Assembly: GCA_945870035.1 (NCBI GenBank) | Contig: CAMBQQ010000003.1 | Location: 1 to 64,000 of the forward strand | DNA: 64,000 nt | Direction: 5' to 3' | Source: Rhizobium sp. Q54 | GTDB lineage: Bacteria; Pseudomonadota; Alphaproteobacteria; Rhizobiales; Xanthobacteraceae | Shown: positions 1 through 64,000 of the stretch, piece by piece | Numbering within the stretch: position 1 is the first letter of the stretch | How the letters are laid out: each line of letters begins with the position of its first letter | Notes under the pieces: model-generated | The model's input: only the letters and a program-made list of their open reading frames with translations | Told to the model about the DNA's origin: nothing | Database searches by the model: none | Translations under genes and position numbers: made by a program

Positions 1-66
1 CGGATCGCCTTTCGCCGATAGTGCCGCCAGCCGATTATCCGCATCGAAAAATCCGAGCTGCCCCAT
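1..66 (-). mobile_element. IS5-family transposase, N-terminal fragment cut by window edge
   Basis: Read on the minus strand from the ATG at 64-66, the sequence begins MGQLGFFD and continues to SAKGDP. I recognise this as the conserved N-terminus of IS5-type DDE transposases. A good ribosome-binding site (GGAG) lies on the minus strand at about 74-77. Only 22 codons are inside the window, so the catalytic residues and the far inverted repeat cannot be seen. The element is transcribed leftward, so its right end should lie between here and about 140, where regulator-like sequence begins. I could not identify the terminal inverted repeat from one end alone. Confidence 0.7.
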
Positions 67-84
67 CGTCAGTCTCCTAGAATC

Positions 85-618
85 ATGCCGTCAGGGCAGC
101 AGACTCGCACGGGGCCGAGGGGCATGCTATTTTTCGAGGTGCCCTTCAGGGACAAGGGCGAACTCGCCAAGGGCATGATGCTGCGTTATCTGGCGCAGGA
201 CCGCGTCGTTCTCGACGAACTGTTCCGGCGCGGCGACGAGTTGCACAACGACCCGCTGCACTGTTTCCTGGTCGGGCTCAAGCTGTTCGCGGAAATGTTC
301 GCCGATCTGCCGGAGGCGCATCCGGGCTGCCTGGCGGCGTCGTTCGCCTATCAGGATCAACTGTTCAATCGTGACATCCGCGCACTCAATGCCGACGGCA
401 TCCTGGCGTGGCGCCAGCGCTTCCGCGAACGTTTCGAGGCGATCGCCGCCATCTATCCGCCGAAACAGAATGTCGACTTCGACGCGCTCGCCGACATGGC
501 GGCGACCCTGGTGGAGGGCGGCCTGATCATGGGACGCATGCTCAACGACAACAGCGTGCTGCCGAAGCAGATCCTGCTGTATCGCGATTTTGTCCAGGCC
601 ATCTTCGGCGGCAAGTAA
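85..618 (+). pseudogene. TetR/AcrR regulator remnant lacking its helix-turn-helix
   Basis: From about residue 22 the protein matches the C-terminal ligand-binding part of a TetR-family repressor: FRDKGELAKGMM resembles the segment just after the DNA-recognition helix, and HPGCLAASFAYQ is a typical ligand-domain motif. The N-terminal 45 or so residues that carry the helix-turn-helix are missing. In their place are about 20 residues with no family resemblance, immediately beside the start of an IS5-type transposase. I infer that the insertion cut the gene at about 120-140 and that this copy can no longer bind DNA. The displaced 5' part may lie beyond the left edge. It converges on the esterase gene, with only 12 bp between them. 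Confidence 0.75.
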
Positions 619-630
619 AGGGCCGCCGTT

Positions 631-1596
631 TCAATGCGCCTTCATGAAGGCGGCGATGCCGGCAATGGCGTCGTGGGATTTCGGCAGCAGTTTCGGCCGC
701 GACACGAAGCCGTGCATCTGCCCCGGATAGCGCAGGACGGTGACGGCGACGCCTTCGGATTTCAGCCGCGTCGCATAGGCTTCGCCTTCGTCATACAGCG
801 GATCGAAGCCGGCGAGGATCACCAGCGCCGGCGGCAGGCCTTTCAGGCTCGCGGCATGAAGCGGCGAACAGCGCGGGTCGCGGCGCTCGCTTAGCGGCGG
901 CACGTAATGGTCGATGAAGGCGCGCATGCCGTCATTGGTCAGCGCGACGCCCTTGGCGAAGCGCTCGTCGTAATGCCAGGTGAGATCGACGATCGGATAG
1001 GTCAGGATCTGCGCGCGCAATTTGACCGCGCCACTGTCGTGCAGCGCGATCGCCACCGCGGCGGCGAGATTGCCGCCGGCGCTGTCGCCGCCGACCGAGA
1101 TGGCGACCGGATCGATGTTCAACAGCCGCGCGTTGGCCGCGGTCCACAAGACGGCGGCGAGCGCATCGTCATAGGCGGCGGGAAAGCGATGCTCCGGCGC
1201 CAGACGATAATCGACGCTGACCACGGCGCATTTGGCGGCATTGGCGACGGCGCGGCAGACCCAGTCGTGGCTGTCGAGATCGCCGACCACCCAGCCGCCG
1301 CCGTGAAAATAGACCTGCACCGGCAAAGCCTCGTCGGGACGCGTGCCGACGGCGCGATAATAGCGCACCGGGATCGGCCCGCCGGAACCCGGTACCTGAT
1401 ATTCGCGGACCATGGCGACATGCGGCAGGTCCGGCTGATTGACCGGCCGCAGCCGCCGCATCGTCTCGCGTGCCATTTCCGGCGTCGGCGGCACCGCCGG
1501 CGGCGCTGGCTGCATCGCCATGAAGGCGACCGAGTCGGCGTCCATGTCGCCGAGCGAGGCGCGGAGATTGGCGGGCGCGGCGGCGGGAGAATTCAT
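631..1596 (-). CDS. Alpha/beta hydrolase, HSL-type (family IV) esterase
   Basis: This 321-residue carboxylesterase/lipase is of the hormone-sensitive-lipase type. The oxyanion motif HGGGW is at residues 98-102, the nucleophile elbow GDSAGG at 170-175 (Ser172), and the probable acid and histidine are in GFDPLYDEG (Asp265) and GQMHGF (His295), so the catalytic triad is complete. The N-terminal 60 residues look like the usual cap region, and there is no signal peptide, so it should be cytoplasmic. The ATG at 1596 is preceded by AGGAAG. The frame is open much further upstream, but that stretch is antisense to the neighbouring envelope protein and was rejected. The substrate cannot be told from sequence. 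Confidence 0.88.
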   Translation of the reverse strand: MNSPAAAPANLRASLGDMDADSVAFMAMQPAPPAVPPTPEMARETMRRLRPVNQPDLPHVAMVREYQVPGSGGPIPVRYYRAVGTRPDEALPVQVYFHGGGWVVGDLDSHDWVCRAVANAAKCAVVSVDYRLAPEHRFPAAYDDALAAVLWTAANARLLNIDPVAISVGGDSAGGNLAAAVAIALHDSGAVKLRAQILTYPIVDLTWHYDERFAKGVALTNDGMRAFIDHYVPPLSERRDPRCSPLHAASLKGLPPALVILAGFDPLYDEGEAYATRLKSEGVAVTVLRYPGQMHGFVSRPKLLPKSHDAIAGIAAFMKAH

Positions 1597-1700
1597 GGAC
1601 ACGCTTCCTGTTTCAGTGGCGCCGCACGATACAGCGCCAACACGAATAGAAAAAGGGCGGCCGATGCGGCCGCCCTTGTCGTTATTGCTGTGCTGCGAAT

Positions 1701-3575
1701 TTACTGTTTCGCCGCAGCGGCGTCGGTCTGCGCCAGTTCGCGGCCGAGGCGGTTGAAGCGCGCCTTCTGTTCGGCCGAGAGCGACGCATAGAAGCTGCCG
1801 AGCGCCGGCTTGACCGCATTGGCCGCCTCGATCATCGCCTGCAACCGCGTCTCGATCGCCTGCAAGCGGCCGGGCGGCGTCAACGGCGTCTCTGTCGGGC
1901 AGGCGTTTTGCAGAATGCCGACCGCCTTGACGGTGGCTTCGCCGAGTTTGTCGAGTTCGGCCTGCTGGGCGTCGTTCGGCGACAGCACGTCCTCGATCTG
2001 CTCGATCGGCAGATTGGTCAGGCCGGGCTTGGCTTCGCCGCACTTCTTCGCTTCGTCGGCGGAAGCCGATTGCGCTTCCGTGCTTGTTGCTGCTTTCGAC
2101 GGGCCGATCTGGTTGAAGCGTTCTTTCTGCTCGTCGTTGAGCGACGCATAGAACGTCTCCAGCGCCGGCTTGACGACCTGCACCGCCTGAAGCGTGGCGT
2201 CGAGCCGTCCGGTCATCGCGGCGAGGCGGCCCGGCGGCGTCAGCGGGAAGGCATTCTCCGACGGGCAGGTCGCCTTGAACACGGCGGCCGCTTTGCTGCC
2301 GGCTTCCTTGACGTCATTGAGCAACTGCTTCTGCTCGGCATTGAGGCCGACCTTGCTGTCGATCTCGGCGATCGGCCAGGCGGTGATCCCGTTGCCGGGC
2401 GTGGCGCAGAGATCGCGCACAGCCTTGTAGGTCGGCTGTGACGGAGTGGCCACGCGCGCCGGCGCGGAGCCGGTGGTCTCGGTTACATACTCAACCGGCG
2501 GACCGACTTCGCCATAGAACACGCCGTCGAAGAAATCGTCGTAGGCGTAGTCCCAATAGGTGTCTTCATAGCCGCCGGGGAAGAACGTGTAGCTGAAAAT
2601 GTCGGAGTAGGCATAAGGCCAGAACACCGGCCCGAACCAAGGCACGAAGGCGCCGCGGATGCCGCGCTGCCAGGCGCGGCGCGGCGCGTAACGGGCGATG
2701 CGGGCCTGCGGAAACGCAGCGCGCGCGGTTTGGCGGTTGCCGGCTCGCGCCTGCGCATTGGCGAAGCGGCCCTGACGCGCCGCTTGCGGCGTGATGCGGG
2801 CCTGGCCGTTGCGGCGCAGGCCACGGTCAACTCTGGCAATCCCGCGTGCATTCGGCGCGGCCGCGGCGTTCGGCTGGGCGATGCCGCGTTGCGCGCTCGG
2901 CTGAACACCCTGACGCTGCGCGGCGCGTTGCTGGCGCTGCTGTTGGATCTGTTCGCGGCGGGCGGCGCGCTGCGCCGGCGGCACATTGCGCAAGGCCCGG
3001 TCTTCGCGCTGTTGCAACCGGCGTTCCTGACGCTGCTGAATGCGCGCCTGTGCCGGCGTAACAGCGCGCTGTGCGGCGGCGGGTGCATTCGGTGCAGCGG
3101 CGCGTTGCGTCGCATTCGGCGCCGCTTGCGGCGTTGCGGCGCGGTTCGGCACCTGCGGCCGCCCGGCGCGTTCCGGGCGCTGTTGGATGCGTTGCTGAAT
3201 GCGCTCCTGACGTTGCACGGCGCGCGCAGCCGGGGCTTGTGGCAGCGCAATCCGCGCGGCCGGCGCTTCGCGGCGCTGCGGCGCAATGCGTGCAGCCGCC
3301 GGCGGGCGGGCAGCGGGAGGAGCTTGTCTCGCCACCGGTGCAGGCCGCGTGAACTGTGGTCTCGCGGCGGGGGGCGCTTGTCTGGCAACCGGTGCAGGCC
3401 TTGCGGTGGGCGGAGCCGCCGGGCGCGCGGCCGTTGGCGGCGCTGCAGGTCGTGCAGCAGGGGCGGCTTTCCTTTTGGCGGCGTCGAGCGCCGGCGTCTG
3501 GGCGTGGGCGTAAAGCGGAATTGCCGTTGTCAGCAAAAGCGCGATCGCGGCCATCCGGCCGAAATGTCTTGTCAT
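1701..3575 (-). CDS. Envelope protein with low-complexity Ala/Pro/Arg/Gln region and two LTXXQ domains
   Basis: The 624-residue protein starts with a clear signal peptide ending near AHAQ (residue 26). Residues 27 to about 290 are low complexity, rich in Ala, Pro, Arg and Gln. A Tyr/Phe/Trp-rich segment follows at about 310-360, with repeated short aromatic runs such as WPYAYSD. The C-terminal part holds two copies of a roughly 110-residue domain, each with LT-PPGRL and an LxxEQKxRFN motif typical of the LTXXQ (Spy/CpxP-like) family, and paired cysteines in each copy. Spy/CpxP proteins are periplasmic chaperones or stress sensors. That role is inferred here, and the aromatic segment might instead contact envelope polymers. 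Confidence 0.75.
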   Translation of the reverse strand: MTRHFGRMAAIALLLTTAIPLYAHAQTPALDAAKRKAAPAARPAAPPTAARPAAPPTARPAPVARQAPPAARPQFTRPAPVARQAPPAARPPAAARIAPQRREAPAARIALPQAPAARAVQRQERIQQRIQQRPERAGRPQVPNRAATPQAAPNATQRAAAPNAPAAAQRAVTPAQARIQQRQERRLQQREDRALRNVPPAQRAARREQIQQQRQQRAAQRQGVQPSAQRGIAQPNAAAAPNARGIARVDRGLRRNGQARITPQAARQGRFANAQARAGNRQTARAAFPQARIARYAPRRAWQRGIRGAFVPWFGPVFWPYAYSDIFSYTFFPGGYEDTYWDYAYDDFFDGVFYGEVGPPVEYVTETTGSAPARVATPSQPTYKAVRDLCATPGNGITAWPIAEIDSKVGLNAEQKQLLNDVKEAGSKAAAVFKATCPSENAFPLTPPGRLAAMTGRLDATLQAVQVVKPALETFYASLNDEQKERFNQIGPSKAATSTEAQSASADEAKKCGEAKPGLTNLPIEQIEDVLSPNDAQQAELDKLGEATVKAVGILQNACPTETPLTPPGRLQAIETRLQAMIEAANAVKPALGSFYASLSAEQKARFNRLGRELAQTDAAAAKQ

Positions 3576-3733
3576 GATAACCGACGACTCCGTTGCCCGA
3601 ATAAGGTTCCTTATTCATTCAACGGAGGTGTCGGCGAAACCCGGCTTATGACGGGGATCAATCATGCGTTTGTGAACGCGGATGAACGTGCAGTCATAAA
3701 TGTCGCGCTGCGAAAAGGACGCAACGCTTCAGA

Positions 3734-4942
3734 TCAACGCCCCTGCAACTTCGCGATCAACTCGACGGTCGGCCACGAGTCGGCCGGCATTCTGTATTTG
3801 AGCTGCGCCTTGGCCACCGCCTTGCGCGTGCCGTTGCCGAGACGGCCGTCGACGTCGCCGACATCGTGGCCCTGCTTCTGCAACAGGCGCTGCAATTCCA
3901 TCATTTGCTCGGTGGTCAGCGACTGCACCTTGGTCGCGCCCGATTCGTCGACCGGCGGCGCGCCGCCGAGCCGCGTCGCAAAATAAGCGACGGTAGTGGC
4001 GTAGACGTAAGACGCATTCCAGTCGACGAAGACCTTGAAGTTCGGATAGGCGAGGAAGGCCGGGCCATGCCGGCCCATCGGCAATATCAGCGCCGCCGGC
4101 ATCGCGCCGGACGGCAGTTTGCCATGCGCGGCCTTGACGCCCCACGCCGTCCATTTCGACACCGGATGCTGGGTGTCGATGTCGGCTTCCTGCCACGGCA
4201 TGTTGGCCGGCACGGTGACTTCCTGGAGCCACGGCTCGCCGCGGCGCCAACCGATCGAATGCAGATAATTGGCGGCGGAGGCCAGCGTGTCGGCGGTGCT
4301 GTTGACCAGATCGCGGCGGCCGTCGCCGTCGAAGTCGACGCCGTATTTGATGTAGTTGGACGGCGTGAACTGCATGCCGCCGAATTCGCCGGCCCAGTTG
4401 CCGGTCATTTCGTCGACGCGCTTGTCGCCGCGCTGGATGACGCGCAAGGCGTCGATCAATTCTTCGCGGAATTTATCGCCGCGGCGGCAGTCATAGGCGA
4501 GCGTGGTCAGCGACGGCAGGATCTTGAACTTGCCGAACAGCGCGCCGTAATCGCTTTCCAGGCCCCAGACCGCGGTGATGACTTGCGGCGGCACGCCATA
4601 GGTCCTCTCGATGCGGGCAAACAGCGCCTGATGTTCCTGCATTTTCTTGATGCCGTTCGGGATGCGCGCGCCGGCTAAAAGCCGTTTGGCGAAATCGAGG
4701 AAGGTGCGCTGAAACACACCCTGGCCGGAATCGCGCTTGATCACGGATTCGTCGAAGGTCAGCTCCGGCGAAGCGGCGGCCAGCACTTTGGGCGAAATAC
4801 CGTGCGCCAGCGCGTCCTTCTTGAACTGCGCCAGCCAGGCGTCAAAACTGCCGGTGTTCCGGCAACGCTCGGCGGCCATGGCCGGGCCGGTCAATAGGGC
4901 GCCGATGGTCGCGGCCGCCAATATCAGGGCAATTTTGCGCAT
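3734..4942 (-). CDS. Lytic murein transglycosylase (MltB-like) with C-terminal peptidoglycan-binding domain
   Basis: This 402-residue periplasmic enzyme would cleave the glycan strand of peptidoglycan to form 1,6-anhydro muropeptides. The ATG at 4942 gives a clean signal peptide (residues 1-24, ending AMAA). A longer frame to 5008 would add a hydrophilic extension ahead of the signal and was rejected. The SLT_2 domain spans about 30-330, with the catalytic Glu129 in AVWGLESDYG and the conserved GEFGGMQFTPSNY downstream. Residues 345-402 are a PG_binding_1 domain (MELQRLLQKQG, DGRLGNGTRKAV). It is monocistronic, with 158 bp to the upstream neighbour's start. Confidence 0.93.
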   Translation of the reverse strand: MRKIALILAAATIGALLTGPAMAAERCRNTGSFDAWLAQFKKDALAHGISPKVLAAASPELTFDESVIKRDSGQGVFQRTFLDFAKRLLAGARIPNGIKKMQEHQALFARIERTYGVPPQVITAVWGLESDYGALFGKFKILPSLTTLAYDCRRGDKFREELIDALRVIQRGDKRVDEMTGNWAGEFGGMQFTPSNYIKYGVDFDGDGRRDLVNSTADTLASAANYLHSIGWRRGEPWLQEVTVPANMPWQEADIDTQHPVSKWTAWGVKAAHGKLPSGAMPAALILPMGRHGPAFLAYPNFKVFVDWNASYVYATTVAYFATRLGGAPPVDESGATKVQSLTTEQMMELQRLLQKQGHDVGDVDGRLGNGTRKAVAKAQLKYRMPADSWPTVELIAKLQGR

Positions 4943-5117
4943 ATTAACCGTCCGCCATTCTTGGATGGATTCAAGCGCCCAATCTTCCCAATCGGGAGGC
5001 CGGGTCAAGGCCGATCGCCGATCTGCGTTAAGACCGTTTCTTGTGCAAAATCAGATTACCCTCTAATGGGGCTGGTTCCGAAGCTTGAGCCCTCCCGCAA
5101 TCGAGACAGAAAGCCGC

Positions 5118-6212
5118 ATGCAAGTCCTCGTTATCGGCGCCGGCGTCGTTGGCCTGGCGGCCGCCCGCGCCATCGCGCTGCGCGGCCATGACGTCATTGT
5201 CGCGGAGGCCGAGAACGCCATCGGCACCGGCATTTCCTCGCGCAACAGCGAAGTCATTCATGCCGGCATGTATTACCCGACCGGGTCGCTGCGCGCGCGG
5301 CACTGCGTCGCCGGGCGGCGTCTGCTTTATGCGTTCTGCGCCTCGCACGGCGTGCCGCACCGCAAATGCGGCAAGCTGATCGTCGCCACCGACGCGGTCG
5401 AGACCGAAAAGATCGAAAAGATCGCGGCGCAGGGCAAGATCAACGACGTCGAAGGCCTGGAATTGATGACGGCAGACGCGGCGCGCGCGCTCGAGCCGCA
5501 ATTGTTCTGCACCGCGGCGCTGAATTCAACGGAGACCGGCATCGTCGATGCGCATGCCTATATGCTGGCGTTGCGCGGCGATATCGAGGATGCCGGCGGC
5601 GTTGTCGCCTTCAACACGCCGATGCTCGGCGCCAAGCGCAAGGACGGGATGTGGGTGGTGACCTTCGGTGGCGCCGAGGGTGGCGCGTTCGAGTTCGACG
5701 CGGTCGTGAACTGCGCCGGCTTAAGCGCGCAACGCGTGGCGCGCACCATCGAAGACTATCCGCAGGACCGCGTGCCGAAGCAGGTGCTGGCCAAAGGCAA
5801 TTATTTCACCTTTACCGGCAGACCCGTTTTCTCACGGCTGATCTATCCGGCGCCGGTGCATGGCGGGCTTGGCGTGCATGTGACCCTCGATCTCGGCGGC
5901 CGCATGCGGTTCGGGCCGGACGTCGAATGGATCGACCGCGAATATTACCCGGTCGATCCGAAGCGCGCCGATGTGTTCTATGCCGCGATCCGCACTTATT
6001 TCCCGGCGCTGCCGGATGCATCTCTTGCGCCGGACTATTCCGGCATAAGGCCGAAAATCACCGGGCCGGGCGAGCCGGCGGCGGATTTCCTCATCGATGC
6101 GCCGGCGCAGCACGGCGTGCCGGGTTTGGTGCAGATGTTCGGGATTGAATCGCCGGGCCTGACCAGTTCGCTGTCGCTGGGCGAGGAAGTGGCTGCGGCG
6201 ATTTCGGCTTAA
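5118..6212 (+). CDS. NAD(P)/FAD-dependent oxidoreductase, L-2-hydroxyglutarate oxidase-like (DAO family)
   Basis: The 364-residue protein opens with a dinucleotide-binding motif VIGAGVVGLAAARAIA, followed by SSRNSEVIHAGMYYP, which is characteristic of L-2-hydroxyglutarate oxidase/dehydrogenase (LhgO-like) proteins of the D-amino-acid-oxidase fold. The C-terminal GIESPGLTSSLSLGEEV is the usual FAD-domain closure. The ATG at 5118 puts the FAD motif at the extreme N-terminus, as the family expects; an upstream in-frame TTG at 5085 has no support. The likely reaction is oxidation of a 2-hydroxy acid to a 2-oxo acid with FAD, but the substrate is inferred from family resemblance. Its stop codon abuts that of the convergent gene. 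Confidence 0.85.
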   Translation: MQVLVIGAGVVGLAAARAIALRGHDVIVAEAENAIGTGISSRNSEVIHAGMYYPTGSLRARHCVAGRRLLYAFCASHGVPHRKCGKLIVATDAVETEKIEKIAAQGKINDVEGLELMTADAARALEPQLFCTAALNSTETGIVDAHAYMLALRGDIEDAGGVVAFNTPMLGAKRKDGMWVVTFGGAEGGAFEFDAVVNCAGLSAQRVARTIEDYPQDRVPKQVLAKGNYFTFTGRPVFSRLIYPAPVHGGLGVHVTLDLGGRMRFGPDVEWIDREYYPVDPKRADVFYAAIRTYFPALPDASLAPDYSGIRPKITGPGEPAADFLIDAPAQHGVPGLVQMFGIESPGLTSSLSLGEEVAAAISA

Positions 6213-7004
6213 CTAGCGGACGTACTGAATCGCGCCGCGATTGGGGTTACGCGGATTGTCGGCGATCGGCGTAATCGCCGACGTAATATCGGACGTGCTG
6301 GCCGTCCCCGGCGTCGGCGGCATGATCTTGGTCTCGGCCAGTTTCTCGCGCGTCGATTTCGACAGGCGCGAATAATTCTCGACCGGCGTAAAGCTGGCGG
6401 CGCTGTTGCTATTGCCGGTGTAAGCCACCAGTCCGTTGCGGGTCGCGACGATGTCGCCCTGGCGCAAGGTCGGGTCGTTGGCGGCGTCGAGGCGCGCCAG
6501 GCCGAAGGCATTCTTGCCGTTGCAGGTGCAGCCGGCCACCATCGCTTTGCGATAGACGAAAGCATTCGGCAGGTCGGCATAGCGGCCGCCATCCGGCGCG
6601 GAGGCGGTGTCGATATTGCTGCCGCCGAACAGTTTGGTCTCGGAGGCCGGGCAGAACGAGCGGCAGCTCTCGGCCGCGCTCATGCCGGCATTGGCCTGCA
6701 CCGGGAAGAAGTGGCCATCGCAGGTGCGCACGCAGAAGGCCCGCGATGGACCGGAATTGTCGGCGCGCAATTGCTCGTTACCTCGGCTGCCCGACGAATT
6801 GAAGCGGTTGGCAAGATCGGTGAAGGGGTCGACGAAGGGCAGGGCGTTGGACGGGCGCGGCGCTTCGACGGCGCGGCGGATATCGCCGAACAGCCGGTCG
6901 AAAAAGCCCGCCTGCGCCGGCTCGGTCGAAAAGCTTGCCATGAGACCGAGGCTGAATACCGCCGCGGCGACGCAAAACCTCGATTTTTGGCCGAAAACAG
7001 CCAT
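6213..7004 (-). CDS. DUF2865 family secreted protein
   Basis: The 263-residue protein has a signal peptide (cleavage near TEPAQA, residue 32). Its core contains FCVRTCDGHFFPV, CRSFCPAS and GCTCNG, the six-cysteine pattern of DUF2865, a family found mainly in rhizobia and relatives. The even cysteine number and export signal suggest disulfide bonding in the periplasm. No catalytic motif is recognisable and the function is unknown. It ends flush against the stop of the FAD oxidase. The upstream gap (7005-7161, 157 bp) holds no other feature that I can see. Confidence 0.85.
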   Translation of the reverse strand: MAVFGQKSRFCVAAAVFSLGLMASFSTEPAQAGFFDRLFGDIRRAVEAPRPSNALPFVDPFTDLANRFNSSGSRGNEQLRADNSGPSRAFCVRTCDGHFFPVQANAGMSAAESCRSFCPASETKLFGGSNIDTASAPDGGRYADLPNAFVYRKAMVAGCTCNGKNAFGLARLDAANDPTLRQGDIVATRNGLVAYTGNSNSAASFTPVENYSRLSKSTREKLAETKIMPPTPGTASTSDITSAITPIADNPRNPNRGAIQYVR

Positions 7005-7161
7005 CGCACGCCCGCCTGACTCCGGACCGCGCAGGAATTTGCGCGGCCGTTACACCAACGCCAGGGCAGGCGGAAAGGTTGCCGCCGTTCCTGCCGTTTC
7101 AGTGGGCACGTAACCGCAGCCGGGTAAACGGAACGTTAGCAAATGAGGCGGCTCGGTGACC

Positions 7162-8583
7162 TCAGAAAAACAACCAGCCGCAGAGCAGGAAAGTCGGGAT
7201 CAAGATTGCGCCCGACCACATCATGTAATGGAAGAACGACGGCATCGGCACGCCCATGTGGCGGGCGATGGCGTAGACCATGAAGTTCGGCGCGTTGCCG
7301 ATATAGGTGTTGGCGCCCATGAACACCGCGCCGGTTGAAATGGCGGCCAATGTCAGCGCCAGCGGCCCCATCAGGGCTTTCGGATCGCCGCCGGCCAGTT
7401 CGAAGAACACCAGATAGGTCGGCGCATTGTCGAGGAACGACGACAGCCCGCCGGTCAGCCAGAAGTAAGCCAGGTTGTTCGGCGAGCCGTCGGGATTGCT
7501 GACGAGGGCGAGCAGCGGCGCCAGTGCGCCATTCGGACCGGCACTCAAAATGGCGATCACCGGGACCAGGCAGATGAAGATGCAGACGAACAAAATCGCG
7601 ACTTCGCGGATCGGGCCCCAGCCGAATTCGTTGCCCTCGCGGCAGTAAGGCTTGGTCAGCTTGAGCGAGGCGAAGACGACGGCGACGAAAATCGCGTCGC
7701 GGATGACGTTCTGTATTTCGACCTGGATGCCGAGCAGGTTGAAGGTGATGCCCGGCTTCCAATAGGCGCTCATCAGGATGGCGGCGATGATGACGCCGAT
7801 CAGCGCGAAATTGACGGAGCCGTGCAGGCTGAGGGCTGAATCCGGCGTCGGATCCATCGGGTGATCTTTGTGCTCTTCCTTCCAGTGCAGGTAGATGTCG
7901 AGCACGACGAAGATGAAGAGGACGATACCGGCGACGAAGATCATTTCGTTGAACAGATGCGTCGTCGTCCAGAAGAAATCGACGCCCTTGAGGAAGCCGA
8001 CGAAGAGCGGCGGATCGCCGAGCGGGGTCAACGAGCCGCCGATATTCGACACCAGGAAGATGAAAAAGATGATGGTGTGCGAGCGGTACACCCGGTCGTC
8101 ATTGGCGCGGATGAGCGGGCGGATCAGGATCATCGAGGCGCCGGTGGTGCCGACGATGCTGGCCAGAAACGTGCCGGCCAGAAGCAGCAGGGCGTTGGCC
8201 GCCGGCGTGCCGCGCAAATTGCCCTCCAGATAAATGCCGCCGGCGGCGACGAACAGCGCCAGCAGCAGCAGGATGAAGGGGATGTATTCGAGAATGAGCG
8301 TGTGCAGCACGGCATGGCTTGCCGGCGTAAAGCCGGCGGCGATGATCAGCGGAATAATCACGCAGGCCGACCAGAACGCGGCGAATTTGCCGACGTGATG
8401 CTCCCAGAGATGCGGGAACAGCAGCGGGCCGGTGGCGATGGACAACAGAATGCCGGCGAAAGGCAGCGCCCACAATAAAGACATCGATGTGCCGTCGAGG
8501 CCTTCGGCGGCCTGCGCCGCATGGGGCAAGAAAACGGCGGCCACGGCCGCCGATCCTGCGAACAACTTCCTGCACATTGTCAA
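7162..8583 (-). CDS. Ion transporter of the CitMHS/NhaD type (putative sodium:proton antiporter)
   Basis: The 473-residue membrane protein has a cleavable-looking N-terminus (LPHAAQA, about residue 25) and about 12 hydrophobic segments. The central GTTGASMILIRPLIRAN and SNIGGSLTPLGDPPLF, and the C-terminal FLDNAPTYLVFFELAGG and MGANTYIGNAPNFMVYAIA, are signatures of the CitMHS_2/NhaD-like ion transporter superfamily. Related proteins in proteobacteria are usually called sodium:proton antiporters. The true substrate (Na+/H+ or a dicarboxylate) cannot be decided from sequence. It diverges from the RidA gene, so 8584-8746 should hold both promoters. I see no clear operator there. Confidence 0.83.
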   Translation of the reverse strand: MTMCRKLFAGSAAVAAVFLPHAAQAAEGLDGTSMSLLWALPFAGILLSIATGPLLFPHLWEHHVGKFAAFWSACVIIPLIIAAGFTPASHAVLHTLILEYIPFILLLLALFVAAGGIYLEGNLRGTPAANALLLLAGTFLASIVGTTGASMILIRPLIRANDDRVYRSHTIIFFIFLVSNIGGSLTPLGDPPLFVGFLKGVDFFWTTTHLFNEMIFVAGIVLFIFVVLDIYLHWKEEHKDHPMDPTPDSALSLHGSVNFALIGVIIAAILMSAYWKPGITFNLLGIQVEIQNVIRDAIFVAVVFASLKLTKPYCREGNEFGWGPIREVAILFVCIFICLVPVIAILSAGPNGALAPLLALVSNPDGSPNNLAYFWLTGGLSSFLDNAPTYLVFFELAGGDPKALMGPLALTLAAISTGAVFMGANTYIGNAPNFMVYAIARHMGVPMPSFFHYMMWSGAILIPTFLLCGWLFF

Positions 8584-8746
8584 TCAAGCTCCCCGGCCCC
8601 TTGTGGCGGGCAAAGTCGGGCAGCCAAGGCGCGGAGTCAATGCTGGCTGAGGACATGCCGTAGGGGGCTGTAAAGGCGATGGCGCGCACGATAGATTGCC
8701 GTCCAGCGCACCTTGCCCGCGCGAGCCATCAAGGGGGAAACAAGCG

Positions 8747-9151
8747 ATGACGAAAGTGCGCCGTCTCAATCCGACAACCTTGGCGAAGCCCCCAGGTTAT
8801 ACCTATGTGGTGGAAACCACAGGGCCCGGGCGTACCATCTATCTTGCCGGCCAACTCGGTCTCGATCTCGACAACAACCTCGTCGGCGCGCCGGGCGATT
8901 TCCGCGCGCAATGCACGCAGGCCTTCGAGAACCTCGGGCTGGCTTTGGCATCGGTCGGCGCGACCTTCAACGACGTGGTCAAGATCAACAATTATCTGAC
9001 CGACATTTCCCACATCGGCCTGTTCCGCGAGGTGCGCGACACGTTCCTTGATGCCGGCGCGCAGCCGGCCTCGACGACGGTCGCCATTCCGGCGCTGGCG
9101 CGGCCCGGCGCCTTGTTCGAGATCGAAGCTGTTGCCGTGTTGCCGGCATGA
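8747..9151 (+). CDS. RidA/YjgF family protein
   Basis: A 134-residue trimeric-type RidA protein. YLAGQLGLD near the N-terminus, NYLTDI in the middle and a C-terminal ARPGALFEIEAVAVLP match the family, including the region after RP that lines the active cleft. RidA enzymes hydrolyse reactive enamine/imine intermediates, or in other subgroups act on related unstable acids. The canonical catalytic Arg would be the one in ARPGAL. The ATG at 8747 is preceded by AAGGGGGA. The stop overlaps the start of the next gene by four bases (ATGA), implying translational coupling with the tartrate dehydratase-like enzyme. Confidence 0.9.
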   Translation: MTKVRRLNPTTLAKPPGYTYVVETTGPGRTIYLAGQLGLDLDNNLVGAPGDFRAQCTQAFENLGLALASVGATFNDVVKINNYLTDISHIGLFREVRDTFLDAGAQPASTTVAIPALARPGALFEIEAVAVLPA

Positions 9152-10326
9152 GAATTACCGCGATACACGACATCGTCGTGCCGATCTCGTCGAAGATCGC
9201 CAACGCCTATATCGACTTCTCGACCATGACGGCGAGCGTGGTGGCGATCTTTACCGATGTGGTGAAAGACGGCAAACCGGTCGTCGGCTTTGGCTTTAAT
9301 TCGAACGGCCGTTATGCGCCGCAAGGCCTGTTGCGCGAGCGCTTTATTCCCCGGCTGCGCGACGCGGATGCGGCGAGCCTTCAGGATGCGCGTGGCCTGA
9401 TCGATCCGGGCAAGGCCTGGGCGGCGATGATGAAGAACGAGAAGCCGGGCGGCCATGGCGAGCGGTCGGTCGCGGTCGGCGTGCTCGACATGGCTTTGTG
9501 GGACGCGGTGGCCAAGGCCGAAGGCGTGCCGCTGTGGCGCTTGCTCGCCGACCGCTACAACAATGGCGTCGCCGACAAGACGGCCTGGGTCTATGCCGCG
9601 GGCGGCTATTACTATCCGGACAAGGACCTCTCGGCCTTGCAGGATGAGATGAAGCATTATCTCGATCTCGGTTATTCGACCGTGAAGATGAAGATCGGCG
9701 GCGTGCCGCTGGCCGACGACATCAAGCGCATTGAGGCGGCTTTGAAAGTCGTCGGCGGCAAGGGCGAAAACCTCTGCGTCGATGTCAATGGCCGTTACGA
9801 CCTCGACGAGGCTTTGGCCTGCGGCGACGCCATCGCGCCCTATAATTTGCGCTGGTACGAGGAGCCGCTCGATCCGCTCGATTATTTGCTGCACGCCGCT
9901 TTGGCGACGCGCTACGCGCCGCCGCTCGCCACCGGCGAGAACCTGTTCTCGATGCAGGACGCGCGCAATCTCATTCGCCACGGCGGCTTGCGCGCCGACC
10001 GCGACTGGCTGCAATTCGATCCGGCTTTGTCCTATGGCCTGGTCGAGTATCTGCGCACGCTTGATATGCTGGCCATGCACGGCTGGTCGCGGCGGCGTTG
10101 CGTGCCGCATGGCGGCCATCAGTTCGCGTTGAACATCGCCGTCGGCCTCGGCCTTGGAGGCAACGAGTCGTATCCGCAGGTGTTCGCGCCGTTTGGCGGC
10201 TTCGCCGACGATTGCAAGGTGACCGACAGCCGGGTGCCGATGCCGGACATTCCGGGCATCGGCTTCGAGGCGAAGAATAATTTGTATGCGGTGATGAAGC
10301 CGATGCTGGACAGCGGGCCGCGCTAG
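9148..10326 (+). CDS. tarD: Enolase-superfamily dehydratase, D(-)-tartrate dehydratase-like
   Basis: The 392-residue protein belongs to the mandelate racemase/muconate lactonising group. It carries the KxK base motif in STVKMKIGG, metal ligands in CVDVNGRYDL, WYEEPLDPLD and ATGENLF, and a histidine base in CVPHGGHQF. The arrangement, length and flanking residues fit D-tartrate dehydratase (TarD) as characterised from Bradyrhizobium, which removes water from D-tartrate to give oxaloacetate. Substrate assignment in this superfamily is risky, so tarD is a best guess. It starts inside the stop of the RidA gene, so the two are almost certainly co-translated. It converges on the LysE gene. Confidence 0.78.
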   Translation: MRITAIHDIVVPISSKIANAYIDFSTMTASVVAIFTDVVKDGKPVVGFGFNSNGRYAPQGLLRERFIPRLRDADAASLQDARGLIDPGKAWAAMMKNEKPGGHGERSVAVGVLDMALWDAVAKAEGVPLWRLLADRYNNGVADKTAWVYAAGGYYYPDKDLSALQDEMKHYLDLGYSTVKMKIGGVPLADDIKRIEAALKVVGGKGENLCVDVNGRYDLDEALACGDAIAPYNLRWYEEPLDPLDYLLHAALATRYAPPLATGENLFSMQDARNLIRHGGLRADRDWLQFDPALSYGLVEYLRTLDMLAMHGWSRRRCVPHGGHQFALNIAVGLGLGGNESYPQVFAPFGGFADDCKVTDSRVPMPDIPGIGFEAKNNLYAVMKPMLDSGPR

Positions 10327-10952
10327 CGCCGGCTTTCCATCGCCATGCGCACGGCGAGCGTCCCGATCATCGACGCCATGATCCATCGCTGCGCCAGGAG
10401 CCAGCGCGGCCGCGTCGCCAGGAAACCGGCCACCGAACCGGCGGCGCAGGCCAGCACCGTGTTGATGGAAATGCTGATGAGGATGTGCATGACGCCGAGC
10501 ACCAGCGACTGCGTCAGCACGCTGCGTTCGGGATCGATAAAGCTCGGCAGCAGCGCCAGATAGAAAATTGCGATCTTCGGATTGAGCAGGTTGGTCAGCA
10601 GGCCCATGCCGTAAAGCCTTCGCGGGCTGGCGACCGGCAGGCTCCGGATCTGGAACGGCGACTTGCCGCCGGGCCGGATGGCGTCGAAGGCCAGCCACAG
10701 CAGGTAGATAACACCGGCGAAGCGCAGCGCGTCATAGGCATAAGGCACGGCGAAGACGATCGCGGTGAGGCCGAAGGCGGCGGCGAACATGTAGAAGAAA
10801 AAGCCGGTGACGACGCCGGCCAGTGAAATCAGTCCGGCGACCGGTCCTTGCGTGATGGCGCGCGACAGCATGTAGAGCGTGTTCGGGCCCGGCGTGATCA
10901 CCAGGCCGGTGGCGATGGCGGCAAAGGCGAGAAGCGTGGCAATGGTGGGCAT
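10323..10952 (-). CDS. LysE/RhtB family amino-acid exporter
   Basis: A 209-residue inner-membrane protein with about six hydrophobic segments. The N-terminal ITPGPNTLYMLSRAI and the central GLLTNLLNPKIAIFYLALLP are hallmarks of LysE/RhtB amino-acid exporters. The start ATG shares one base with the stop of polA (TGATG), so it is probably translated by reinitiation after polA, an unusual partner for a transporter. Its 3' end overlaps that of the convergent tartrate dehydratase gene by 4 bp. The exported amino acid is unknown. Confidence 0.88.
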   Translation of the reverse strand: MPTIATLLAFAAIATGLVITPGPNTLYMLSRAITQGPVAGLISLAGVVTGFFFYMFAAAFGLTAIVFAVPYAYDALRFAGVIYLLWLAFDAIRPGGKSPFQIRSLPVASPRRLYGMGLLTNLLNPKIAIFYLALLPSFIDPERSVLTQSLVLGVMHILISISINTVLACAAGSVAGFLATRPRWLLAQRWIMASMIGTLAVRMAMESRR

Positions 10953-13900
10953 CAGTGCGCTTCGTCCCAGTTGTCGGCGGCGCGGGCGTCGACCTGCAAC
11001 GGCACATGCAGCGCCACCGCCGGGTGCGGCGCGCTTTCCATCACGTTCTTGACGATGACGATGGTGTCTTTGACTTCTTTTTCGGGCACTTCGAAGATCA
11101 GTTCGTCGTGCACCTGCAACAGCATCTGAGCCGAGAGTCTTGCGGCCTTCAATTCCGGCTCCATGCGGATCATGGCGCGGCGGATGATGTCGGCGGCGGA
11201 GCCTTGCAGGCGTGCATTGATGGCGGCGCGTTCGTTGAAGGCGCGGATCGAGCCGTTCGACGCCTTGATGTCCGGGTAATGGCACTTGCGGCCGAACAGA
11301 GTCAGCACATAGCCGTGCGCGCGGCAGAACTCGCGGGTCTCGTCCATGTAGTCGCGGATGCCGGGAAAGCGCTCGAAATATTTCTTGATGTAATCGCCGG
11401 CCTCGGAGCGCTCGATGCCGAGCTGGTTGGCGAGGCCGAAGGCCGAGATGCCGTAGATGATGCCGAAATTGATCGCCTTGGCCTTGCGGCGGATGTCGCT
11501 CGGCATGTCCTTGACCGGGACGCCGAACATTTCCGACGCGGTCATGGCGTGAATGTCGATGCCGTCCTTGAAGGCCTGGCGCAAGGTCGGCACGTCGGCG
11601 ACTTCGGCGAGCAGGCGCAGCTCGATTTGCGAATAATCGGCCGAGACCAGCTTCATGCCGGGGGCGGCGACGAAGGCCTTCCTGATTTTGCGGCCTTCCT
11701 CGGTGCGGATCGGGATGTTCTGGAGGTTCGGCTCTGACGACGACAGCCGGCCGGTCGAGGTGGCGGCGAGCGCATAGGATGTGTGGACGCGCTGCGTCGT
11801 CTTGTTGACGTGGTTCGGCAGCGCCTCGGTATAGGTCGAGCGCAATTTCGATACCTGACGCCAGTCGAGAATCTTGCGCGGCAAAGCGTGGCCCTGTTCG
11901 GCCAGTTCTTCCAGTTCGCGCGCGCCGGTGGACCACTGGCCGGTCTTGGTCTTGGTGCCGCCGGGCAACGCCATCTTGCCGAACAGGATATCGCCGAGTT
12001 GCTTGGGCGAGCCCGGATTAAGCGGCTCGCCGGCCAGTTCCTTGATTTCTTCCTCAAGGCCGGCCTGCTTCTGGGCGAATTCGCCTGACAGCCGCGACAA
12101 TGTCTGCCGGTCGATGGAAATGCCGCGCCGCTCCATGCGCGCCAGCACTTCGGGCATCTTGCGTTCCAGCGTTTCGTAAACGGTGGTGACCTGCTCCGCC
12201 GCGAGCCGCGCCTTCAGCGCCGACCACAGCCGTAGCGTGACGTCGGCATCCTCGGCGGCGTATTCGGAGGCCTTGTCGATGGCGACGCAGTCGAACGTCA
12301 CCTGCGCCTTGCCGGTGCCGGCGACGTGGCCGAATTCGATGGTGTCGTGATTGAGCCAGCGTTTGGCGAGGTCGTCCATGCCGTGGCCGCCTTTGCCGGC
12401 GTCCAGTACATAGGAAATGAGCATGGTGTCGTCGTAGCCATCGATGAAGATGTTGCGCTGGGCAAAGATCAGCCAGTCGAACTTCATGTTCTGCGCGACC
12501 TTGAGGATGCTCTTGTCCTCAAGCATTTTCTTCAGTGCGCCGAGCGCGTCGGCTTCCGGGATCTGGTCGGGGCAGAGTTTGGATTCCGGCGCGAACAGGT
12601 CGCTGCCGCCGGCGGGCCCGTTGTCGCGGTCGCCGATCGGCACATAGCAGGCCTCGTTGGGCGCAACGGCGAGCGAAAATCCGCACAAATGCGCGGTCAT
12701 CGGATCAAGGCTCGTCGTCTCGGTGTCGACGGCGACAACGCCGAGGTCGTAAGCGCGCGCGATCCATTCGTTGAGACGCTTCAGCGTGCGGACGGTTTCG
12801 TATTGCGAGCGGTCGATCTTGGCGGTGCGGGCCTTCTCTGCGCGCGCGGCGGCGAGGGAAATGGGGGTGAGGGCGCCGAGCTCGGCGCTCGCACTCCCTC
12901 CCCCGCTTGCGGGGGAGGGTTGGGGAGGGGGCGCGAATAGATCGGAGCTTCCCCCTCCCGCCGCGCCATAGCGCGTCGAAGACGCGCGTGAACGCGCTGA
13001 TGGCGCAGCGACCTCCCCCGCAGGCGGGGGAGGTGAAGAAGCCGCCGAACCCGTCGTTGCCTTGCCATCCGCCACGATCTTGCTGGCATCAATCCCGCTC
13101 TTTTCGGCAACACGCCGGGTGATGGTGGAGAACTCCATCGCCTTCAAGAACGCGATCAGGTTCTTGTAGTCCGGCTCATGCACCGCGAGCTGATCGACCG
13201 AAACCTCGAGCGGCACGTTCTGGTCGAGCGTGACGAGCTTCTTCGAGATGCGCGCAATCTCGGCATTGTCGATCAAAGTCTGGCGGCGCTTGTCCTGCTT
13301 GATCTCGGAGGCGCGGGCGAGCAGCGTTTCCAGATCGCCATATTCGCCGATCAACTGCGCCGCGGTCTTGACGCCGATACCGGGCACGCCCGGCACATTG
13401 TCGGATGAATCGCCGATCAGCGCCTGCACCTCGATCACCTTGTCGGGACCGACGCCGAACTTCTCGAACACTTCCGTAGGGCCGATGCGCTTGTCCTTCA
13501 TCGTGTCGTACATGGTGACGCAGTCATTGACGAGCTGCATCAGGTCCTTGTCGGACGACACGATGGAGGTCGTGGCGCCGGCCTCGCAGGCCAGCCGCGC
13601 ATAGGTCGCGATCAGATCGTCGGCCTCATAGCCGGCCTGTTCGAGGCAGGGGATTTCAAAGGCCCGCACGGCATCGCGGATCAGCGGGAATTGCGGCCGC
13701 AGGTCTTCCGGCAAATCGGGCCGGTGCGCCTTGTATTCGGGATACATGTCGGTGCGGAAGGTTTTTTCCGATTTGTCGAAGATCACCGCCAGATGGGTCG
13801 GCTTGTTGTCCTTCGGCATCTCGGCGAGGAGCTTCCACAGCATGTTGCAGAAGCCGAGCACGGCGTTGACCTGCAGGCCGTCGGATTTGCGGGTCAGCGG

Positions 13901-14059
13901 CGGCAGTGCGTGATAGGCGCGGAAAATGTAGCCCGAACCGTCGACCAGGAAGACATGGTCGCCCTTTTTCAGGGCACGGGCGGCAGGATTGGCCGCAGGC
14001 GGCGTGGATTTGGCGGCGGAACTGGCTTTGGCTTTTGTCGGCAATCTGGATGTAGGCAT
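10952..14059 (-). CDS. polA: DNA polymerase I
   Basis: The 1035-residue enzyme has all three domains: a 5' nuclease (about 1-325, with FLVDGSGYIFRAYHALPP at the start and GDSSDNVPGVPGIG), a 3'-5' proofreading exonuclease (from about 430, with VAVDTETTSLDP, NMKFDWLIF and YAAEDAD intact) and a polymerase (DYSQIELRLLAE, AINFGIIYGIS, QVHDELIFEV). It fills nicks and gaps during repair and Okazaki-fragment maturation. It is longer than the 928-residue E. coli enzyme. Part of the excess is a Pro/Gly/Ser-rich stretch at about 342-388, encoded by a palindromic repeat inserted in frame in the linker between the two nuclease domains. Confidence 0.97.
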   Translation of the reverse strand: MPTSRLPTKAKASSAAKSTPPAANPAARALKKGDHVFLVDGSGYIFRAYHALPPLTRKSDGLQVNAVLGFCNMLWKLLAEMPKDNKPTHLAVIFDKSEKTFRTDMYPEYKAHRPDLPEDLRPQFPLIRDAVRAFEIPCLEQAGYEADDLIATYARLACEAGATTSIVSSDKDLMQLVNDCVTMYDTMKDKRIGPTEVFEKFGVGPDKVIEVQALIGDSSDNVPGVPGIGVKTAAQLIGEYGDLETLLARASEIKQDKRRQTLIDNAEIARISKKLVTLDQNVPLEVSVDQLAVHEPDYKNLIAFLKAMEFSTITRRVAEKSGIDASKIVADGKATTGSAASSPPPPAGEVAAPSARSRASSTRYGAAGGGSSDLFAPPPQPSPASGGGSASAELGALTPISLAAARAEKARTAKIDRSQYETVRTLKRLNEWIARAYDLGVVAVDTETTSLDPMTAHLCGFSLAVAPNEACYVPIGDRDNGPAGGSDLFAPESKLCPDQIPEADALGALKKMLEDKSILKVAQNMKFDWLIFAQRNIFIDGYDDTMLISYVLDAGKGGHGMDDLAKRWLNHDTIEFGHVAGTGKAQVTFDCVAIDKASEYAAEDADVTLRLWSALKARLAAEQVTTVYETLERKMPEVLARMERRGISIDRQTLSRLSGEFAQKQAGLEEEIKELAGEPLNPGSPKQLGDILFGKMALPGGTKTKTGQWSTGARELEELAEQGHALPRKILDWRQVSKLRSTYTEALPNHVNKTTQRVHTSYALAATSTGRLSSSEPNLQNIPIRTEEGRKIRKAFVAAPGMKLVSADYSQIELRLLAEVADVPTLRQAFKDGIDIHAMTASEMFGVPVKDMPSDIRRKAKAINFGIIYGISAFGLANQLGIERSEAGDYIKKYFERFPGIRDYMDETREFCRAHGYVLTLFGRKCHYPDIKASNGSIRAFNERAAINARLQGSAADIIRRAMIRMEPELKAARLSAQMLLQVHDELIFEVPEKEVKDTIVIVKNVMESAPHPAVALHVPLQVDARAADNWDEAH
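12896..13034. repeat. Composite REP-like palindromic element inside polA
   Basis: Two nearly identical short palindromes face each other: CCCTCCCCCGC with its complement at 12896-12919, and ACCTCCCCCGC with its complement at 13011-13034. Between them lies a third, imperfect hairpin (about 12964-13008) built on GCGCCAT/ATGGCGC arms that themselves contain GCGCGTC/GACGCGC. The layout is that of a mobile repetitive palindromic element. It stays open in the polA frame and contributes roughly residues 342-388. Confidence 0.82.
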
Positions 14060-14121
14060 GGCCCGAATGTGGGCCGTCGGCGCGGCTTAATCAATCCGCC
14101 GAAATGCGCCTGTGGACTGCT

Positions 14122-15186
14122 TTATTCCGCCGGCTGCAACACAGGCCGCGGCGCGGCCTTGGCTTTGTCAGGGACCAGCTTGAACATGTCCGGCCGCTCG
14201 AACAGGAAATTGATGCCGACCGCGCGCGCCGCCCAGAACATCGCGAGCGAGCCGACGACGCCGCAAATAGTGACCAGCAGCGAGATCGTGCCGACATCGG
14301 TGATGATGCCTGTCTTGAGCAGCACGGCGCGGCTCGCCGCCATCGGCAGGAAGAAAGCGAGATAGACGACGATGGAGTTGCGGCCGCAATAGCGCAGCGG
14401 TGCGAAGACGTCGTGGCGCGCCAGCAACGCCGAGAAGGTGACGACCGCGGCGGCGCCGATGAGGCCCATGCCGAGCGAGTAGAACGGCAGCGCCGCGAGG
14501 CCTTCGTGCACCATGACGCCGTTGAACACCGCCCAGACGCCGAGGCAGCCGAAGGCGATCAAAGGCTTCGTCTGCGCGTCGGCGGTGAGCGTGAAGATGT
14601 ATCGCGCGGCGATGTAGCCGGTGTAGAAATAGACGAAGCGTGAAGCGATTTCGTCCGGCACCATCCAGCCAGTTTCGATATGCGCGATTTCCAGCGCGGC
14701 GGCGGCGACCCAGATGACCGGCCACGGCACGCGGCGCGTCAGTTTCGTGAAGACGAAGAACAGCGGCAGCAGATAGATGAACCACAGCGTGCCGAACGGC
14801 TCAACGAACGACAGCGCATAGAGCCGCACGATTTCGACCGCGCCGTGTTCGGCGGCGATGCCGGGCGCCTTGAACACGAACTGGATCGTCATCCACAGGA
14901 GATAGAAATAGAAGAAGTGCACGACCTTGCGGTCGAGATAAGTGCGCCAGTCGCGGTCGATGACCTGCGCCAGGAACAGGCCGGAGATCAGGAAGAAGTC
15001 GGGCATGCGGAACGGCTGGGCGAATGCGACGACCGCGTGCATCCAGCCTTCGCGGCCGGCGGCGGCCTCGACGCCGAGCGTCGAATGCATCATCACGACG
15101 AAAACAATGCAGAAGCCCTTGGCGTAGTCGACCCAATCGACTCTGCCGTCAATTCCACCCACTGGCATTTTATCGACCCCGTTCAT
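14122..15186 (-). CDS. Acyltransferase-3 family membrane protein
   Basis: A 354-residue integral membrane protein with about ten hydrophobic segments. The N-terminal RVDWVDYAKGFCIVFVVMMH carries the conserved histidine of the acyltransferase_3 (OafA/NodX/fucose-4-O-acetylase-like) family, and FFLISGLFLAQ and FGTLWFIYLLPLFF are further family motifs. Such enzymes transfer acetyl or other acyl groups to cell-surface sugars. Downstream of the divergent promoter region sits ugd, which would fit envelope polysaccharide work, but the acceptor is unknown. The ATG at 15186 has a TGAGGG ribosome-binding site. The frame runs on upstream across ugd antisense, which was rejected. Confidence 0.85.
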   Translation of the reverse strand: MNGVDKMPVGGIDGRVDWVDYAKGFCIVFVVMMHSTLGVEAAAGREGWMHAVVAFAQPFRMPDFFLISGLFLAQVIDRDWRTYLDRKVVHFFYFYLLWMTIQFVFKAPGIAAEHGAVEIVRLYALSFVEPFGTLWFIYLLPLFFVFTKLTRRVPWPVIWVAAAALEIAHIETGWMVPDEIASRFVYFYTGYIAARYIFTLTADAQTKPLIAFGCLGVWAVFNGVMVHEGLAALPFYSLGMGLIGAAAVVTFSALLARHDVFAPLRYCGRNSIVVYLAFFLPMAASRAVLLKTGIITDVGTISLLVTICGVVGSLAMFWAARAVGINFLFERPDMFKLVPDKAKAAPRPVLQPAE

Positions 15187-15357
15187 GATGCCCTCATGAC
15201 ACAGGTCGGTTTCATTACCCTTTACGCGATCGCATAAACCGGGACCGTTCCGGCCGGCTCGCAACGTTCCAGCGGCTCTGCTATGGAAACAGCGGCGGTT
15301 TGGCCACCGGCTGTTAACCATGACGGCGGCGATGCCTTCGAATAACGGATTTGTGAA

Positions 15358-16677
15358 ATGCGCGTCGCGATGATCGGCTCGGGATATGTCGGCCTGGTTT
15401 CCGGGGCCTGCTTTGCCGATTTCGGCCACGACGTCGTTTGCGTCGACAAGGACAGCGCCAAGATCGCCGCGCTCAAGGGCGGCGAGGTGCCGATCTATGA
15501 GCCGGGGCTGACCGAACTGGTTGCCGCCAATGCCAAAGCCGGACGGCTGACCTTCACCACCGATCTGGCCAGCGCGGTGAAGGAAGCGGACGCCGTGTTC
15601 ATCGCCGTCGGTACGCCGTCGCGGCGCGGCGATGGACATGCCGATCTCAGCTACGTCTATGCCGCCGCGAAGGAGATCGCCGCGGCGCTGTCCAAATTCA
15701 CCGTGGTCGTTACCAAGTCCACAGTGCCGGTCGGCACCGGTGACGAGGTCGAGCGCATCATCCGCGAAACGCGGACCGATGCCGATTGCGCGGTGATGTC
15801 GAATCCGGAATTCCTGCGCGAAGGCGCCGCCATTCAGGACTTCAAGCGCCCTGATCGCATTGTTGTCGGCGGCGACCACGCGCGCGGCCGCGAGGTGATG
15901 AGCGAGCTTTACCGCCCGCTTTATCTCAACCGCTCGCCGATCATGTTCACCGACCGGCGTACCGCCGAGCTGATCAAATACGCGGCGAATGCGTTCCTCG
16001 CGACCAAGATCACCTTCATCAACGAGATCGCTGACCTCGCCGAGAAAGTCGGCGCCGACGTACAGGAGATCGCGCGCGGCATCGGCCTTGACAACCGCAT
16101 CGGCTCGAAATTTTTGCACGCCGGCCCGGGCTATGGCGGGTCGTGCTTTCCCAAGGACACCTTGGCGCTAATCAAGACCGGACAGGATTATGCCGCTCCG
16201 TTGCGCATCGTCGAAGCGGTGGCGGCGGTCAACGATACGCGCAAGCGGGCGATGGCGCGCAAGGTGGCGGCCGCGCTCGGCGGCGACATGCGCGGCAAGA
16301 CCATCGCCGTGCTGGGCCTGACGTTCAAGCCGAACACCGACGACATGCGCGATGCGCCGTCGATCCCGCTGATCACGGCGTTGCAGGACATGGGCGCGAG
16401 CGTGCGCGTTTTCGACCCGGTCGGCATGGAGCAGGCGAAAACCGTCATCAGTGACGTCACTTTTTGCGACGATGCCTATGCCTGCGCCAAGGGCGCGTCG
16501 GCTTTGGTGATCGTCACCGAATGGGAGCAGTTCCGCGCGCTCGATTTTGCCAGGCTCAAGGCGAAGATGGTCAATCCGCTGCTGGTCGATTTGCGCAATA
16601 TTTACCAGCCCGCCGAACTTGCCCGCCACGGCTTTGCCTACGAGGGTGTGGGCCGGGGGCACTCCGCCAACAATTGA
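15358..16677 (+). CDS. ugd: UDP-glucose 6-dehydrogenase
   Basis: A 439-residue cytosolic enzyme that oxidises UDP-glucose to UDP-glucuronate in two NAD+-dependent steps, feeding exopolysaccharide and surface-glycan synthesis. The N-terminal MIGSGYVGLVSGACFADFG is the Rossmann motif. VTKSTVPVGT and NPEFLREG are family signatures, and the catalytic cysteine is in GPGYGGSCFPKD (Cys262). GLTFKPNTDDMRDAPS lies in the UDP-binding C-terminal domain. The stop shares one base with the start of hrpB. The 171-bp gap upstream (15187-15357), shared with the divergent acyltransferase, should contain the promoters. Confidence 0.96.
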   Translation: MRVAMIGSGYVGLVSGACFADFGHDVVCVDKDSAKIAALKGGEVPIYEPGLTELVAANAKAGRLTFTTDLASAVKEADAVFIAVGTPSRRGDGHADLSYVYAAAKEIAAALSKFTVVVTKSTVPVGTGDEVERIIRETRTDADCAVMSNPEFLREGAAIQDFKRPDRIVVGGDHARGREVMSELYRPLYLNRSPIMFTDRRTAELIKYAANAFLATKITFINEIADLAEKVGADVQEIARGIGLDNRIGSKFLHAGPGYGGSCFPKDTLALIKTGQDYAAPLRIVEAVAAVNDTRKRAMARKVAAALGGDMRGKTIAVLGLTFKPNTDDMRDAPSIPLITALQDMGASVRVFDPVGMEQAKTVISDVTFCDDAYACAKGASALVIVTEWEQFRALDFARLKAKMVNPLLVDLRNIYQPAELARHGFAYEGVGRGHSANN

Positions 16678-19208
16678 TGCGCCAATTCTCCACCCCGCTG
16701 CCGATCGACGACGCGCTGCCGCGTCTCATTGAGGTGTTGCGCGGGCGCGAGGCGGCTGTGCTCGTCGCGCCGCCCGGCGCCGGCAAGACCACGCGCGTGC
16801 CTTTGGTGTTTCTCGACGAGCCCTGGGCGAAGGACAAAAAGATATTGCTGCTGGAGCCGCGCCGGCTGGCGGCCCGCGCCGCAGCCAGCCGCATGGCGGC
16901 GACGCTCGGCGAACAGGTTGGCGACACCGTCGGCCTGCGCGTCCGTTTCGGTTCGAAGATATCGAAGCGCACGCGCATCGAGGTCATCACCGAAGGCGTG
17001 TTCACGCGGCTGGTGCTGGACGATCCGTCGCTCGACGGCGTCGCCGCGGTGCTGTTCGACGAATTTCACGAGCGCTCGCTTGATGCCGATCTTGGATTGG
17101 CTCTGGCCCGTGAGGTGCAGGAAGGCCTGCGCGACGATCTGAAGGTGCTGGTGATGTCCGCGACGCTGGACGGCGCGCGCGTCGCGGCGCTGCTCGGCAA
17201 TGCGCCGGTGGTGAGCAGCGAAGGCCGCGCCTTTCCGGTCGAGACGCGCTATCTCAGCCGTGACCCGCGCGACCGCATCGAGCGGCCCGTTGCGGACGCG
17301 GTGCAGCGCGCGCTGCGCGCCGATCCCGGTTCGCTGCTGGTGTTCCTGCCGGGCGCGGCGGAAATCCGCCGCACCGAGACATTGCTCAAGGAACAGGTGC
17401 GCGATCCGAACGTGGACATTGTTGCTCTGTTCGGCGCGCTCGATGCCCGCGATCAGGACCGCGCCATTTCGCCGGCGCCGCCCGGCCGCCGCAAGGTGGT
17501 GCTGGCGACATCGATTGCCGAAACCTCGCTGACCATCGAAGGCGTGCGTGTCGTCATCGACAGTGGTTTGTCGCGGGTGCCGCGCTACGAACCCGATGTG
17601 GGCTTAACAAGGCTGGAGACGGTGCGCGTGTCGCGCGCCGCCGCCGACCAGCGGCGCGGCCGCGCCGGCCGCACCGAACCGGGCGTTTGTTACCGCCTGT
17701 GGGACGAGCCGCAGACCGGATCGTTCGATGCTTACACGCGGCCCGAAATCTTGTCCGCCGATCTGTCGAGCTTCATGCTCGATCTGGCGCAATGGGGCGC
17801 TTCCGACGCGAGCAAGCTCGCCTTCATCGATCCGCCGCCGCAAGCGGCGATGAATGAAGCGAAGACGTTGCTTGTTGATCTCGGCGCCATCGACGCGCAA
17901 GGACGCATCACCGACGAAGGCCGCAAGCTGCGCGCGTTGCCGCTGCCGCCGCGGCTGGCGCGCATGGTGGTCGATGCCGGAGCCGAGGGCGCGGGCGCGG
18001 AAGCCGCGGCGATTGCCGCCATTCTGACTGAACGTGGCCTCGGTGGCGATGATGTCGATCTGCGTCACCGTCTCGATCAATTCCGCCGCGACCGTTCGCG
18101 CCGCGCCGAGGATGCGCGGGCGATGGTGAAGCGATGGGAAGCTGTCATTCCGGGGCGCGCCGAAGGCGCGAACCCGGAATCCAGAGCCCCTGGATTCCGG
18201 GCTCAGCGCTTCGCGGCGCCCCGGAATGACGGTGAGTTGTCGGTTGGCGCCATCCTTTCGCTGGCCTACCCCGACCGCATTGCCAAAAACCGTGGCGGTG
18301 GAACGGGCGGCTTTGTGCTGGCGAATGGGCGCGGGGGCACTGTCGATCCGGCATCGGCGCTGGCGCGTGAACCGTTTCTCGCGGTGGCCGAACTGACCGG
18401 CGCCGCGGCCTCGTCGCGCATCGTCCTGGCGGCGGCGATCACGCTTACCGAGATCGAGGAGCGCTTTGCCGATAAAATCGAGGACCGCGACGCGGTGACC
18501 TTCGACACGGGATCTGCCTCGTTGCGGGCGCGGCGTTCGAGGCGACTTGGTTCGGTGGTGCTGGCCGAGCAGGTCAAGCAGGTGACGCCCGATGCCGCGA
18601 CCGCGCGCATTCTCAGCGACGGCCTTGTCGGCCTCGGACTCGAACGTCTCGACTGGAGCAAGGCGGCTCTGCAATTCCGCACACGCGTGCAGTCATTACG
18701 CAAGGCGGAAGGCGGCGAGTGGCCGGATGTGTCCGACGAGGGACTGGCTCGCACCACGGCAGACTGGCTGGAGTCTTTGCTCGCCGACAAGACCGCACGT
18801 AGTCAACTCAGCGCCGGCGAATTGTTCGACGCCGTCAGCAATATGGTGCCATGGAATTTGCGCCGCCGCCTCGACGCCGAGGCGCCGACGCATTTCACCG
18901 CGCCGACCGGTACATCGGTGCCGATCGACTACGAGGCCGAGCAGGGGCCGACGGTGTCGATCCGCGTGCAGGAATTGTTCGGCCTGACCACGCACCCGAC
19001 GATTGCCGGCGGCCGCGTGCCTCTGGTCATCGAATTGTTGTCGCCTGGACACAAGGCGGTGCAGATCACCCGCGACCTGCCGGGCTTCTGGCGCGGCAGC
19101 TATGCGGATGTTCGTTCCGACTTGCGCGGCCGCTATCCGCGTCATCCCTGGCCGGAGGACCCGACCTCGGCGCCACCCACGCGGCGCGCCAAGCCGCGTG
19201 GGACATAG
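16677..19208 (+). CDS. hrpB: ATP-dependent helicase HrpB
   Basis: The 843-residue DEAH-box-like helicase has Walker A APPGAGKTTRVP (about residue 33), the Walker B variant FDEFHERSLDAD, MSATLDG, ATSIAETSLTIEGV and QRRGRAGRT, followed by the HrpB-specific C-terminal domain. Its cellular role is poorly known; it is thought to act on RNA. The ATG at 16677 overlaps the ugd stop by one base. Residues about 490-518 (VIPGRAEGANPESRAPG onward) are the translation of a palindromic repeat inserted between the helicase-associated region and the conserved LSLAYPDRIAKNRG segment. The reading frame is kept, so the gene may still be active. Confidence 0.94.
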   Translation: MRQFSTPLPIDDALPRLIEVLRGREAAVLVAPPGAGKTTRVPLVFLDEPWAKDKKILLLEPRRLAARAAASRMAATLGEQVGDTVGLRVRFGSKISKRTRIEVITEGVFTRLVLDDPSLDGVAAVLFDEFHERSLDADLGLALAREVQEGLRDDLKVLVMSATLDGARVAALLGNAPVVSSEGRAFPVETRYLSRDPRDRIERPVADAVQRALRADPGSLLVFLPGAAEIRRTETLLKEQVRDPNVDIVALFGALDARDQDRAISPAPPGRRKVVLATSIAETSLTIEGVRVVIDSGLSRVPRYEPDVGLTRLETVRVSRAAADQRRGRAGRTEPGVCYRLWDEPQTGSFDAYTRPEILSADLSSFMLDLAQWGASDASKLAFIDPPPQAAMNEAKTLLVDLGAIDAQGRITDEGRKLRALPLPPRLARMVVDAGAEGAGAEAAAIAAILTERGLGGDDVDLRHRLDQFRRDRSRRAEDARAMVKRWEAVIPGRAEGANPESRAPGFRAQRFAAPRNDGELSVGAILSLAYPDRIAKNRGGGTGGFVLANGRGGTVDPASALAREPFLAVAELTGAAASSRIVLAAAITLTEIEERFADKIEDRDAVTFDTGSASLRARRSRRLGSVVLAEQVKQVTPDAATARILSDGLVGLGLERLDWSKAALQFRTRVQSLRKAEGGEWPDVSDEGLARTTADWLESLLADKTARSQLSAGELFDAVSNMVPWNLRRRLDAEAPTHFTAPTGTSVPIDYEAEQGPTVSIRVQELFGLTTHPTIAGGRVPLVIELLSPGHKAVQITRDLPGFWRGSYADVRSDLRGRYPRHPWPEDPTSAPPTRRAKPRGT
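18144..18230. repeat. REP-like element inserted in frame in hrpB
   Basis: The outer arms, GTCATTCCGGGGCGC (18144-18158) and its exact complement (18216-18230), enclose a second perfect hairpin, CCCGGAATCCAG (18173-18184) with its complement (18190-18201). Its translation contains IPGR and NPESR, a peptide I know from many spurious or extended alphaproteobacterial proteins carrying this common repeat. Confidence 0.9.
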
Positions 19209-19342
19209 AGCCCCGCCGCGCCAAACCAAAGGGTACTTAAAGCTTCTTGGGACGTGACGTCTTAACCTTCCGGTCACCATGACCGGCGAGACGGCCCAAA
19301 CGTTAAGGCGGTTTTTGCCGCCGCCATGGAATTCATGACGGC

Positions 19343-19852
19343 ATGATCCGTCTCCTGATGATCCTTGCGGCGATTCTCCTGGTCGGCGGCGGCACGCTGA
19401 CCCGCTTCCTCGACAGCGCCGTGACGGCGATGCCGAGCAAGGCTGTGCAGCCGGATGCGCGCCGTCCGCCGGTCGCTTCCGGGCGGACCATGACCTTGTC
19501 GAGCGGCCGCGACGCCCACTACGAAGTGACGGCCCGCGTCGATGGCGGCCCGGTCGATTTCATCGTCGATACCGGCGCGACTTTGGTGATCCTGCGCGAA
19601 TCCGACGCCGGGCGCATCGGCATCCGCCCGTCGCCCGCCGACTACACCGCGACCGTCTCGACCGCCAACGGCAAGATCAAGGCCGCGCCCGCCACGCTCG
19701 ACCGCGTCGAACTCGGCGGCATCACGGTTTATGACGTCAAGGCGCTGGTGCTGCCGGACGAGGCCTTGTGGCGTAATCTGCTAGGCATGTCGTTTCTGTC
19801 GCGGCTGAAACGCTACGAAGTGGCCAATGGCCGCATGGTGCTGGAGCAGTAG
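19343..19852 (+). CDS. Retropepsin-like aspartic protease, TIGR02281 type
   Basis: A 169-residue protein with an N-terminal hydrophobic anchor (residues 3-18) and a single aspartic-protease half domain: the catalytic FIVDTGATLVILRE and the later LLGMSFLSRLKRYEV are typical of the clan AA family related to retroviral proteases, which work as homodimers. It is probably tethered to the periplasmic face of the inner membrane. The substrate is unknown. It stands alone, with 134 bp to hrpB upstream and 90 bp to the mutase downstream. Confidence 0.86.
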   Translation: MIRLLMILAAILLVGGGTLTRFLDSAVTAMPSKAVQPDARRPPVASGRTMTLSSGRDAHYEVTARVDGGPVDFIVDTGATLVILRESDAGRIGIRPSPADYTATVSTANGKIKAAPATLDRVELGGITVYDVKALVLPDEALWRNLLGMSFLSRLKRYEVANGRMVLEQ

Positions 19853-19942
19853 CCAAAATCAGACGCCCTATTTTGGACCGCTTTGCCCCCTTCATGCGTT
19901 AGGCTATTGATTGCCCCGCCCGCTCCGTTTTTGAGGACGTTC

Positions 19943-21442
19943 ATGTTTCCCATTCCGAAGTCCGCGCTGACCCCGAATACCTATGCCTATGAGTCCTCGC
20001 CGCTGGTGAAGCCGACCGGCTTCCGCGAATACGACGCGCGCTGGCTCCTGGAAAAAGAAATCAACCTGATGGGCATCCAGGCGCTGGGCATGGGCCTCGG
20101 CACCTTGATCAAGGAAATGGGCGTCAAGCCGGAGATCGTCACCGGCCACGACTTCCGCAGCTATTCGGCTTCGGTGAAAATGGCTCTGGTGTCCGGCCTG
20201 ATGGCGGCCGGCTGCAAGGTGCACGATATCGGCCTGTGCATCACGCCGATGGCCTATTTCGCCCAGTTCGACCTCGACGTGCCCTGCGTCGCCATGGTCA
20301 CCGCCTCGCATAACGACAATGGCTGGACCGGCGTGAAGATGGGCGCCAACCGCCCGCTGACCTTCGGTCCGCAGGAAATGACGCGGCTTAAGGAAATCGT
20401 GCTCGGCGCGAAGTTCAATCTCGGCGCAGGCGGCTCCTATGTGTTCGTCGAAAATTTCCCGGACCGCTATATCGCCGACGTTACCAACCGGCCGAAGATC
20501 AAGCGCAAGCTGAAAGTGGTCGCCGCCTGCGGCAACGGCACCGCCGGCGCTTTCGCGCCGCGCGTCCTGGAAGCGATCGGCTGCGAAGTGGTGCCGCTCG
20601 ACTGCGAACTCGATCACACCTTCCCGCGCTACAATCCGAATACCGAAGACATGAAGATGCTGCACGCGATGCGCGACGCGGTGCTGGTGAATAATGCGGA
20701 CGTGGCGCTCGGCTTCGACGGCGACGGCGACCGTTGCGGCGTGGTCGATAACGAGGGCGAGGAAATCTTCGCCGACAAGGTCGGCGTCATGCTGGCGCGC
20801 GACATGTCGAGCCTGCACAAGAACGCGACTTTTGTCGTCGACGTGAAGTCGACCGGGCTTTTTCTCACCGATCCGGTGCTGAAGGCCAACGGCGTCAAGG
20901 TCGACTACTGGAAGACCGGCCATTCCTACATCAAGCGCCGCGTCAACGAACTCGGCGCGGTGGCCGGTTTCGAAAAGTCCGGCCATTTCTTCTTCGACAA
21001 GCCGTTCGGCCGCGGCTATGACGACGGCATGATTTTCGCGCTGGCGGTCTGCGACATGCTCGACCGCAGCCCCGGCAAGACGATGGCCGACCTGCGCAAG
21101 GCGCTGCCCAAGACCTGGGGTTCGCCGACCATGGCGCCGCACTGCGCCGACGAGAAAAAATACGGCATCGTCGATTCGGTGGTGAAGCATTTCGAGGGCA
21201 TGCAGAAGAACGGCATGCGCTTCAACGGCCAGCCGATTCGGGACCTGGTGACGGTCAACGGCGTGCGCGTCACCGTCGAGGACGGCACCTGGGGCCTGGT
21301 GCGCGCCTCGTCGAACAAGCCGGAACTGGTCGTTGTCGTTGAAAGCCCGGTGTCGGAGCTACGCATGCGCGAAATGTTCAAGTCGATCGACAGCGTGCTG
21401 AAGACCTATCCGGACGTCGGCGAATATAACCAGACGATTTAG
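19943..21442 (+). CDS. Phosphomannomutase/phosphoglucomutase
   Basis: A 499-residue alpha-D-phosphohexomutase that interconverts hexose 1- and 6-phosphates for nucleotide-sugar synthesis. The phosphoserine loop TASHNDNGWTG has the active Ser at about 122. The metal loop GFDGDGDRCG is at about 257-266, the sugar-specificity loop is in GFEKSGHFFF, and the phosphate-binding loop is near RASSNKPELV. Substrate preference (mannose or glucose) is not certain, though GFEKSGH suits both. The ATG at 19943 follows TTGAGGACG. An upstream in-frame ATG at 19883 gives a cysteine-containing extension outside the family and was rejected. Confidence 0.93.
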   Translation: MFPIPKSALTPNTYAYESSPLVKPTGFREYDARWLLEKEINLMGIQALGMGLGTLIKEMGVKPEIVTGHDFRSYSASVKMALVSGLMAAGCKVHDIGLCITPMAYFAQFDLDVPCVAMVTASHNDNGWTGVKMGANRPLTFGPQEMTRLKEIVLGAKFNLGAGGSYVFVENFPDRYIADVTNRPKIKRKLKVVAACGNGTAGAFAPRVLEAIGCEVVPLDCELDHTFPRYNPNTEDMKMLHAMRDAVLVNNADVALGFDGDGDRCGVVDNEGEEIFADKVGVMLARDMSSLHKNATFVVDVKSTGLFLTDPVLKANGVKVDYWKTGHSYIKRRVNELGAVAGFEKSGHFFFDKPFGRGYDDGMIFALAVCDMLDRSPGKTMADLRKALPKTWGSPTMAPHCADEKKYGIVDSVVKHFEGMQKNGMRFNGQPIRDLVTVNGVRVTVEDGTWGLVRASSNKPELVVVVESPVSELRMREMFKSIDSVLKTYPDVGEYNQTI

Positions 21443-21465
21443 GCCCGCTACCCGTTAGTCATACT

Positions 21466-21540
21466 CCGTTCGTTCCCGCGGAAGCGGGAATCCAGTTCTT
21501 GGCCAAAGCACTGGGTCCCCGCTTTCGCGGGGACGAACGG
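21466..21540. repeat. Palindromic REP-like element between convergent genes
   Basis: Outer arms CCGTTCGT (21466-21473) and ACGAACGG (21533-21540) flank two GC-rich half-hairpins (TTCCCGCGGAAGCGGGAA at 21473-21490 and CCCCGCTTTCGCGGGG at 21517-21532). It lies between the 3' ends of the mutase and CopD genes, where it could also end transcription in both directions. Confidence 0.85.
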
Positions 21541-21568
21541 TCATAGAACTTCGCTTCCGGGGTTTCGT

Positions 21569-22033
21569 TCACCCCCAAAACCGTCCGCTGCCGCCGATGG
21601 CGACCACCAGCAGGCCGAGCGGCATATTGATCATGATGATCTGGCGGATGCGGTTGAGCTGAACGCCGGCAGTTGAGAAATCCTTCGCGTCGACCGCGCG
21701 CTTGAATTTCAGCCATGGGCCGTGGAACAGCCAGAGAAACAGCGCGACCATCACCAGCCCGAGCGTCTGCATCAGATTGATGTAGAGCGGCGCGCCCTTG
21801 AAGCCGCCGAAGGTGGCGAACATCATCCAGTAGCCGCTGACGAGTAGCAGCAGCACCGAGACCCAGACCCAGGGAAAAAATTTGGCGAAGAAGCCGCGCC
21901 ACAAAGCGAGCCGTTGCGGGCCATCGAGGCTGCCCGCCGCCGGGCGCAGGCAGACATAGGCTGCGAACATGCCGCCGACCCAGATCACGGCGCCGAGGAT
22001 GTGCAGGGTCAGGAGGAGGGCGGTGAGTTTCAT
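21569..22033 (-). CDS. CopD-family membrane protein
   Basis: A 154-residue protein with four hydrophobic segments. The N-terminal LLTLHILGAVIWVGGMF, with its conserved histidine, and the W-V-S-LLL-SGYWMM segment match the CopD (copper resistance D) membrane domain family. Short stand-alone members like this are common in alphaproteobacteria and not all act on copper, so metal transport is only a possibility. It diverges from the monooxygenase gene, with 74 bp between start codons, leaving little room for separate promoters. Confidence 0.75.
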   Translation of the reverse strand: MKLTALLLTLHILGAVIWVGGMFAAYVCLRPAAGSLDGPQRLALWRGFFAKFFPWVWVSVLLLLVSGYWMMFATFGGFKGAPLYINLMQTLGLVMVALFLWLFHGPWLKFKRAVDAKDFSTAGVQLNRIRQIIMINMPLGLLVVAIGGSGRFWG

Positions 22034-22107
22034 GACAGGTCTCGCGGGTTCGATGGGTCGCTGACCATGCTAGCACGAGCACCGGCTGGTGGGGTACAAA
22101 CCTGCCT

Positions 22108-23232
22108 ATGCGCATTGCCATCCTCGGCGCGGGTCCCGCCGGCCTCTATCTCAGTTACCTGATCAAGCGCCGCGATCCGGACGCCGACGTCACTGTGTTC
22201 GAGCAGAATCCGGCCGATGCCACGTTCGGTTTCGGTGTGGTGTTCTCCGACCGGGCACTGGAATTCCTGCGCGAGGACGACGAGGAGACCTATGCGGCGA
22301 TCGTGCCGTATATGGAATCGTGGCGCGACATCACGCTGGTCAAAGGCGGTGAGCGCATCACGATCGACGGCATCGGCTTTGCCGCCATCGGCCGGCTCAG
22401 GCTGCTGCAATTGTTGCAGGCGCGCGCCGCCTCGGTGCGGGCCACCGCCATTTATGGCGTTGCGGTCAAATCATTGGATGAGCTTGCGGACTTCGATCTG
22501 GTGGTCGGCGCCGACGGCGTCAATTCGCTGGTGCGCAAGACATTGGCCGACGAATTAGGCGCCAGCCTGAGTTACCTCAGCAATCGCTTTGCCTGGTTCG
22601 GTACGGCAAAGCGCTTCGAGACCTTGACGCAATCATTTGTCGAAACCGAGTGGGGCGCGTTCAACGCGCATCATTATCGCTACGAGCCGGACAAGAGCAC
22701 TTTCATCGTCGAAACCGACGCGGCGACGTTCGCGCGCGCCGGCTTTGCGGCGATGAGCGACGCCGACAGCCGCGCTTTGTGCGAGCGCATCTTCGCCGAG
22801 GCGCTGGACGGCGAGCCGCTGATCTCAAACAATTCGGTGTGGCGGCAGTTTCCCATCGTTCACAACGAACGCTGGTCGCACGGCAAATACGTGCTCCTCG
22901 GCGACGCCTTGCATACCGCGCATTTTTCCATCGGCTCCGGCACGCGGCTGGCGATCGAAGACGCCATCGCGCTGGATAAAGCGCTGGCGGCGCACAACGA
23001 CCTGCGCGACGCGCTGACGGACTATGAGGTGGCGCGGCGTCCGATCCTGCAAAAACTGGTCGCGGGAGCCGATAGCAGCGCCGAATGGTATCAGCGTTTT
23101 GCCGAGCACATGAAACTTCCGACCGCCGATTTCGCCATGAGCTACATCACGCGTTCCGGCCGCGTCGATATCGAACGGCTGCGCAAATTGTCGCCTGATT
23201 TCGTTGCGTGGTACGAACGCGCGAAGCGCTAA
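22108..23232 (+). CDS. FAD-dependent aromatic monooxygenase, flavoprotein domain of the salicylyl-/aminobenzoyl-CoA hydroxylase type
   Basis: A 374-residue group A flavin monooxygenase: ILGAGPAGLYLSYLIKRR binds FAD, LVVGADGVNSLVRK is the second motif, and LLGDALHTAHFSIGSGTRLA is the FAD-binding GD motif. The segment FEQNPADATFGFGVVFSDRA is, as I recall, characteristic of the N-terminal half of salicylyl-CoA 5-hydroxylase and 2-aminobenzoyl-CoA monooxygenase/reductase. Those fusions are about twice as long, with an Old-Yellow-Enzyme-like second half that is absent here. The substrate, perhaps an aromatic CoA thioester, is inferred. It overlaps the convergent SDR gene by 4 bp. Confidence 0.78.
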   Translation: MRIAILGAGPAGLYLSYLIKRRDPDADVTVFEQNPADATFGFGVVFSDRALEFLREDDEETYAAIVPYMESWRDITLVKGGERITIDGIGFAAIGRLRLLQLLQARAASVRATAIYGVAVKSLDELADFDLVVGADGVNSLVRKTLADELGASLSYLSNRFAWFGTAKRFETLTQSFVETEWGAFNAHHYRYEPDKSTFIVETDAATFARAGFAAMSDADSRALCERIFAEALDGEPLISNNSVWRQFPIVHNERWSHGKYVLLGDALHTAHFSIGSGTRLAIEDAIALDKALAAHNDLRDALTDYEVARRPILQKLVAGADSSAEWYQRFAEHMKLPTADFAMSYITRSGRVDIERLRKLSPDFVAWYERAKR

Positions 23233-24026
23233 CTATTCCGCATTTCCTTGCGCAAGGTCGGCAGGCCGATGCCGGTCGAGTCGAAACCGCCATCGACGCA
23301 CAGCACCTGGCCGGTGACGTAGCTCGCTTTGTCGCTGCACAGGAAGAAAATGACTTCGGCCAGTTCGCTTTCCAGCCCGTAGCGGTTGAGCGGCATATGG
23401 TCGTGATAGTCAGCGCGGATTTCCGGCGTGTGCACCGCCTTGGCCATCGCGGTGTCGACCGGGCCCGGCGCGACGGCGTTGACGCGGATGCCAAGTGCCG
23501 CAAGCTCGGCGGCTTGCTGTTTGGTCAGGTGCGCCAGGCCCGCTTTGCTGGTGCCGTAGGCGGTGCGCAAGGTCGAGGCGCGCAGGCCTGAGATCGACGT
23601 GATGTTGACGATCGCGCCGCCGCCGCCGTCCCGCATCAACGGCGCCGCCGCCTGCGTCATCAGGAACGGCCCGGTGAGATTGACCGCCAGCACCCGCGAC
23701 CAGTCCTCATAGGTGACGTCGAGGATCGGCTTGAAAATGGCGATGCCGGCATTGTTGACCAGCGCGTCGAGCCGCCCAAAGTGCTGGCTGACGGTCTCCA
23801 GCGCCAGCGACACCGCATCGGGCTGCGACACGTCGCATTCGATGGCGATGGTGTCCTTGGGATTGGCAAGGCCTGCGTGCGCCGCATGCAAGGTCTCGGC
23901 ATTGATGTCGAGCAGGGCGACCCGCCAGCCCTCGGCGAGGAAGCGCTTGGCGGCGGCCAGACCGATGCCGCGGGCGGCGCCGGTGACAAGTGCGACTTTG
24001 GCGGCGACTTTGGTGGTGACGGTCAT
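23229..24026 (-). CDS. Short-chain dehydrogenase/reductase
   Basis: A 265-residue classical SDR. The cofactor motif is VTGAARGIGLAAAKRF; LVNNAGIA, the catalytic Ser in NITSISG and Tyr-x-x-x-Lys in AYGTSKAGL are all present, followed by VAPGPVDTAMA and the C-terminal TGQVLCVDGGF. An acidic residue after the second strand (LLDINAET) favours NAD(H). The ATG at 24026 has a GGGGGAT site just upstream; the longer frame reaching 24089 lacks one. The substrate is unknown. Confidence 0.9.
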   Translation of the reverse strand: MTVTTKVAAKVALVTGAARGIGLAAAKRFLAEGWRVALLDINAETLHAAHAGLANPKDTIAIECDVSQPDAVSLALETVSQHFGRLDALVNNAGIAIFKPILDVTYEDWSRVLAVNLTGPFLMTQAAAPLMRDGGGGAIVNITSISGLRASTLRTAYGTSKAGLAHLTKQQAAELAALGIRVNAVAPGPVDTAMAKAVHTPEIRADYHDHMPLNRYGLESELAEVIFFLCSDKASYVTGQVLCVDGGFDSTGIGLPTLRKEMRNS

Positions 24027-24181
24027 TCTGAATCCCCCGGCGGCGCTTTCTGTTTCCCCCAGAAAGCCGCTTTCCGGGCGCCGGATCAAGCCCCTCGCCG
24101 GCTATGCGCTAGATCAAAGACCGTCCGGCATGGCCGGGGCATGGTGCGGACTGAAAAGATTGCCGCAAAAGGATCAGTTCT

Positions 24182-24568
24182 ATGAGCCACTATCATGCCG
24201 TTGTCTGGATCGATCACCGCGAGGCGCGGGTGTTTCATTTCAACCCGACCGAGGTCGACAAGCTTGTCCTGCACCCCGATCATCCGACCAAGCACATTCA
24301 TCACAAGGCCGGTTCGGTCGGCAGCGGCCATGCCACCGGCGACCATGATTTCCTGCATGCGGTGGCGCAGTCTTTCGCCGATGCCGGCGCGGTTCTGATC
24401 GCCGGGCCGGGCGCGGCCAAGACCGAGCTTGTCGCTCACATCGACAAGCACGATCCGAAGTTGAAGAAATTGATCGCAGCCGTCGAAACGGTCGATCACC
24501 CGAGCGACGGCCAACTGGTCGCGCACGCGCGCAAATATTTTAAGGTCGAAGACAAGATGACGAAGTAG
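24182..24568 (+). CDS. Small eRF1-like protein (rhizobial 'translational machinery protein' family)
   Basis: A 128-residue soluble protein that is unusually histidine-rich (HPDHPTKHIHHKAGS). It resembles a small family seen in Bradyrhizobium and relatives, often named translational machinery protein because of a fold like the third domain of release factor eRF1 (VVWIDHREARVF at the start, LIAGPGAAKTELVAHI in the middle). Whether it touches ribosomes is not established. An AAGGA ribosome-binding site precedes the ATG. Its stop codon is the first part of a palindromic repeat. Confidence 0.65.
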   Translation: MSHYHAVVWIDHREARVFHFNPTEVDKLVLHPDHPTKHIHHKAGSVGSGHATGDHDFLHAVAQSFADAGAVLIAGPGAAKTELVAHIDKHDPKLKKLIAAVETVDHPSDGQLVAHARKYFKVEDKMTK

Positions 24569-24616
24569 CGCATGATCCCGAAAAGTGGGAACCGGTTTTC
24601 GGGCAAGATCATGCGC
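24568..24616. repeat. Rhizobial GCGCATGATC palindromic repeat
   Basis: GCGCATGATC (24568-24577) and its exact complement GATCATGCGC (24607-24616) enclose CCCGAAAA/TTTTCGGG inner arms (24577-24584 and 24596-24603). I recall this sequence as a very common intergenic repeat in Bradyrhizobium and its relatives. It starts on the last base of the upstream stop codon and ends 13 bp before the 3' end of pheA, so it may serve as a shared transcription end. Confidence 0.88.
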
Positions 24617-24629
24617 AAAGAAATAACGC

Positions 24630-25487
24630 TTAATCCTGCGCTTCGCTGAACGAGTCGCGATAGGCGTGCGCCGGATAGACCCCAAGGACGGTCAGTTCCT
24701 TGGAGAAGAAGGCGAGCTCCTCCAGAGCATGCACCAGGCCGGTGTCGTCGGGATGCCCTTCGACATCGGCGTAGAACTGCGTGGCGAAGAAATTACCGCC
24801 GACCATGTAGCTTTCCAGCTTGGTCATGTTGACGCCGTTGGTGGCGAAGCCGCCCATCGCCTTGTACAACGCCGCCGGAATGTTGCGGACGCGGAAGACG
24901 AAGGTGGTGATGACCTTGCCGTTGCCGGGCTCGGCCCATTTCTTTTCGCGCGACAGCACGACGAAACGGGTGGTCGAGTTCGACTCGTCCTCGACATTTT
25001 CTTTCAGGATATTGAGGCCATAGATCTCGGCGGCCAGCCGTGAGGCAATCGCCGCGCGCGTCGGATCGTTGGCTTCGGCAATTTCGCGCGCCGAGCCGGC
25101 GGTGTCGGCGGCCACGATCGGCTTGAGATTCAAGGCGCGCATCGAATTGCGGCACTGGCCGAGCGCCATGACGTGGCTCTGCACCGTCTTGATGCTTTGC
25201 AGCGTCGCGCCCTTCGGCGCCATCAACTGGTTGCGGATCGGCAGGAACCATTCGGCGATGATGTGCAGCTTCGCCGTCGGCATCAGGTGATGAATGTCGG
25301 CGACGCGGCCGGCGACCGAGTTCTCGATCGGAATCATGCCGAGATCGACTTCGCCCGACGTGAGCGCGGAAAAGCAATCCTCGAAGGTCGGGCAGGGCAC
25401 AGGCTCGTAGTCCGGATAGGCTTCACGGCAGGCGAGATCGGAATTCGCGCCGCGTTCGCCCTGGAAAATGATCTTTTTCTTGGCCAT
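24630..25487 (-). CDS. pheA: Prephenate dehydratase
   Basis: A 285-residue monofunctional enzyme that converts prephenate to phenylpyruvate in phenylalanine synthesis. The catalytic domain (about 1-185) starts IIFQGERGANSDLACRE, contains GMIPIENSVAGRV and ends with NSTTRFVVLS, the family's TRF motif. An ACT regulatory domain (about 195-280, TTFVFRVRNIPAALYKAM) would bind phenylalanine for feedback inhibition. There is no chorismate mutase domain. The ATG at 25487 is preceded by GAGGGGGACC, which lies in the 3' arm of a hairpin-forming repeat. It follows kdsB on the same strand with an 80-bp gap. Confidence 0.94.
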   Translation of the reverse strand: MAKKKIIFQGERGANSDLACREAYPDYEPVPCPTFEDCFSALTSGEVDLGMIPIENSVAGRVADIHHLMPTAKLHIIAEWFLPIRNQLMAPKGATLQSIKTVQSHVMALGQCRNSMRALNLKPIVAADTAGSAREIAEANDPTRAAIASRLAAEIYGLNILKENVEDESNSTTRFVVLSREKKWAEPGNGKVITTFVFRVRNIPAALYKAMGGFATNGVNMTKLESYMVGGNFFATQFYADVEGHPDDTGLVHALEELAFFSKELTVLGVYPAHAYRDSFSEAQD

Positions 25488-25493
25488 GTCGGT

Positions 25494-25545
25494 CCCCCTC
25501 ATTCCGGGACGCGCTGCAAGCGCGGCCCCGGAATGACAGAGGGGG
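25494..25545 (-). promoter_or_regulatory. REP-like hairpin covering the pheA ribosome-binding site
   Basis: On the mRNA strand, CCCCCT (complement of 25540-25545) can pair with AGGGGG (complement of 25494-25499). CATTCCGGG pairs exactly with CCCGGAATG (25527-25535 and 25500-25508), and GCGC with GCGC, around a short loop. AGGGGG is the Shine-Dalgarno sequence of pheA. The element belongs to the same CATTCCGGG repeat family as the one in hrpB. Confidence 0.65.
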
Positions 25546-25567
25546 TACGCGGGTCCGGCGACACGAG

Positions 25568-26296
25568 TCAACCGCCGAGCAGGGCGGTGGCCTTGGCGAG
25601 ATCCTCCGGCGTATCGACGCCGAGCGGCACGCTGTCGACGATGGCGACGTCGATGCGCATGCCATTGTCGAGCGCGCGCAACTGCTCGAGCCGCTCGCGC
25701 TGTTCGTTGGCCGAGGGCGGCAGCGCGACGAAGCGTTCCAGCGCCGCGCGGCGGTAGGCGTAAAGGCCGATGTGGTGATAGTGCGGCCCCGGTCCCGTGG
25801 CGTCGGCGCGGGTGAAAGTGGTGCCGCGCATGAAACCGGGCGCAAGCATCGCGCCCGACACCTTGACCACGTTCGGATTGGTCAGCTCGTCGGGGTCATG
25901 GATGACCGCGGCCAAAGTCGCGATATCGACGGCGGGATCGGACAGCGGACCGAGCGAGGCGCGGATATCGCCCGGAGCGATGGTCGGCAGGTCGCCCTGC
26001 ACATTGACCACCGTGTCGATGCGGTGCTCGGGGTCGAGCGCCTGGAGCGCCTCGAAGATCCGGTCGGAGCCGGACTGATGGCTTGAGCCGGTCATCACGG
26101 CCCGGCCGCCGGCCTTTTCCACCGCTGCCTGGACGGCTTCCGAATCGGTCGCCACGACGGCTTCGCCGATGCCGGCCTCCTGGGCGCGGCGCAGGACGTG
26201 CACGATCATCGGCAGCCCAAGAATGTCGGCCAGCGGCTTGCCGGGCAGGCGGGTGGAGGCCATGCGGGCCGGTATCAGAATAATTGTACGGGACAT
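25568..26296 (-). CDS. kdsB: 3-deoxy-manno-octulosonate cytidylyltransferase (CMP-KDO synthetase)
   Basis: A 242-residue cytosolic enzyme that activates KDO with CTP for attachment to lipid A. The nucleotide-binding N-terminus [41 protein letters not shown] and the [23 protein letters not shown] segment are classic KdsB motifs. Length is normal. It lies just upstream of pheA on the same strand; this kdsB-pheA order is familiar from related rhizobia. It diverges from the cytochrome gene, with about 160 bp between. Confidence 0.96.
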
Positions 26297-26455
26297 GACG
26301 AATGTCGAACGGCCTGGCGGCGATATTGCTGGTTATAGTGGCGCTTATACGGGTTGCCAGAGCGCGGGCAAACCGGTATCTGTCCGCCGCTGCCCAAACC
26401 GTGGTGGCAACCCACATTGTGACGTTTTCGCGCCCGTCCCGGGAGCCCAAATTCG

Positions 26456-27085
26456 ATGAATTCCTTCGAGCTTAACAAAATCCTCGGCGCCCTCCTGGGC
26501 TGCGTACTGATCACGCTGTCGCTCAACATCGCGGCGGGTGCGCTGTTCGCGCCGGAGAAGCCGGCCAAGCCCGGCTACGACATCGCGGTCAAGGAAGCCG
26601 CGCCCGCAGGTGGCGCCGCTCCGGCGGAGGCTTCGCAGCCGATCGAAGTGCTTCTGGCTAGCGCCTCGGCGGAAAAGGGCGCAGCGGCGGCCAAGCAGTG
26701 CGCCGCTTGCCACACCTTCGAAAAGGGCGGCCCGAACCGCGTCGGTCCGAACCTCTATGATATCGTCAATCACGAGCGCGGCACCGGCCGCAACGGCTTC
26801 AATTTCTCGGCGGCGATGAAGGCCAAGGGCGGCACTTGGACGTTCCAGGAGCTGAACAAGTTCCTCGCCAATCCGCGCGGCTATATCCCCGGCACCAGCA
26901 TGACCTTCGCCGGTCTGTCGCGGGACGGCCAACGCGCCGATTTGATCGAATATCTGCGCATGCAGTCTGACAAGCCGGTGGAAAAGCCGCAGGTCGCGGC
27001 TGCGCCGGCGGCTCCGGCTGGCGGTCCCGCAGGCGCTGCGCCGCCGGCTCCTGCCGCTCCGACGGCGCCCGCGACGAAGCAATAA
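26456..27085 (+). CDS. Membrane-anchored cytochrome c (CycM-like)
   Basis: A 209-residue class I c-type cytochrome held by an uncleaved N-terminal helix (residues 8-30). The haem motif is CAACH, FEKGGPNRVGPNLYDIV follows as in mitochondrial-type cytochromes c, and the methionine ligand is in GTSMTFAGL. After the domain comes an Ala/Pro-rich tail (from about 180). In Bradyrhizobium, CycM carries electrons from the bc1 complex to the aa3 oxidase, and this protein fits that role. A strong terminator follows the stop. Confidence 0.92.
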   Translation: MNSFELNKILGALLGCVLITLSLNIAAGALFAPEKPAKPGYDIAVKEAAPAGGAAPAEASQPIEVLLASASAEKGAAAAKQCAACHTFEKGGPNRVGPNLYDIVNHERGTGRNGFNFSAAMKAKGGTWTFQELNKFLANPRGYIPGTSMTFAGLSRDGQRADLIEYLRMQSDKPVEKPQVAAAPAAPAGGPAGAAPPAPAAPTAPATKQ

Positions 27086-27111
27086 GCATTTTGATCGATC
27101 AGTCGAACAGA

Positions 27112-27142
27112 CGGCCGGGCCAAAAGCCCGGCCGTTTTGTTT
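27112..27142 (+). terminator. Rho-independent terminator after cytochrome c gene
   Basis: A perfect 9-bp stem, CGGCCGGGC (27112-27120) with GCCCGGCCG (27126-27134) around the loop CAAAA, is followed by the T-rich tract TTTTGTTT. Confidence 0.92.
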
Positions 27143-27253
27143 TGGAACCTGCGGCGCCGCGCCGCTGGCCGGGGACCGGAAAACCGACATAATCAGCCGC
27201 GATTCCCTTGGCTATGATTGCGGGGCGGCGTATTTCGCAGGAATGTGTATTTC

Positions 27254-29143
27254 ATGAAACTGACCAGACGCTCCCTTCTTCGTGGTTCAGCCGCAGCCAT
27301 CGCGGCGCCGGCGCTCGGCGCGCAAGGTGCCATCTTTGCGGCTGCGCCCGCCGCGGCGCAGAACAAGACCTGGAAGCACGGCCTGTCGCTGTTCGGCGAC
27401 CTGAAATATCCGGAAGGCTTCAAGAATTTCGACTACGTCAACGCCAAGGCGCCGCAAGGCGGCCAGGTGCGCGAGATCGCGCTCGGCACGTTTGATAATT
27501 TCAATACCGTGGTGTCCGGCGTTAAGGGCAGCATCGCCGATGGCACCGAGTTGCTGATCGAGAACCTGACGACGTCAGCCTATGACGAGGTCTCGGCCGA
27601 ATACGGCCTGCTCGCCGAGGCGGTCAGCTTTCCCGAAGACTTCGCGACGGTCACCTATCGCCTGCGCGCCAATGCGCGCTGGCACGACGGCAAACCGGTG
27701 ACGCCGGAGGACGTGATTTTCTCGCTCAACGCCTTCAAGGAGAACAGTCCGTCCTACGGCGCCTATTACCGCCACGTCACCAAGGCGGAAAAAACGGCTG
27801 AGCGCGAGATCACCTTCACCTTCGACGGGCCGGGCAACCGCGAACTGCCGCAGATCGTCGGCCAGTTGCCGGTACTGCCGAAGCACTGGTGGGAAGGCAC
27901 CGACAAGAACGGCAACAGACGCGACATCACCGCGACCACGCTTGAGCCGCCGCTCGGCTCCGGCCCTTATCGCGTCAAGGAATTCGCCCCCGGCCGCACC
28001 ATCGTTTACGAAAAGGTCGAGGATTACTGGGGCAAGGACCTCAACGTCCGCGTCGGCACCAACAATTTCCAGACCTTCCGCTACGAATATTTCCGGGACA
28101 CCACGGTGGCGCTGGAAGCCTTCAAGGGCGACCAGGTCGATTGGCGCTCGGAGAACAGCGCCAAGGACTGGGCGACGGCCTACGACTTCCCGGCGCTGCG
28201 CGAGAAGAAGGTGGTGCGCGAGGAATTCCCGGTCCGCAATCTCGGCATCATGCAGTCTTTCGCGTTCAACATCCGGCGCGACAAGTTCAAGGACCCGCGC
28301 GTGCGGCGCGCCTTCAACTTCGCCTTCGATTTCGACGAGATGAACAAGCAATTGTTCTTCGGCCAGTACAAGCGCATCGACAGCTATTTCTACGGCACCG
28401 AACTGGCGTCCGGCGGCCTGCCGCAAAGCAAGGAACTTGAGATTCTGCAAACGGTGAAGGATCAGGTGCCGCCCCAGCTGTTCACCACGCCGTACACCAA
28501 TCCGGCGGGCGGCGATCAGCAGGCGCTACGCAACAATCTGCGCGAGGCGCTGAAACTGTTCGCGGAAGCCGGCTACGAGATCAAGAACACCAAGATGGTC
28601 AATGCCAAGACCGGCGAACAGTTCACGGTCGAGTTTCTCATTGGCCAGCCGACTTTCGAACGCGTCGTTTTGTTCTACAAACCGTCGCTGGAGCGGCTCG
28701 GTATTTCGGTGACGGTGCGCACGGTCGACACCTCGCAATACATCAACCGGCTGCGCCAATGGGATTACGACATCGTCGTCGCCTCATGGGGGCAGTCGCT
28801 GTCGCCCGGCAATGAGCAGCGCGGCTTCTGGGGCTCGCAGGCGGCCGACCAGGCCGGTTCGCGCAATCTCGTCGGCATCAAGAATCCGGCGGTCGACAAA
28901 CTGATCGAGCGTGTCATCTTCGCGACGTCGCGCGAGGATTTGGTGGCGGCCACGCGGGCGCTCGACCGTGTGCTGCTGTGGAATCACTATGTGGTGCCGC
29001 AATGGAGTTACCCGTTCCAGCGTACCGCGCGTTGGGATCGCTTCAGCCATCCGGACACGATGCCGAAATACGGCGCGTCGGCGTTCCCGACGATCTGGTG
29101 GTGGGACGCGGACAAGGCGGCCAAGGCGCCACAGCGCGGATGA
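27254..29143 (+). CDS. ABC transporter substrate-binding protein, family 5 (YejA-like), first copy
   Basis: A 629-residue periplasmic binding protein for oligopeptide-type substrates. The ATG at 27254 gives a twin-arginine signal (LTRRSLLRGSAAA) cleaved near AAAQ. A longer reading from 27218 would bury the signal and was rejected. The SBP_bac_5 core is seen in YRLRANARWHDGKPVTPEDV, PPLGSGPYRV and the C-terminal WWWDADKA. It is the first gene of a five-gene Yej-type operon and its stop overlaps the next start (ATGA). YejA relatives bind peptides, including the antibiotic microcin C. Confidence 0.9.
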   Translation: MKLTRRSLLRGSAAAIAAPALGAQGAIFAAAPAAAQNKTWKHGLSLFGDLKYPEGFKNFDYVNAKAPQGGQVREIALGTFDNFNTVVSGVKGSIADGTELLIENLTTSAYDEVSAEYGLLAEAVSFPEDFATVTYRLRANARWHDGKPVTPEDVIFSLNAFKENSPSYGAYYRHVTKAEKTAEREITFTFDGPGNRELPQIVGQLPVLPKHWWEGTDKNGNRRDITATTLEPPLGSGPYRVKEFAPGRTIVYEKVEDYWGKDLNVRVGTNNFQTFRYEYFRDTTVALEAFKGDQVDWRSENSAKDWATAYDFPALREKKVVREEFPVRNLGIMQSFAFNIRRDKFKDPRVRRAFNFAFDFDEMNKQLFFGQYKRIDSYFYGTELASGGLPQSKELEILQTVKDQVPPQLFTTPYTNPAGGDQQALRNNLREALKLFAEAGYEIKNTKMVNAKTGEQFTVEFLIGQPTFERVVLFYKPSLERLGISVTVRTVDTSQYINRLRQWDYDIVVASWGQSLSPGNEQRGFWGSQAADQAGSRNLVGIKNPAVDKLIERVIFATSREDLVAATRALDRVLLWNHYVVPQWSYPFQRTARWDRFSHPDTMPKYGASAFPTIWWWDADKAAKAPQRG

Positions 29144-30999
29144 TCACACGCCGCAACGCGCTCATTCTTTCGGCCGGCGCGCTCGCCGCCGCGAAATTCA
29201 ATGTGCCGGCGCTGGCGCAGGAGATCGCGCTGGATACCGACCGCCACGGCATGTCGGCTTTCGGCGATCTGCAATATCCGGCTGATTTCCCGCACTTCGC
29301 CTATGTCAATCCGAACGCGCCCAAGGGCGGCGTGTTTTCCGAGGCGGTCTCAAGCCGCACCTATAATGGTTCGTTCCTGACCTTCGATTCGCTCAATGCC
29401 TACATTCTCAAGGGCAATGGCGCGCTCGGCATGGACTATAATTTCGCCAGCCTGATGGCGCGCTCCGGCGACGAGCCGGACGCCATGTACGGTCTGGCGG
29501 CAAAAAGCGTCCGCATCACCGATGATGGCCAGACCTATCGCTTCGCGCTGCGCGAGGAAGCGAAATTCCATGACGGCACGCCATTGACCGCGCATGACGT
29601 GGTGTGGTCGCTGACGACGTTGAAGGAAAAAGGCCATCCGATCATCACGCAATTGCTGCGCGATTTCACCAGTGCGGAAGCGGTCGACGATCGCACGCTC
29701 GTAGTGAAGTTCGCCGCCCGGCGCGGCCGCGACGTGCCTTTGTTCGTCGCCGGCCTGCCGATTTTCTCCAAGGCGTTCTATGCCAAAAACGAGTTCGACC
29801 AGACGACGCTGACGCCGCCGCTCGGCAGCGGCGCCTACAAGGTCGGCCGCGTTGAGGTCGGGCATTTCATCGAGTTCGACCGCGTCAAGGACTGGTGGGG
29901 CGCCAATCTGCCGGTGGCCAAGGGCCTCAATAATTTTGACACCATCCGCTACGAATATTACCGCGACCGCGAAGTCGCGTTCGTCGGCTTCACCGCACGG
30001 AATTATCTGTTCCGCGAGGAATACACAGCGCGTACCTGGGCGACGCGCTACGACTTCCCCGCCTTCAAGGACGGCCGCGTCAAGCGCGACATCATTCCCG
30101 ACGATACGCCGTCGGGCGCGCAAGGTTGGTTCATGAACATGCGGCGCGAGAAATTCAAGGACCGCCGCGTGCGCGAAGCCCTGATCAACGCCTTCGATTT
30201 CGAATGGATCAACAAGAACATCATGTACAGCGCCTACAAGCGCACGCATTCGGTGTTCCAGAATTCGCCGATGATGGCGGCGGGCAAGCCGGATGCCGCC
30301 GAGCTGGCGCTGCTTGAGCCGTTCCGCGGCAAACTGCCGGACGAGGTTTTCGCCGAGCCCTATGTGCCGCCGGTCACCGATGCATCGGGCCAGGACCGCC
30401 GCGCGCTGCGGCTTGGCTCGCAATTTCTCAACGATGCCGGCATTGCGCTGAAGGACGGCAAGCGCGTGCTGCCGAACGGCCAGCCTTTCGTTATCGAGTT
30501 TCTGTCGGAAGAGCCGAGCTTCAATCCGCATCACCTCGCTTACATCAAGACGCTGGAGGCGCTTGGGTTGCAGGCGACCCTGCGCGTGGTCGATCCGGTG
30601 CAATACCGCAAGCGGCTCGACGATTTCGACTTCGACATCACCGTCGAGCGCATGAGTTTCTCCTCGACGCCGGGCGACTCGCTGCGCAACTATTTCAGTT
30701 CGCAGGCGGCAACGACCAGGGGCTCGCGCAATCTTGCCGGCATTTCGGAGCCGGCGGTCGATGCGCTGGTCGATTTGATCATCGCCGCCAAAACCCGTGC
30801 TGAACTGACTACCGCCTGCAAGGCGCTCGACCGCGTCATTCGCGCCGGCCGCTTCTGGGTGCCGCAATGGTATCTGGCCTCGCACCGCATCGCTTATTGG
30901 GACGCGTTCGCGCGACCGGAACGGCAGCCGCGCTATTATCGCGGCATTCCGGACACCTGGTGGGCCGACAAGGACAAAGCTGCGAAACTGGGCGGCTAA
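29140..30999 (+). CDS. ABC transporter substrate-binding protein, family 5 (YejA-like), second copy
   Basis: A 619-residue paralogue of the preceding protein, with its own signal (MITRRNALILSAGALAAA, also with a twin arginine) cleaved near ALAQ. Motifs such as YRFALREEAKFHDGTPLTAHD, PPLGSGAYKVG and the final TWWADKDKAAK align with the upstream copy, but overall identity is clearly moderate, so the duplication is old. Two binding proteins beside one permease suggest a wider substrate range. The four-base overlap with the upstream gene implies coupled translation. Confidence 0.9.
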   Translation: MITRRNALILSAGALAAAKFNVPALAQEIALDTDRHGMSAFGDLQYPADFPHFAYVNPNAPKGGVFSEAVSSRTYNGSFLTFDSLNAYILKGNGALGMDYNFASLMARSGDEPDAMYGLAAKSVRITDDGQTYRFALREEAKFHDGTPLTAHDVVWSLTTLKEKGHPIITQLLRDFTSAEAVDDRTLVVKFAARRGRDVPLFVAGLPIFSKAFYAKNEFDQTTLTPPLGSGAYKVGRVEVGHFIEFDRVKDWWGANLPVAKGLNNFDTIRYEYYRDREVAFVGFTARNYLFREEYTARTWATRYDFPAFKDGRVKRDIIPDDTPSGAQGWFMNMRREKFKDRRVREALINAFDFEWINKNIMYSAYKRTHSVFQNSPMMAAGKPDAAELALLEPFRGKLPDEVFAEPYVPPVTDASGQDRRALRLGSQFLNDAGIALKDGKRVLPNGQPFVIEFLSEEPSFNPHHLAYIKTLEALGLQATLRVVDPVQYRKRLDDFDFDITVERMSFSSTPGDSLRNYFSSQAATTRGSRNLAGISEPAVDALVDLIIAAKTRAELTTACKALDRVIRAGRFWVPQWYLASHRIAYWDAFARPERQPRYYRGIPDTWWADKDKAAKLGG

Positions 31000-31042
31000 T
31001 GTGGGCTTTGCCCGCGCTCGAGAATGACGTAGTGAGAGACGC

Positions 31043-32158
31043 ATGACCGCCTACATCATTCGCCGCCTGCTGTTCATTGTCCCCACCATGCTGGGCATCA
31101 TGCTGGTGGCCTTCGTCGTGGTGCAGTTCGCGCCCGGTGGGCCTGTCGAGCAGGTGATCGCCAAGCTGTCCGGTTCCGATACCGGCGCGACCTCGCGCAT
31201 CTCGGGCTCGTCCGGCGGCGATTTCGGCAGCCGCGGCATGGCGCAAGGCGGCTCCGGCGCCGATGCCGTGAGTTCGAAATACCGCGGCGCGCAGGGCATG
31301 GACCCGGAATTCATCAAGAAACTGGAAAAGCAGTTCGGCTTCGACAAGCCGGCCTATGAGCGCTTCGGCCTGATGCTGTGGAATTACGCCCGCTTCGATT
31401 TCGGCAACAGCTATTTCCGCGACGTCAGCGTGCTGCAACTCATCAAAGAGAAGATGCCGGTGTCGATGTCGCTCGGCATCTGGATGATGCTCTTGACCTA
31501 TCTCATTTCGATTCCGCTCGGCATCAAGAAGGCGGTCGATGACGGCTCGCGTTTCGACGTCTGGACCTCGAGCGTCATCATCGTCGGCTATGCCATCCCC
31601 GGATTCCTGTTCGCCATTCTGCTGATCATCCTGTTCGCCGGCGGCTCGTTCTTCGACTGGTTTCCGCTGCGCGGGCTGGTGTCCGAGAATTTCAATTCGC
31701 TGCCGTGGTACGGCAAGGTCATCGATTATTTCTGGCATCTGACATTGCCGATCATCGCCATGGCGCTGTCGGCCTTCGCCACCATGACGCTTTTGACCAA
31801 GAATTCGTTTCTTGAGGAAATCCGCAAGCAATATGTGCTGACCGCGCGCGCCAAGGGCTGCACCAGCAACCAGGTGCTGTACGGCCATGTATTCCGCAAC
31901 GCCATGCTGATCGTCATTGCCGGTTTCCCGTCGGCCTTCGTGCACGCCTTCTTCACCGGCTCGCTGCTGATCGAAACGATCTTCTCGCTCGACGGCCTCG
32001 GCCTGCTCGGCTTCGAGAGCGTGTTGAACCGCGATTATCCGGTGGTGTTCGCCACGCTCTACATCTTCTCGCTGGTCGGCGTGGTGGTGAACCTGATCTC
32101 CGATCTGGCCTATACCTGGATCGATCCGCGCATCGACTTCGAGTCGCGGGAGGTTTGA
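31043..32158 (+). CDS. yejB: Oligopeptide ABC transporter permease YejB
   Basis: A 371-residue inner-membrane permease. The N-terminal [21 protein letters not shown] is the standard first helix of DppB/YejB permeases. A Gly/Ser-rich periplasmic loop (about 50-85, [12 protein letters not shown]) separates it from the transport domain, as in YejB proteins. The EAA loop that contacts the ATPase is [15 protein letters not shown]. Length is close to E. coli YejB (364). It works with YejE and YejF. Confidence 0.94.
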
Positions 32159-32161
32159 TTC

Positions 32162-33334
32162 GTGGACGCGCAAACGCCCATCCCGACGCCCGATGCCACG
32201 GCCGTGCCCCCCACGCGGCGCTGGATCAAAGTGTCGCCGCTGAACAAAAGGCGCTGGGAAAGCTTCAAGGCCAACCGGCGCGGCTACTGGGCGCTGTGGG
32301 TGTTCCTGGCGATGTTCTTCGTGTCGCTATTTGCCGAGTTCGTCGCCAACGACAAGCCGATTTATATTCACGTCAACGGCCAGTCCTTCTTCCCGGCGGT
32401 GGTGACCTATCCCGACACCGCCTTCGCCAAGGAGAAAGACCCGCTGCTGTTCGGCACTGCCGCCGATTACCGCGACGATTACCTGATGGGCCTGATCGAA
32501 AAGGAAAACGGTACGGTGATCTGGCCGCCGATCCGTTTTTCCTACGGCACGCAGGTCAGCAAGCCGCCGTCGCCGTTTCCGTCCAAGCCGACCTGGCTCC
32601 TGAACCAGAAAGACTGCGACTTCGCCGCCAAGAACAATTTCGCCAAATGCGGCGAGGTCGAGACCAATCTGCTCGGCACCGACGATGGCGGCCGCGACGT
32701 GGTGGCCCGCCTGATCTACGGCTTCCGCATTTCGGTGCTGTTCGGGCTGGCGCTGACGATTATATCGTCGGTGATCGGCATCGCCGCCGGCGCCGTGCAG
32801 GGCTATTTCGGCGGCTGGGTCGATTTGATCTTTCAGCGCGTCATCGAGATCTGGACCTCGATCCCGTCGCTGTATCTGCTGCTGATCATTTCGTCCGTTC
32901 TGGTGCCGGGTTTCTTCGTGCTGCTCGGCATATTGCTGCTGTTCTCCTGGGTGTCATTGGTCGGACTGGTGCGCGCCGAGTTCCTGCGTGGCCGTAACTT
33001 CGAATATATCCAGGCGGCGCGAGCGCTCGGCGTCTCGAACGGCACCATCATCTTCCGCCATTTGCTGCCGAATGCCATGGTGGCGACCATGACCTTCCTG
33101 CCGTTCATCCTGTCGTCGTCGGTGATGACGCTGACGGCTTTGGATTTCCTCGGCTTCGGCCTGCCGCCCGGTTCGCCGTCGCTCGGCGAATTGCTGTCGC
33201 AGGGCAAGGCCAATGTGCAGGCGCCGTGGCTCGGCCTGACCGGTTTCTTCTCCATCGCCATCATGCTGTCGCTGTTGATATTCATCGGCGAAGCGGTGCG
33301 CGACGCGTTCGACCCGAGGAAGACGTTCAGGTGA
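32162..33334 (+). CDS. yejE: Oligopeptide ABC transporter permease YejE
   Basis: A 390-residue permease. After a cytoplasmic start and first helix (WALWVFLAMFFVSLFAEFVA) there is a large periplasmic insert of about 120 residues, then NLLGTDDGGRDVVARLIYGF, which opens the BPD_transp domain, and the EAA loop RGRNFEYIQAARALG. The start is a GTG at 32162, three bases after the yejB stop; no ATG fits as well. It is somewhat longer than the E. coli protein. Confidence 0.93.
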   Translation: MDAQTPIPTPDATAVPPTRRWIKVSPLNKRRWESFKANRRGYWALWVFLAMFFVSLFAEFVANDKPIYIHVNGQSFFPAVVTYPDTAFAKEKDPLLFGTAADYRDDYLMGLIEKENGTVIWPPIRFSYGTQVSKPPSPFPSKPTWLLNQKDCDFAAKNNFAKCGEVETNLLGTDDGGRDVVARLIYGFRISVLFGLALTIISSVIGIAAGAVQGYFGGWVDLIFQRVIEIWTSIPSLYLLLIISSVLVPGFFVLLGILLLFSWVSLVGLVRAEFLRGRNFEYIQAARALGVSNGTIIFRHLLPNAMVATMTFLPFILSSSVMTLTALDFLGFGLPPGSPSLGELLSQGKANVQAPWLGLTGFFSIAIMLSLLIFIGEAVRDAFDPRKTFR

Positions 33335-34974
33335 GCGATTTGTCGATGAGCAACCCCCTTCTCAGCGTCAAGGATCTCTCGGTCGCCTTCGGCGTCGGTT
33401 CGCGCGAGATATTGGCGGTCGACCGCGTCTCGTTCGACATCGCTAAGGGCGAGACCGTGGCTTTGGTCGGCGAATCGGGTTCGGGTAAATCGGTCACGGC
33501 GTTGTCGGTGATGAAGCTGCTGCCTTATCCGGCGGCGCATCACCCGTCCGGCTCGATCACATTCAAGGGCGAAGAACTGCTGACCATGCCGGAGAACGAG
33601 ATCCGCAAGGTGCGCGGCAACGACATCACCATCATCTTCCAGGAGCCGATGACCTCGCTCAATCCGCTGCACACGATCGAGAAGCAGATTGGCGAGATTT
33701 TGCTGCTGCACAAGGGCATCACCGGCAAGGCGGCGCGCGCCCGCACCGTCGAACTGCTTGGCCAGGTCGGCATTCGCGATCCTGAAGGCCGCCTGCAAAG
33801 CTATCCGCACCAATTGTCCGGCGGCCAGCGCCAGCGCGTCATGATCGCCATGGCGCTCGCCAACGAGCCCGATCTCCTGATCGCCGACGAGCCGACCACG
33901 GCGCTCGACGTCACCGTGCAGGCGCAGATCCTCAAGCTCCTGAAGGAAATCCAGCAGCGGCTCGGCATGTCGATGCTGTTCATCACCCATGACCTCGGCA
34001 TTGTCCGCAAGATCGCCGACAAGGTCTGCGTCATGCAACGCGGCAAGATCGTCGAGCAAGGGCCGGTCGAGCGCGTCTTCACCGCGCCGGAGCATGCTTA
34101 CACCAAGGCTTTGCTTGCCGCCGAGCCGAAACCCGATCCGGCACCGCCGAAGCCGGACGCGCCGGTGGTCGTCTCGACGGACAATCTGAAAGTCTGGTTT
34201 CCGATCAAGCGCGGCGTGCTGCGAAAAGTCGTCGGTCACATCAAGGCGGTCGACGGCATCACCATCGACATCCGCAAGGGCGAGACGCTCGGTGTTGTCG
34301 GCGAATCCGGCTCCGGCAAGACCACGCTCGGCCTTGCCATCTTGAGGCTGATTTCGTCGGACGGGCCGGTGGTGTTCATGGGCGAGAGCATCCAGGGCCT
34401 TAAGTTCAAGGAGATGCGGCCGCACCGCCGCCAGATGCAGATCGTGTTCCAGGACCCTTATGGTTCGCTGTCGCCACGCATGTCGGTGTCCGACATCATC
34501 GAGGAAGGCCTCTGGGTGCATCACCCGAAGCTGACGCCCGAGGAGCGCGAGGCTCGCGTCATGGCGGCGCTGAACGACGTCGGCCTCGATACGACGACGC
34601 GCTTCCGCTATCCGCACGAATTTTCCGGCGGCCAGCGCCAGCGCATCGCGCTTGCCCGCGCTTTGGTGCTGGAGCCGACCTTTATCGTGCTCGACGAACC
34701 GACCTCGGCGCTCGACATGCTGATCCAGGCGCAGATGGTCGATCTTTTGCGCGACCTACAGAAGAAGCGCGACCTGACTTATCTGTTCATCTCGCACGAT
34801 CTGCGCGTGGTCGCGGCCTTGGCGTCGCGGCTCCTGGTGCTGCGCAATGGCAAGATGGTGGAAGAGGGCGCCGCCGCCGAACTGTTCAAGAACCCGCAGA
34901 GCGATTACACGCGCGCGCTGTTCGCCGCTGCCTTCAACATCGAAGCCGCGACAGACGGCGTGGTGGCGCAGTAG
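33331..34974 (+). CDS. yejF: Oligopeptide ABC transporter ATPase YejF (fused double domain)
   Basis: A 547-residue protein with two complete ATP-binding cassettes: Walker A GESGSGKS (about 48) and GESGSGKTT (about 327), signatures LSGGQRQR and FSGGQRQR, and Walker B with DEPTTALD and DEPTSALD. It powers the permease pair. The start was taken as the GTG at 33331, which overlaps the yejE stop and has GAGGAAG eight bases upstream; the ATG at 33346 lacks such a site. It closes the five-gene operon. Confidence 0.94.
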
Positions 34975-35079
34975 CGTGAACACGCGTTTCTGACGCATTC
35001 GTGATTCGCAATGTGTCCCGCCGGCGGGCATGACGAGCGTTGCGCCGCCTCCTTGTCACACACACAAGCGAACACAATC

Positions 35080-35757
35080 ATGCCGAGCTTCTTGCGTCTG
35101 ATCGTTGCCACGTTCCTTCTGTGCGCGGGCACCTTGGTGTCCTTGGCGGATGTTGGCGAGTTTCCGATCAAGGCCGACGACGGCACGGTCATCGCCAATC
35201 ACAGCGTGCCGGCGGAACTCGCCGGCCAGATCGAGAAGCTGCAGAACATCGTTGTCGCCGCCAATCCCAAGGGCAAGGTGACGCTCTATGAATTTTACGA
35301 TCTCAATTGCCCGTATTGCCGCAAGGCGTCGGCCGATATCGACGAACTGGTGCGCGCCAAGGCGAACCTACGGCTGGTGCTGGTGCCGTTCCCGGTGCTC
35401 GGCATTCCATCGATTCTCGCGGCGCGTGTCGAATATGGCGTCAACAAAATTGCGTCGCCGCAGGACGCTTATAAATTCCATCGCACGGTCTATGCAGGCC
35501 GCGGCACCATCGAGGACAGCCGCGCGTTCGCGGCGGCGCAGGCCGTCGGTCTCGATGTCGTTGAAGTGCGCGCCAAGGCCAGCGAGGAGGCTTTCGCCAA
35601 GATCATGAAGGAACACCTGCGCGTCGGCGACGCGCTCGGCATTCAGGCGACGCCGGGCCTGGTCATTGGCGGCGTCGCCATTGTCGGTTATCCCGGCAAG
35701 GCCGCGCTCGCCAAGGTGATTGCTGCGGTCGAGAAGTGCGGCAAGGTGGTGTGTTGA
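35080..35757 (+). CDS. DsbA-family thiol:disulfide protein
   Basis: A 225-residue exported thioredoxin-fold protein. A signal peptide covers residues 1-23 (to SLAD). EFYDLNCPYCRKASADI contains the CPYC redox pair (about 75-78), and the cis-proline loop is in QATPGLVIGG. Length and the helical insert fit DsbA/ScsC-like oxidoreductases, which make or shuffle disulfides in the periplasm. A lone C-terminal pair (EKCGKVVC) is unusual. It lies 105 bp after yejF, so it is probably separately transcribed. The ATG at 35080 was chosen because it starts the signal peptide. Confidence 0.87.
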   Translation: MPSFLRLIVATFLLCAGTLVSLADVGEFPIKADDGTVIANHSVPAELAGQIEKLQNIVVAANPKGKVTLYEFYDLNCPYCRKASADIDELVRAKANLRLVLVPFPVLGIPSILAARVEYGVNKIASPQDAYKFHRTVYAGRGTIEDSRAFAAAQAVGLDVVEVRAKASEEAFAKIMKEHLRVGDALGIQATPGLVIGGVAIVGYPGKAALAKVIAAVEKCGKVVC

Positions 35758-35766
35758 CCGCCGGCG

Positions 35767-36612
35767 TTACGCCGCCGCCAGCGACAACATCTTTCTTGCT
35801 TCCGCCACCGTCGCCGGGCGCCGTCCGTACTCCGCGCACATATCGGCGACGCGCTTGACCAAGGCCGCGTTCGACGGCGCCAGTTTACCGGTGCCGTCCC
35901 AGCGGATGTTGTCTTCCAGGCCGGTTCGGCAATGGCCGCCGGCTTCCAGGCTCCAGCGGTTCAGCGTGATCTGATCCTTGCCGATGCCGGCGCCGGTCCA
36001 GGTGGCGTCGGGCGCGAGGCGCTTCAAGGTCTTGACGTAGAAGTCGAAGGTTTCCTTGTCGACCGGCATGGCATTCTTCACGCCCATGACGAACTGCACA
36101 TGCAGCGGCGCCTTGATCTTGCCTTCCTTCTGCATCTTGACCGCCTGGAAGATCATCGACAGGTCGAAGGCTTCGATCTCCGGCTTGACGTTGTGCACGA
36201 TCATCTCGGAAGCCAGCCAGTCGACCAACTCCGGCGAATTCTCATAGACCCGGGTCGGGAAATTGCACGAGCCGGTCGACAGCGACGCCATGTCGGGTGC
36301 GAGCGGCAGCATGCCGCCGCGCTCGCGGCCGTTGCCTGAGCGGCCGCCGGTCGACAATTGGATGATCATGCCGGGGCAATGCTTCTTCAGGCCCTCGACC
36401 AGCCGGCCGAATTTCTCGGGGTCGGACGAGGTGGTGCCGTCATCGTTGCGGACGTGGCAATGCGCCAGGGTCGCGCCGGCCTCGAAAGACGCCTGCGTCG
36501 ATTCGATCTGCTCCGGCACCGTGATCGGCACGGCCGGGTTGTCTTTCTTGGTCGGCACTGAGCCGGTAATCGCAACGGTGATGATGCAGGGCGTGGTCAT
36601 GGTACTGGTCAT
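35767..36612 (-). CDS. BKACE family protein (DUF849, beta-keto acid cleavage enzyme)
   Basis: A 281-residue TIM-barrel enzyme of the 3-keto-5-aminohexanoate cleavage (Kce) family. The zinc motif H-x-H is in LAHCHVRNDDG, IIQLSTGGRSGNGRERGGML forms the substrate loop, and GAGIGKDQITLNRWSLEAGG ends in the second metal region followed by HCRTGLEDN. Such enzymes condense a beta-keto acid with acetyl-CoA to give acetoacetate and a new CoA thioester. BKACE substrates differ widely, so none is proposed. CGGAG lies upstream of the ATG at 36612; an in-frame ATG at 36600 is less well placed. Confidence 0.9.
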   Translation of the reverse strand: MTSTMTTPCIITVAITGSVPTKKDNPAVPITVPEQIESTQASFEAGATLAHCHVRNDDGTTSSDPEKFGRLVEGLKKHCPGMIIQLSTGGRSGNGRERGGMLPLAPDMASLSTGSCNFPTRVYENSPELVDWLASEMIVHNVKPEIEAFDLSMIFQAVKMQKEGKIKAPLHVQFVMGVKNAMPVDKETFDFYVKTLKRLAPDATWTGAGIGKDQITLNRWSLEAGGHCRTGLEDNIRWDGTGKLAPSNAALVKRVADMCAEYGRRPATVAEARKMLSLAAA

Positions 36613-36639
36613 TGGCGTTTCTCCGGTATTTTTTTTCTC

Positions 36640-37476
36640 TTATAGCCTTTTTACGCCGGTCACGTCGCTGCCGGCACGCTTGATGCGCGTCACGGCGTCA
36701 GCGACCGGCTCCTTCACTACCATCATGTGATGGGCGTTGGCGTGCAGCAATGTCGTGGCGTCGCTGGCGATGCCGACATGGCCTTTCCAGAACACCAGAT
36801 CGCCGCGGCGTAAATCGGTGAGTGACTTCGGCTGGCCGAGCGCGCTTTCTTGCATATCGGTATCGCGCGGGCAGGTGAGGCCGGCGGTTTGCAGCGCGAT
36901 CTGCACCAGCCCTGAGCAATCGATGCCGAGCGACGTCTTGCCGCCCCACAAATAGGGCACGCCGAGAAATCTCTCGGCAATCGCGACGAAGTCCGGCGCG
37001 CGCCTGGGCAACGGCGCGACATGCGCCAGCGGATAATGCCAGTTGAAAGCGTCGAGCGCGAAGCGCTCGGTTTCGCGCACGATCTCGATCCTGGCGCCCA
37101 TAGGCAGCGCGATCATTGGCGGCAATTTGATGTCGGGACCGGGAAAACCAAAGGTGCGCGGCACGCAGACGCGGTGCGTCGGTAGCGGTCGGATAGGGTC
37201 GAGCGCATTGGCCGACAGATAACCGACATAGCCATCGCTCTCCAGCTGGCCCCAGGCCCAGCCTTCGTCGCTGATTTCATACACCGTGACGCGATCGCCC
37301 TTGAGCGCCTGCGTATCGAGCGCGGCTTCATGCGCCGGTTCGCGCCGCAGGTCGGCGATCGGCTCGATCACTTCGTGCACCGTGCCGTCAACGAACTGCG
37401 CCGCCTCGACCTGGCCTTGCAAATGGCGGGCGGCAATGTCGCGGCGGTACGGATTGAGGCGCGGGTCGAGGGGCAT
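36640..37476 (-). CDS. NlpC/P60 peptidase with bacterial SH3 domains
   Basis: A 278-residue putative cell-wall peptidase. SH3-like segments occupy about 40-160 (EGWAWGQLESDGYVGYLSANAL). The NlpC/P60 domain (about 175-278) holds the catalytic cysteine in LGIDCSGLVQ, histidine in WKGHVGIA and a second histidine in LLHANAHHM, so the triad is complete. These enzymes cleave D-gamma-glutamyl-diaminopimelate bonds in peptidoglycan. No signal peptide is visible, suggesting action on imported muropeptides. It follows the M17 peptidase with a 4-bp gap, so both are one transcript. Confidence 0.9.
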   Translation of the reverse strand: MPLDPRLNPYRRDIAARHLQGQVEAAQFVDGTVHEVIEPIADLRREPAHEAALDTQALKGDRVTVYEISDEGWAWGQLESDGYVGYLSANALDPIRPLPTHRVCVPRTFGFPGPDIKLPPMIALPMGARIEIVRETERFALDAFNWHYPLAHVAPLPRRAPDFVAIAERFLGVPYLWGGKTSLGIDCSGLVQIALQTAGLTCPRDTDMQESALGQPKSLTDLRRGDLVFWKGHVGIASDATTLLHANAHHMMVVKEPVADAVTRIKRAGSDVTGVKRL

Positions 37477-37480
37477 GAAC

Positions 37481-38854
37481 TTACGAATACCGCGCGCACA
37501 GCAGCGCATACAGCGCCCGCGCGGTCTGGCATTCGCCGCCTTCCGGGCGGCCTGGCTTGGCCGCGTTGGTCCAGGCGAAAATGTCGAAATGCACCCAGCT
37601 TGGCGCGGTGACGAATTTCTTCAGGAACAGAGCCGCGGTGATGGCGCCGCCCAGGCCGCCGGTCGAGACATTGTTGGTGTCGGACACTTTTGAATCGAGG
37701 AGCTTCTCGTAAGGCTGCCACAGCGGCAGCCGCCACACCGGATCGTTCTCGGTCAGGCCCGTTTTTGCCACGTCGGCGGCCAGCGCATCGTCGTCGGTAA
37801 ACATCGCCGGCAGTTCGGGACCGAGCGCGACACGCGCCGCGCCGGTCAGCGTGGCGAAGTCGGCGATGAAGTCGGGCTTGTCGTCGTCGGCCAGCGCCAG
37901 CGCATCGGCCAGCACCAACCGGCCTTCGGCATCGGTATTGCCGATCTCGACGGTGATGCCCTTGCGCGACGTGTAGATGTCGCGCGGCCGGAAGCTGGTG
38001 CCGGATGTGGAATTCTCAACCGCGGGGATCAGCACGCGCAGCCGCACCTTCAGTTTGCGCGACATGATCATGTGTGCCAGCGCAATCGACGTCGCCGCGC
38101 CGCCCATGTCCTTTTTCATGTTGAGCATTCCGCTCGACGGCTTGATGTCGAGACCGCCGGTGTCGAAGCAGACGCCCTTGCCGACCAGGGTCACTTTCGG
38201 ATCGGCTTCGTTGCCCCAGGTGAGATCAATGAGGCGGGGGCTGCGCGGCGAGCCCATGCCGACCGCGTGGATCAGCGGAAAGTCCTTCGCCAGCTTCTCG
38301 CCGGCGGTGACATCGACCTTGGCGCCATGCACCGTGCCAAGCGCGCGCACCGCTTCTTCGAGTTGATCCGGACCCATGTCGTTCGACGGTGTGTTGATCA
38401 GGTCGCGCGCCAGGCCGACGCCTTCGGCGATGCGGCTGAGGTCCTCGCCGTCGACGCCTTCCGGCACGTTCAGCCGCACATTCACCGGCTCGGCCTTGCG
38501 GTAGCGGGTGAACTGATAGGCGCCGATCGCAAAGGCCAATGCCGCCAGCCGGGCGTCGTGCGGCGCGTTGGCAAAGCGATAGATGCCGGCCGGCAGCATG
38601 TTGACCAGTTGCCCCGGCCGGAACGGATCGATCGCGCCGCCGGGCGCTTCTATGCCGAACAGAACGCCGGCTAGCTTGCCGTCGAGTTTCTGCAACAGCA
38701 GCAATTTGCCGGGCTTCGGCTCGAAGCCGGCCGCGGCGGCATAAGTGCGTTCGCGGTCGCCGAAGGCTTGCAGGACGGTGTCGGCATTGCCGGCGTGGAC
38801 GAACCAGATGGGGGTGCCGCGCCCTTCGGAAGCAGCGGCGAATTGCGGGTGCAT
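37481..38854 (-). CDS. Leucyl aminopeptidase family (M17) metallopeptidase
   Basis: A 457-residue cytosolic aminopeptidase. The M17 catalytic domain has the metal-binding lysine and aspartate in LVGKGVCFDTGGLDIKPS and the signature NTDAEGRLVLADAL, with a matching C-terminal SWVHFDIFAW. The N-terminal domain is the variable macro-like part. It would release N-terminal amino acids from peptides, which suits its pairing with the NlpC/P60 peptidase in cell-wall peptide recycling (inference). The ATG at 38854 with CGGAG upstream was preferred over an in-frame ATG at about 38905. Confidence 0.9.
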   Translation of the reverse strand: MHPQFAAASEGRGTPIWFVHAGNADTVLQAFGDRERTYAAAAGFEPKPGKLLLLQKLDGKLAGVLFGIEAPGGAIDPFRPGQLVNMLPAGIYRFANAPHDARLAALAFAIGAYQFTRYRKAEPVNVRLNVPEGVDGEDLSRIAEGVGLARDLINTPSNDMGPDQLEEAVRALGTVHGAKVDVTAGEKLAKDFPLIHAVGMGSPRSPRLIDLTWGNEADPKVTLVGKGVCFDTGGLDIKPSSGMLNMKKDMGGAATSIALAHMIMSRKLKVRLRVLIPAVENSTSGTSFRPRDIYTSRKGITVEIGNTDAEGRLVLADALALADDDKPDFIADFATLTGAARVALGPELPAMFTDDDALAADVAKTGLTENDPVWRLPLWQPYEKLLDSKVSDTNNVSTGGLGGAITAALFLKKFVTAPSWVHFDIFAWTNAAKPGRPEGGECQTARALYALLCARYS

Positions 38855-39000
38855 GGGGGCTCCGGCGGTGAGGCGAACTTTATCCAAAGCCCACCCATAT
38901 TTCATCGCCGCCGCCGGGGCAAACCCGCCGGAAACAGGGCGCTTTAGGCGCCAATCTACAAGTTAACCACTCGTTAGGGTTAACGTTTTATTGCTCGGAT

Positions 39001-39825
39001 ATGCCGCTGGAAACCCGTCCCCTGGAATCCTCCCGCGCCGCCCGCCTTCTGGCGTCCGCCGCCGTCGCCGCCGTGCTGGTGCTGTCGGTTGCTGGCTGCA
39101 AGACGACCAGCGACGACGTCACAGGCTCAATCGGCAGCAGCGCGCCGCGCAGCGAGGCTGAATGGCGGCGCTCGCTTGAGGTATACGGTGCCCGCTACCG
39201 CGCCAATCCGGACGACGCCGAGGCGGCCATTGCCTATGCCCGCGGCCTGCGCGCCACCGACCAGCGCGCCCAGGCGGTTGCCGTGCTCGAGCAGGCTTCC
39301 ATTCGCAATTCCAGCAACATGACGCTGCTCGGTGCTTACGGTCGGGCGCTGGCCGAAGCCGGCGATCTTAATCAGGCCTTCGATGTTCTCACCCGCGCGC
39401 ATACCCCGGATAATCCGGACTGGCGCGTGCTCAACGCGCAGGGCGCGGTGCTCGACCAGCTTGGCCGCCACAACGAGGCGCAGAAATATTATTCGTCGGC
39501 GCTCAAGATCGCCCCCGACGAGCCGTCGGTCCTGTCGAATCTCGGCCTGTCCTATGTGCTGATGAAGGACCTCAAGCGCGCCGAAGTGACGTTGCGGCGT
39601 GCGTTGGCGCAACCCAATGCCGACCCGAAGGTGCGGCAGAACCTGGCGCTGGTCGTCGGCCTGCGCGGCAAGTTCGACGACGCCGAAAGAATCGCACGCG
39701 AAGGCGTGCCGGCGAACGAAGCCGCCGCCAATGTCGAATACTTGCGCGAGATGCTGGCGCAGCAGAAAGACTGGAAGAAAAAGGGCGGCCGCGCCTTCGT
39801 GCCGCGGCCTAATCCGGGCGGCTGA
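39001..39825 (+). CDS. tadD: TadD-like tetratricopeptide lipoprotein
   Basis: A 274-residue outer-membrane lipoprotein candidate. The signal ends in a lipobox LSVAGC (Cys at about 32), and at least four tetratricopeptide repeats follow (for example AVLDQLGRHNEAQKYYSSAL, SNLGLSYVLMKDLKRAEVTL). TadD proteins help assemble the Tad secretin and pilus apparatus. It lies on the plus strand, converging on tadC with only 2 bp between stops. The 146-bp gap before it is AT-richer and likely holds promoters for it and the divergent M17 gene. Confidence 0.88.
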   Translation: MPLETRPLESSRAARLLASAAVAAVLVLSVAGCKTTSDDVTGSIGSSAPRSEAEWRRSLEVYGARYRANPDDAEAAIAYARGLRATDQRAQAVAVLEQASIRNSSNMTLLGAYGRALAEAGDLNQAFDVLTRAHTPDNPDWRVLNAQGAVLDQLGRHNEAQKYYSSALKIAPDEPSVLSNLGLSYVLMKDLKRAEVTLRRALAQPNADPKVRQNLALVVGLRGKFDDAERIAREGVPANEAAANVEYLREMLAQQKDWKKKGGRAFVPRPNPGG

Positions 39826-39827
39826 GC

Positions 39828-40802
39828 TTACTGAATCGCCATGACCTTGATCACGGCCGGTCCGAGAATCACCACGAACAGCACCGGCAGGAAGAACAGG
39901 ATCATCGGCACCGTCAGCTTCGGCGGCAGGCCCGCGGCTTTCTTCTCGGCTTCCGACATGCGCATGTCGCGGTTTTCCTGCGCCATCACCCGCAGCATGC
40001 TGCCGAGCGGCGTGCCGTATTTCTCGGCCTGGGTCAGCGCCATGCAGACCGACTTGACGCCCTCGAGATCGGTGCGCTTGGCCAGATTGTCATAGGCCTG
40101 GCGGCGATCCGGCAGATACGACAGTTCGGCGGTGGTCAGCGTCAGTTCCTCGGCAAGCGCCACCGATTGCGACCCGACTTCGTCGCCGACCTTCTTCAGC
40201 GCCGCTTCGATCGACATGCCGGATTCGACGCAGATCAGCAGCAGATCGAGCGTGTCGGGAAAGGCCCGCTTGATCGACACCTGGCGCTTCTGGATTTTGC
40301 TCTTCAGCAGCATCCACGGCAGGTGCATGCCGATATAGGCGGCGCCGATGCACAGGCCGATCTTTACCGACGCCGGCTGGTTGAAATCGAGCACGACGAA
40401 AAGGTAGAACGCCGCGGTCACGAAGGCGACGATCGGCGTCACCATGCGGAAAAACAGATAGGTGACGTAGGGCGCCTGGCCGCGATAGCCGGCCTGCACC
40501 AGCTTGAGCCGGGCCTCTTCCTGGCCGACCCATTTGCTCAGATTGAAGCCTTCGACGATCTTGTTGATGTATTGCTTGGGCGACTCGCGCAGCGAGATCT
40601 TCTGCTTGCCCTGCGCCAGGCGCTCGCGCTCGCGGGCGCGGATTTTCTCGCGCTCGACCGCCACCGCCTTCATGCGCTTGTTGAGCGGGTCGGCGAATAC
40701 GATCGGCATGGCGAAGGTCAATACCGTCGCGGCCGCGGCGACGGCGGCAAAGATCACCATTAGCGACTGGGGATTGAGAAAACCGTTGATATAATTCAGC
40801 AT
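39828..40802 (-). CDS. tadC: Tad pilus inner-membrane platform protein TadC
   Basis: A 324-residue type II secretion F-domain protein (GspF/PilC family). Three or four hydrophobic segments bracket a cytoplasmic helical domain with FPDTLDLLLICVESGMSIEAAL and YGTPLGSMLRVMAQENRDMR, which are the family landmarks. With TadB it forms the platform that the CpaF motor drives. It is the last gene of the minus-strand cpa operon, 21 bp after tadB. Confidence 0.94.
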   Translation of the reverse strand: MLNYINGFLNPQSLMVIFAAVAAAATVLTFAMPIVFADPLNKRMKAVAVEREKIRARERERLAQGKQKISLRESPKQYINKIVEGFNLSKWVGQEEARLKLVQAGYRGQAPYVTYLFFRMVTPIVAFVTAAFYLFVVLDFNQPASVKIGLCIGAAYIGMHLPWMLLKSKIQKRQVSIKRAFPDTLDLLLICVESGMSIEAALKKVGDEVGSQSVALAEELTLTTAELSYLPDRRQAYDNLAKRTDLEGVKSVCMALTQAEKYGTPLGSMLRVMAQENRDMRMSEAEKKAAGLPPKLTVPMILFFLPVLFVVILGPAVIKVMAIQ

Positions 40803-40823
40803 CGATTTGTCTTTGCCGGTTCA

Positions 40824-41792
40824 CTAGAAGTCGAAATTAATCATCTTCTTCATCACCAGAACGCCGCACGACATCCACATGGCGGAGCCGGCGAGCATGA
40901 TGTGGCCCATCGGTTCGGTGAACAGCAGGCTGATGTATTGCGGGCTCGAGATCCAGACCAGGGTCATCACGCAAATCGGCAGCGCGCCGATGATCGAAGC
41001 GGAGGCTTTAGCTTCCTGCGACATCGCCTGGATCTTGCCCTTCATTTTTTTGCGGTCGCGGAGCACGCGCGACAGATTGCCGAGCGCTTCGGCAAGATTG
41101 CCGCCGGCCCGCTGCTGAATGGCGATGACGATGCCGAAGAAGTTCGCCTCAGGCAGCGGCATGCGCTCGTACAGCTTGCCGCAGGCTTCGCCAAGCGGAA
41201 TGCCGATCGCCTGGGTCTCGACGATGGAGCGAAATTCGGATTTGACGGGTTCGGGCGCTTCGGCGCTGATCATTTTCAAGCAATCGAGCAACGGCAGGCC
41301 GGCCTTGACGCCGCGCACGACGACGTCGACGGCGTCCGGAAAAGCGTTGAGGAATTTGGCCTCGCGACGCTTCTTGAAGAACGACAGCAGCCAGCGCGGC
41401 AGGCCGAAGGCGCCGGCAAAGCCGAGCGTGGCCGCGACCGGCAGGCCGACCTGGCCGATCAGGCCGGCGACGAACATGACGATGCCGACGATGGCCGAAA
41501 CGATGAAGTAGGTCTGCTTCGACCAGGTCAGGCCCGATTGCGCGATGCGCACCGACAGCGGCGGGCTCTTGGTCTTCTTGTGCCGTTCCTCGACCTCTTT
41601 CAGCGTACTTTCGACGACGTCGCGGCGCGAGCGCTCCTTGCCGCGCGAAACGCGCGCTGCGGGCTCGGCCCGCGCCACGCTGGCGACGCGCTTTTCCGCT
41701 TTGCGTTCACCCGACAGGATCGGATAGACGAAAACATAGACCAGACCGCCGACGGCGGTGGCCGCGAGGAAGAAGACCGCAAGTGAATCCAT
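40824..41792 (-). CDS. tadB: Tad pilus inner-membrane platform protein TadB
   Basis: A 322-residue GspF-type membrane protein, paralogous to TadC. It starts with one helix (VFFLAATAVGGLVYVFVYPI), a basic cytoplasmic stretch rich in Arg/Lys (about 30-75), then LNAFPDAVDVVVRGVKAGLPLLDCL and RAGGNLAEALGNLSRVLRDRKK. The ATG at 41792 has a strong GGAGGGAG site, and the gene follows cpaF after 12 bp. Confidence 0.94.
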   Translation of the reverse strand: MDSLAVFFLAATAVGGLVYVFVYPILSGERKAEKRVASVARAEPAARVSRGKERSRRDVVESTLKEVEERHKKTKSPPLSVRIAQSGLTWSKQTYFIVSAIVGIVMFVAGLIGQVGLPVAATLGFAGAFGLPRWLLSFFKKRREAKFLNAFPDAVDVVVRGVKAGLPLLDCLKMISAEAPEPVKSEFRSIVETQAIGIPLGEACGKLYERMPLPEANFFGIVIAIQQRAGGNLAEALGNLSRVLRDRKKMKGKIQAMSQEAKASASIIGALPICVMTLVWISSPQYISLLFTEPMGHIMLAGSAMWMSCGVLVMKKMINFDF

Positions 41793-41804
41793 GGCTCCCT
41801 CCGG

Positions 41805-43352
41805 TCAGTTGTTCATCGGGTCGTTGATGGATTCGGCGGCGTCGAGCGCGGCGGCGAGACGCTTTTCCTCGCCGTAATAGCGGGCGCGATCCCAGAAGCG
41901 CGGGCGGCCGATGCCGGTCGATTTGTGGCGGCCGATAATGTTGCCCTGCGCGTCTTCGCCGGTCATGTCGTAGACGAACAGGTCCTGCGTGATGATGACT
42001 TCGCCTTCCATGCCCATCACCTCGGTGATGTGGGTGATGCGGCGCGAGCCGTCGCGCAGGCGGGCCGCCTGGATGACGACGTCGACCGAGCCGGTGATCA
42101 TTTCGCGGATGGTCTTTGACGGCAGCGAGAAGCCGCCCATGGTGATCATCGATTCGAGACGCGACAGGCCTTCGCGCGGCGTATTGGCGTGCAGCGTGCC
42201 CATCGAGCCGTCATGACCGGTGTTCATGGCTTGCAGCAAATCGAATGCTTCCGGTCCGCGGACTTCGCCGACGATGATGCGTTCCGGGCGCATACGCAGG
42301 CAGTTCTTGACCAGGTCGCGCATGGTGACCTGGCCTTCGCCTTCGAGATTGGGCGGGCGCGTTTCCAGGCGCACCACATGAGGCTGCTGCAGTTGCAATT
42401 CGGCGGCGTCTTCGCAGGTGATGACGCGCTCGTCGTCGTCGATGAATTGCGTCAGGCAATTCAGCAGCGTGGTCTTGCCGGAGCCGGTGCCGCCTGAGAT
42501 CAGGCAGTTCACGCGGCAGCGGCCGATGATACGCAGCACCTCGGCGCCCTGTTCGGTAATGGTGCCGAACTTGACCAGCTGATCGAGCGTCAGCTTGTCT
42601 TTCTTGAACTTACGAATGGTGAGCGCCGGGCCGTCGATGGCCAGCGGCGGCACGATGGCGTTGACGCGTGAGCCATCCGGCAGACGCGCGTCGCAGATCG
42701 GCGAGCTTTCGTCGACGCGGCGGCCGATCTGGCTGACGATGCGCTGGCAGATATTCAGCAGTTGCTGATTGTCGCGGAAGCGGATGCCGGTGCGCTGGAT
42801 CTTGCCCTTGACTTCGATGTAGACCGTGCCGGAGCCGTTGACCATGATGTCGGAGATGTCGTCGCGCGACAGCAGCGGCTCGAGCGGACCGAAGCCGAGC
42901 ACGTCGTTGCAGATGTCGTCGAGCAGTTCTTCCTGCTCGGAAATCGACATCACGATGTTCTTGATCGAGATGATCTCGTTGACGATGTCGCGGATTTCCT
43001 CGCGCGCCGAATCGGCGTCGAGACGCGCCAGTTGCGCCAGATCGATGGCCTCGATCAGCGCGCCAAAGATCGTGCTCTTGGTGGTGTAATAGGCTTCAGA
43101 GCGCCGCGAATCGACCGAGGTCGGCACCAGAGTGTGCGCTGAAGGCGCGCGCGTCGGTGCCGGCGCCGGCACCAGCGGCGCGCCGAGGCCGTCGGACGGA
43201 AACGGCGTGCGGCCGGTTTCCATCGCAGCACCCGTAGTCGACTTCTGCGGCTCGGCTACAGGCGCCACGGGCGCGGCAGCAGGCGCCGCCGCCGCATGGG
43301 CGACCGGCGCGGGGCTGCGCGCTTCATTGGCTCCGCTACGCTTTCCGAACAA
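41805..43352 (-). CDS. cpaF: Tad pilus assembly ATPase CpaF/TadA
   Basis: A 515-residue secretion ATPase that powers pilus assembly. After a Pro/Ala-rich N-terminus (1-75), the ATPase has Walker [13 protein letters not shown] (about 288), a glutamate-rich Asp box [16 protein letters not shown] and the Walker B region [19 protein letters not shown]. The start is a TTG at 43352: GGAG stands eight or nine bases before it, the protein then opens FGKRSG as I recall for relatives, and the first ATG is about 43 codons inside. It follows cpaE after 49 bp. Confidence 0.94.
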
Positions 43353-43401
43353 GGCAAATCACTCCAAACAATTCTCGAGACGTCTTCGGGCCGAAGGCGT
43401 C

Positions 43402-44685
43402 TTATCGTTTCATCAGATTCGACAGCAGCGGCGACAGCAATCCGGTGCGTGTACGCTTGGCTTCGGCGCGTCCGGTCAGCACTTGAGCCATCTGGCGGAA
43501 CATGTCCGCCGTCTTATGGCTCGACGACACCTCGGCGATCATCTGGCCGTTATTGGCGGCGGTGCCGAACAATTGCGGCTCGAACGGGATGATGACCAAA
43601 GGCTCGTCTTCCAAAGCCTTGGCGAAGTCGCCCGGCGCGATTTCCGGGCGCTTCGGCACGCCAACCTGGTTGAGGCAGTAATGCGGGCGATGATCGTTCG
43701 GCCGCGCCGCGCGCAGCAGGTCGACCATGTTCTTGGCGTTGCGCAGATTGGCGAGATCGGGCCCTGCGACGACGAGAATTTCGTCGGCGCTGACCAGCAG
43801 CCGCTTGGTCCAGCCCGACCACAGATGCGGCACGTCGAGCACGACGCAGGGAATCGACGAGCGCATCGAATCGAGAATGGAATCGAAAGCCTCGGGTCCG
43901 AAATCGTAGACGCGGTCCAAAGTCGCCGGCGCCGCCAGCAGGCTGAGATGATCGGTGCATTTCGACAGCAGCCGGTCGATGAAGGCGGTGTCGATGCGGT
44001 CCGGCGAGAACACCGCGTCGGCGATGCCCTGCGGCGGATCCTGGTTGTAGTCGAGACCGGCGGTGCCGAAGGCGAGATCGAGATCGGTAACGACCGAATC
44101 GAGCGCCAGGTCGCGGGCGATCGCCCAGCCGATATTGTGCGCCACAGTGGACGCGCCGACGCCGCCTTTGGCGCCGACCACCGCGATGATGCGGCCGACC
44201 GGCTTGGCTTCGGGCGACGAGAACAGCCCGCACACGGAGCGTACGATGTCGAGGGTGCCGACCGGCGCGATCAGGTAGTCGCTGACGCCGCGCCGCGTCA
44301 GTTCGCGGTACAATGTCACGTCGTTGATGCGGCCGACCACGATGACGCGGGTGCCGGCGTCGCAGACTTCGGCGAGCTGGTCGAGCCGGCCGAGAATGGA
44401 ATCGCCGCGGGCTTCCGCCTCGATCAGGATCACGTTCGGCGTCGGCGCGCTACGATAGGCCTCGACGGCGGCGGTGGCGCCGCCCATCTGGATCTTGACA
44501 TGCGCCTTGCCGAGCCGGCGGTCCTCGCCGGCCGACTGCACGGCGGCGGCGGTTTCGACCGTTTCGCAAAACGCCTGCACCGAGACGCGCGGCGCCGGCG
44601 CGATATGTTCTTCCGGTGCGACGGCTTCCGCCGCCGGCATCGGCTCATCCTGCGCGACTGCGACCTGACTGGCGTGCTTGATCAT
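43402..44685 (-). CDS. cpaE: Tad pilus localisation ATPase CpaE/TadZ
   Basis: A 427-residue MinD/ParA-like protein. Residues about 65-160 form a receiver-like domain without an obvious phosphorylatable pattern, and the ATPase begins at about 167 with the deviant Walker A GAKGGVGASTVAHN, then VVTDLDLAFGTAGLDY. CpaE/TadZ marks the cell pole where the pilus machine is built. Its start overlaps the cpaD stop by four bases. Confidence 0.93.
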   Translation of the reverse strand: MIKHASQVAVAQDEPMPAAEAVAPEEHIAPAPRVSVQAFCETVETAAAVQSAGEDRRLGKAHVKIQMGGATAAVEAYRSAPTPNVILIEAEARGDSILGRLDQLAEVCDAGTRVIVVGRINDVTLYRELTRRGVSDYLIAPVGTLDIVRSVCGLFSSPEAKPVGRIIAVVGAKGGVGASTVAHNIGWAIARDLALDSVVTDLDLAFGTAGLDYNQDPPQGIADAVFSPDRIDTAFIDRLLSKCTDHLSLLAAPATLDRVYDFGPEAFDSILDSMRSSIPCVVLDVPHLWSGWTKRLLVSADEILVVAGPDLANLRNAKNMVDLLRAARPNDHRPHYCLNQVGVPKRPEIAPGDFAKALEDEPLVIIPFEPQLFGTAANNGQMIAEVSSSHKTADMFRQMAQVLTGRAEAKRTRTGLLSPLLSNLMKR

Positions 44686-45422
44686 TTACCGATGCCGCTG
44701 ATTTTGCTGGTGTCGAAGGCCGGCGCGCCGGCGCCGGACGGGTTCTCGCCCTTGCGATATTTGTCCATCGCGATCGAGCGGCGCGCGGTATAGGCCGGCG
44801 TTTCGCCGCGCGGCTGCACCAGGTCGGCCGGATTGTCGATCATCGCGGCCATGTTGCGCTGATAGGCGCAGCCGAGATTGTGGTACGGTCGGTTGGCCTG
44901 ATAGCTGGCGTCCTGGCCGGGGCCCAGATTTTCCGGCCACTGGCCGCACGGTCCCGCTTCCGCAACCATCCGGGTGTAATTGATCTTGATGCTGACCAGC
45001 GAGGTCGGCGGCGGCCTGTAATTGCGCACATAGACGGCGTTGCGCGGCACGCCGGAGGCGGCGAGGATCGAATGAACCTCGCGCATCGAATCGTTGGCGG
45101 CATGCTCGGTCGGCCCGCCCTTCGGCACGTCGATGACGATGCCGCTGGTCGCTTCGCGCTTCCACAATTGCGCGAACGACAGCACGTCGGCGCGCTGCGC
45201 CGGATTGAGTCCGCCGCGATTGCGGCCGAGGAAGATTTCGACGCGCCGGTCGCCTTCCTTCAAGGTGATCGGATGGCGCTCGCGGTAATCATGCGCGTAA
45301 GCCTGCTGGGCGGTCTGCGATTGATAGCAGCCCGAGAGCAGTCCGGCGAGGCAACCGGCCGCGACCAGGCGCAAAGCGGCGCGGCCGCGCCGTCCTGCCA
45401 TCGCTGTGTAGATTGCTGTCAT
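44682..45422 (-). CDS. cpaD: Pilus assembly lipoprotein CpaD
   Basis: A 246-residue lipoprotein with a lipobox LLSGC at about residue 32-36. It then carries the CpaD-family sequence HPITLKEGDRRVEIFLGRN and GCAYQRNMAAMIDNPADLVQ, which is diagnostic. CpaD associates with the CpaC secretin in the outer membrane. The ATG at 45422 has GGCGGAGACGG just upstream; an upstream TTG at 45443 is a weaker alternative. Confidence 0.92.
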   Translation of the reverse strand: MTAIYTAMAGRRGRAALRLVAAGCLAGLLSGCYQSQTAQQAYAHDYRERHPITLKEGDRRVEIFLGRNRGGLNPAQRADVLSFAQLWKREATSGIVIDVPKGGPTEHAANDSMREVHSILAASGVPRNAVYVRNYRPPPTSLVSIKINYTRMVAEAGPCGQWPENLGPGQDASYQANRPYHNLGCAYQRNMAAMIDNPADLVQPRGETPAYTARRSIAMDKYRKGENPSGAGAPAFDTSKISGIGK

Positions 45423-45439
45423 CGAACCGTCTCCGCCGC

Positions 45440-46915
45440 TCAATCGAGGATGAAACCGTATTTGCCGCGCTGGTTTGAACCGGGGATCGGTTCGGGTTTG
45501 GTGGCATTGCTGCCGTAGATGCGATTGAGGCGGCCGAGCAGCGCCGAACCCGGATCGCTGGCATCGGCAAAGCCGTCATCGGGCCGCGACAATTGCTTGG
45601 CAGCGACCGCGTGCACCATGTAGGGCGTCACGATGACGACCAGTTCGGTCTGGTTGTTGATGTAGTCGCGGCTCTTGAACAGCGCGCCGAGAATCGGCAA
45701 CTGCATCAGGCCGGGCACGCCGTTGATCTGCGACTTGGTTTTTTCCTGGATCATGCCGGCCAGCGCCAGCGAGCCGCCCGAGGGAATTTCCACGGTGGTT
45801 TCGGCGCGCCGCGTCGAGATCGAGGGGATGGTCAGAGTCTGCGTCGAGCCGGGGACGGCCAGCGTCAGCGCGTTGTCGGTCGACAGGTCGGATACTTCCG
45901 TCATCACCCGCAGGCTGATGCGGCCTTCCGTCAACACGACCGGCGTGAACACCAGGCTGACGCCGAATTTCTTGAAATCGACTTGCGCCTGACAGACCGG
46001 CGGCGACTTGGTGGTGTCGCAGGACAGCCCGTTGGGAATAGGGAATTCGCCGCCGGCGACGAAGGTCGCGGTCTCGCCGGAAATAGCGGTCAGGTTCGGT
46101 TCGGCCAAGGTGCGCAGCACACCGGCGCGGTCCATCGCGCGCAATGTCGCGGTGACGCCTTTGAGGTTTCCAGACAGCGCGCTGTTGCTCAGCGTCTGGC
46201 CGGTGGCGGAGAAGGCGTTCTGGCTGTTTAGATTGACGACCGAGGAGCCGTATTGAAGGCTGCCGGACAGATCGATGCCGAGCTGCTTGATGACGTCGCG
46301 GCGGATTTCGGCGACCGTCACCTTGAGCATGACCTGATCGCGGCCGCGCACGGCGATACCGTTGACGACCTTGGCGGTGTCGCCGACCAGCCGCGAGGCC
46401 AGATCGAAGGCCTGCTGCGCTTCGGCGGCGCTGGAGGCGGAGCCGGTGAGCATCACGCCGTCATTGACGCCTTCGATACGGATGTCGGCGTCCGGCATGG
46501 ATTGCCTGAGCGCGGCGCGCAGGCCGTTGAGGTCGCGCGTCACTGCGATATCGAAGCCGGCAATCTGCTTGCCGTTGGCGTCGAAGAAGAAAATGTTGGT
46601 CTGGCCGATCTTGACGCCGATCATGTAGACGCGGCGCGACGAGCGCACCACGGCATTGGCGATGGTCGGATCGGCGACCAGCACATCCTTGATGTCGGCG
46701 GGCAGGTCGATGGCGACCGATTTGCCGATGCCGAGCGGCACGAAGCGCGACGTCGCCTCGCTGGCGGCGACCTGAATGACCTGCGTCGGGGACGGATCGG
46801 CGGCACGCGCGATGTGCATCGTCGCCAGCGAAACGCCGGCGATCGCTGCGGCCATCGCTCCGCCGATCACTGTACTTTTGGCAAATGCCTTGGCCAGTCC
46901 TGTTACTTCGGCCAT
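45440..46915 (-). CDS. cpaC: Tad pilus outer-membrane secretin CpaC/RcpA
   Basis: A 491-residue secretin with a signal peptide (to about ARAAD, residue 40). The N-terminal T2SS/T3SS N domain (RFVPLGIGKSVAIDLPADIK) and a BON-like domain precede the secretin core: EIRRDVIKQLGIDLSG, EPNLTAISGETATFVAGGEFPIP and the C-terminal VPGLMQLPILGALFKSRDY, NQTELVVIVTPYMV. It forms the pore through which the pilus leaves. Confidence 0.95.
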   Translation of the reverse strand: MAEVTGLAKAFAKSTVIGGAMAAAIAGVSLATMHIARAADPSPTQVIQVAASEATSRFVPLGIGKSVAIDLPADIKDVLVADPTIANAVVRSSRRVYMIGVKIGQTNIFFFDANGKQIAGFDIAVTRDLNGLRAALRQSMPDADIRIEGVNDGVMLTGSASSAAEAQQAFDLASRLVGDTAKVVNGIAVRGRDQVMLKVTVAEIRRDVIKQLGIDLSGSLQYGSSVVNLNSQNAFSATGQTLSNSALSGNLKGVTATLRAMDRAGVLRTLAEPNLTAISGETATFVAGGEFPIPNGLSCDTTKSPPVCQAQVDFKKFGVSLVFTPVVLTEGRISLRVMTEVSDLSTDNALTLAVPGSTQTLTIPSISTRRAETTVEIPSGGSLALAGMIQEKTKSQINGVPGLMQLPILGALFKSRDYINNQTELVVIVTPYMVHAVAAKQLSRPDDGFADASDPGSALLGRLNRIYGSNATKPEPIPGSNQRGKYGFILD

Positions 46916-46973
46916 GTCTGTTACGTCCCCAACTCAATTACGTCCCGATGCCTCTTGGATCCCCGGAGAAAGC

Positions 46974-47747
46974 TCACCGGGGCGTCGTCATGGTGCCGAC
47001 GCCGAAACGAACGATGTTGACGCCGCCGCGGCGCGTGTCTTCGGTTTCGTCGGCCTTCTGCGAGGCGTCGGTGATGCTGCGCAGCGCCAGGCTGATCTGG
47101 CCCTGCGACTGTCCTTGCGACAGCAACTCGGCCTGCGGCTGGCTCAGTTCGAGCGTGGCGGTCGAGCCGCTCATGACCTTCTGGCCGCCTTTTTCCTCGA
47201 TGTTCTGGTCGATCGCCAGCACGCGGATATTGCTGAGAATGGTTTCGCTCGGCGAAGCGCCGCTGCGGTCGCCGTCGCGGCGCGTCAGGATGACGTCGAC
47301 CCGGTCATTGGGCAGGATGAAGCCGGCAGCGCCGGTCTCCGGGCGAATCAAGGTTGAGACGGCGCGCATGCCGGTCGGCAGGATCGCGGCCATGAAGCCG
47401 GAGCCCTTGGCGTTCACCAGCTTCTGTTCGCGGATCGGTTCGCCGGCGACGAAAGGCACGCGCTCGATCTGACCGGAAAGATTTTCGATCGCGCCGGGGC
47501 GGTAGGGCTTGCGAATGAAGTTGCCGGTGGCGGCGCTGGCCGGCCATGCCTGCCATTGAATCTCGTTGGGCGACAAAGTGAAGCCCATGGGAATGTCGGA
47601 TCGTGCCACCAGGATATCGATGGTTTCGGGGGCGGCCGGCGCGGCGACCTCGGTCTCCGGGGGCTTCTCCGAACGGCCGGCCAACATCGCAGCAATGCCA
47701 CCGGCACCGATGGCGACCGTCAGAACGACTAGACGCGCGGCTTTCAT
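46974..47747 (-). CDS. cpaB: Flp pilus assembly protein CpaB/RcpC
   Basis: A 257-residue periplasmic protein with an N-terminal helix (VVLTVAIGAGGIAAMLAG), a SAF-like domain (IDILVARSDIPMGFTLSPNEI) and RcpC-family sequence GFILPNDRVDVILTRRDG. It stabilises or glycan-anchors the secretin. It is first in the tightly spaced cpaBCDEF-tadBC run. The 169 bp before it contain no coding sequence that I can see, and specifically no Flp pilin. Confidence 0.93.
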   Translation of the reverse strand: MKAARLVVLTVAIGAGGIAAMLAGRSEKPPETEVAAPAAPETIDILVARSDIPMGFTLSPNEIQWQAWPASAATGNFIRKPYRPGAIENLSGQIERVPFVAGEPIREQKLVNAKGSGFMAAILPTGMRAVSTLIRPETGAAGFILPNDRVDVILTRRDGDRSGASPSETILSNIRVLAIDQNIEEKGGQKVMSGSTATLELSQPQAELLSQGQSQGQISLALRSITDASQKADETEDTRRGGVNIVRFGVGTMTTPR

Positions 47748-47916
47748 ACGCTCACTCTCACCGACAGAGTGGCCGGATTGGCCACCTAATCCACATGGCG
47801 ACCGAGGCGGTCGCTTACACGGGATTTGACCAGCTAAAGGTCAAGGCATGGTTAAGGAGCGGTGACTAAATCGAGTTAATATTGTGTTGCGGCGGTGCTT
47901 TACGCGGCGCGCACAA

Positions 47917-48420
47917 TCATAGTCCGGCCATCCATCCAGTCTTCGGATAAATGATGAGCGCCGCGGCGGCGAGCGCGATGCCGTAAGGAATGCCGCCGTC
48001 GCTTTCATGCAAACGCATGATCCATGGCTGCCGCGCCATCGCCGCCGGCAGCGGCAATTTGCGGAACTGGAGCAACGCCAACGTCAGCACGCCGCCGAAC
48101 AACGAGGCGTAGGTCACATAGTCGAGCAGATGGTCGAAGCCGAACCATAGCGCGGTGGCCGCCGCCAGCTTGGCGTCGCCGCCGCCGATCCAGCCGCGCG
48201 TGAAGAAGCCGAACGTCACGACCAGCACCAGCGCGCCGGCGGCGAGATGCAGCCCGACCGCGGGCAGGCTCATGCCGGTCACGATCGCCAGCAGCGCGAA
48301 GCCGCCGGCCAGCGCCAGCGACAGCCGGTTTGAGATCGTCATGGTGAAAAGGTCGCTCGAGGCGGCGAAAGCCATCAGCGCCGGGAACAACAGCAGCCGG
48401 ATCGTGTCGGTGAGCGTCAT
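47917..48420 (-). CDS. cpaA: Prepilin peptidase CpaA/TadV
   Basis: A 167-residue inner-membrane aspartic peptidase of the type IV leader peptidase family that trims prepilins. The two catalytic aspartates are in AASSDLFTMTISNR and WIGGGDAKLAAA, separated by hydrophobic helices. It lacks the N-terminal methyltransferase domain, as TadV proteins do. The ATG at 48420 has AAGGAAAA upstream. It sits just upstream of cpaB, separated by 169 bp. Confidence 0.94.
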   Translation of the reverse strand: MTLTDTIRLLLFPALMAFAASSDLFTMTISNRLSLALAGGFALLAIVTGMSLPAVGLHLAAGALVLVVTFGFFTRGWIGGGDAKLAAATALWFGFDHLLDYVTYASLFGGVLTLALLQFRKLPLPAAMARQPWIMRLHESDGGIPYGIALAAAALIIYPKTGWMAGL

Positions 48421-48645
48421 GGCTTTTCCTTCGGCGCGCGGTTTGCCGCCCGCATTTACGCGCAGGATAGTTGCCGATCGGTTAGCGGCGTCGCACACAA
48501 AGGCCTCTCGCGTCGCGCAAGGGCTCCTCGGTGCATGGCTGTTCTGCCGCGCGAATCGGCACTGCACCGCATGACCTTCATCGCTTCTTAACCAGGCGGC
48601 GCGATACCGGACGGGTCGGATTTCGCCATCGGTAGGCTATGAAAC

Positions 48646-49473
48646 ATGCTCGCTGAATTCGTTTCCGTCTTCCAGGTCGCCGGACAAACGATTCTCAAAA
48701 TCATTCCGATCACGATCGCCATGGGCATCGTGTTCGCGGTGCTGACGCACTGGTCGGCGTGCAATCCGGGCAGCCCGTGGTGGCGCAAGCGCGAGATCGT
48801 GACGGATGTGCTGTACTGGTTCGTCATCCCGACGGTGGCGCGCTTCGTGCGCATCGGCCTGATGGCGATGGGTGCCGCCTATATCTACGGCATTCACGGC
48901 GCCGACGACCTGATCGCGTTTTTCGACGACGGCTTCGGTCCGCTCGCGCAGTTGCCGCTGTGGGCGCAGGGCCTGGTTTTCCTCGTCGTTTCCGACTTCC
49001 TGCTGTACTGGTTCCACCGGCTCTATCACGGCGCCAAAATGTGGAAGTATCACGCCATCCACCATTCCTCGACGGAGGTAGACTGGATTTCGGCGGCGCG
49101 GTTCCACCCGATCAACATTCTATTCGGCACCGTCATCGTCGATGTCGCGCTGCTGCTGGCCGGCATCTCGCCGAACGTGATGCTGTGGGTTGGCCCGTTC
49201 ACCACCGCGTCCTCGGCCTTCGTGCATGCCAACCTGAACTGGACTTTGGGGCCTTTCAAATATGTGATGGCCGGCCCGGTGTTTCATCGCTGGCATCACA
49301 CCGCCGCCGACCGCGGCGGTTCGAGCAACTTCGCCGGCACGTTCCCGATCTGGGACCTGATGTTCGGCACCTGGTACATGCCGAAGGGCGAATTGCCGGA
49401 CGCCTACGGTGTCGATGACAAGGAATTCCCGGAGAGCTTTGGCGGCCAGATGCTCTATCCGTTCCGCCAATAG
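48646..49473 (+). CDS. Sterol desaturase/fatty acid hydroxylase family protein
   Basis: A 275-residue membrane di-iron enzyme. Three to five hydrophobic segments surround the histidine boxes HRLYH, HAIHH (in KYHAIHHSS) and HRWHH, and the extra NWTLGPFKYV region is typical of the bacterial branch. Such enzymes hydroxylate or desaturate lipids using O2. The substrate is unknown, and hopanoid or ornithine-lipid modification are both possible. It is embedded in the pilus region but shows no link to it. The 225 bp upstream (48421-48645), shared with cpaA, show no gene. Confidence 0.9.
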   Translation: MLAEFVSVFQVAGQTILKIIPITIAMGIVFAVLTHWSACNPGSPWWRKREIVTDVLYWFVIPTVARFVRIGLMAMGAAYIYGIHGADDLIAFFDDGFGPLAQLPLWAQGLVFLVVSDFLLYWFHRLYHGAKMWKYHAIHHSSTEVDWISAARFHPINILFGTVIVDVALLLAGISPNVMLWVGPFTTASSAFVHANLNWTLGPFKYVMAGPVFHRWHHTAADRGGSSNFAGTFPIWDLMFGTWYMPKGELPDAYGVDDKEFPESFGGQMLYPFRQ

Positions 49474-49487
49474 GCGGATGGTCGCCC

Positions 49488-49525
49488 ATCCTTCGAGACT
49501 CGCACTTCGTGCGCACCTCAGGATG
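49488..49525. repeat. REP-like element (CATCCTTCGAG family)
   Basis: CATCCT (49488-49493) and AGGATG (49520-49525) enclose the hairpin CGCAC-TTC-GTGCG (49501-49513). The same family forms part of the composite element at 53052-53234. It follows the desaturase stop by about 15 bp. Confidence 0.85.
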
Positions 49526-49664
49526 AGGCTGAGAGCGCATCTTTACGATTCCTTTACCAATTCCAATCGCACTTCGTTCACCAATTTGCAGTCAACTGAG
49601 GGCCTGTCGAGGTTCCCCGGCGTGTATGGTCGCGGGTTTCGTTGCGTTAAGCGTGGAGAGTGCA

Positions 49665-50141
49665 ATGTCGGCCGTGTTCGGGCGTCGCAGCCGGTTATTG
49701 GGTGCTTTGGTGGCGGTGCTTTTATGCGCAGCGCCGGCGCAGGCCGACACCGTCAATGTCTCGGTCGACGAAGCGCGCATCATGAAGATGTCCGACCGCG
49801 TCGCCACCATCATCATCGGCAACCCGTTGATCGCCGACGCCGCGCTGCAAAGCGGCGGCGTCCTGGTGCTGACCGGCAAGGGCTTCGGCTCAACCAACAT
49901 GCTGGCGCTCGACCGCGCCGGCAAAGTGGTGATGGACACGCAGATCCAGGTGATCGGGCCGGGCAGCAGCGATCTGGTCGTGGTCTATAAAGGCATCGAA
50001 CGCGAATCCTATAGCTGCGCACCGGAGTGCGAACGCCGGCTGACGCTTGGCGACTCGGCGCCTTATTTCGGCTCGATCCTGTCGCAGTCCGGCAGCCGCA
50101 CCGTAAGCGCGCCGGGCGGAGCGGCGCCGGCGGCCCGCTGA
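49665..50141 (+). CDS. Stand-alone pilus-assembly N-terminal (CpaC-N-like) protein
   Basis: A 158-residue secreted protein (signal to about APAQA, residue 29). Its core, VNVSVDEARIMKMSDRVATIIIGNPLIADAA and KGFGSTNMLALDRAG, resembles the N-terminal domain of the secretin CpaC, but the secretin barrel is absent. A short tail holds two cysteines (SYSCAPECERR) and ends Ala/Pro-rich. The ATG at 49665 follows GTGGAGAG. It precedes the two TadE-like genes and is probably an accessory of the Tad secretin. Confidence 0.8.
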   Translation: MSAVFGRRSRLLGALVAVLLCAAPAQADTVNVSVDEARIMKMSDRVATIIIGNPLIADAALQSGGVLVLTGKGFGSTNMLALDRAGKVVMDTQIQVIGPGSSDLVVVYKGIERESYSCAPECERRLTLGDSAPYFGSILSQSGSRTVSAPGGAAPAAR

Positions 50142-50292
50142 GCCGATTTCAGTTTAAGGCGCGTCGATACGGTTAGCGGCCGCTTAACGTGGCCGTTGCG
50201 TTTGTCGGTAATCCGCGCAGGAAACTTAAAGGTCGCCTTTGATATAAAAGATGCAGTGAAATTGTCGTTTCTGACGCATCGGGACAGCGTTC

Positions 50293-50859
50293 ATGCTTGA
50301 AACAATCCAGATGTCGACTGCGCAGGTTCGGCGAAGGTTGCTGCGATCACGGTTGCTCCGCCGCTTCGTGCGGCATGAGGATGGCAGCTCCGCGGTCGAG
50401 TTTTCGCTGATCGCCGCGCCGTTTCTGGCGCTCTTGTTCGCCATCATCGAAACCGCGCTGGTGTTTTTCGCCGGCCAGACTTTGGAAGCGGCCGCCGCCG
50501 ACTCGGCGCGCCTGATCATGACCGGCGAGGCGCAATCGAAAGGCTTCAGCCAGTCCGATTTCAAGACCCAGGTGTGCAACCGCATCTTCGGATTGTTCGA
50601 TTGCGCCGGCGGTCTTTATGTCGACGTCAAGAGCTATTCGAGCTTCACCTCGATCTCGACGGCGTCGCCGGTCGTCAACGGGACTTTCAACACGTCGATG
50701 AGCTACAGCCCCGGTACCGTCGGCGATATCGTCGTCGTCTCGCTGTACTATCAGTGGCCGGTTATCGTTCCGAATCTTGGCAATGACCTGAGCAATCTCA
50801 GCGGCAACAAGCGCCTGCTGGCGGCGACGTCGGTGTTCCGCGTCGAGCCCTACAAGTGA
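50293..50859 (+). CDS. TadE-like pseudopilin
   Basis: A 188-residue minor pilin candidate. A basic cytoplasmic N-terminus is followed by DGSSAVEFSLIAAPFLALLFAIIETALVFF, the TadE motif with the conserved glutamate five residues into the processed form, then a periplasmic domain with a cysteine pair (VCNRIFGLFDC). CpaA should cleave it just before the hydrophobic stretch. It overlaps or abuts the next TadE-like gene. Confidence 0.9.
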   Translation: MLETIQMSTAQVRRRLLRSRLLRRFVRHEDGSSAVEFSLIAAPFLALLFAIIETALVFFAGQTLEAAAADSARLIMTGEAQSKGFSQSDFKTQVCNRIFGLFDCAGGLYVDVKSYSSFTSISTASPVVNGTFNTSMSYSPGTVGDIVVVSLYYQWPVIVPNLGNDLSNLSGNKRLLAATSVFRVEPYK

Positions 50860-51422
50860 GCGATCAGGCCATGACCCGAACGGTTTGCACATCCGGTTTT
50901 CTGCGCCGTTTCGCGCGCGACAGGCGCGGCGTCTCCGCTGTCGAATTCGCGCTGGTCGCGCCGGTGATGATCGGGCTTTATTTCGGCGTCGTCGAAGTGT
51001 CGGACGGCGTCAGCGCCGGCCGCAAGCTCAGCCTGACGACGGCGACTTTGGCGAACCTGTCGTCGCAAGTGGCGACCATTTCCAGTTCCGACATGACCAA
51101 CATTCTCGATGCGTCGAGCGCGGTTATTGCGCCTTATGACAAGAGCAAGCTGAAGGTCACCATCTCCTGCATCAGCATCAACGCCAGCAAGGTGGCGACG
51201 GTGAAGTGGAGCGTTACCCGCAACGGCGCTGCCAAATCCGGCACCGTGACGCTGCCGGCGGCGCTGGCTGTGGCCTCAACGCAGATCATTCTGGCTGAGG
51301 CTTCGTACAGCTACACGCCGATCGTCGGCCACAACATCACCGGCACGATCAACCTGTCCGATCAGATGTACATGAGCCCGCGCGTCACCGCGCCGACTTA
51401 CGACACGACGACCTGCACTTAA
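50856..51422 (+). CDS. TadE-like pseudopilin, second
   Basis: A 188-residue relative of the preceding protein. RRGVSAVEFALVAPVMIGLYFGVVEVSDG is the processed pilin-like helix, and the rest is Ser/Thr-rich and extracytoplasmic, with a distal cysteine pair. The GTG at 50856 overlaps the previous stop (GTGA), favouring coupled translation; the ATG at 50871 is a possible alternative. It ends 2 bp from the convergent regulator gene. Confidence 0.87.
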   Translation: MSDQAMTRTVCTSGFLRRFARDRRGVSAVEFALVAPVMIGLYFGVVEVSDGVSAGRKLSLTTATLANLSSQVATISSSDMTNILDASSAVIAPYDKSKLKVTISCISINASKVATVKWSVTRNGAAKSGTVTLPAALAVASTQIILAEASYSYTPIVGHNITGTINLSDQMYMSPRVTAPTYDTTTCT

Positions 51423-51424
51423 GG

Positions 51425-51886
51425 CTACCGTGCGTCCGAAATCGGCAGCGCCGTGGTCGACTTGATCCGCTCCATGGCGAAGCGCGACGTCACGTTTTTC
51501 AGCGGCACGGTGGCGATCAGCTTCTTGTAGAACGTGTCGTAGCTTTGCATGTCGTGCACGACGACGCGCAGCACGTAATCGACATCGCCCGCCATGCGGT
51601 AGAATTCCATCACCTCCGGCATGGCGTTGACGACCTCGGCAAATTTCGACAGCCATTCCTGCGAATGATCGCCGGTCTCGACCGAGACGAATACGGTGAT
51701 GCCGAGCCCGACCTTTTCCGGATCGATCAGCGCGACGCGGCGGGTGATGACGCCGTCGGCTTCCAGCCGCTGCAAGCGCTTCCAGCACGGCGTCGAGGAC
51801 AGGCCGACGCGGTTGCCGATTTCGGCGACCGAGAGCGAGGCGTCCTGCTGCACCACGGCCAGGATCTTGCGGTCGATGGCGTCCAT
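51425..51886 (-). CDS. Lrp/AsnC family transcriptional regulator
   Basis: A 153-residue regulator. The helix-turn-helix is at the N-terminus (DRKILAVVQQDASLSVAEIG, then STPCWKRLQRLEADGVI), followed by the RAM ligand domain (GLGITVFVSVETGDHSQEWL, MAGDVDYVLRVVVHD). The ATG at 51886 has GGATTGGAGA upstream; the frame extends to 51967 across the AT-rich regulatory region and was rejected. It diverges from the rhodanese gene, and two AGAA-like palindromes lie between them. Lrp proteins of this length often respond to one amino acid; cysteine is an attractive guess given the neighbours. Confidence 0.92.
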   Translation of the reverse strand: MDAIDRKILAVVQQDASLSVAEIGNRVGLSSTPCWKRLQRLEADGVITRRVALIDPEKVGLGITVFVSVETGDHSQEWLSKFAEVVNAMPEVMEFYRMAGDVDYVLRVVVHDMQSYDTFYKKLIATVPLKNVTSRFAMERIKSTTALPISDAR

Positions 51887-51938
51887 TCTCCAATCCTCTT
51901 CAGATTTAGGACCGCTATCTACGGCGGCCTTGGTATTT

Positions 51939-51992
51939 AGAATAAAATTCTTATTTCTCGCTGCCATCTGTCTTTATAGAGAAAAATATTCT
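51939..51992. promoter_or_regulatory. Paired candidate AsnC/Lrp operators
   Basis: The perfect palindrome AGAATAAAATTCT (51939-51951) and the near copy AGAAAAATATTCT (51980-51992) have centres 41 bp apart, close to four helical turns, in an AT-rich island between the divergent regulator and rhodanese starts. The second is also inside TAGA-N9-TCTA. Lrp-family octamers bind such repeated sites on one DNA face. Confidence 0.6.
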
Positions 51993-52048
51993 ATTTCAAG
52001 AGCAATCTGACGCGCCCTAGGGCGCTTTGTGCCAACCGGATCCGTGCC

Positions 52049-53041
52049 ATGAGAATTTTCGCCTCCTTGTTCGCCCGCCGCACCCGAGCCGCTGCCCTGG
52101 CGGCGATGATGACGCTTGGCGCGACCTTCACCGCCTCCGCCGCTCCTGCCGCCGATGTGACGCCTTTGGTCAGTGTCGAATGGCTCAAGAGCAAACTGAA
52201 CGACAAGGATGTCGTCGTGCTCGACATTCGCTCCGCCATCGATGGCGGCGGCGCCAAAGCCTTCACCGAAGCCCACATCCCCGGCAGTGTGCATTCGGAC
52301 TACGACAAGGCCGGCTGGCGCGTGACGCGCAACAACGTGCCGTTCATGCTGCCGACGCCTGCCGAACTGGAAAAGCTGATCGGCGATCTTGGCATCGACG
52401 AAGAAAAGCATGTCGTCGTCGTTCCGGCTGGCGTCAACTTCACCGATTTCGGCTCTGCGGCGCGTACCTATTGGACGCTCAAGGTCGTCGGCCTGAAGAA
52501 CGTGTCGATCCTCGATGGCGGCGTCGCCGCCTGGCGCGCGGCCGGCCTGCCGGTCGAGAGCGGCGAGAACAAGCCGTCGGCGACGATCTTCACCGCCGAC
52601 ATCAACAAGAACCTGATCGCGCTGGGCGCCGACGTCGAGGCGCTTGAAGCGAAGGGTGGCGCCACTTTGATCGACGCGCGCCCGGCCTCGTTCTTCCTCG
52701 GCAAGGAGAAGGCGCCGAACGCCGCCGCCTATGGCCATATTCCCGGCTCGGTCAATGTCGACAGCGCGGGTTACTACGACGCCAAGACCAACAAATTGAA
52801 GCCGAAGGCCGAACTGGCGGCGTTGTCGGCGCATGTGCCGGCCGGTCCTGCGGTGAGCTACTGCAACACCGGTCACTGGGCCGCCACCGATTGGTTCGTG
52901 CTGCACGAACTGCTCGGCCGCGAGGACGTGCGTCTCTATGACGGCTCGATGGCCGAATGGACCGCCAATGCCAATCGTCCGGTTGAATCGACGCGCACGA
53001 AGTGGGATGACTTGAAAAAGGCGCTCGGTCTGGGGTCTTGA
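52049..53041 (+). CDS. Exported sulfurtransferase with two rhodanese domains
   Basis: A 330-residue protein with a signal peptide (cleavage near SAAPA, about residue 33). The first rhodanese domain (about 40-185) lacks a catalytic cysteine. The second carries CNTGHWA in the active loop (Cys at about 272). This layout is that of thiosulfate:cyanide sulfurtransferases such as SseA, but the export signal places it in the periplasm. It moves a sulfane sulfur from thiosulfate or a persulfide to an acceptor. It is divergent from the regulator and followed by the YeeE/YedE transporter. Confidence 0.91.
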   Translation: MRIFASLFARRTRAAALAAMMTLGATFTASAAPAADVTPLVSVEWLKSKLNDKDVVVLDIRSAIDGGGAKAFTEAHIPGSVHSDYDKAGWRVTRNNVPFMLPTPAELEKLIGDLGIDEEKHVVVVPAGVNFTDFGSAARTYWTLKVVGLKNVSILDGGVAAWRAAGLPVESGENKPSATIFTADINKNLIALGADVEALEAKGGATLIDARPASFFLGKEKAPNAAAYGHIPGSVNVDSAGYYDAKTNKLKPKAELAALSAHVPAGPAVSYCNTGHWAATDWFVLHELLGREDVRLYDGSMAEWTANANRPVESTRTKWDDLKKALGLGS

Positions 53042-53051
53042 TCGAGTTTCT

Positions 53052-53234
53052 CCGTCACCCTGAGGTGCTCGGCCGCAAGGCCGAGCCATCGCAAGTCGGC
53101 TGTAGCCGACTTGCGCAATTTTAAGTCGGATGTCAGGTAGACCTGACATCCGGGGGCGACGGCCCAAGCGCTGCCATGTACGGGCCGTTCATCCTTCGAG
53201 GCTCGCGCTTTGCGCTCGCACCTCAGGATGACGG
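53052..53234. repeat. Nested composite REP element between sulfurtransferase and transporter genes
   Basis: Outer arms of 17 bp (53052-53068 and 53218-53234, 16 of 17 complementary) enclose three perfect hairpins: GCTCGGCC (53067-53074, partner 53079-53086), GCAAGTCGGCT (53091-53101, partner 53104-53114) and CGGATGTCAGGT (53127-53138, partner 53141-53152). It fills nearly the entire gap of about 209 bp. Confidence 0.88.
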
Positions 53235-53250
53235 TGATAGAAGGTCATCT

Positions 53251-54396
53251 ATGTCCACAACGACAGTTTCTGCTTCGGTCTCGACATCTCCCCGCATCGA
53301 CACCCTGTTCCTCGGTGCGGCGGTGCTCGCGACGGCCATCCTGGTCGCGCTGGTCCTGCTCGACGGCCAGACCGCCTCGGCGGCGCTGGTCCTCGGCGGC
53401 TTTGCGCTGGGCATCGCCTTTCTCAAGGCCGAATTCAGCTACACCGCGTCGTGGCGCCGCTTCCTCAATCGCGGCGAAGCCGGCGGGCTGATCGGCGGCC
53501 TCATCGTCATCGCCATTTGCGCGCTCGCCGTTGTGCCGGTCGCGGCGCTATGGCCCGGCTTCGGCGGCGCCATCGCGCCGCTCGGACCGTCGCTGCTCAT
53601 CGGCGCCTTCGTTTTCGGCATCGGCATGCAACTCGCCAATGGCTGCGGTTCCGGCACGCTGTACACCGTCGGCGGCGGTTCCGGCCGCATGCTGGTGACG
53701 CTCGCGTTCTTCATCATCGGCAGCGTGCTCGGCTCGCTGTCGCTGCCGTCCTTCCTCGCGCTCGGCGGCATCAATCCGGTGCTGGCGTCGGACTATCTCG
53801 GCCCCTGGGGCGGCCTCGTGGCGACGCTCGCCAGCATCGCGCTCGCCGCCGTCATCATGGCGGCGGTGGCGAAAAAGCGCGGCGCCAATTTCATGCCGTC
53901 GCGCACCTACATCATCGGCGGCATTGTCATCGGCGTGCTGTGCATCGCGGTGTTTTTTGCTGGCGGTCATCCGTGGAGCGTGACCTTCGGCTACACCGTG
54001 TGGGGCGGCAAAATCTTTGCCGCGCTCGGCTTCGATTTCTCGCAGGCTGAGTTCTGGCAATGGCCGGGCCCGAAGCGCGCGCTCACCGGCTCGGTCTTGA
54101 GCGATACGTCGAGCCTCACGGACTTCGGCATGATCTTCGGCGCCATGGCGGCGGCCGCCGCCACTAAGCGTTACGCCGCGACCGCCTGGCCGCCGCTCGG
54201 GTCATTGCTCGCCGCCGCGATCGGCGGGCTACTGTGCGGCTGGGGCGCGCGCATCGGCTTCGGCTGCAACATCGGCGCGTTTATCGGCGGCGTCGCTTCA
54301 GGCTCGCTGCACGGCTGGATCTGGTTTCTCGCGGCGCTGCCGGGCTGCATGATCGGCATCAGGCTGCGGCCGTTGTTCGGCATGTCGAGGGATTAG
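53251..54396 (+). CDS. YeeE/YedE family sulfur-compound transporter
   Basis: A 381-residue membrane protein with about ten hydrophobic segments. Conserved cysteines lie in LANGCGSGTLYTVGGG, RIGFGCNIGAFIGG and LPGCMIG, the sites that pass thiosulfate through YeeE/YedE (TsuA-like) channels. A nearby exported rhodanese supports a sulfur role, although relatives with selenium or unknown roles exist. The ATG at 53251 has AAGG upstream. It ends 3 bp before a tiny cysteine-rich gene. Confidence 0.88.
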   Translation: MSTTTVSASVSTSPRIDTLFLGAAVLATAILVALVLLDGQTASAALVLGGFALGIAFLKAEFSYTASWRRFLNRGEAGGLIGGLIVIAICALAVVPVAALWPGFGGAIAPLGPSLLIGAFVFGIGMQLANGCGSGTLYTVGGGSGRMLVTLAFFIIGSVLGSLSLPSFLALGGINPVLASDYLGPWGGLVATLASIALAAVIMAAVAKKRGANFMPSRTYIIGGIVIGVLCIAVFFAGGHPWSVTFGYTVWGGKIFAALGFDFSQAEFWQWPGPKRALTGSVLSDTSSLTDFGMIFGAMAAAAATKRYAATAWPPLGSLLAAAIGGLLCGWGARIGFGCNIGAFIGGVASGSLHGWIWFLAALPGCMIGIRLRPLFGMSRD

Positions 54397-54399
54397 CGC

Positions 54400-54552
54400 A
54401 TGCGGAAAACATACATCGCGGTTGTCTTGCTGGCGGTTATTGCCATTGTCGGCGATCATCTCACCAGCCCGTCGAGTGGGCGGGCCGTGTCGCCGGAGGA
54501 TTTCGCCGGCGCCTGTGCGCCGTGCGGCGCGCCGTGCCCGGTGAAGAAGTAG
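54400..54552 (+). CDS. 50-residue membrane-anchored cysteine-rich peptide
   Basis: This small gene begins 3 bp after the transporter stop, with GAGGGA seven bases before its ATG, a convincing ribosome-binding site. The product has one hydrophobic segment (about residues 5-18), a short Ser/Pro spacer, and a C-terminal cluster with Cys39, Cys42 and Cys46 in CAPCGAPC, ending in two lysines. I do not recognise a family. The placement suggests a partner of the sulfur transporter, perhaps accepting sulfane sulfur, which is inference. It could instead be a chance frame, but the spacing and signal argue against that. Confidence 0.66.
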   Translation: MRKTYIAVVLLAVIAIVGDHLTSPSSGRAVSPEDFAGACAPCGAPCPVKK

Positions 54553-54554
54553 GT

Positions 54555-55496
54555 TTACGCCCGCTCCTTCAAAAACGCCTCGACCTCGGCCCGCGTCGCC
54601 GCGCCCATCAGGCCACCGAAGCGCGTGCACTTGATCGCGGCGGCGGCGGCGGCAAAGCACATGGCGTCGATCTCGTCGCCGGTTTCCGCCAGCCGGTAGG
54701 CGAAGCCGCCGTGAAACGTGTCGCCGGCGCCCAACGTATCGACGGCGTCGACCTTAAACGCCGGCATGTGACGAACCTCGCCGCCCTCCAGCCAGTATAC
54801 GCCATTCGGCCCGTCGGTGACGGCGAGGAAACCCTTGTAGCCTTCGCCATATTTCTTCAGAGCCGCGGCGTAGTCCTTCAACCCGGTGCTTTCGCGCATC
54901 GCGTCGGCCGAGGCGATGACATGCGTGCAGCCTTGCGTCAGTGGGTCGTCCGGCGGCGCCGGCTTGTCGAGATCGAGCACGCGCGGAATGCCGCGCGCTT
55001 TCGCCGCCATGCAGATCGGCAGCGAAATGTTGTCGTAGCGGTTGTCGAGAAGCACGGCGTCGAGATCGGCGACCGCGGCCGCCGGGTCGTCCGGCGTGGC
55101 TTCGGCCAGGCCCTGGTTGCGGCGCGTGGCGATCATCTTCTCGCCGCCGGCATCGATCAGGATCAATGAGGCCGACGACCGTGCGCCGGGCACGCGGATG
55201 GCGCGGCTGACGTCGATCTTCTCGCCGGCGAAGGTCTTGATGATGGTGTTGGCGACGTCGTCGTCGAGATCGCCGAGCGCGCCGATATAGCTGGTGACGG
55301 CGCCGAGGCGCGCGACCGCGACCGCCGCGTTGCCGGCCTGGCCGCCGCTGGTGACGATAAAATCCGTCGCCGTGACTTTCTCGCCGGGTTTCGGAAACTG
55401 CTCCACCCGCATGATGATGTCCTGCACCGCGCCGCCGGCGCACAGGATCCTTGGCGGACGGTTGAGCGGCAAACGTTCAGTCAAAGCGGACTTCAT
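54555..55496 (-). CDS. PfkB-family carbohydrate kinase
   Basis: A 313-residue ribokinase-like sugar kinase. The N-terminal GGAVQDIIMRVEQFPKPGEK and TSGGQAGNAAVAVARLG form the substrate lid region, and DTLGAGDTFHGGFAY carries the catalytic aspartate and anion hole. It phosphorylates a sugar or nucleoside with ATP, and the substrate is unknown. Its start lies 20 bp inside the 3' end of nudC, so it is co-transcribed and probably translationally coupled with that gene. It ends 2 bp from the cysteine-rich peptide gene. Confidence 0.9.
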   Translation of the reverse strand: MKSALTERLPLNRPPRILCAGGAVQDIIMRVEQFPKPGEKVTATDFIVTSGGQAGNAAVAVARLGAVTSYIGALGDLDDDVANTIIKTFAGEKIDVSRAIRVPGARSSASLILIDAGGEKMIATRRNQGLAEATPDDPAAAVADLDAVLLDNRYDNISLPICMAAKARGIPRVLDLDKPAPPDDPLTQGCTHVIASADAMRESTGLKDYAAALKKYGEGYKGFLAVTDGPNGVYWLEGGEVRHMPAFKVDAVDTLGAGDTFHGGFAYRLAETGDEIDAMCFAAAAAAIKCTRFGGLMGAATRAEVEAFLKERA

Positions 55497-56427
55497 CCTC
55501 GACCCAGGCGCGGACGATGTGATGCGCGATGGCCACCGGTGGCGGCATGGTCAATCCGTCCGGATGGTTGCGCATCAGCATGGCGATGCATTCATTCTTG
55601 CTAAACCAGCGGGCGTCTTCCAGTTCCGTGCGGTCGACGACAATATCGCGGCTCAGCGCTTCGGCATGGCAGCCGATCATCAGCGAGGTCGGGAACGGCC
55701 AGGGCTGCGAGCGGAAATACTTTACCCGGCCGCAGATAATGCCGGCTTCCTCGCGGGTCTCGCGGCGCACGGCGTCCTCGAAGGATTCGCCCGGCTCGAT
55801 GAAACCGGCGAGGCACGACCACATGGTCGGCGCGAAACGTGGGCTGCGGCCGAGCAGGCAGTTGTCGCCGTCGACGATCAGCATGATGACCACCGGATCG
55901 GTGCGCGGAAAATGCTCGGTCTCGCAGGCCGGGCAATCGCGCTTCCAGCCGGCGCAGACGGTGTCGGTGGCGTGGCCGCAACTCGCGCAGAACCGGTGCC
56001 GCATGTGCCATTGCAGCACCGCCTTGGCTTCCGCGATCGGCGGCAAATGATCGGCATCGACCAGGCCCTGCACGGCGATCGAGCGCAGGTCGGCGACCAT
56101 CAGGTCGTCGCGCGCCTTCAGCGCCTCGGCGGCGTCCTGCAGGATGCCGGCGCCGAAGCGGCCTTCGTTCTTGTCGTGGCCGAGGAAAATGGTTTCGGTG
56201 AAGGGGCCGAACGCGCGCGCCTCGGCGAACGTGAACAGTGGATCGTTGAGCGGCGCGCCCTTCTTGGTGACGATCAGTTCGCCGCCGATGACATAGAAGC
56301 CGGCGCGCGGGCCTTGCGCCATGGCGTCGATCGCCGCTCTGTCGGTGCGCAGCTCCGCGGCGCGCTCGAGGCGGTTTTCCGTGTAGCCGAGGTGGGGTTT
56401 CGGGCCGAGAATCGCGGGGGGTGACAT
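55477..56427 (-). CDS. nudC: NAD(+)/NADH pyrophosphatase NudC
   Basis: A 316-residue Nudix enzyme that splits NADH and removes NAD caps from RNA. The zinc ribbon is CASCGHAT...CPACETEH, HFPRTDPVVIML follows, and the Nudix box GFIEPGESFEDAVRRETREE is complete. SQPWPFPTSLMIG is the NudC-specific SQPWPFPxS motif. The ATG at 56427 was chosen, since the frame further upstream offers only a TTG. It is downstream of the HIT gene on the same strand. Confidence 0.95.
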   Translation of the reverse strand: MSPPAILGPKPHLGYTENRLERAAELRTDRAAIDAMAQGPRAGFYVIGGELIVTKKGAPLNDPLFTFAEARAFGPFTETIFLGHDKNEGRFGAGILQDAAEALKARDDLMVADLRSIAVQGLVDADHLPPIAEAKAVLQWHMRHRFCASCGHATDTVCAGWKRDCPACETEHFPRTDPVVIMLIVDGDNCLLGRSPRFAPTMWSCLAGFIEPGESFEDAVRRETREEAGIICGRVKYFRSQPWPFPTSLMIGCHAEALSRDIVVDRTELEDARWFSKNECIAMLMRNHPDGLTMPPPVAIAHHIVRAWVEDEVRFD

Positions 56428-56469
56428 TGCGCGGAAACTCGCATGGAGAGGCGGGGAGTGCAACGACGG

Positions 56470-56886
56470 CTATGTGACCTTCAACGCCTTCCGCAGGGCG
56501 GCGATAAAGCCGTCTCGCAGGGCGGGATCATATGCGGCCGCCGGAGCCGCGCCCCAGACCGGTTTCGGCCAGGCCTTGTCCGAATGCCTGCGGCCGATGA
56601 CATGAACGTGAAGCTGCACCACCACATTGCCCAGCGCCGCGACATTGAGCTTGTCGCAGGCGGTGATCGCCTTGAGCGCGCGGGCCGCGGCGTCGGTTTC
56701 CCGCATCAAGGCGAGCCGGTCGTTGTCCACAAGGTCGATCAGTTCCGTGATGCCGGGACGGCGCGGCACCAGGATCAGCCACGGGTAATTGGCGTCGTTC
56801 GCCAGCAGAACGCGCGACAGCGCCAGATCGCCGACCGGGACGGTGTCGGCGGCCAGTTGCGGGTGCAGGGAGAAGGGTGATTCCAT
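56470..56886 (-). CDS. HIT-family protein
   Basis: A 138-residue histidine-triad protein. The active motif is QLHVHVIGRR (about residues 97-106). The N-terminal LANDANYPWLILVPRRPGITE is typical of the short HIT subfamily of nucleotide hydrolases or transferases. The substrate is unknown. The ATG at 56886 begins the family alignment; upstream the frame runs into the SRP RNA region and was rejected. Confidence 0.9.
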   Translation of the reverse strand: MESPFSLHPQLAADTVPVGDLALSRVLLANDANYPWLILVPRRPGITELIDLVDNDRLALMRETDAAARALKAITACDKLNVAALGNVVVQLHVHVIGRRHSDKAWPKPVWGAAPAAAYDPALRDGFIAALRKALKVT

Positions 56887-56968
56887 GCTGGCGAGCCTAG
56901 GCCCTATCGCCGCCGCCGTCATTTTCGCCCATCTTGCATTCCCCCGCCATTCGCCCGATATAGGGGCC

Positions 56969-57062
56969 GGGAGGTTGGCGGTGGACGAGCCACTCGCCAA
57001 CCGGGTCAGATCCGGAAGGAAGCAGCCCTAACGAGCCCGGTTCGGGTCGTTGTCAGCCTCCC
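56969..57062 (+). ncRNA. ffs: Signal recognition particle RNA (4.5S, small bacterial type)
   Basis: The conserved tip sequence GGTCAGATCCGGAAGGAAGC (57005-57024) and the following AGCCCTAACG form the Ffh-binding loops. The outer stem pairs GGGAGGTTG (56969-56977) with CAGCCTCCC (57054-57062). A run of T residues (57067-57071) just after it should end transcription. It lies immediately upstream of dnaX, a position conserved in alphaproteobacteria. The ends are set from base pairing and may be off by a few bases. Confidence 0.95.
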
Positions 57063-57151
57063 ACCTATTTTTCCACGATTCGTTAGGCGTGAAGTGCCCC
57101 GCGCAGCCGCGGCGGGTGGCTTCGACGCCCAATGGCTGCGAGAATGAACGC

Positions 57152-58975
57152 ATGAGCGAACCCGCGAACCCTGCCGTTCCTGGTTCCGCCCAAAGCGCGT
57201 CCTTTGCGGATGCGCCGGCCGGCGGCTATCGCGTCCTCGCGCGCAAATACCGCCCGTCCAGCTTCGAGGACCTGATCGGCCAGGAGGCCATGGTCCGCAC
57301 GATTTCGAACGCCTTCGAATCCGGCCGCATTCCGCAGGCCTGGATCCTGACCGGCGTGCGCGGCGTCGGCAAAACCACGACCGCCCGCATCCTCGCCCGC
57401 GCGCTCAATTACGAACTGCCGGACGGCTCGATCAGGGGCCCGACCATTCACATGCCGGTGATGGGCGTGCAGGATCAGGCGATCATCGACAGCCGCCACA
57501 TCGACGTGCTGGAAATGGACGCCGCCTCGCACAACTCGGTCGACGACGTGCGCCAGATCAATGACGCGGTGCGCTATGCGCCGGTGTCGGCGCGCTACAA
57601 GGTCTACATCCTCGACGAAGTGCACATGCTGTCCGGCGCGGCGTTCAACGCGCTGCTGAAGACGCTCGAGGAGCCGCCGCCGCACGCCAAGTTCATCTTC
57701 GCCACCACCGAAATCCGCAAGGTGCCGGTAACGGTGTTGTCGCGCTGCCAGCGTTTCGATCTGCGCCGCGTCGATGCGTCGGTGATGGTCGAGCATTTGC
57801 AGAAGATCGCCGCCAAGGAAAACATCGAGGCCGAGCCCGCCGCTTTGGCTTTGATCGCGCGCGCCGCCGAAGGTTCGGTGCGCGATGCGCTGTCGCTGTT
57901 CGATCAGGGCATCGCGCATGCTGCCGGCCCTGTGCGCGCCGAAGACGTGCGGCAGATGCTCGGCCTCGCCGACCGCGTCCGCATCGTCGATCTGTTCGAA
58001 GCCTTGATGAAAGGCGACATCGCCGGCGCCTTGGCCGAATTGCGCGCGCAATACGATATCGGCGCCGATCCCGCGGTAGTGTTGAGCGATCTCGCTGAGT
58101 TCACCCATTTCGTTACCCGCGTCAAAGTCGTGCCGAACGTGGCCGACGATGTCTCGCTGTCGGAGGCCGAGCGCGTGCGCGGCCGCGCCTTCGCCACGCA
58201 ATTGTCGATGCGCGTGCTGTCGCGCTGCTGGCAGATGCTGTTGAAGGGCGTCGGCGAGGTGCAGGCCTCGGGCCGCCCGGTCGCCGCCGCCGAAATGGTG
58301 CTGGTACGCATTGCCTATGCCGCCGACCTGCCGACGCCGGACGAAGTCATCAAGTCGCTCGGCGAGGGCGGCGGCGCGCAGCCGGCGCGTCCTTCGAGCA
58401 ATGGCGGCGGCAATGGTGCTTCCGCCGGGCCGAGCGCCTCGCAGAGTTTCGCGCCGCGGTTTGAAGCCGCGCGCGGTGCGCCGCGCGCCTCGGCGGCGAC
58501 GCAGCCGCGTCCCTCCGAAGAACCCGTGGCACAACTCGGCGCAGCCGAACCGGCTGTACCCACGTTGTCGCTCGGCACCTTCGAGGCGCTGATCGCTTTG
58601 GTGTCGGAAAAGCGCGACATCACCACCAAGATGGCGCTGGAGCGCGACGTCCGGCTGGTGCGGTACGAGGACGGGCAACTCGAAATCGCCTTGCAGCCGA
58701 ACGCGCCGAAAACCTTTGTGCACGACCTGCAACGCAAGCTCACCGCCTGGACCGGGAAGCGCTGGGTCGTCGTCGTCTCGCGCGAAGAGGGGGCGCCGAC
58801 CGTTCGCGCGCAAGCCGATGCCCGCCAGGCGGAGGTCGAGCGCGACGTACAGAGCGATCCTTTGGTGCAAGCGGTGCTGACTAAATTTCCCGGCGCCAAG
58901 ATCGTCGCGGTGACGCAGACTGCGCCTGAAACCGGTGCGCCCGATGCCGCGCCGATCGAAGAAGACGAGGATTAA
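57152..58975 (+). CDS. dnaX: DNA polymerase III gamma/tau subunit
   Basis: A 607-residue clamp-loader ATPase. The AAA+ core opens YRVLARKYRPSSFEDLIGQE, with Walker A GVRGVGKTTTA, DEVHMLSGAAFNALLKTLEE and the arginine-finger motif SRCQRFDLRR. The usual zinc module (four cysteines after Walker A) is absent: the segment reads SIRGPTIHMPVMGVQDQAI with no cysteine. From about 410 comes a Gly/Ala/Ser/Pro linker and then the tau C-terminal domain. The ATG at 57152 has no strong ribosome-binding site. It is first of dnaX-ybaB-recR. Confidence 0.96.
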   Translation: MSEPANPAVPGSAQSASFADAPAGGYRVLARKYRPSSFEDLIGQEAMVRTISNAFESGRIPQAWILTGVRGVGKTTTARILARALNYELPDGSIRGPTIHMPVMGVQDQAIIDSRHIDVLEMDAASHNSVDDVRQINDAVRYAPVSARYKVYILDEVHMLSGAAFNALLKTLEEPPPHAKFIFATTEIRKVPVTVLSRCQRFDLRRVDASVMVEHLQKIAAKENIEAEPAALALIARAAEGSVRDALSLFDQGIAHAAGPVRAEDVRQMLGLADRVRIVDLFEALMKGDIAGALAELRAQYDIGADPAVVLSDLAEFTHFVTRVKVVPNVADDVSLSEAERVRGRAFATQLSMRVLSRCWQMLLKGVGEVQASGRPVAAAEMVLVRIAYAADLPTPDEVIKSLGEGGGAQPARPSSNGGGNGASAGPSASQSFAPRFEAARGAPRASAATQPRPSEEPVAQLGAAEPAVPTLSLGTFEALIALVSEKRDITTKMALERDVRLVRYEDGQLEIALQPNAPKTFVHDLQRKLTAWTGKRWVVVVSREEGAPTVRAQADARQAEVERDVQSDPLVQAVLTKFPGAKIVAVTQTAPETGAPDAAPIEEDED

Positions 58976-58977
58976 TC

Positions 58978-59292
58978 ATGGATTTTCTCGGCATGATGAA
59001 GCAGGCGACGCAACTGCAATCCAAGATGCAGGCGTTGCAGGCCGAACTCGACACCATCACCGTTGACGGCACCGCCGGTGGCGGCATGGTCACCGTGACG
59101 CTCACCGCTAAAGGCGATCTCAAGGCGGTCAAGCTCGACGACTCGCTGATCAAGCCCGGTGAAAAGGAAATCGTCGAGGATCTCATCGTCGCTGCTCATG
59201 CCGACGCCCGCCGCAAGGCCGAAGCCGTCATGGCCGAAAAGATGAAGGCGGTCACCGGCGGCCTGCCGCTGCCGCCGGGATTGTTGGGGTAA
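58978..59292 (+). CDS. ybaB: YbaB/EbfC nucleoid-associated protein
   Basis: A 104-residue homodimeric DNA-binding protein. It has the typical [19 protein letters not shown] helix, a Gly-rich [21 protein letters not shown] sheet and the C-terminal [19 protein letters not shown] helix. The conserved order dnaX-ybaB-recR supports a role in DNA repair or replication. It starts 2 bp after dnaX. Confidence 0.95.
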
Positions 59293-59293
59293 A

Positions 59294-59458
59294 CTTTCTT
59301 CCCTCGCCCCGCGCAGCGGGGAGAGGGTGCCGAGCGCGCATGGCGCGCGAGGCGGGTGAGGGGCATCTCGCTGCTTATGTGCACCTCGCTTCGCCCCTCA
59401 CCCGGCCCTCGCTTAGCTCGGGCCACCCTCTCCCCGTAAACGGGGAGAGGGAAGAAAG
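59294..59458. repeat. Large palindromic REP-like element between ybaB and recR
   Basis: Outer arms CTTTCTTCCCTC (59294-59305) and the exact complement (59447-59458) enclose GGGTGAGGGGC (59354-59364) paired with its complement (59393-59403), plus GC-rich hairpins CCCCGC-GCA-GCGGGG (59307-59321) and TCCCCG-TAAA-CGGGGA (59431-59446). It begins just after the ybaB stop and ends 16 bp before recR. Confidence 0.88.
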
Positions 59459-59474
59459 AGAAGTCGAATCGAAC

Positions 59475-60080
59475 ATGGCCACCGCCGTTGCCGGACCTGA
59501 AATTGAAAAACTGATCCAGTTGCTGTCCAAGCTGCCGGGCCTGGGTCCGCGTTCGGCGCGCCGCGCCGCGTTGCACCTCATCAAGAAACGCGAACTGTTG
59601 ATGGCGCCGCTCACCGCCGCCTTGCAGACCGCAATCGACAAGATCGTCGTCTGCAAGACCTGCGGCAACATCGATACGCACGACCCGTGCACGGTGTGCA
59701 CCGACATGCGCCGCGACCCATCCATTCTCGTCGTCGTCGCCGATGTCGCCGATCTGTGGGCGCTGGAGCGCGCCAGCGCCGTCAATGGCCGCTATCATGT
59801 GCTCGGCGGCACGCTGTCGCCGCTCGACGGCGTCGGCCCCGGCGACCTATCGATCGACGCGCTGATTGCGCGCGCGCATGAACCGCAGGTCAAGGAGCTG
59901 ATCCTGGCGCTAAATGCCACAGTCGACGGCCAGACCACGGCGCATTACATCACTGAATTTCTCGCCGGCGCCAATGTGAAAGTCACCCGGCTGGCGCATG
60001 GCGTGCCGGTCGGCGGCGAACTGGATTATCTCGACGAAGGCACCTTGTCGGCGGCGATGAAGCAGAGGACTTTGTTTTAA
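59475..60080 (+). CDS. recR: Recombination protein RecR
   Basis: A 201-residue protein that loads RecA with RecF/RecO at gaps. [23 protein letters not shown] is the helix-hairpin-helix, the zinc finger is [16 protein letters not shown], and the Toprim part follows ([15 protein letters not shown]). The frame is open from 59340, but that part is the translation of a palindromic repeat, so the ATG at 59475 is right. Confidence 0.96.
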
Positions 60081-60445
60081 TGGCCCGCATTCTTGTTTGC
60101 GCAACGGCTCTGGCGCTGTGCACGGTCACGGCGACGGCACAGGAATTCCTCAAATACGGCGATGTCATCAGCGGCCAGGTGCGCGCGGTGCAGCGTGGCG
60201 GCGAGCCGGTCTACCAGATCGTCAGCGATGCGCCGAAGGCCTTCGCGCACAAGGATAAATGCAAGACGGCGGCGCCGAAGACTTTCCATCTTGCCGAGAC
60301 CGACAACAAGGCCAAGACCATCCGGCTGAAGCGCTCGGTCGGTCAGAAGATAGAGATCGTTGCCGATGAATTCACCTGCACGGTCCCGCACAGCGGCGAT
60401 GCCATCGCCACGAAATGGCGCTTCACCGGGCCGCCGCCGCGTTAA
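60080..60445 (+). CDS. Small secreted protein of unknown function
   Basis: A 121-residue protein with a signal peptide (LCTVTATAQ, cleaved at about 20). The mature part has two cysteines (KCKTAA, FTCTVP) likely to form a disulfide and a beta-rich look (RLKRSVGQKIEIVADEF). I do not recognise a family. Its ATG shares one base with the recR stop, so it is read by reinitiation, but a functional link to recR is unlikely. It converges on the AraC regulator gene with 12 bp between stops. Confidence 0.72.
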   Translation: MARILVCATALALCTVTATAQEFLKYGDVISGQVRAVQRGGEPVYQIVSDAPKAFAHKDKCKTAAPKTFHLAETDNKAKTIRLKRSVGQKIEIVADEFTCTVPHSGDAIATKWRFTGPPPR

Positions 60446-60457
60446 GCTGCATCCGCA

Positions 60458-61327
60458 TCACCGCGCTCTGTCGATGCGCTGGCGGAAGTCACGCGGCGAC
60501 AGGCCGGTGGCGCCGGCAAAGATGCGGCTGAAATAGGCCGGATCGTTGAAGCCGAGCGCATAGGCGATCGTCGATATCGTCAGGTTGGTATAGACCAGGT
60601 TGCGCCGCGCCTCGCGCACGACGCGGTCGCGGATCATCTGCGAGGCCGGGCAGCCGTAAGCGGAGCGCGTCAGCCGGCTGAGATGCGTCGGCGTCATCTT
60701 CAGCGCGGCGGCATAGCGCGTCACCGGCCAGTGCTCGAGGTAATGCGCTTCCAGCATCGTCTCGAACTGCCGCACCGGATCGGCGCCCGCGCTTCTGCCG
60801 CCGGACGGCTGCCGTGCCGCCAGCGCGCGCGCCACCAGGCCAAGCAAGGTCGCCGACAGGGCTTTCAGAATATGGGCGCGGGCGAAACGGCGGTCGCGGT
60901 GCTCCGTGAATATCTCCGTCATCAGCCGCCGCATCGCCGGCGTGCCGCGCAACACCGCCGCTTCGTTGAGCGCGCGGCCGAGGCCTTCCGATGGCGCCAC
61001 CACCTCGTCGAGAATCTCCGCCGGCAGCGTCACCACCCAGCCTTGCGTGCCCGGCGTGAAGCTGAAGCCATGCACCGCGCCGACCGGCACATTGACCGCC
61101 GACATCGGCCGCAAGCGGTGCGTCTGGCCTTCCATGGTCGCCCGGCCGCCGCCGCGCGCGACCAGCAAAATCTGGTGCAAACGCGCGTGCCGGTGCGCCG
61201 CCAGCTCCCAGTCGTGCAGCACCGAGCGCGCCGCGATGGTCTCGCAATGCACGACGTCCGGCAGGTCGCGGACCTCGCCGAAGAGGTTGTAGGACTGGAT
61301 CGACGGCTTTTGCGCGGCGCGGGCCAT
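60458..61327 (-). CDS. AraC-family regulator, probably PobR-like
   Basis: A 289-residue regulator. The N-terminal cupin-type domain (about 20-150, HRHARLHQILLVARGGGRATM) would bind an inducer, and the C-terminal AraC helix-turn-helix pair is in RYAALKMTPTHLSRL-like sequence and TISTIAYALGFNDPAYFSRIF. It diverges from pobA across 97 bp, the usual arrangement of pobR, so it probably activates pobA with 4-hydroxybenzoate. The ATG at 61327 is at the expected place. I could not define the operator. Confidence 0.86.
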   Translation of the reverse strand: MARAAQKPSIQSYNLFGEVRDLPDVVHCETIAARSVLHDWELAAHRHARLHQILLVARGGGRATMEGQTHRLRPMSAVNVPVGAVHGFSFTPGTQGWVVTLPAEILDEVVAPSEGLGRALNEAAVLRGTPAMRRLMTEIFTEHRDRRFARAHILKALSATLLGLVARALAARQPSGGRSAGADPVRQFETMLEAHYLEHWPVTRYAAALKMTPTHLSRLTRSAYGCPASQMIRDRVVREARRNLVYTNLTISTIAYALGFNDPAYFSRIFAGATGLSPRDFRQRIDRAR

Positions 61328-61358
61328 GTTCGATTTGTACAAGAGAAAGTGCGCTTGA

Positions 61359-62609
<1,251 letters not shown>

Positions 62610-62613
62610 CGGG

Positions 62614-63954
62614 TCAGGATGCAGGTTTAGCTTCTAGCGCCTTGAAATGCCCGCGCAATTGCAGCCACCACAACAGGAACAGGCTCGGGATCGCCGACAG
62701 CGCGGTGATGACGAAGAACGACACCCAGCCAAAATATTCGGCGATGAAACCGCCGCCCGACGCCAAGGTGGTGCGGCCGACGGCGGCAAGCGCGGTTAAC
62801 AGCGCATACTGCGTCGCCGTGTGCGCGCGGTTGCCGCATAAAGCCGACAGGTAGGCGACGAAGATCACGGTGCCGATGGCGCCGGTGAAGTTCTCGACGA
62901 TGATGGTGACGGTCAGCGCCGAGACGCTGGTGCCGACCATGGCGAGCCAGGCGAAGGTCAGGTTCGACGCCATCTGCACGATGCCGCCGATCCACAGGCT
63001 GGTCGACAGTGACACCGCACGCACCAGCGAGCCGCCGGCAAAGCCGCCGATCAGCGCCGCGGCAAGGCCCACGCCCTTGACCACGGCGGCATAGGTCGCC
63101 TTGTCGAAACCGATATTGATGACGAAGGCGGCGGTCAGCGCGCCGGCGAAGGCGTCGCAAAATTTATAGAGCACGACGAACAGCAGAATGGCGATGGCGG
63201 CGTCGCGAGCGAGGAATTCGCCGAAGGCGCCGGTCGCGGTCTCGGTCAGGCGTTTCAGCGCCGATTGTTTATGATCGACGACATCGGCCGGCGCGTCCGG
63301 TTCGGTTGCCAGCAAAGTCGCGACGATGCCGATACCCATGCCGAAGGCGGCGGCGATATAGCCCCACATCCACACCTGGCTGGACGCGACGCCGAGGCGC
63401 TCCAGCAGCGCCACCAGCACCAAAACGCCTGCGCCGGACACAAGCATGCCGATGCGATAGGCGGCGACATAACCGGCCATGCCGGCGCCTTGCTCGCTGG
63501 TCTCCAGGCTTTCGACGCGGAAAGCATCGACGACGATGTCCTGCGTGGCGGAAGCCGTCGCCACCAGCACTGCGCCGAACACGATCAAAGGCAGCGAGCG
63601 CAGCGGATCGCAGAAGGCGAGAAACACGATCGTGCAGAACAGCAGCAGTTGCGTGAACACCAGCCAGCCGCGTCGCCGTCCCAGCGCGCGCGACAGCAAC
63701 GGCACATCGAGCGCGTCGGTCAAAGGCGCCCATAAAAACTTGAACGTGTAGGGCAGGCCGACCAGCGAGAACAGCCCGATGGTGCCGAGGTCGACATTGC
63801 TCTCGGTCAGCCAGACGGCGAGCGTCGAGCCCGACAAAGCCAGCGGCAGGCCGGACGAAAACCCGAGCAGCAGCACGATCAGCACGCGCGGCTTGAAATA
63901 GACGGCAATGGCGTCGGCGTAACTGAGTTTCGGCGCGGTGTCGGGAGTCGTCAT
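62614..63954 (-). CDS. MFS permease, AmpG-like muropeptide transporter
   Basis: A 446-residue membrane protein with about 12-14 hydrophobic segments. LLLGFSSGLPLALSGSTLAV, FKFLWAPLTDALDVPLLSR and SATQDIVVDAFRVE are typical AmpG sequences. AmpG imports anhydro-muropeptides from peptidoglycan turnover, which suits the several cell-wall enzymes in this window. The ATG at 63954 was chosen over a GTG at 63960. It sits next to pobA's 3' end but converges with it, so there is no functional link. Confidence 0.88.
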   Translation of the reverse strand: MTTPDTAPKLSYADAIAVYFKPRVLIVLLLGFSSGLPLALSGSTLAVWLTESNVDLGTIGLFSLVGLPYTFKFLWAPLTDALDVPLLSRALGRRRGWLVFTQLLLFCTIVFLAFCDPLRSLPLIVFGAVLVATASATQDIVVDAFRVESLETSEQGAGMAGYVAAYRIGMLVSGAGVLVLVALLERLGVASSQVWMWGYIAAAFGMGIGIVATLLATEPDAPADVVDHKQSALKRLTETATGAFGEFLARDAAIAILLFVVLYKFCDAFAGALTAAFVINIGFDKATYAAVVKGVGLAAALIGGFAGGSLVRAVSLSTSLWIGGIVQMASNLTFAWLAMVGTSVSALTVTIIVENFTGAIGTVIFVAYLSALCGNRAHTATQYALLTALAAVGRTTLASGGGFIAEYFGWVSFFVITALSAIPSLFLLWWLQLRGHFKALEAKPAS

Positions 63955-63970
63955 TGGCACTCTTTCTTTA

Positions 63971-63994
63971 CCTCTCCCCGCGCGCGGGGAGAGG
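63971..63994. repeat. Palindromic REP-like unit upstream of the AmpG-like gene
   Basis: CCTCTCCCCGCG and its perfect complement form a continuous 24-bp palindrome. It matches the CTCTCCCC units at 59294-59458 and lies close to the right window edge, so a longer element may continue beyond it. Confidence 0.8.
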
Positions 63995-64000
63995 TCGACC

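Follow-up and report, generated by a model that had tools for sequence, protein, structure and literature searches.

Downstream of a rhodanese gene in Rhizobium sp. Q54, a gene for a 50-residue peptide with three clustered cysteines follows the gene for a YeeE/YedE transporter, and an Lrp-type regulator gene is transcribed divergently from the other three. The locus lies in the first 64,000 nucleotides of contig CAMBQQ010000003.1, the whole of which is called the window here. The question it raises is what so small a protein does beside a transporter and a sulfurtransferase.

Products of the four genes

All four ORFs reported for this place in the initial annotation were located there. The rhodanese gene (52049 to 53041, + strand) encodes PF00581 domains in two stretches, in keeping with the exported double rhodanese that had been claimed; the signal peptide was judged by eye. 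The catalytic Cys272 (codon 52862-52864) lies in the second domain within CNTGHWA, a loop unlike the CGSGVTA of the 3-mercaptopyruvate sulfurtransferase type (1urh), and the protein scored 151.7 bits with the NCBIfam model for 3-mercaptopyruvate sulfurtransferase (PRK11493), below its cut-off of 250. This cysteine column was invariant in 56 of 56 module rhodaneses, in a loop of the form CN[TS]GH[WL]A; 51 of them had a hydrophobic N-terminus, which was followed by AxA in 26. A dispersed palindromic repeat, with 52 genome-wide matches including the query, fills the 209-bp spacer (53042 to 53250) between the rhodanese and YeeE genes. It probably has no part in module function, and the spacer is only about 35 bp long in some relatives (for example, L304, L305, and L310).

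The YeeE gene (53251 to 54396, + strand), whose start is likely ATG 53251 and not 53176, gave 150.7 bits with PF04143 against a cut-off of 27, which upheld its assignment as a YeeE/YedE transporter. By its structure model (AF2 pLDDT 92.4; Foldseek match 6leo, E 2e-9, TMt 0.77) the protein is predicted to have the TsuA fold. Its Cys132 (53644-53646) and Cys339 (54265-54267) align with TsuA C91 and C293, while at the position of TsuA C22 the YeeE profile consensus has Gly and the window protein Ser; hence two, not three, of TsuA's transport cysteines are kept, which corrects the initial annotation. The score with the NCBIfam TsuA model NF052577 was 34.1 bits, below the cut-off of 400. In TsuA the transport path runs first past the two cysteines retained here, and the one lost here contacts the cytoplasmic partner YeeD (PMC11073785, in part). 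Absence of the third cysteine was rejected as a mark of the module, because it is absent also from all five rhodanese-free YeeE proteins in the alignment. The YeeE of locus L239 has a cysteine one position off this site.

The microprotein gene (54400 to 54552, + strand) begins 3 bp past the YeeE stop and encodes a helix (residues 2-22), the motif DHLxSP, and a CAPCGAPC tail (codons 54514-54537) with cysteines at positions 39, 42, and 46, just as the peptide and its spacing had been described. It matched no Pfam model, there being none for the family, and the family is unnamed in the databases searched and in the titles and abstract openings of open-access PMC literature. Of 35 genus relatives, 31 encode a homologue (E <= 0.1), and the poorest of these matches had an E of 4.6e-20. 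A script pattern caught 26 of 30 genus sequences, and 15 of equal length were used to calculate pN/pS, which was 0.24 overall, 0.13 for the tail, and 0.42 for the helix; by these values, the tail is under purifying selection within the genus. The CAPCGAPC DNA pattern occurred once in the window and in none of 100 shuffles. A chance ORF was rejected on the grounds of the genus homologues, the purifying selection, and this absence from shuffles.

Across the family the architecture is an N-terminal membrane helix, a D-H/L motif, and a Cys tail predicted to lie outside. D19 and one Cys were invariant across 14 representatives covering all tail types, and the charge difference puts the tail outside in 56 of 56 proteins (an N-in/C-out pattern); the helix probably anchors the protein in the membrane rather than being cleaved as a signal peptide. 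The tails vary: CAPCGAPC occurs in the window and also in Marinobacter, Halomonas, and SAR116; others consist of PCAAGAP repeats (also in Sinorhizobium meliloti) or PCGLG repeats, or have a single cysteine; and among 55 tails an ORF had between 1 and 14 cysteines.

Linkage of rhodanese, YeeE, and microprotein

In a survey of 112 YeeE loci of the order, the tail gene lay directly downstream of 56 of 57 rhodanese-linked YeeE genes and of none of the 55 rhodanese-free ones. Fifty-five of these tails were called by script, with starts between positions -8 and +30 (nt) relative to the YeeE stop, and one (L279) was called by eye after failing the pattern; the tail of L199, which stops at CAPC close to the end of its contig, was counted as well. 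The 2x2 count left aside cytochrome c ORFs following four rhodanese-free YeeE genes (L263, L282, L289, and L299), recognized by a CxxCH motif, and the ORFs of L296 and L297, which were scored as TM-Cys ORFs and appear spurious. The rhodanese profile used in this survey was built from the same loci. The Fisher p for the association (1e-26) is an overstatement, because co-occurrence rests on few independent changes: on the tree, rhodanese linkage showed 3 changes and 3 independent pairs, with a sign test p of 0.25-0.5. In a survey of the phylum, 30 YeeE loci were read, 7 of them shared with the order survey; all 9 that were rhodanese-linked had the tail, and none was seen by eye within 260 nt after the other 21.

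Four of the 35 genus relatives lacked the peptide, two of them being 80 and 83% complete. These four had no close YeeE (none in three, one at 31% identity in the other; the positive control G409 was found), and the rhodaneses read from them lacked CNTGHW. Three close YeeE genes of family f7 (L206, L212, and L220), and also L295, had neither rhodanese nor tail, and the top-ranking rhodanese in every f7 genome (one of two in G057) carries a CGSGVTA loop. In the named genomes, 58 of 60 recognisable CAPCGAPC peptides follow a YeeE; one Halomonas peptide (L168) had no YeeE in the 6 kb upstream. The other 57 of 117 pattern matches failed the peptide test and none of them had a YeeE upstream; two of these (L095 and L127) are genuine peptides truncated at the edge of a stretch. 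The linkage of rhodanese, YeeE, and peptide is thus well supported, and the comparisons indicate that the three genes form a conserved unit.

The divergent regulator

The regulator gene (51425 to 51886, - strand) encodes an AsnC HTH (PF13404) and a ligand domain (PF01037), both above the Pfam cut-offs. Its start is likely ATG 51886, giving 153 residues, and not 51967; the solved structure 3i4p aligns from residue 1. All 29 genus loci read have it next to the module. In the order as a whole it was present in only 4 of 57 rhodanese-linked YeeE loci, window included, and in 19 of 58 named-genome loci, some of which are cut short. Co-conservation of all four genes, as initially proposed, had been set beforehand as a check that could refute the block; it survived for rhodanese, YeeE, and peptide, but not for the regulator outside the lineage. 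By these counts the regulator is a lineage-specific addition and no core member of the module.

Between the regulator and rhodanese genes lies a putative operator-like pair, palindrome 1 (TAGAATAAAATTCTT, 51938 to 51952) and palindrome 2 (GAGAAAAATATTCTA, 51979 to 51993), with centres 41 bp apart. The pair is conserved in the genus, palindrome 1 being the weaker and more variable member and palindrome 2 being followed by a conserved TTTCAAG. When 30 genus sequences, that of the window among them, were scored against an Lrp consensus at the palindrome 2 offset, 26 had at least 13 of 15 consensus positions, three had 12, and one had 11; shuffled copies, scored at every position, gave a top site of about 11 on average, and 3 of 200 window shuffles reached 13. 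This footprint suggests that the regulator controls the module in the source lineage; cysteine or a related compound is the candidate ligand put forward in the initial annotation.

A proposed path for sulfur

We propose, with a probability of roughly 0.5, that the three genes form a sulfur-import module, under Lrp control in this lineage. The catalytic cysteine of the exported rhodanese would pick up periplasmic sulfane sulfur (thiosulfate, polysulfide, or persulfide) and transfer it to one or more microprotein thiols. The microprotein, its N-terminal helix in the inner membrane and its flexible Cys tail outside, would deliver the sulfur to YeeE, at the outer one of the two channel cysteines that this protein retains, and transport through YeeE would bring it inward for TusA-type proteins to take up; the divergent regulator would control the unit in the source lineage. 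The sulfur-carrier role suggested in the initial annotation fits best, although we infer its chemistry, that is, the loading of the tail, the hand-over, the substrate, and the direction of import. A more tentative proposal, to which we give somewhat less than even odds, is that the microproteins are a new protein family of thiol arms tethered in the periplasm, carrying 1-14 cysteines on a flexible, often Pro/Ala/Gly-rich tail and acting as a relay or antenna that gathers sulfane sulfur at the exported CNTGHW rhodanese and passes it stepwise into the YeeE channel.

Size, a single helix, a conserved motif at the membrane edge, and a start overlapping or near the YeeE stop are typical of small transporter subunits, so the microprotein could instead be a structural or gating subunit of YeeE whose cysteines serve for disulfides or redox sensing and carry no sulfur. 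We consider this unlikely, since selection within the genus is stronger on the tail than on the helix, the range of cysteine numbers is incompatible with a fixed disulfide, and in the order survey the peptide is limited to rhodanese-linked YeeE.

Defence against periplasmic persulfide, cyanide, or oxidative stress, rather than feeding of the cell, seems quite improbable. It is raised by the S. meliloti exported rhodanese gene thtR (SMb21549), probably the rhodanese gene of a pSymB type-B module, since only one match lies on that replicon in strain 1021; thtR was 29.3-fold up in a tolC mutant, which was read as an oxidative-stress response, but sulfate-transport and assimilation genes were also up, fitting sulfur demand (PMC2912261, in part). 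Neither YeeE nor a tail gene is discussed in the portion of that account used here. Also against defence, the module is kept by streamlined carriers, of which 0 of 11 genomes tested had a NIR_SIR domain and 9 of 11 had TusA, so that a supply of reduced sulfur makes sense there. Sulfur need cannot account for all carriers, since NIR_SIR domains are present in the window genome and in its relative G407; none was seen in relative G414. Least probable of all is the binding of a soft metal (Cu, Zn) that protects or loads the transporter: CxxCxxxC and PC-repeat tails resemble metal-binding sequences, and one of 14 tails, a tail-repeat protein, weakly matches the NCBIfam Cu/Zn efflux transporter model NF033936 (E 6.9e-4), but that match probably comes from low-complexity repeat, the partner enzyme is a sulfurtransferase, and 15 type-D tails have a single Cys, making a metal site unlikely as the shared function.

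The import module proposed here resembles known systems in part. It shares with TsuA-TsuB (YeeE-YeeD) thiosulfate uptake the YeeE fold, two of the three channel cysteines (the first and the second), and a small cysteine partner, but this partner is predicted to be membrane-tethered and outside whereas YeeD is cytoplasmic, TsuA's third cysteine is missing, and an exported rhodanese is added. The SoxYZ carrier with SoxT importers of Hyphomicrobium (PMC11582611 and PMC5336275, both in part) likewise combines a swinging-arm cysteine carrier with a YeeE-type importer; the microprotein lacks the SoxY domain (PF13501), is predicted to be membrane-anchored, and sits beside a rhodanese, and the comparison is one of working only. 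The zero-valent sulfur importer YedE1E2 (PmpAB) also provides YeeE-family import of sulfane sulfur (PMC10812762, in part), but consists of split half-size proteins; the window genome has a split YeeE-type pair elsewhere (C44). The YTD cluster known from sulfur disproportionators and cable bacteria, to which Chp1 and Chp2 belong, differs in having TusA- and DsrE-like genes, and its description names no rhodanese.

Within the class the CAPCGAPC form is rare: of 385 genomes its profile matched 5, that of the window among them; one of these (L073) is a chance match in an ORF that we take to be YidC-like, and was rejected as a natural fusion. Six stretches in a viral scan had no YeeE match, and the window peptide as query had no match in the plasmid collection; the tail encoded on S. 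meliloti plasmids is of the divergent type B. Among 20 neighbour proteins there was no general further module partner. In the streamlined family, the only one where this was seen, the gene after the tail is DsbA-like at 10 of 11 loci (Pfam on one). At 20 of 20 type B/C loci the tail has next to it a match to a protein of L237, itself the one named DUF6969 by Pfam; four of these matches are in an over-long frame.

Carriers include the legume symbiont S. meliloti as well as the streamlined bacteria, and sulfur entry into the cytoplasm of such bacteria is described as poorly understood (PMC11582611, in part). A tiny carrier peptide without a family model is easily overlooked. If the thiol-arm proposal is true, the family would lengthen the cysteine ladder outward, as TsuA lengthens it inward to YeeD, and a dedicated carrier peptide would offer a testable answer to how sulfur enters the cell in two proteobacterial classes.

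Gene layout at the window locus and the regulator

Within the window, the genes at 51425-54552 (+ for the last) are arranged as a divergent Lrp/AsnC regulator, probably starting at 51886, an exported double rhodanese, a YeeE/YedE transporter, probably starting at 53251, and a 50-codon gene at 54400-54552 (+) that encodes a microprotein with a cysteine tail and is separated from the YeeE stop by 3 bp. The 209-bp spacer between rhodanese and YeeE (53042-53250) is a dispersed palindromic repeat with 52 matches in the window genome, the query included; in some relatives (loci L304, L305, and L310) the spacer is about 35 bp. Upstream, at 50293-51422, lie two small pilus-assembly-like ORFs, the second a TadE (PF07811) match, which appear to have no relation to the module. 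Elsewhere in the window genome, another YeeE-type match (G000:C44; L002 and L003) is split into two halves and is PmpAB-like by layout.

The regulator, which the initial annotation had counted as part of the block, adjoined the module in all 29 genus loci read (31 genus loci have the peptide), in 19 of 58 loci from named genomes among the matches listed, and in 4 of 57 rhodanese-linked loci of the order, that of the window being one of the 4. Between the divergent genes, a palindrome matched at least 13 of 15 positions of an Lrp consensus in 26 of 30 genus sequences, and a weaker second palindrome lies 41 bp from the first. Autoregulation together with control of the module is likely.

Linkage of rhodanese, YeeE, and tail across genomes

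YeeE was matched at E <= 1e-30 in 109 of 397 genomes of the order, and we read all 112 YeeE loci, including that of the window. Fifty-seven were rhodanese-linked, and a Cys-tail ORF was found in 56 of these (55 by script and L279 by eye); the rhodanese match of the one locus without a tail, L248, reached only 120 bits. The tail was present in none of the remaining 55 loci. At 4 of these, L263, L282, L289, and L299, a small cytochrome c-like ORF (CAGCHG), predicted to be exported, lies after the rhodanese-free YeeE, and at 2 others there is a spurious ORF. Rhodanese-free YeeE genes also often precede an exported protein that is conserved, is about 160 residues long, and presumably resembles DUF302 (L236, L242-L247, L250, L251, L253, L255, L258-L260, L262, L266, L268, and L270). 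The phylum search matched 42 of 398 genomes at 1e-50. We read 30 of these loci, 7 of which the order survey had already covered; 9 were rhodanese-linked, all with the tail, and inspection by eye found no tail after YeeE in the other 21.

In the genus, the peptide was present in 31 of 35 relatives at E <= 0.1 (weakest match, 4.6e-20). The four relatives without it (two only 80 and 83% complete) were also without a close YeeE: three had none, and in one a 31% relative stood next to a rhodanese of the CRIGERSS type. In all four, the best rhodanese carried a CGSGVSA loop. These genus members thus lack the module as a whole.

A profile of the window's tail form, CAPCGAPC, matched 5 of 385 genomes of the class, the window genome included; three of the other four have YeeE and rhodanese beside the peptide, and the match at L073 was due to chance, so this form is patchy in the class. 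A scan of named genomes for the same pattern, which was not exhaustive, gave at least 117 stretches, 60 of which passed the peptide test, with YeeE preceding the peptide in 58; these counts are not independent because some named contigs are genomes of the other surveys. Among the matches listed, a rhodanese was visible in 50 of the 58 loci; 7 of the other 8 have YeeE at the stretch edge, and L113 has fragments of both genes. One of the two peptides without YeeE (L074) is cut by the stretch edge; the other (L168), on a Halomonas jincaotanensis contig, has no YeeE in the 6 kb upstream and is a true exception. Carriers among the matches listed include Marinobacteraceae, Halomonadaceae, Ectothiorhodospiraceae, SAR116, Xanthobacteraceae, and Rhodobiaceae.

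A YeeE tree with 123 rows shows just 3 changes in rhodanese linkage and just 5 in all tail types, and an independent-pair test yielded 3 pairs, too few to reach significance. The Fisher p value for the rhodanese-tail association in the order survey (1e-26) therefore reflects mainly long joint retention.

Tail types and neighbouring partners

Four tail types were distinguished in the order survey: type A, CAPCGAPC (21 loci); type B, PCAAGAP repeats (17); type C, PCGLG repeats (3); and type D, with one Cys in FCALVP or FCGALP (15). Another form, PCGLGG with one Cys after the helix, occurs in a 1.2-Mb genome. Cysteines over the whole tail ORF number from 1 to 14, and the type C tail of L239 has 14 in PCGLG-type repeats. 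D19 and one Cys are invariant in 14 representatives of all types.

A match to a DUF6969 protein adjoins the tail in all 20 type B/C loci (L237:6430-7071; also L211, L214-L219, L221-L230, L239, and L240), in four as an over-long frame, and one stands beside the tail in Sinorhizobium meliloti too (L361 near 5753-6130). The type-B unit on pSymB of S. meliloti strain 1021 has a tail of 124 residues with 4 Cys; the gene table of strain ml28, incomplete by design, lists rhodanese and YeeE and no tail gene. Since pSymB of strain 1021 has a single match to the rhodanese of this unit, that rhodanese is probably thtR (SMb21549), which PMC2912261 reports to be upregulated 29.3-fold in a tolC mutant.

In a streamlined Hyphomicrobiales family, a DsbA-like gene (assigned on L203 from Pfam and a CGYC motif) lies after the tail gene at 10 of 11 loci; a contig end truncates the remaining locus. 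At L195-L198, L201-L203, L209, L210, and L213 (genomes of about 0.9-1.6 Mb), DsbA-like and Sel1-repeat genes follow the tail on the same strand. None of 11 streamlined module genomes tested had a NIR_SIR domain, and 9 had TusA. NIR_SIR, SoxY, and TusA all occur in the window genome. One genus relative, G407, has NIR_SIR together with TusA, and another, G414, has SoxY together with TusA.

The microprotein family and a proposed mechanism

The microprotein is a genuine protein family, adjoining YeeE also in a streamlined 1.4-Mb genome from another family. Its pN/pS, calculated from 15 equal-length sequences among the 26 of 30 genus sequences caught by the script's pattern, was 0.24 overall, with values of 0.42 for the helix and 0.13 for the tail. 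AlphaFold2 gave a confident helix at residues 2-22 and a low-confidence tail. The N-terminal minus C-terminal charge was positive in 56 of 56 members, and the tail should therefore face the periplasm. The N-terminal helix could also be cleaved as a signal peptide.

All 56 module rhodaneses share the catalytic Cys column, within CN[TS]GH[WL]A, and a second column has Cys in 5 of them. YeeE has the TsuA fold and retains cysteines equivalent to TsuA C293 and C91; the equivalent of C22, a residue that PMC11073785 places where TsuA meets its cytoplasmic partner YeeD, is missing, as it is in all 5 rhodanese-free YeeE of the alignment.

Most likely, the rhodanese would charge a membrane-tethered thiol tail with sulfur, and the charged tail would feed YeeE from outside; a Cys carried on a flexible arm is reminiscent of the SoxY swinging arm. 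Type D tails, at 15 loci, offer only a single Cys, which disfavours a metal site as the function common to all tails. The window peptide had no match in Pfam, NCBIfam, or PDB, and 14 members spanning all tail types gave weak single-member hits only (best, NF033936, E 6.9e-4). The module joins an enzyme and a transporter of known kinds to an uncharacterised helper family that is found in two proteobacterial classes.
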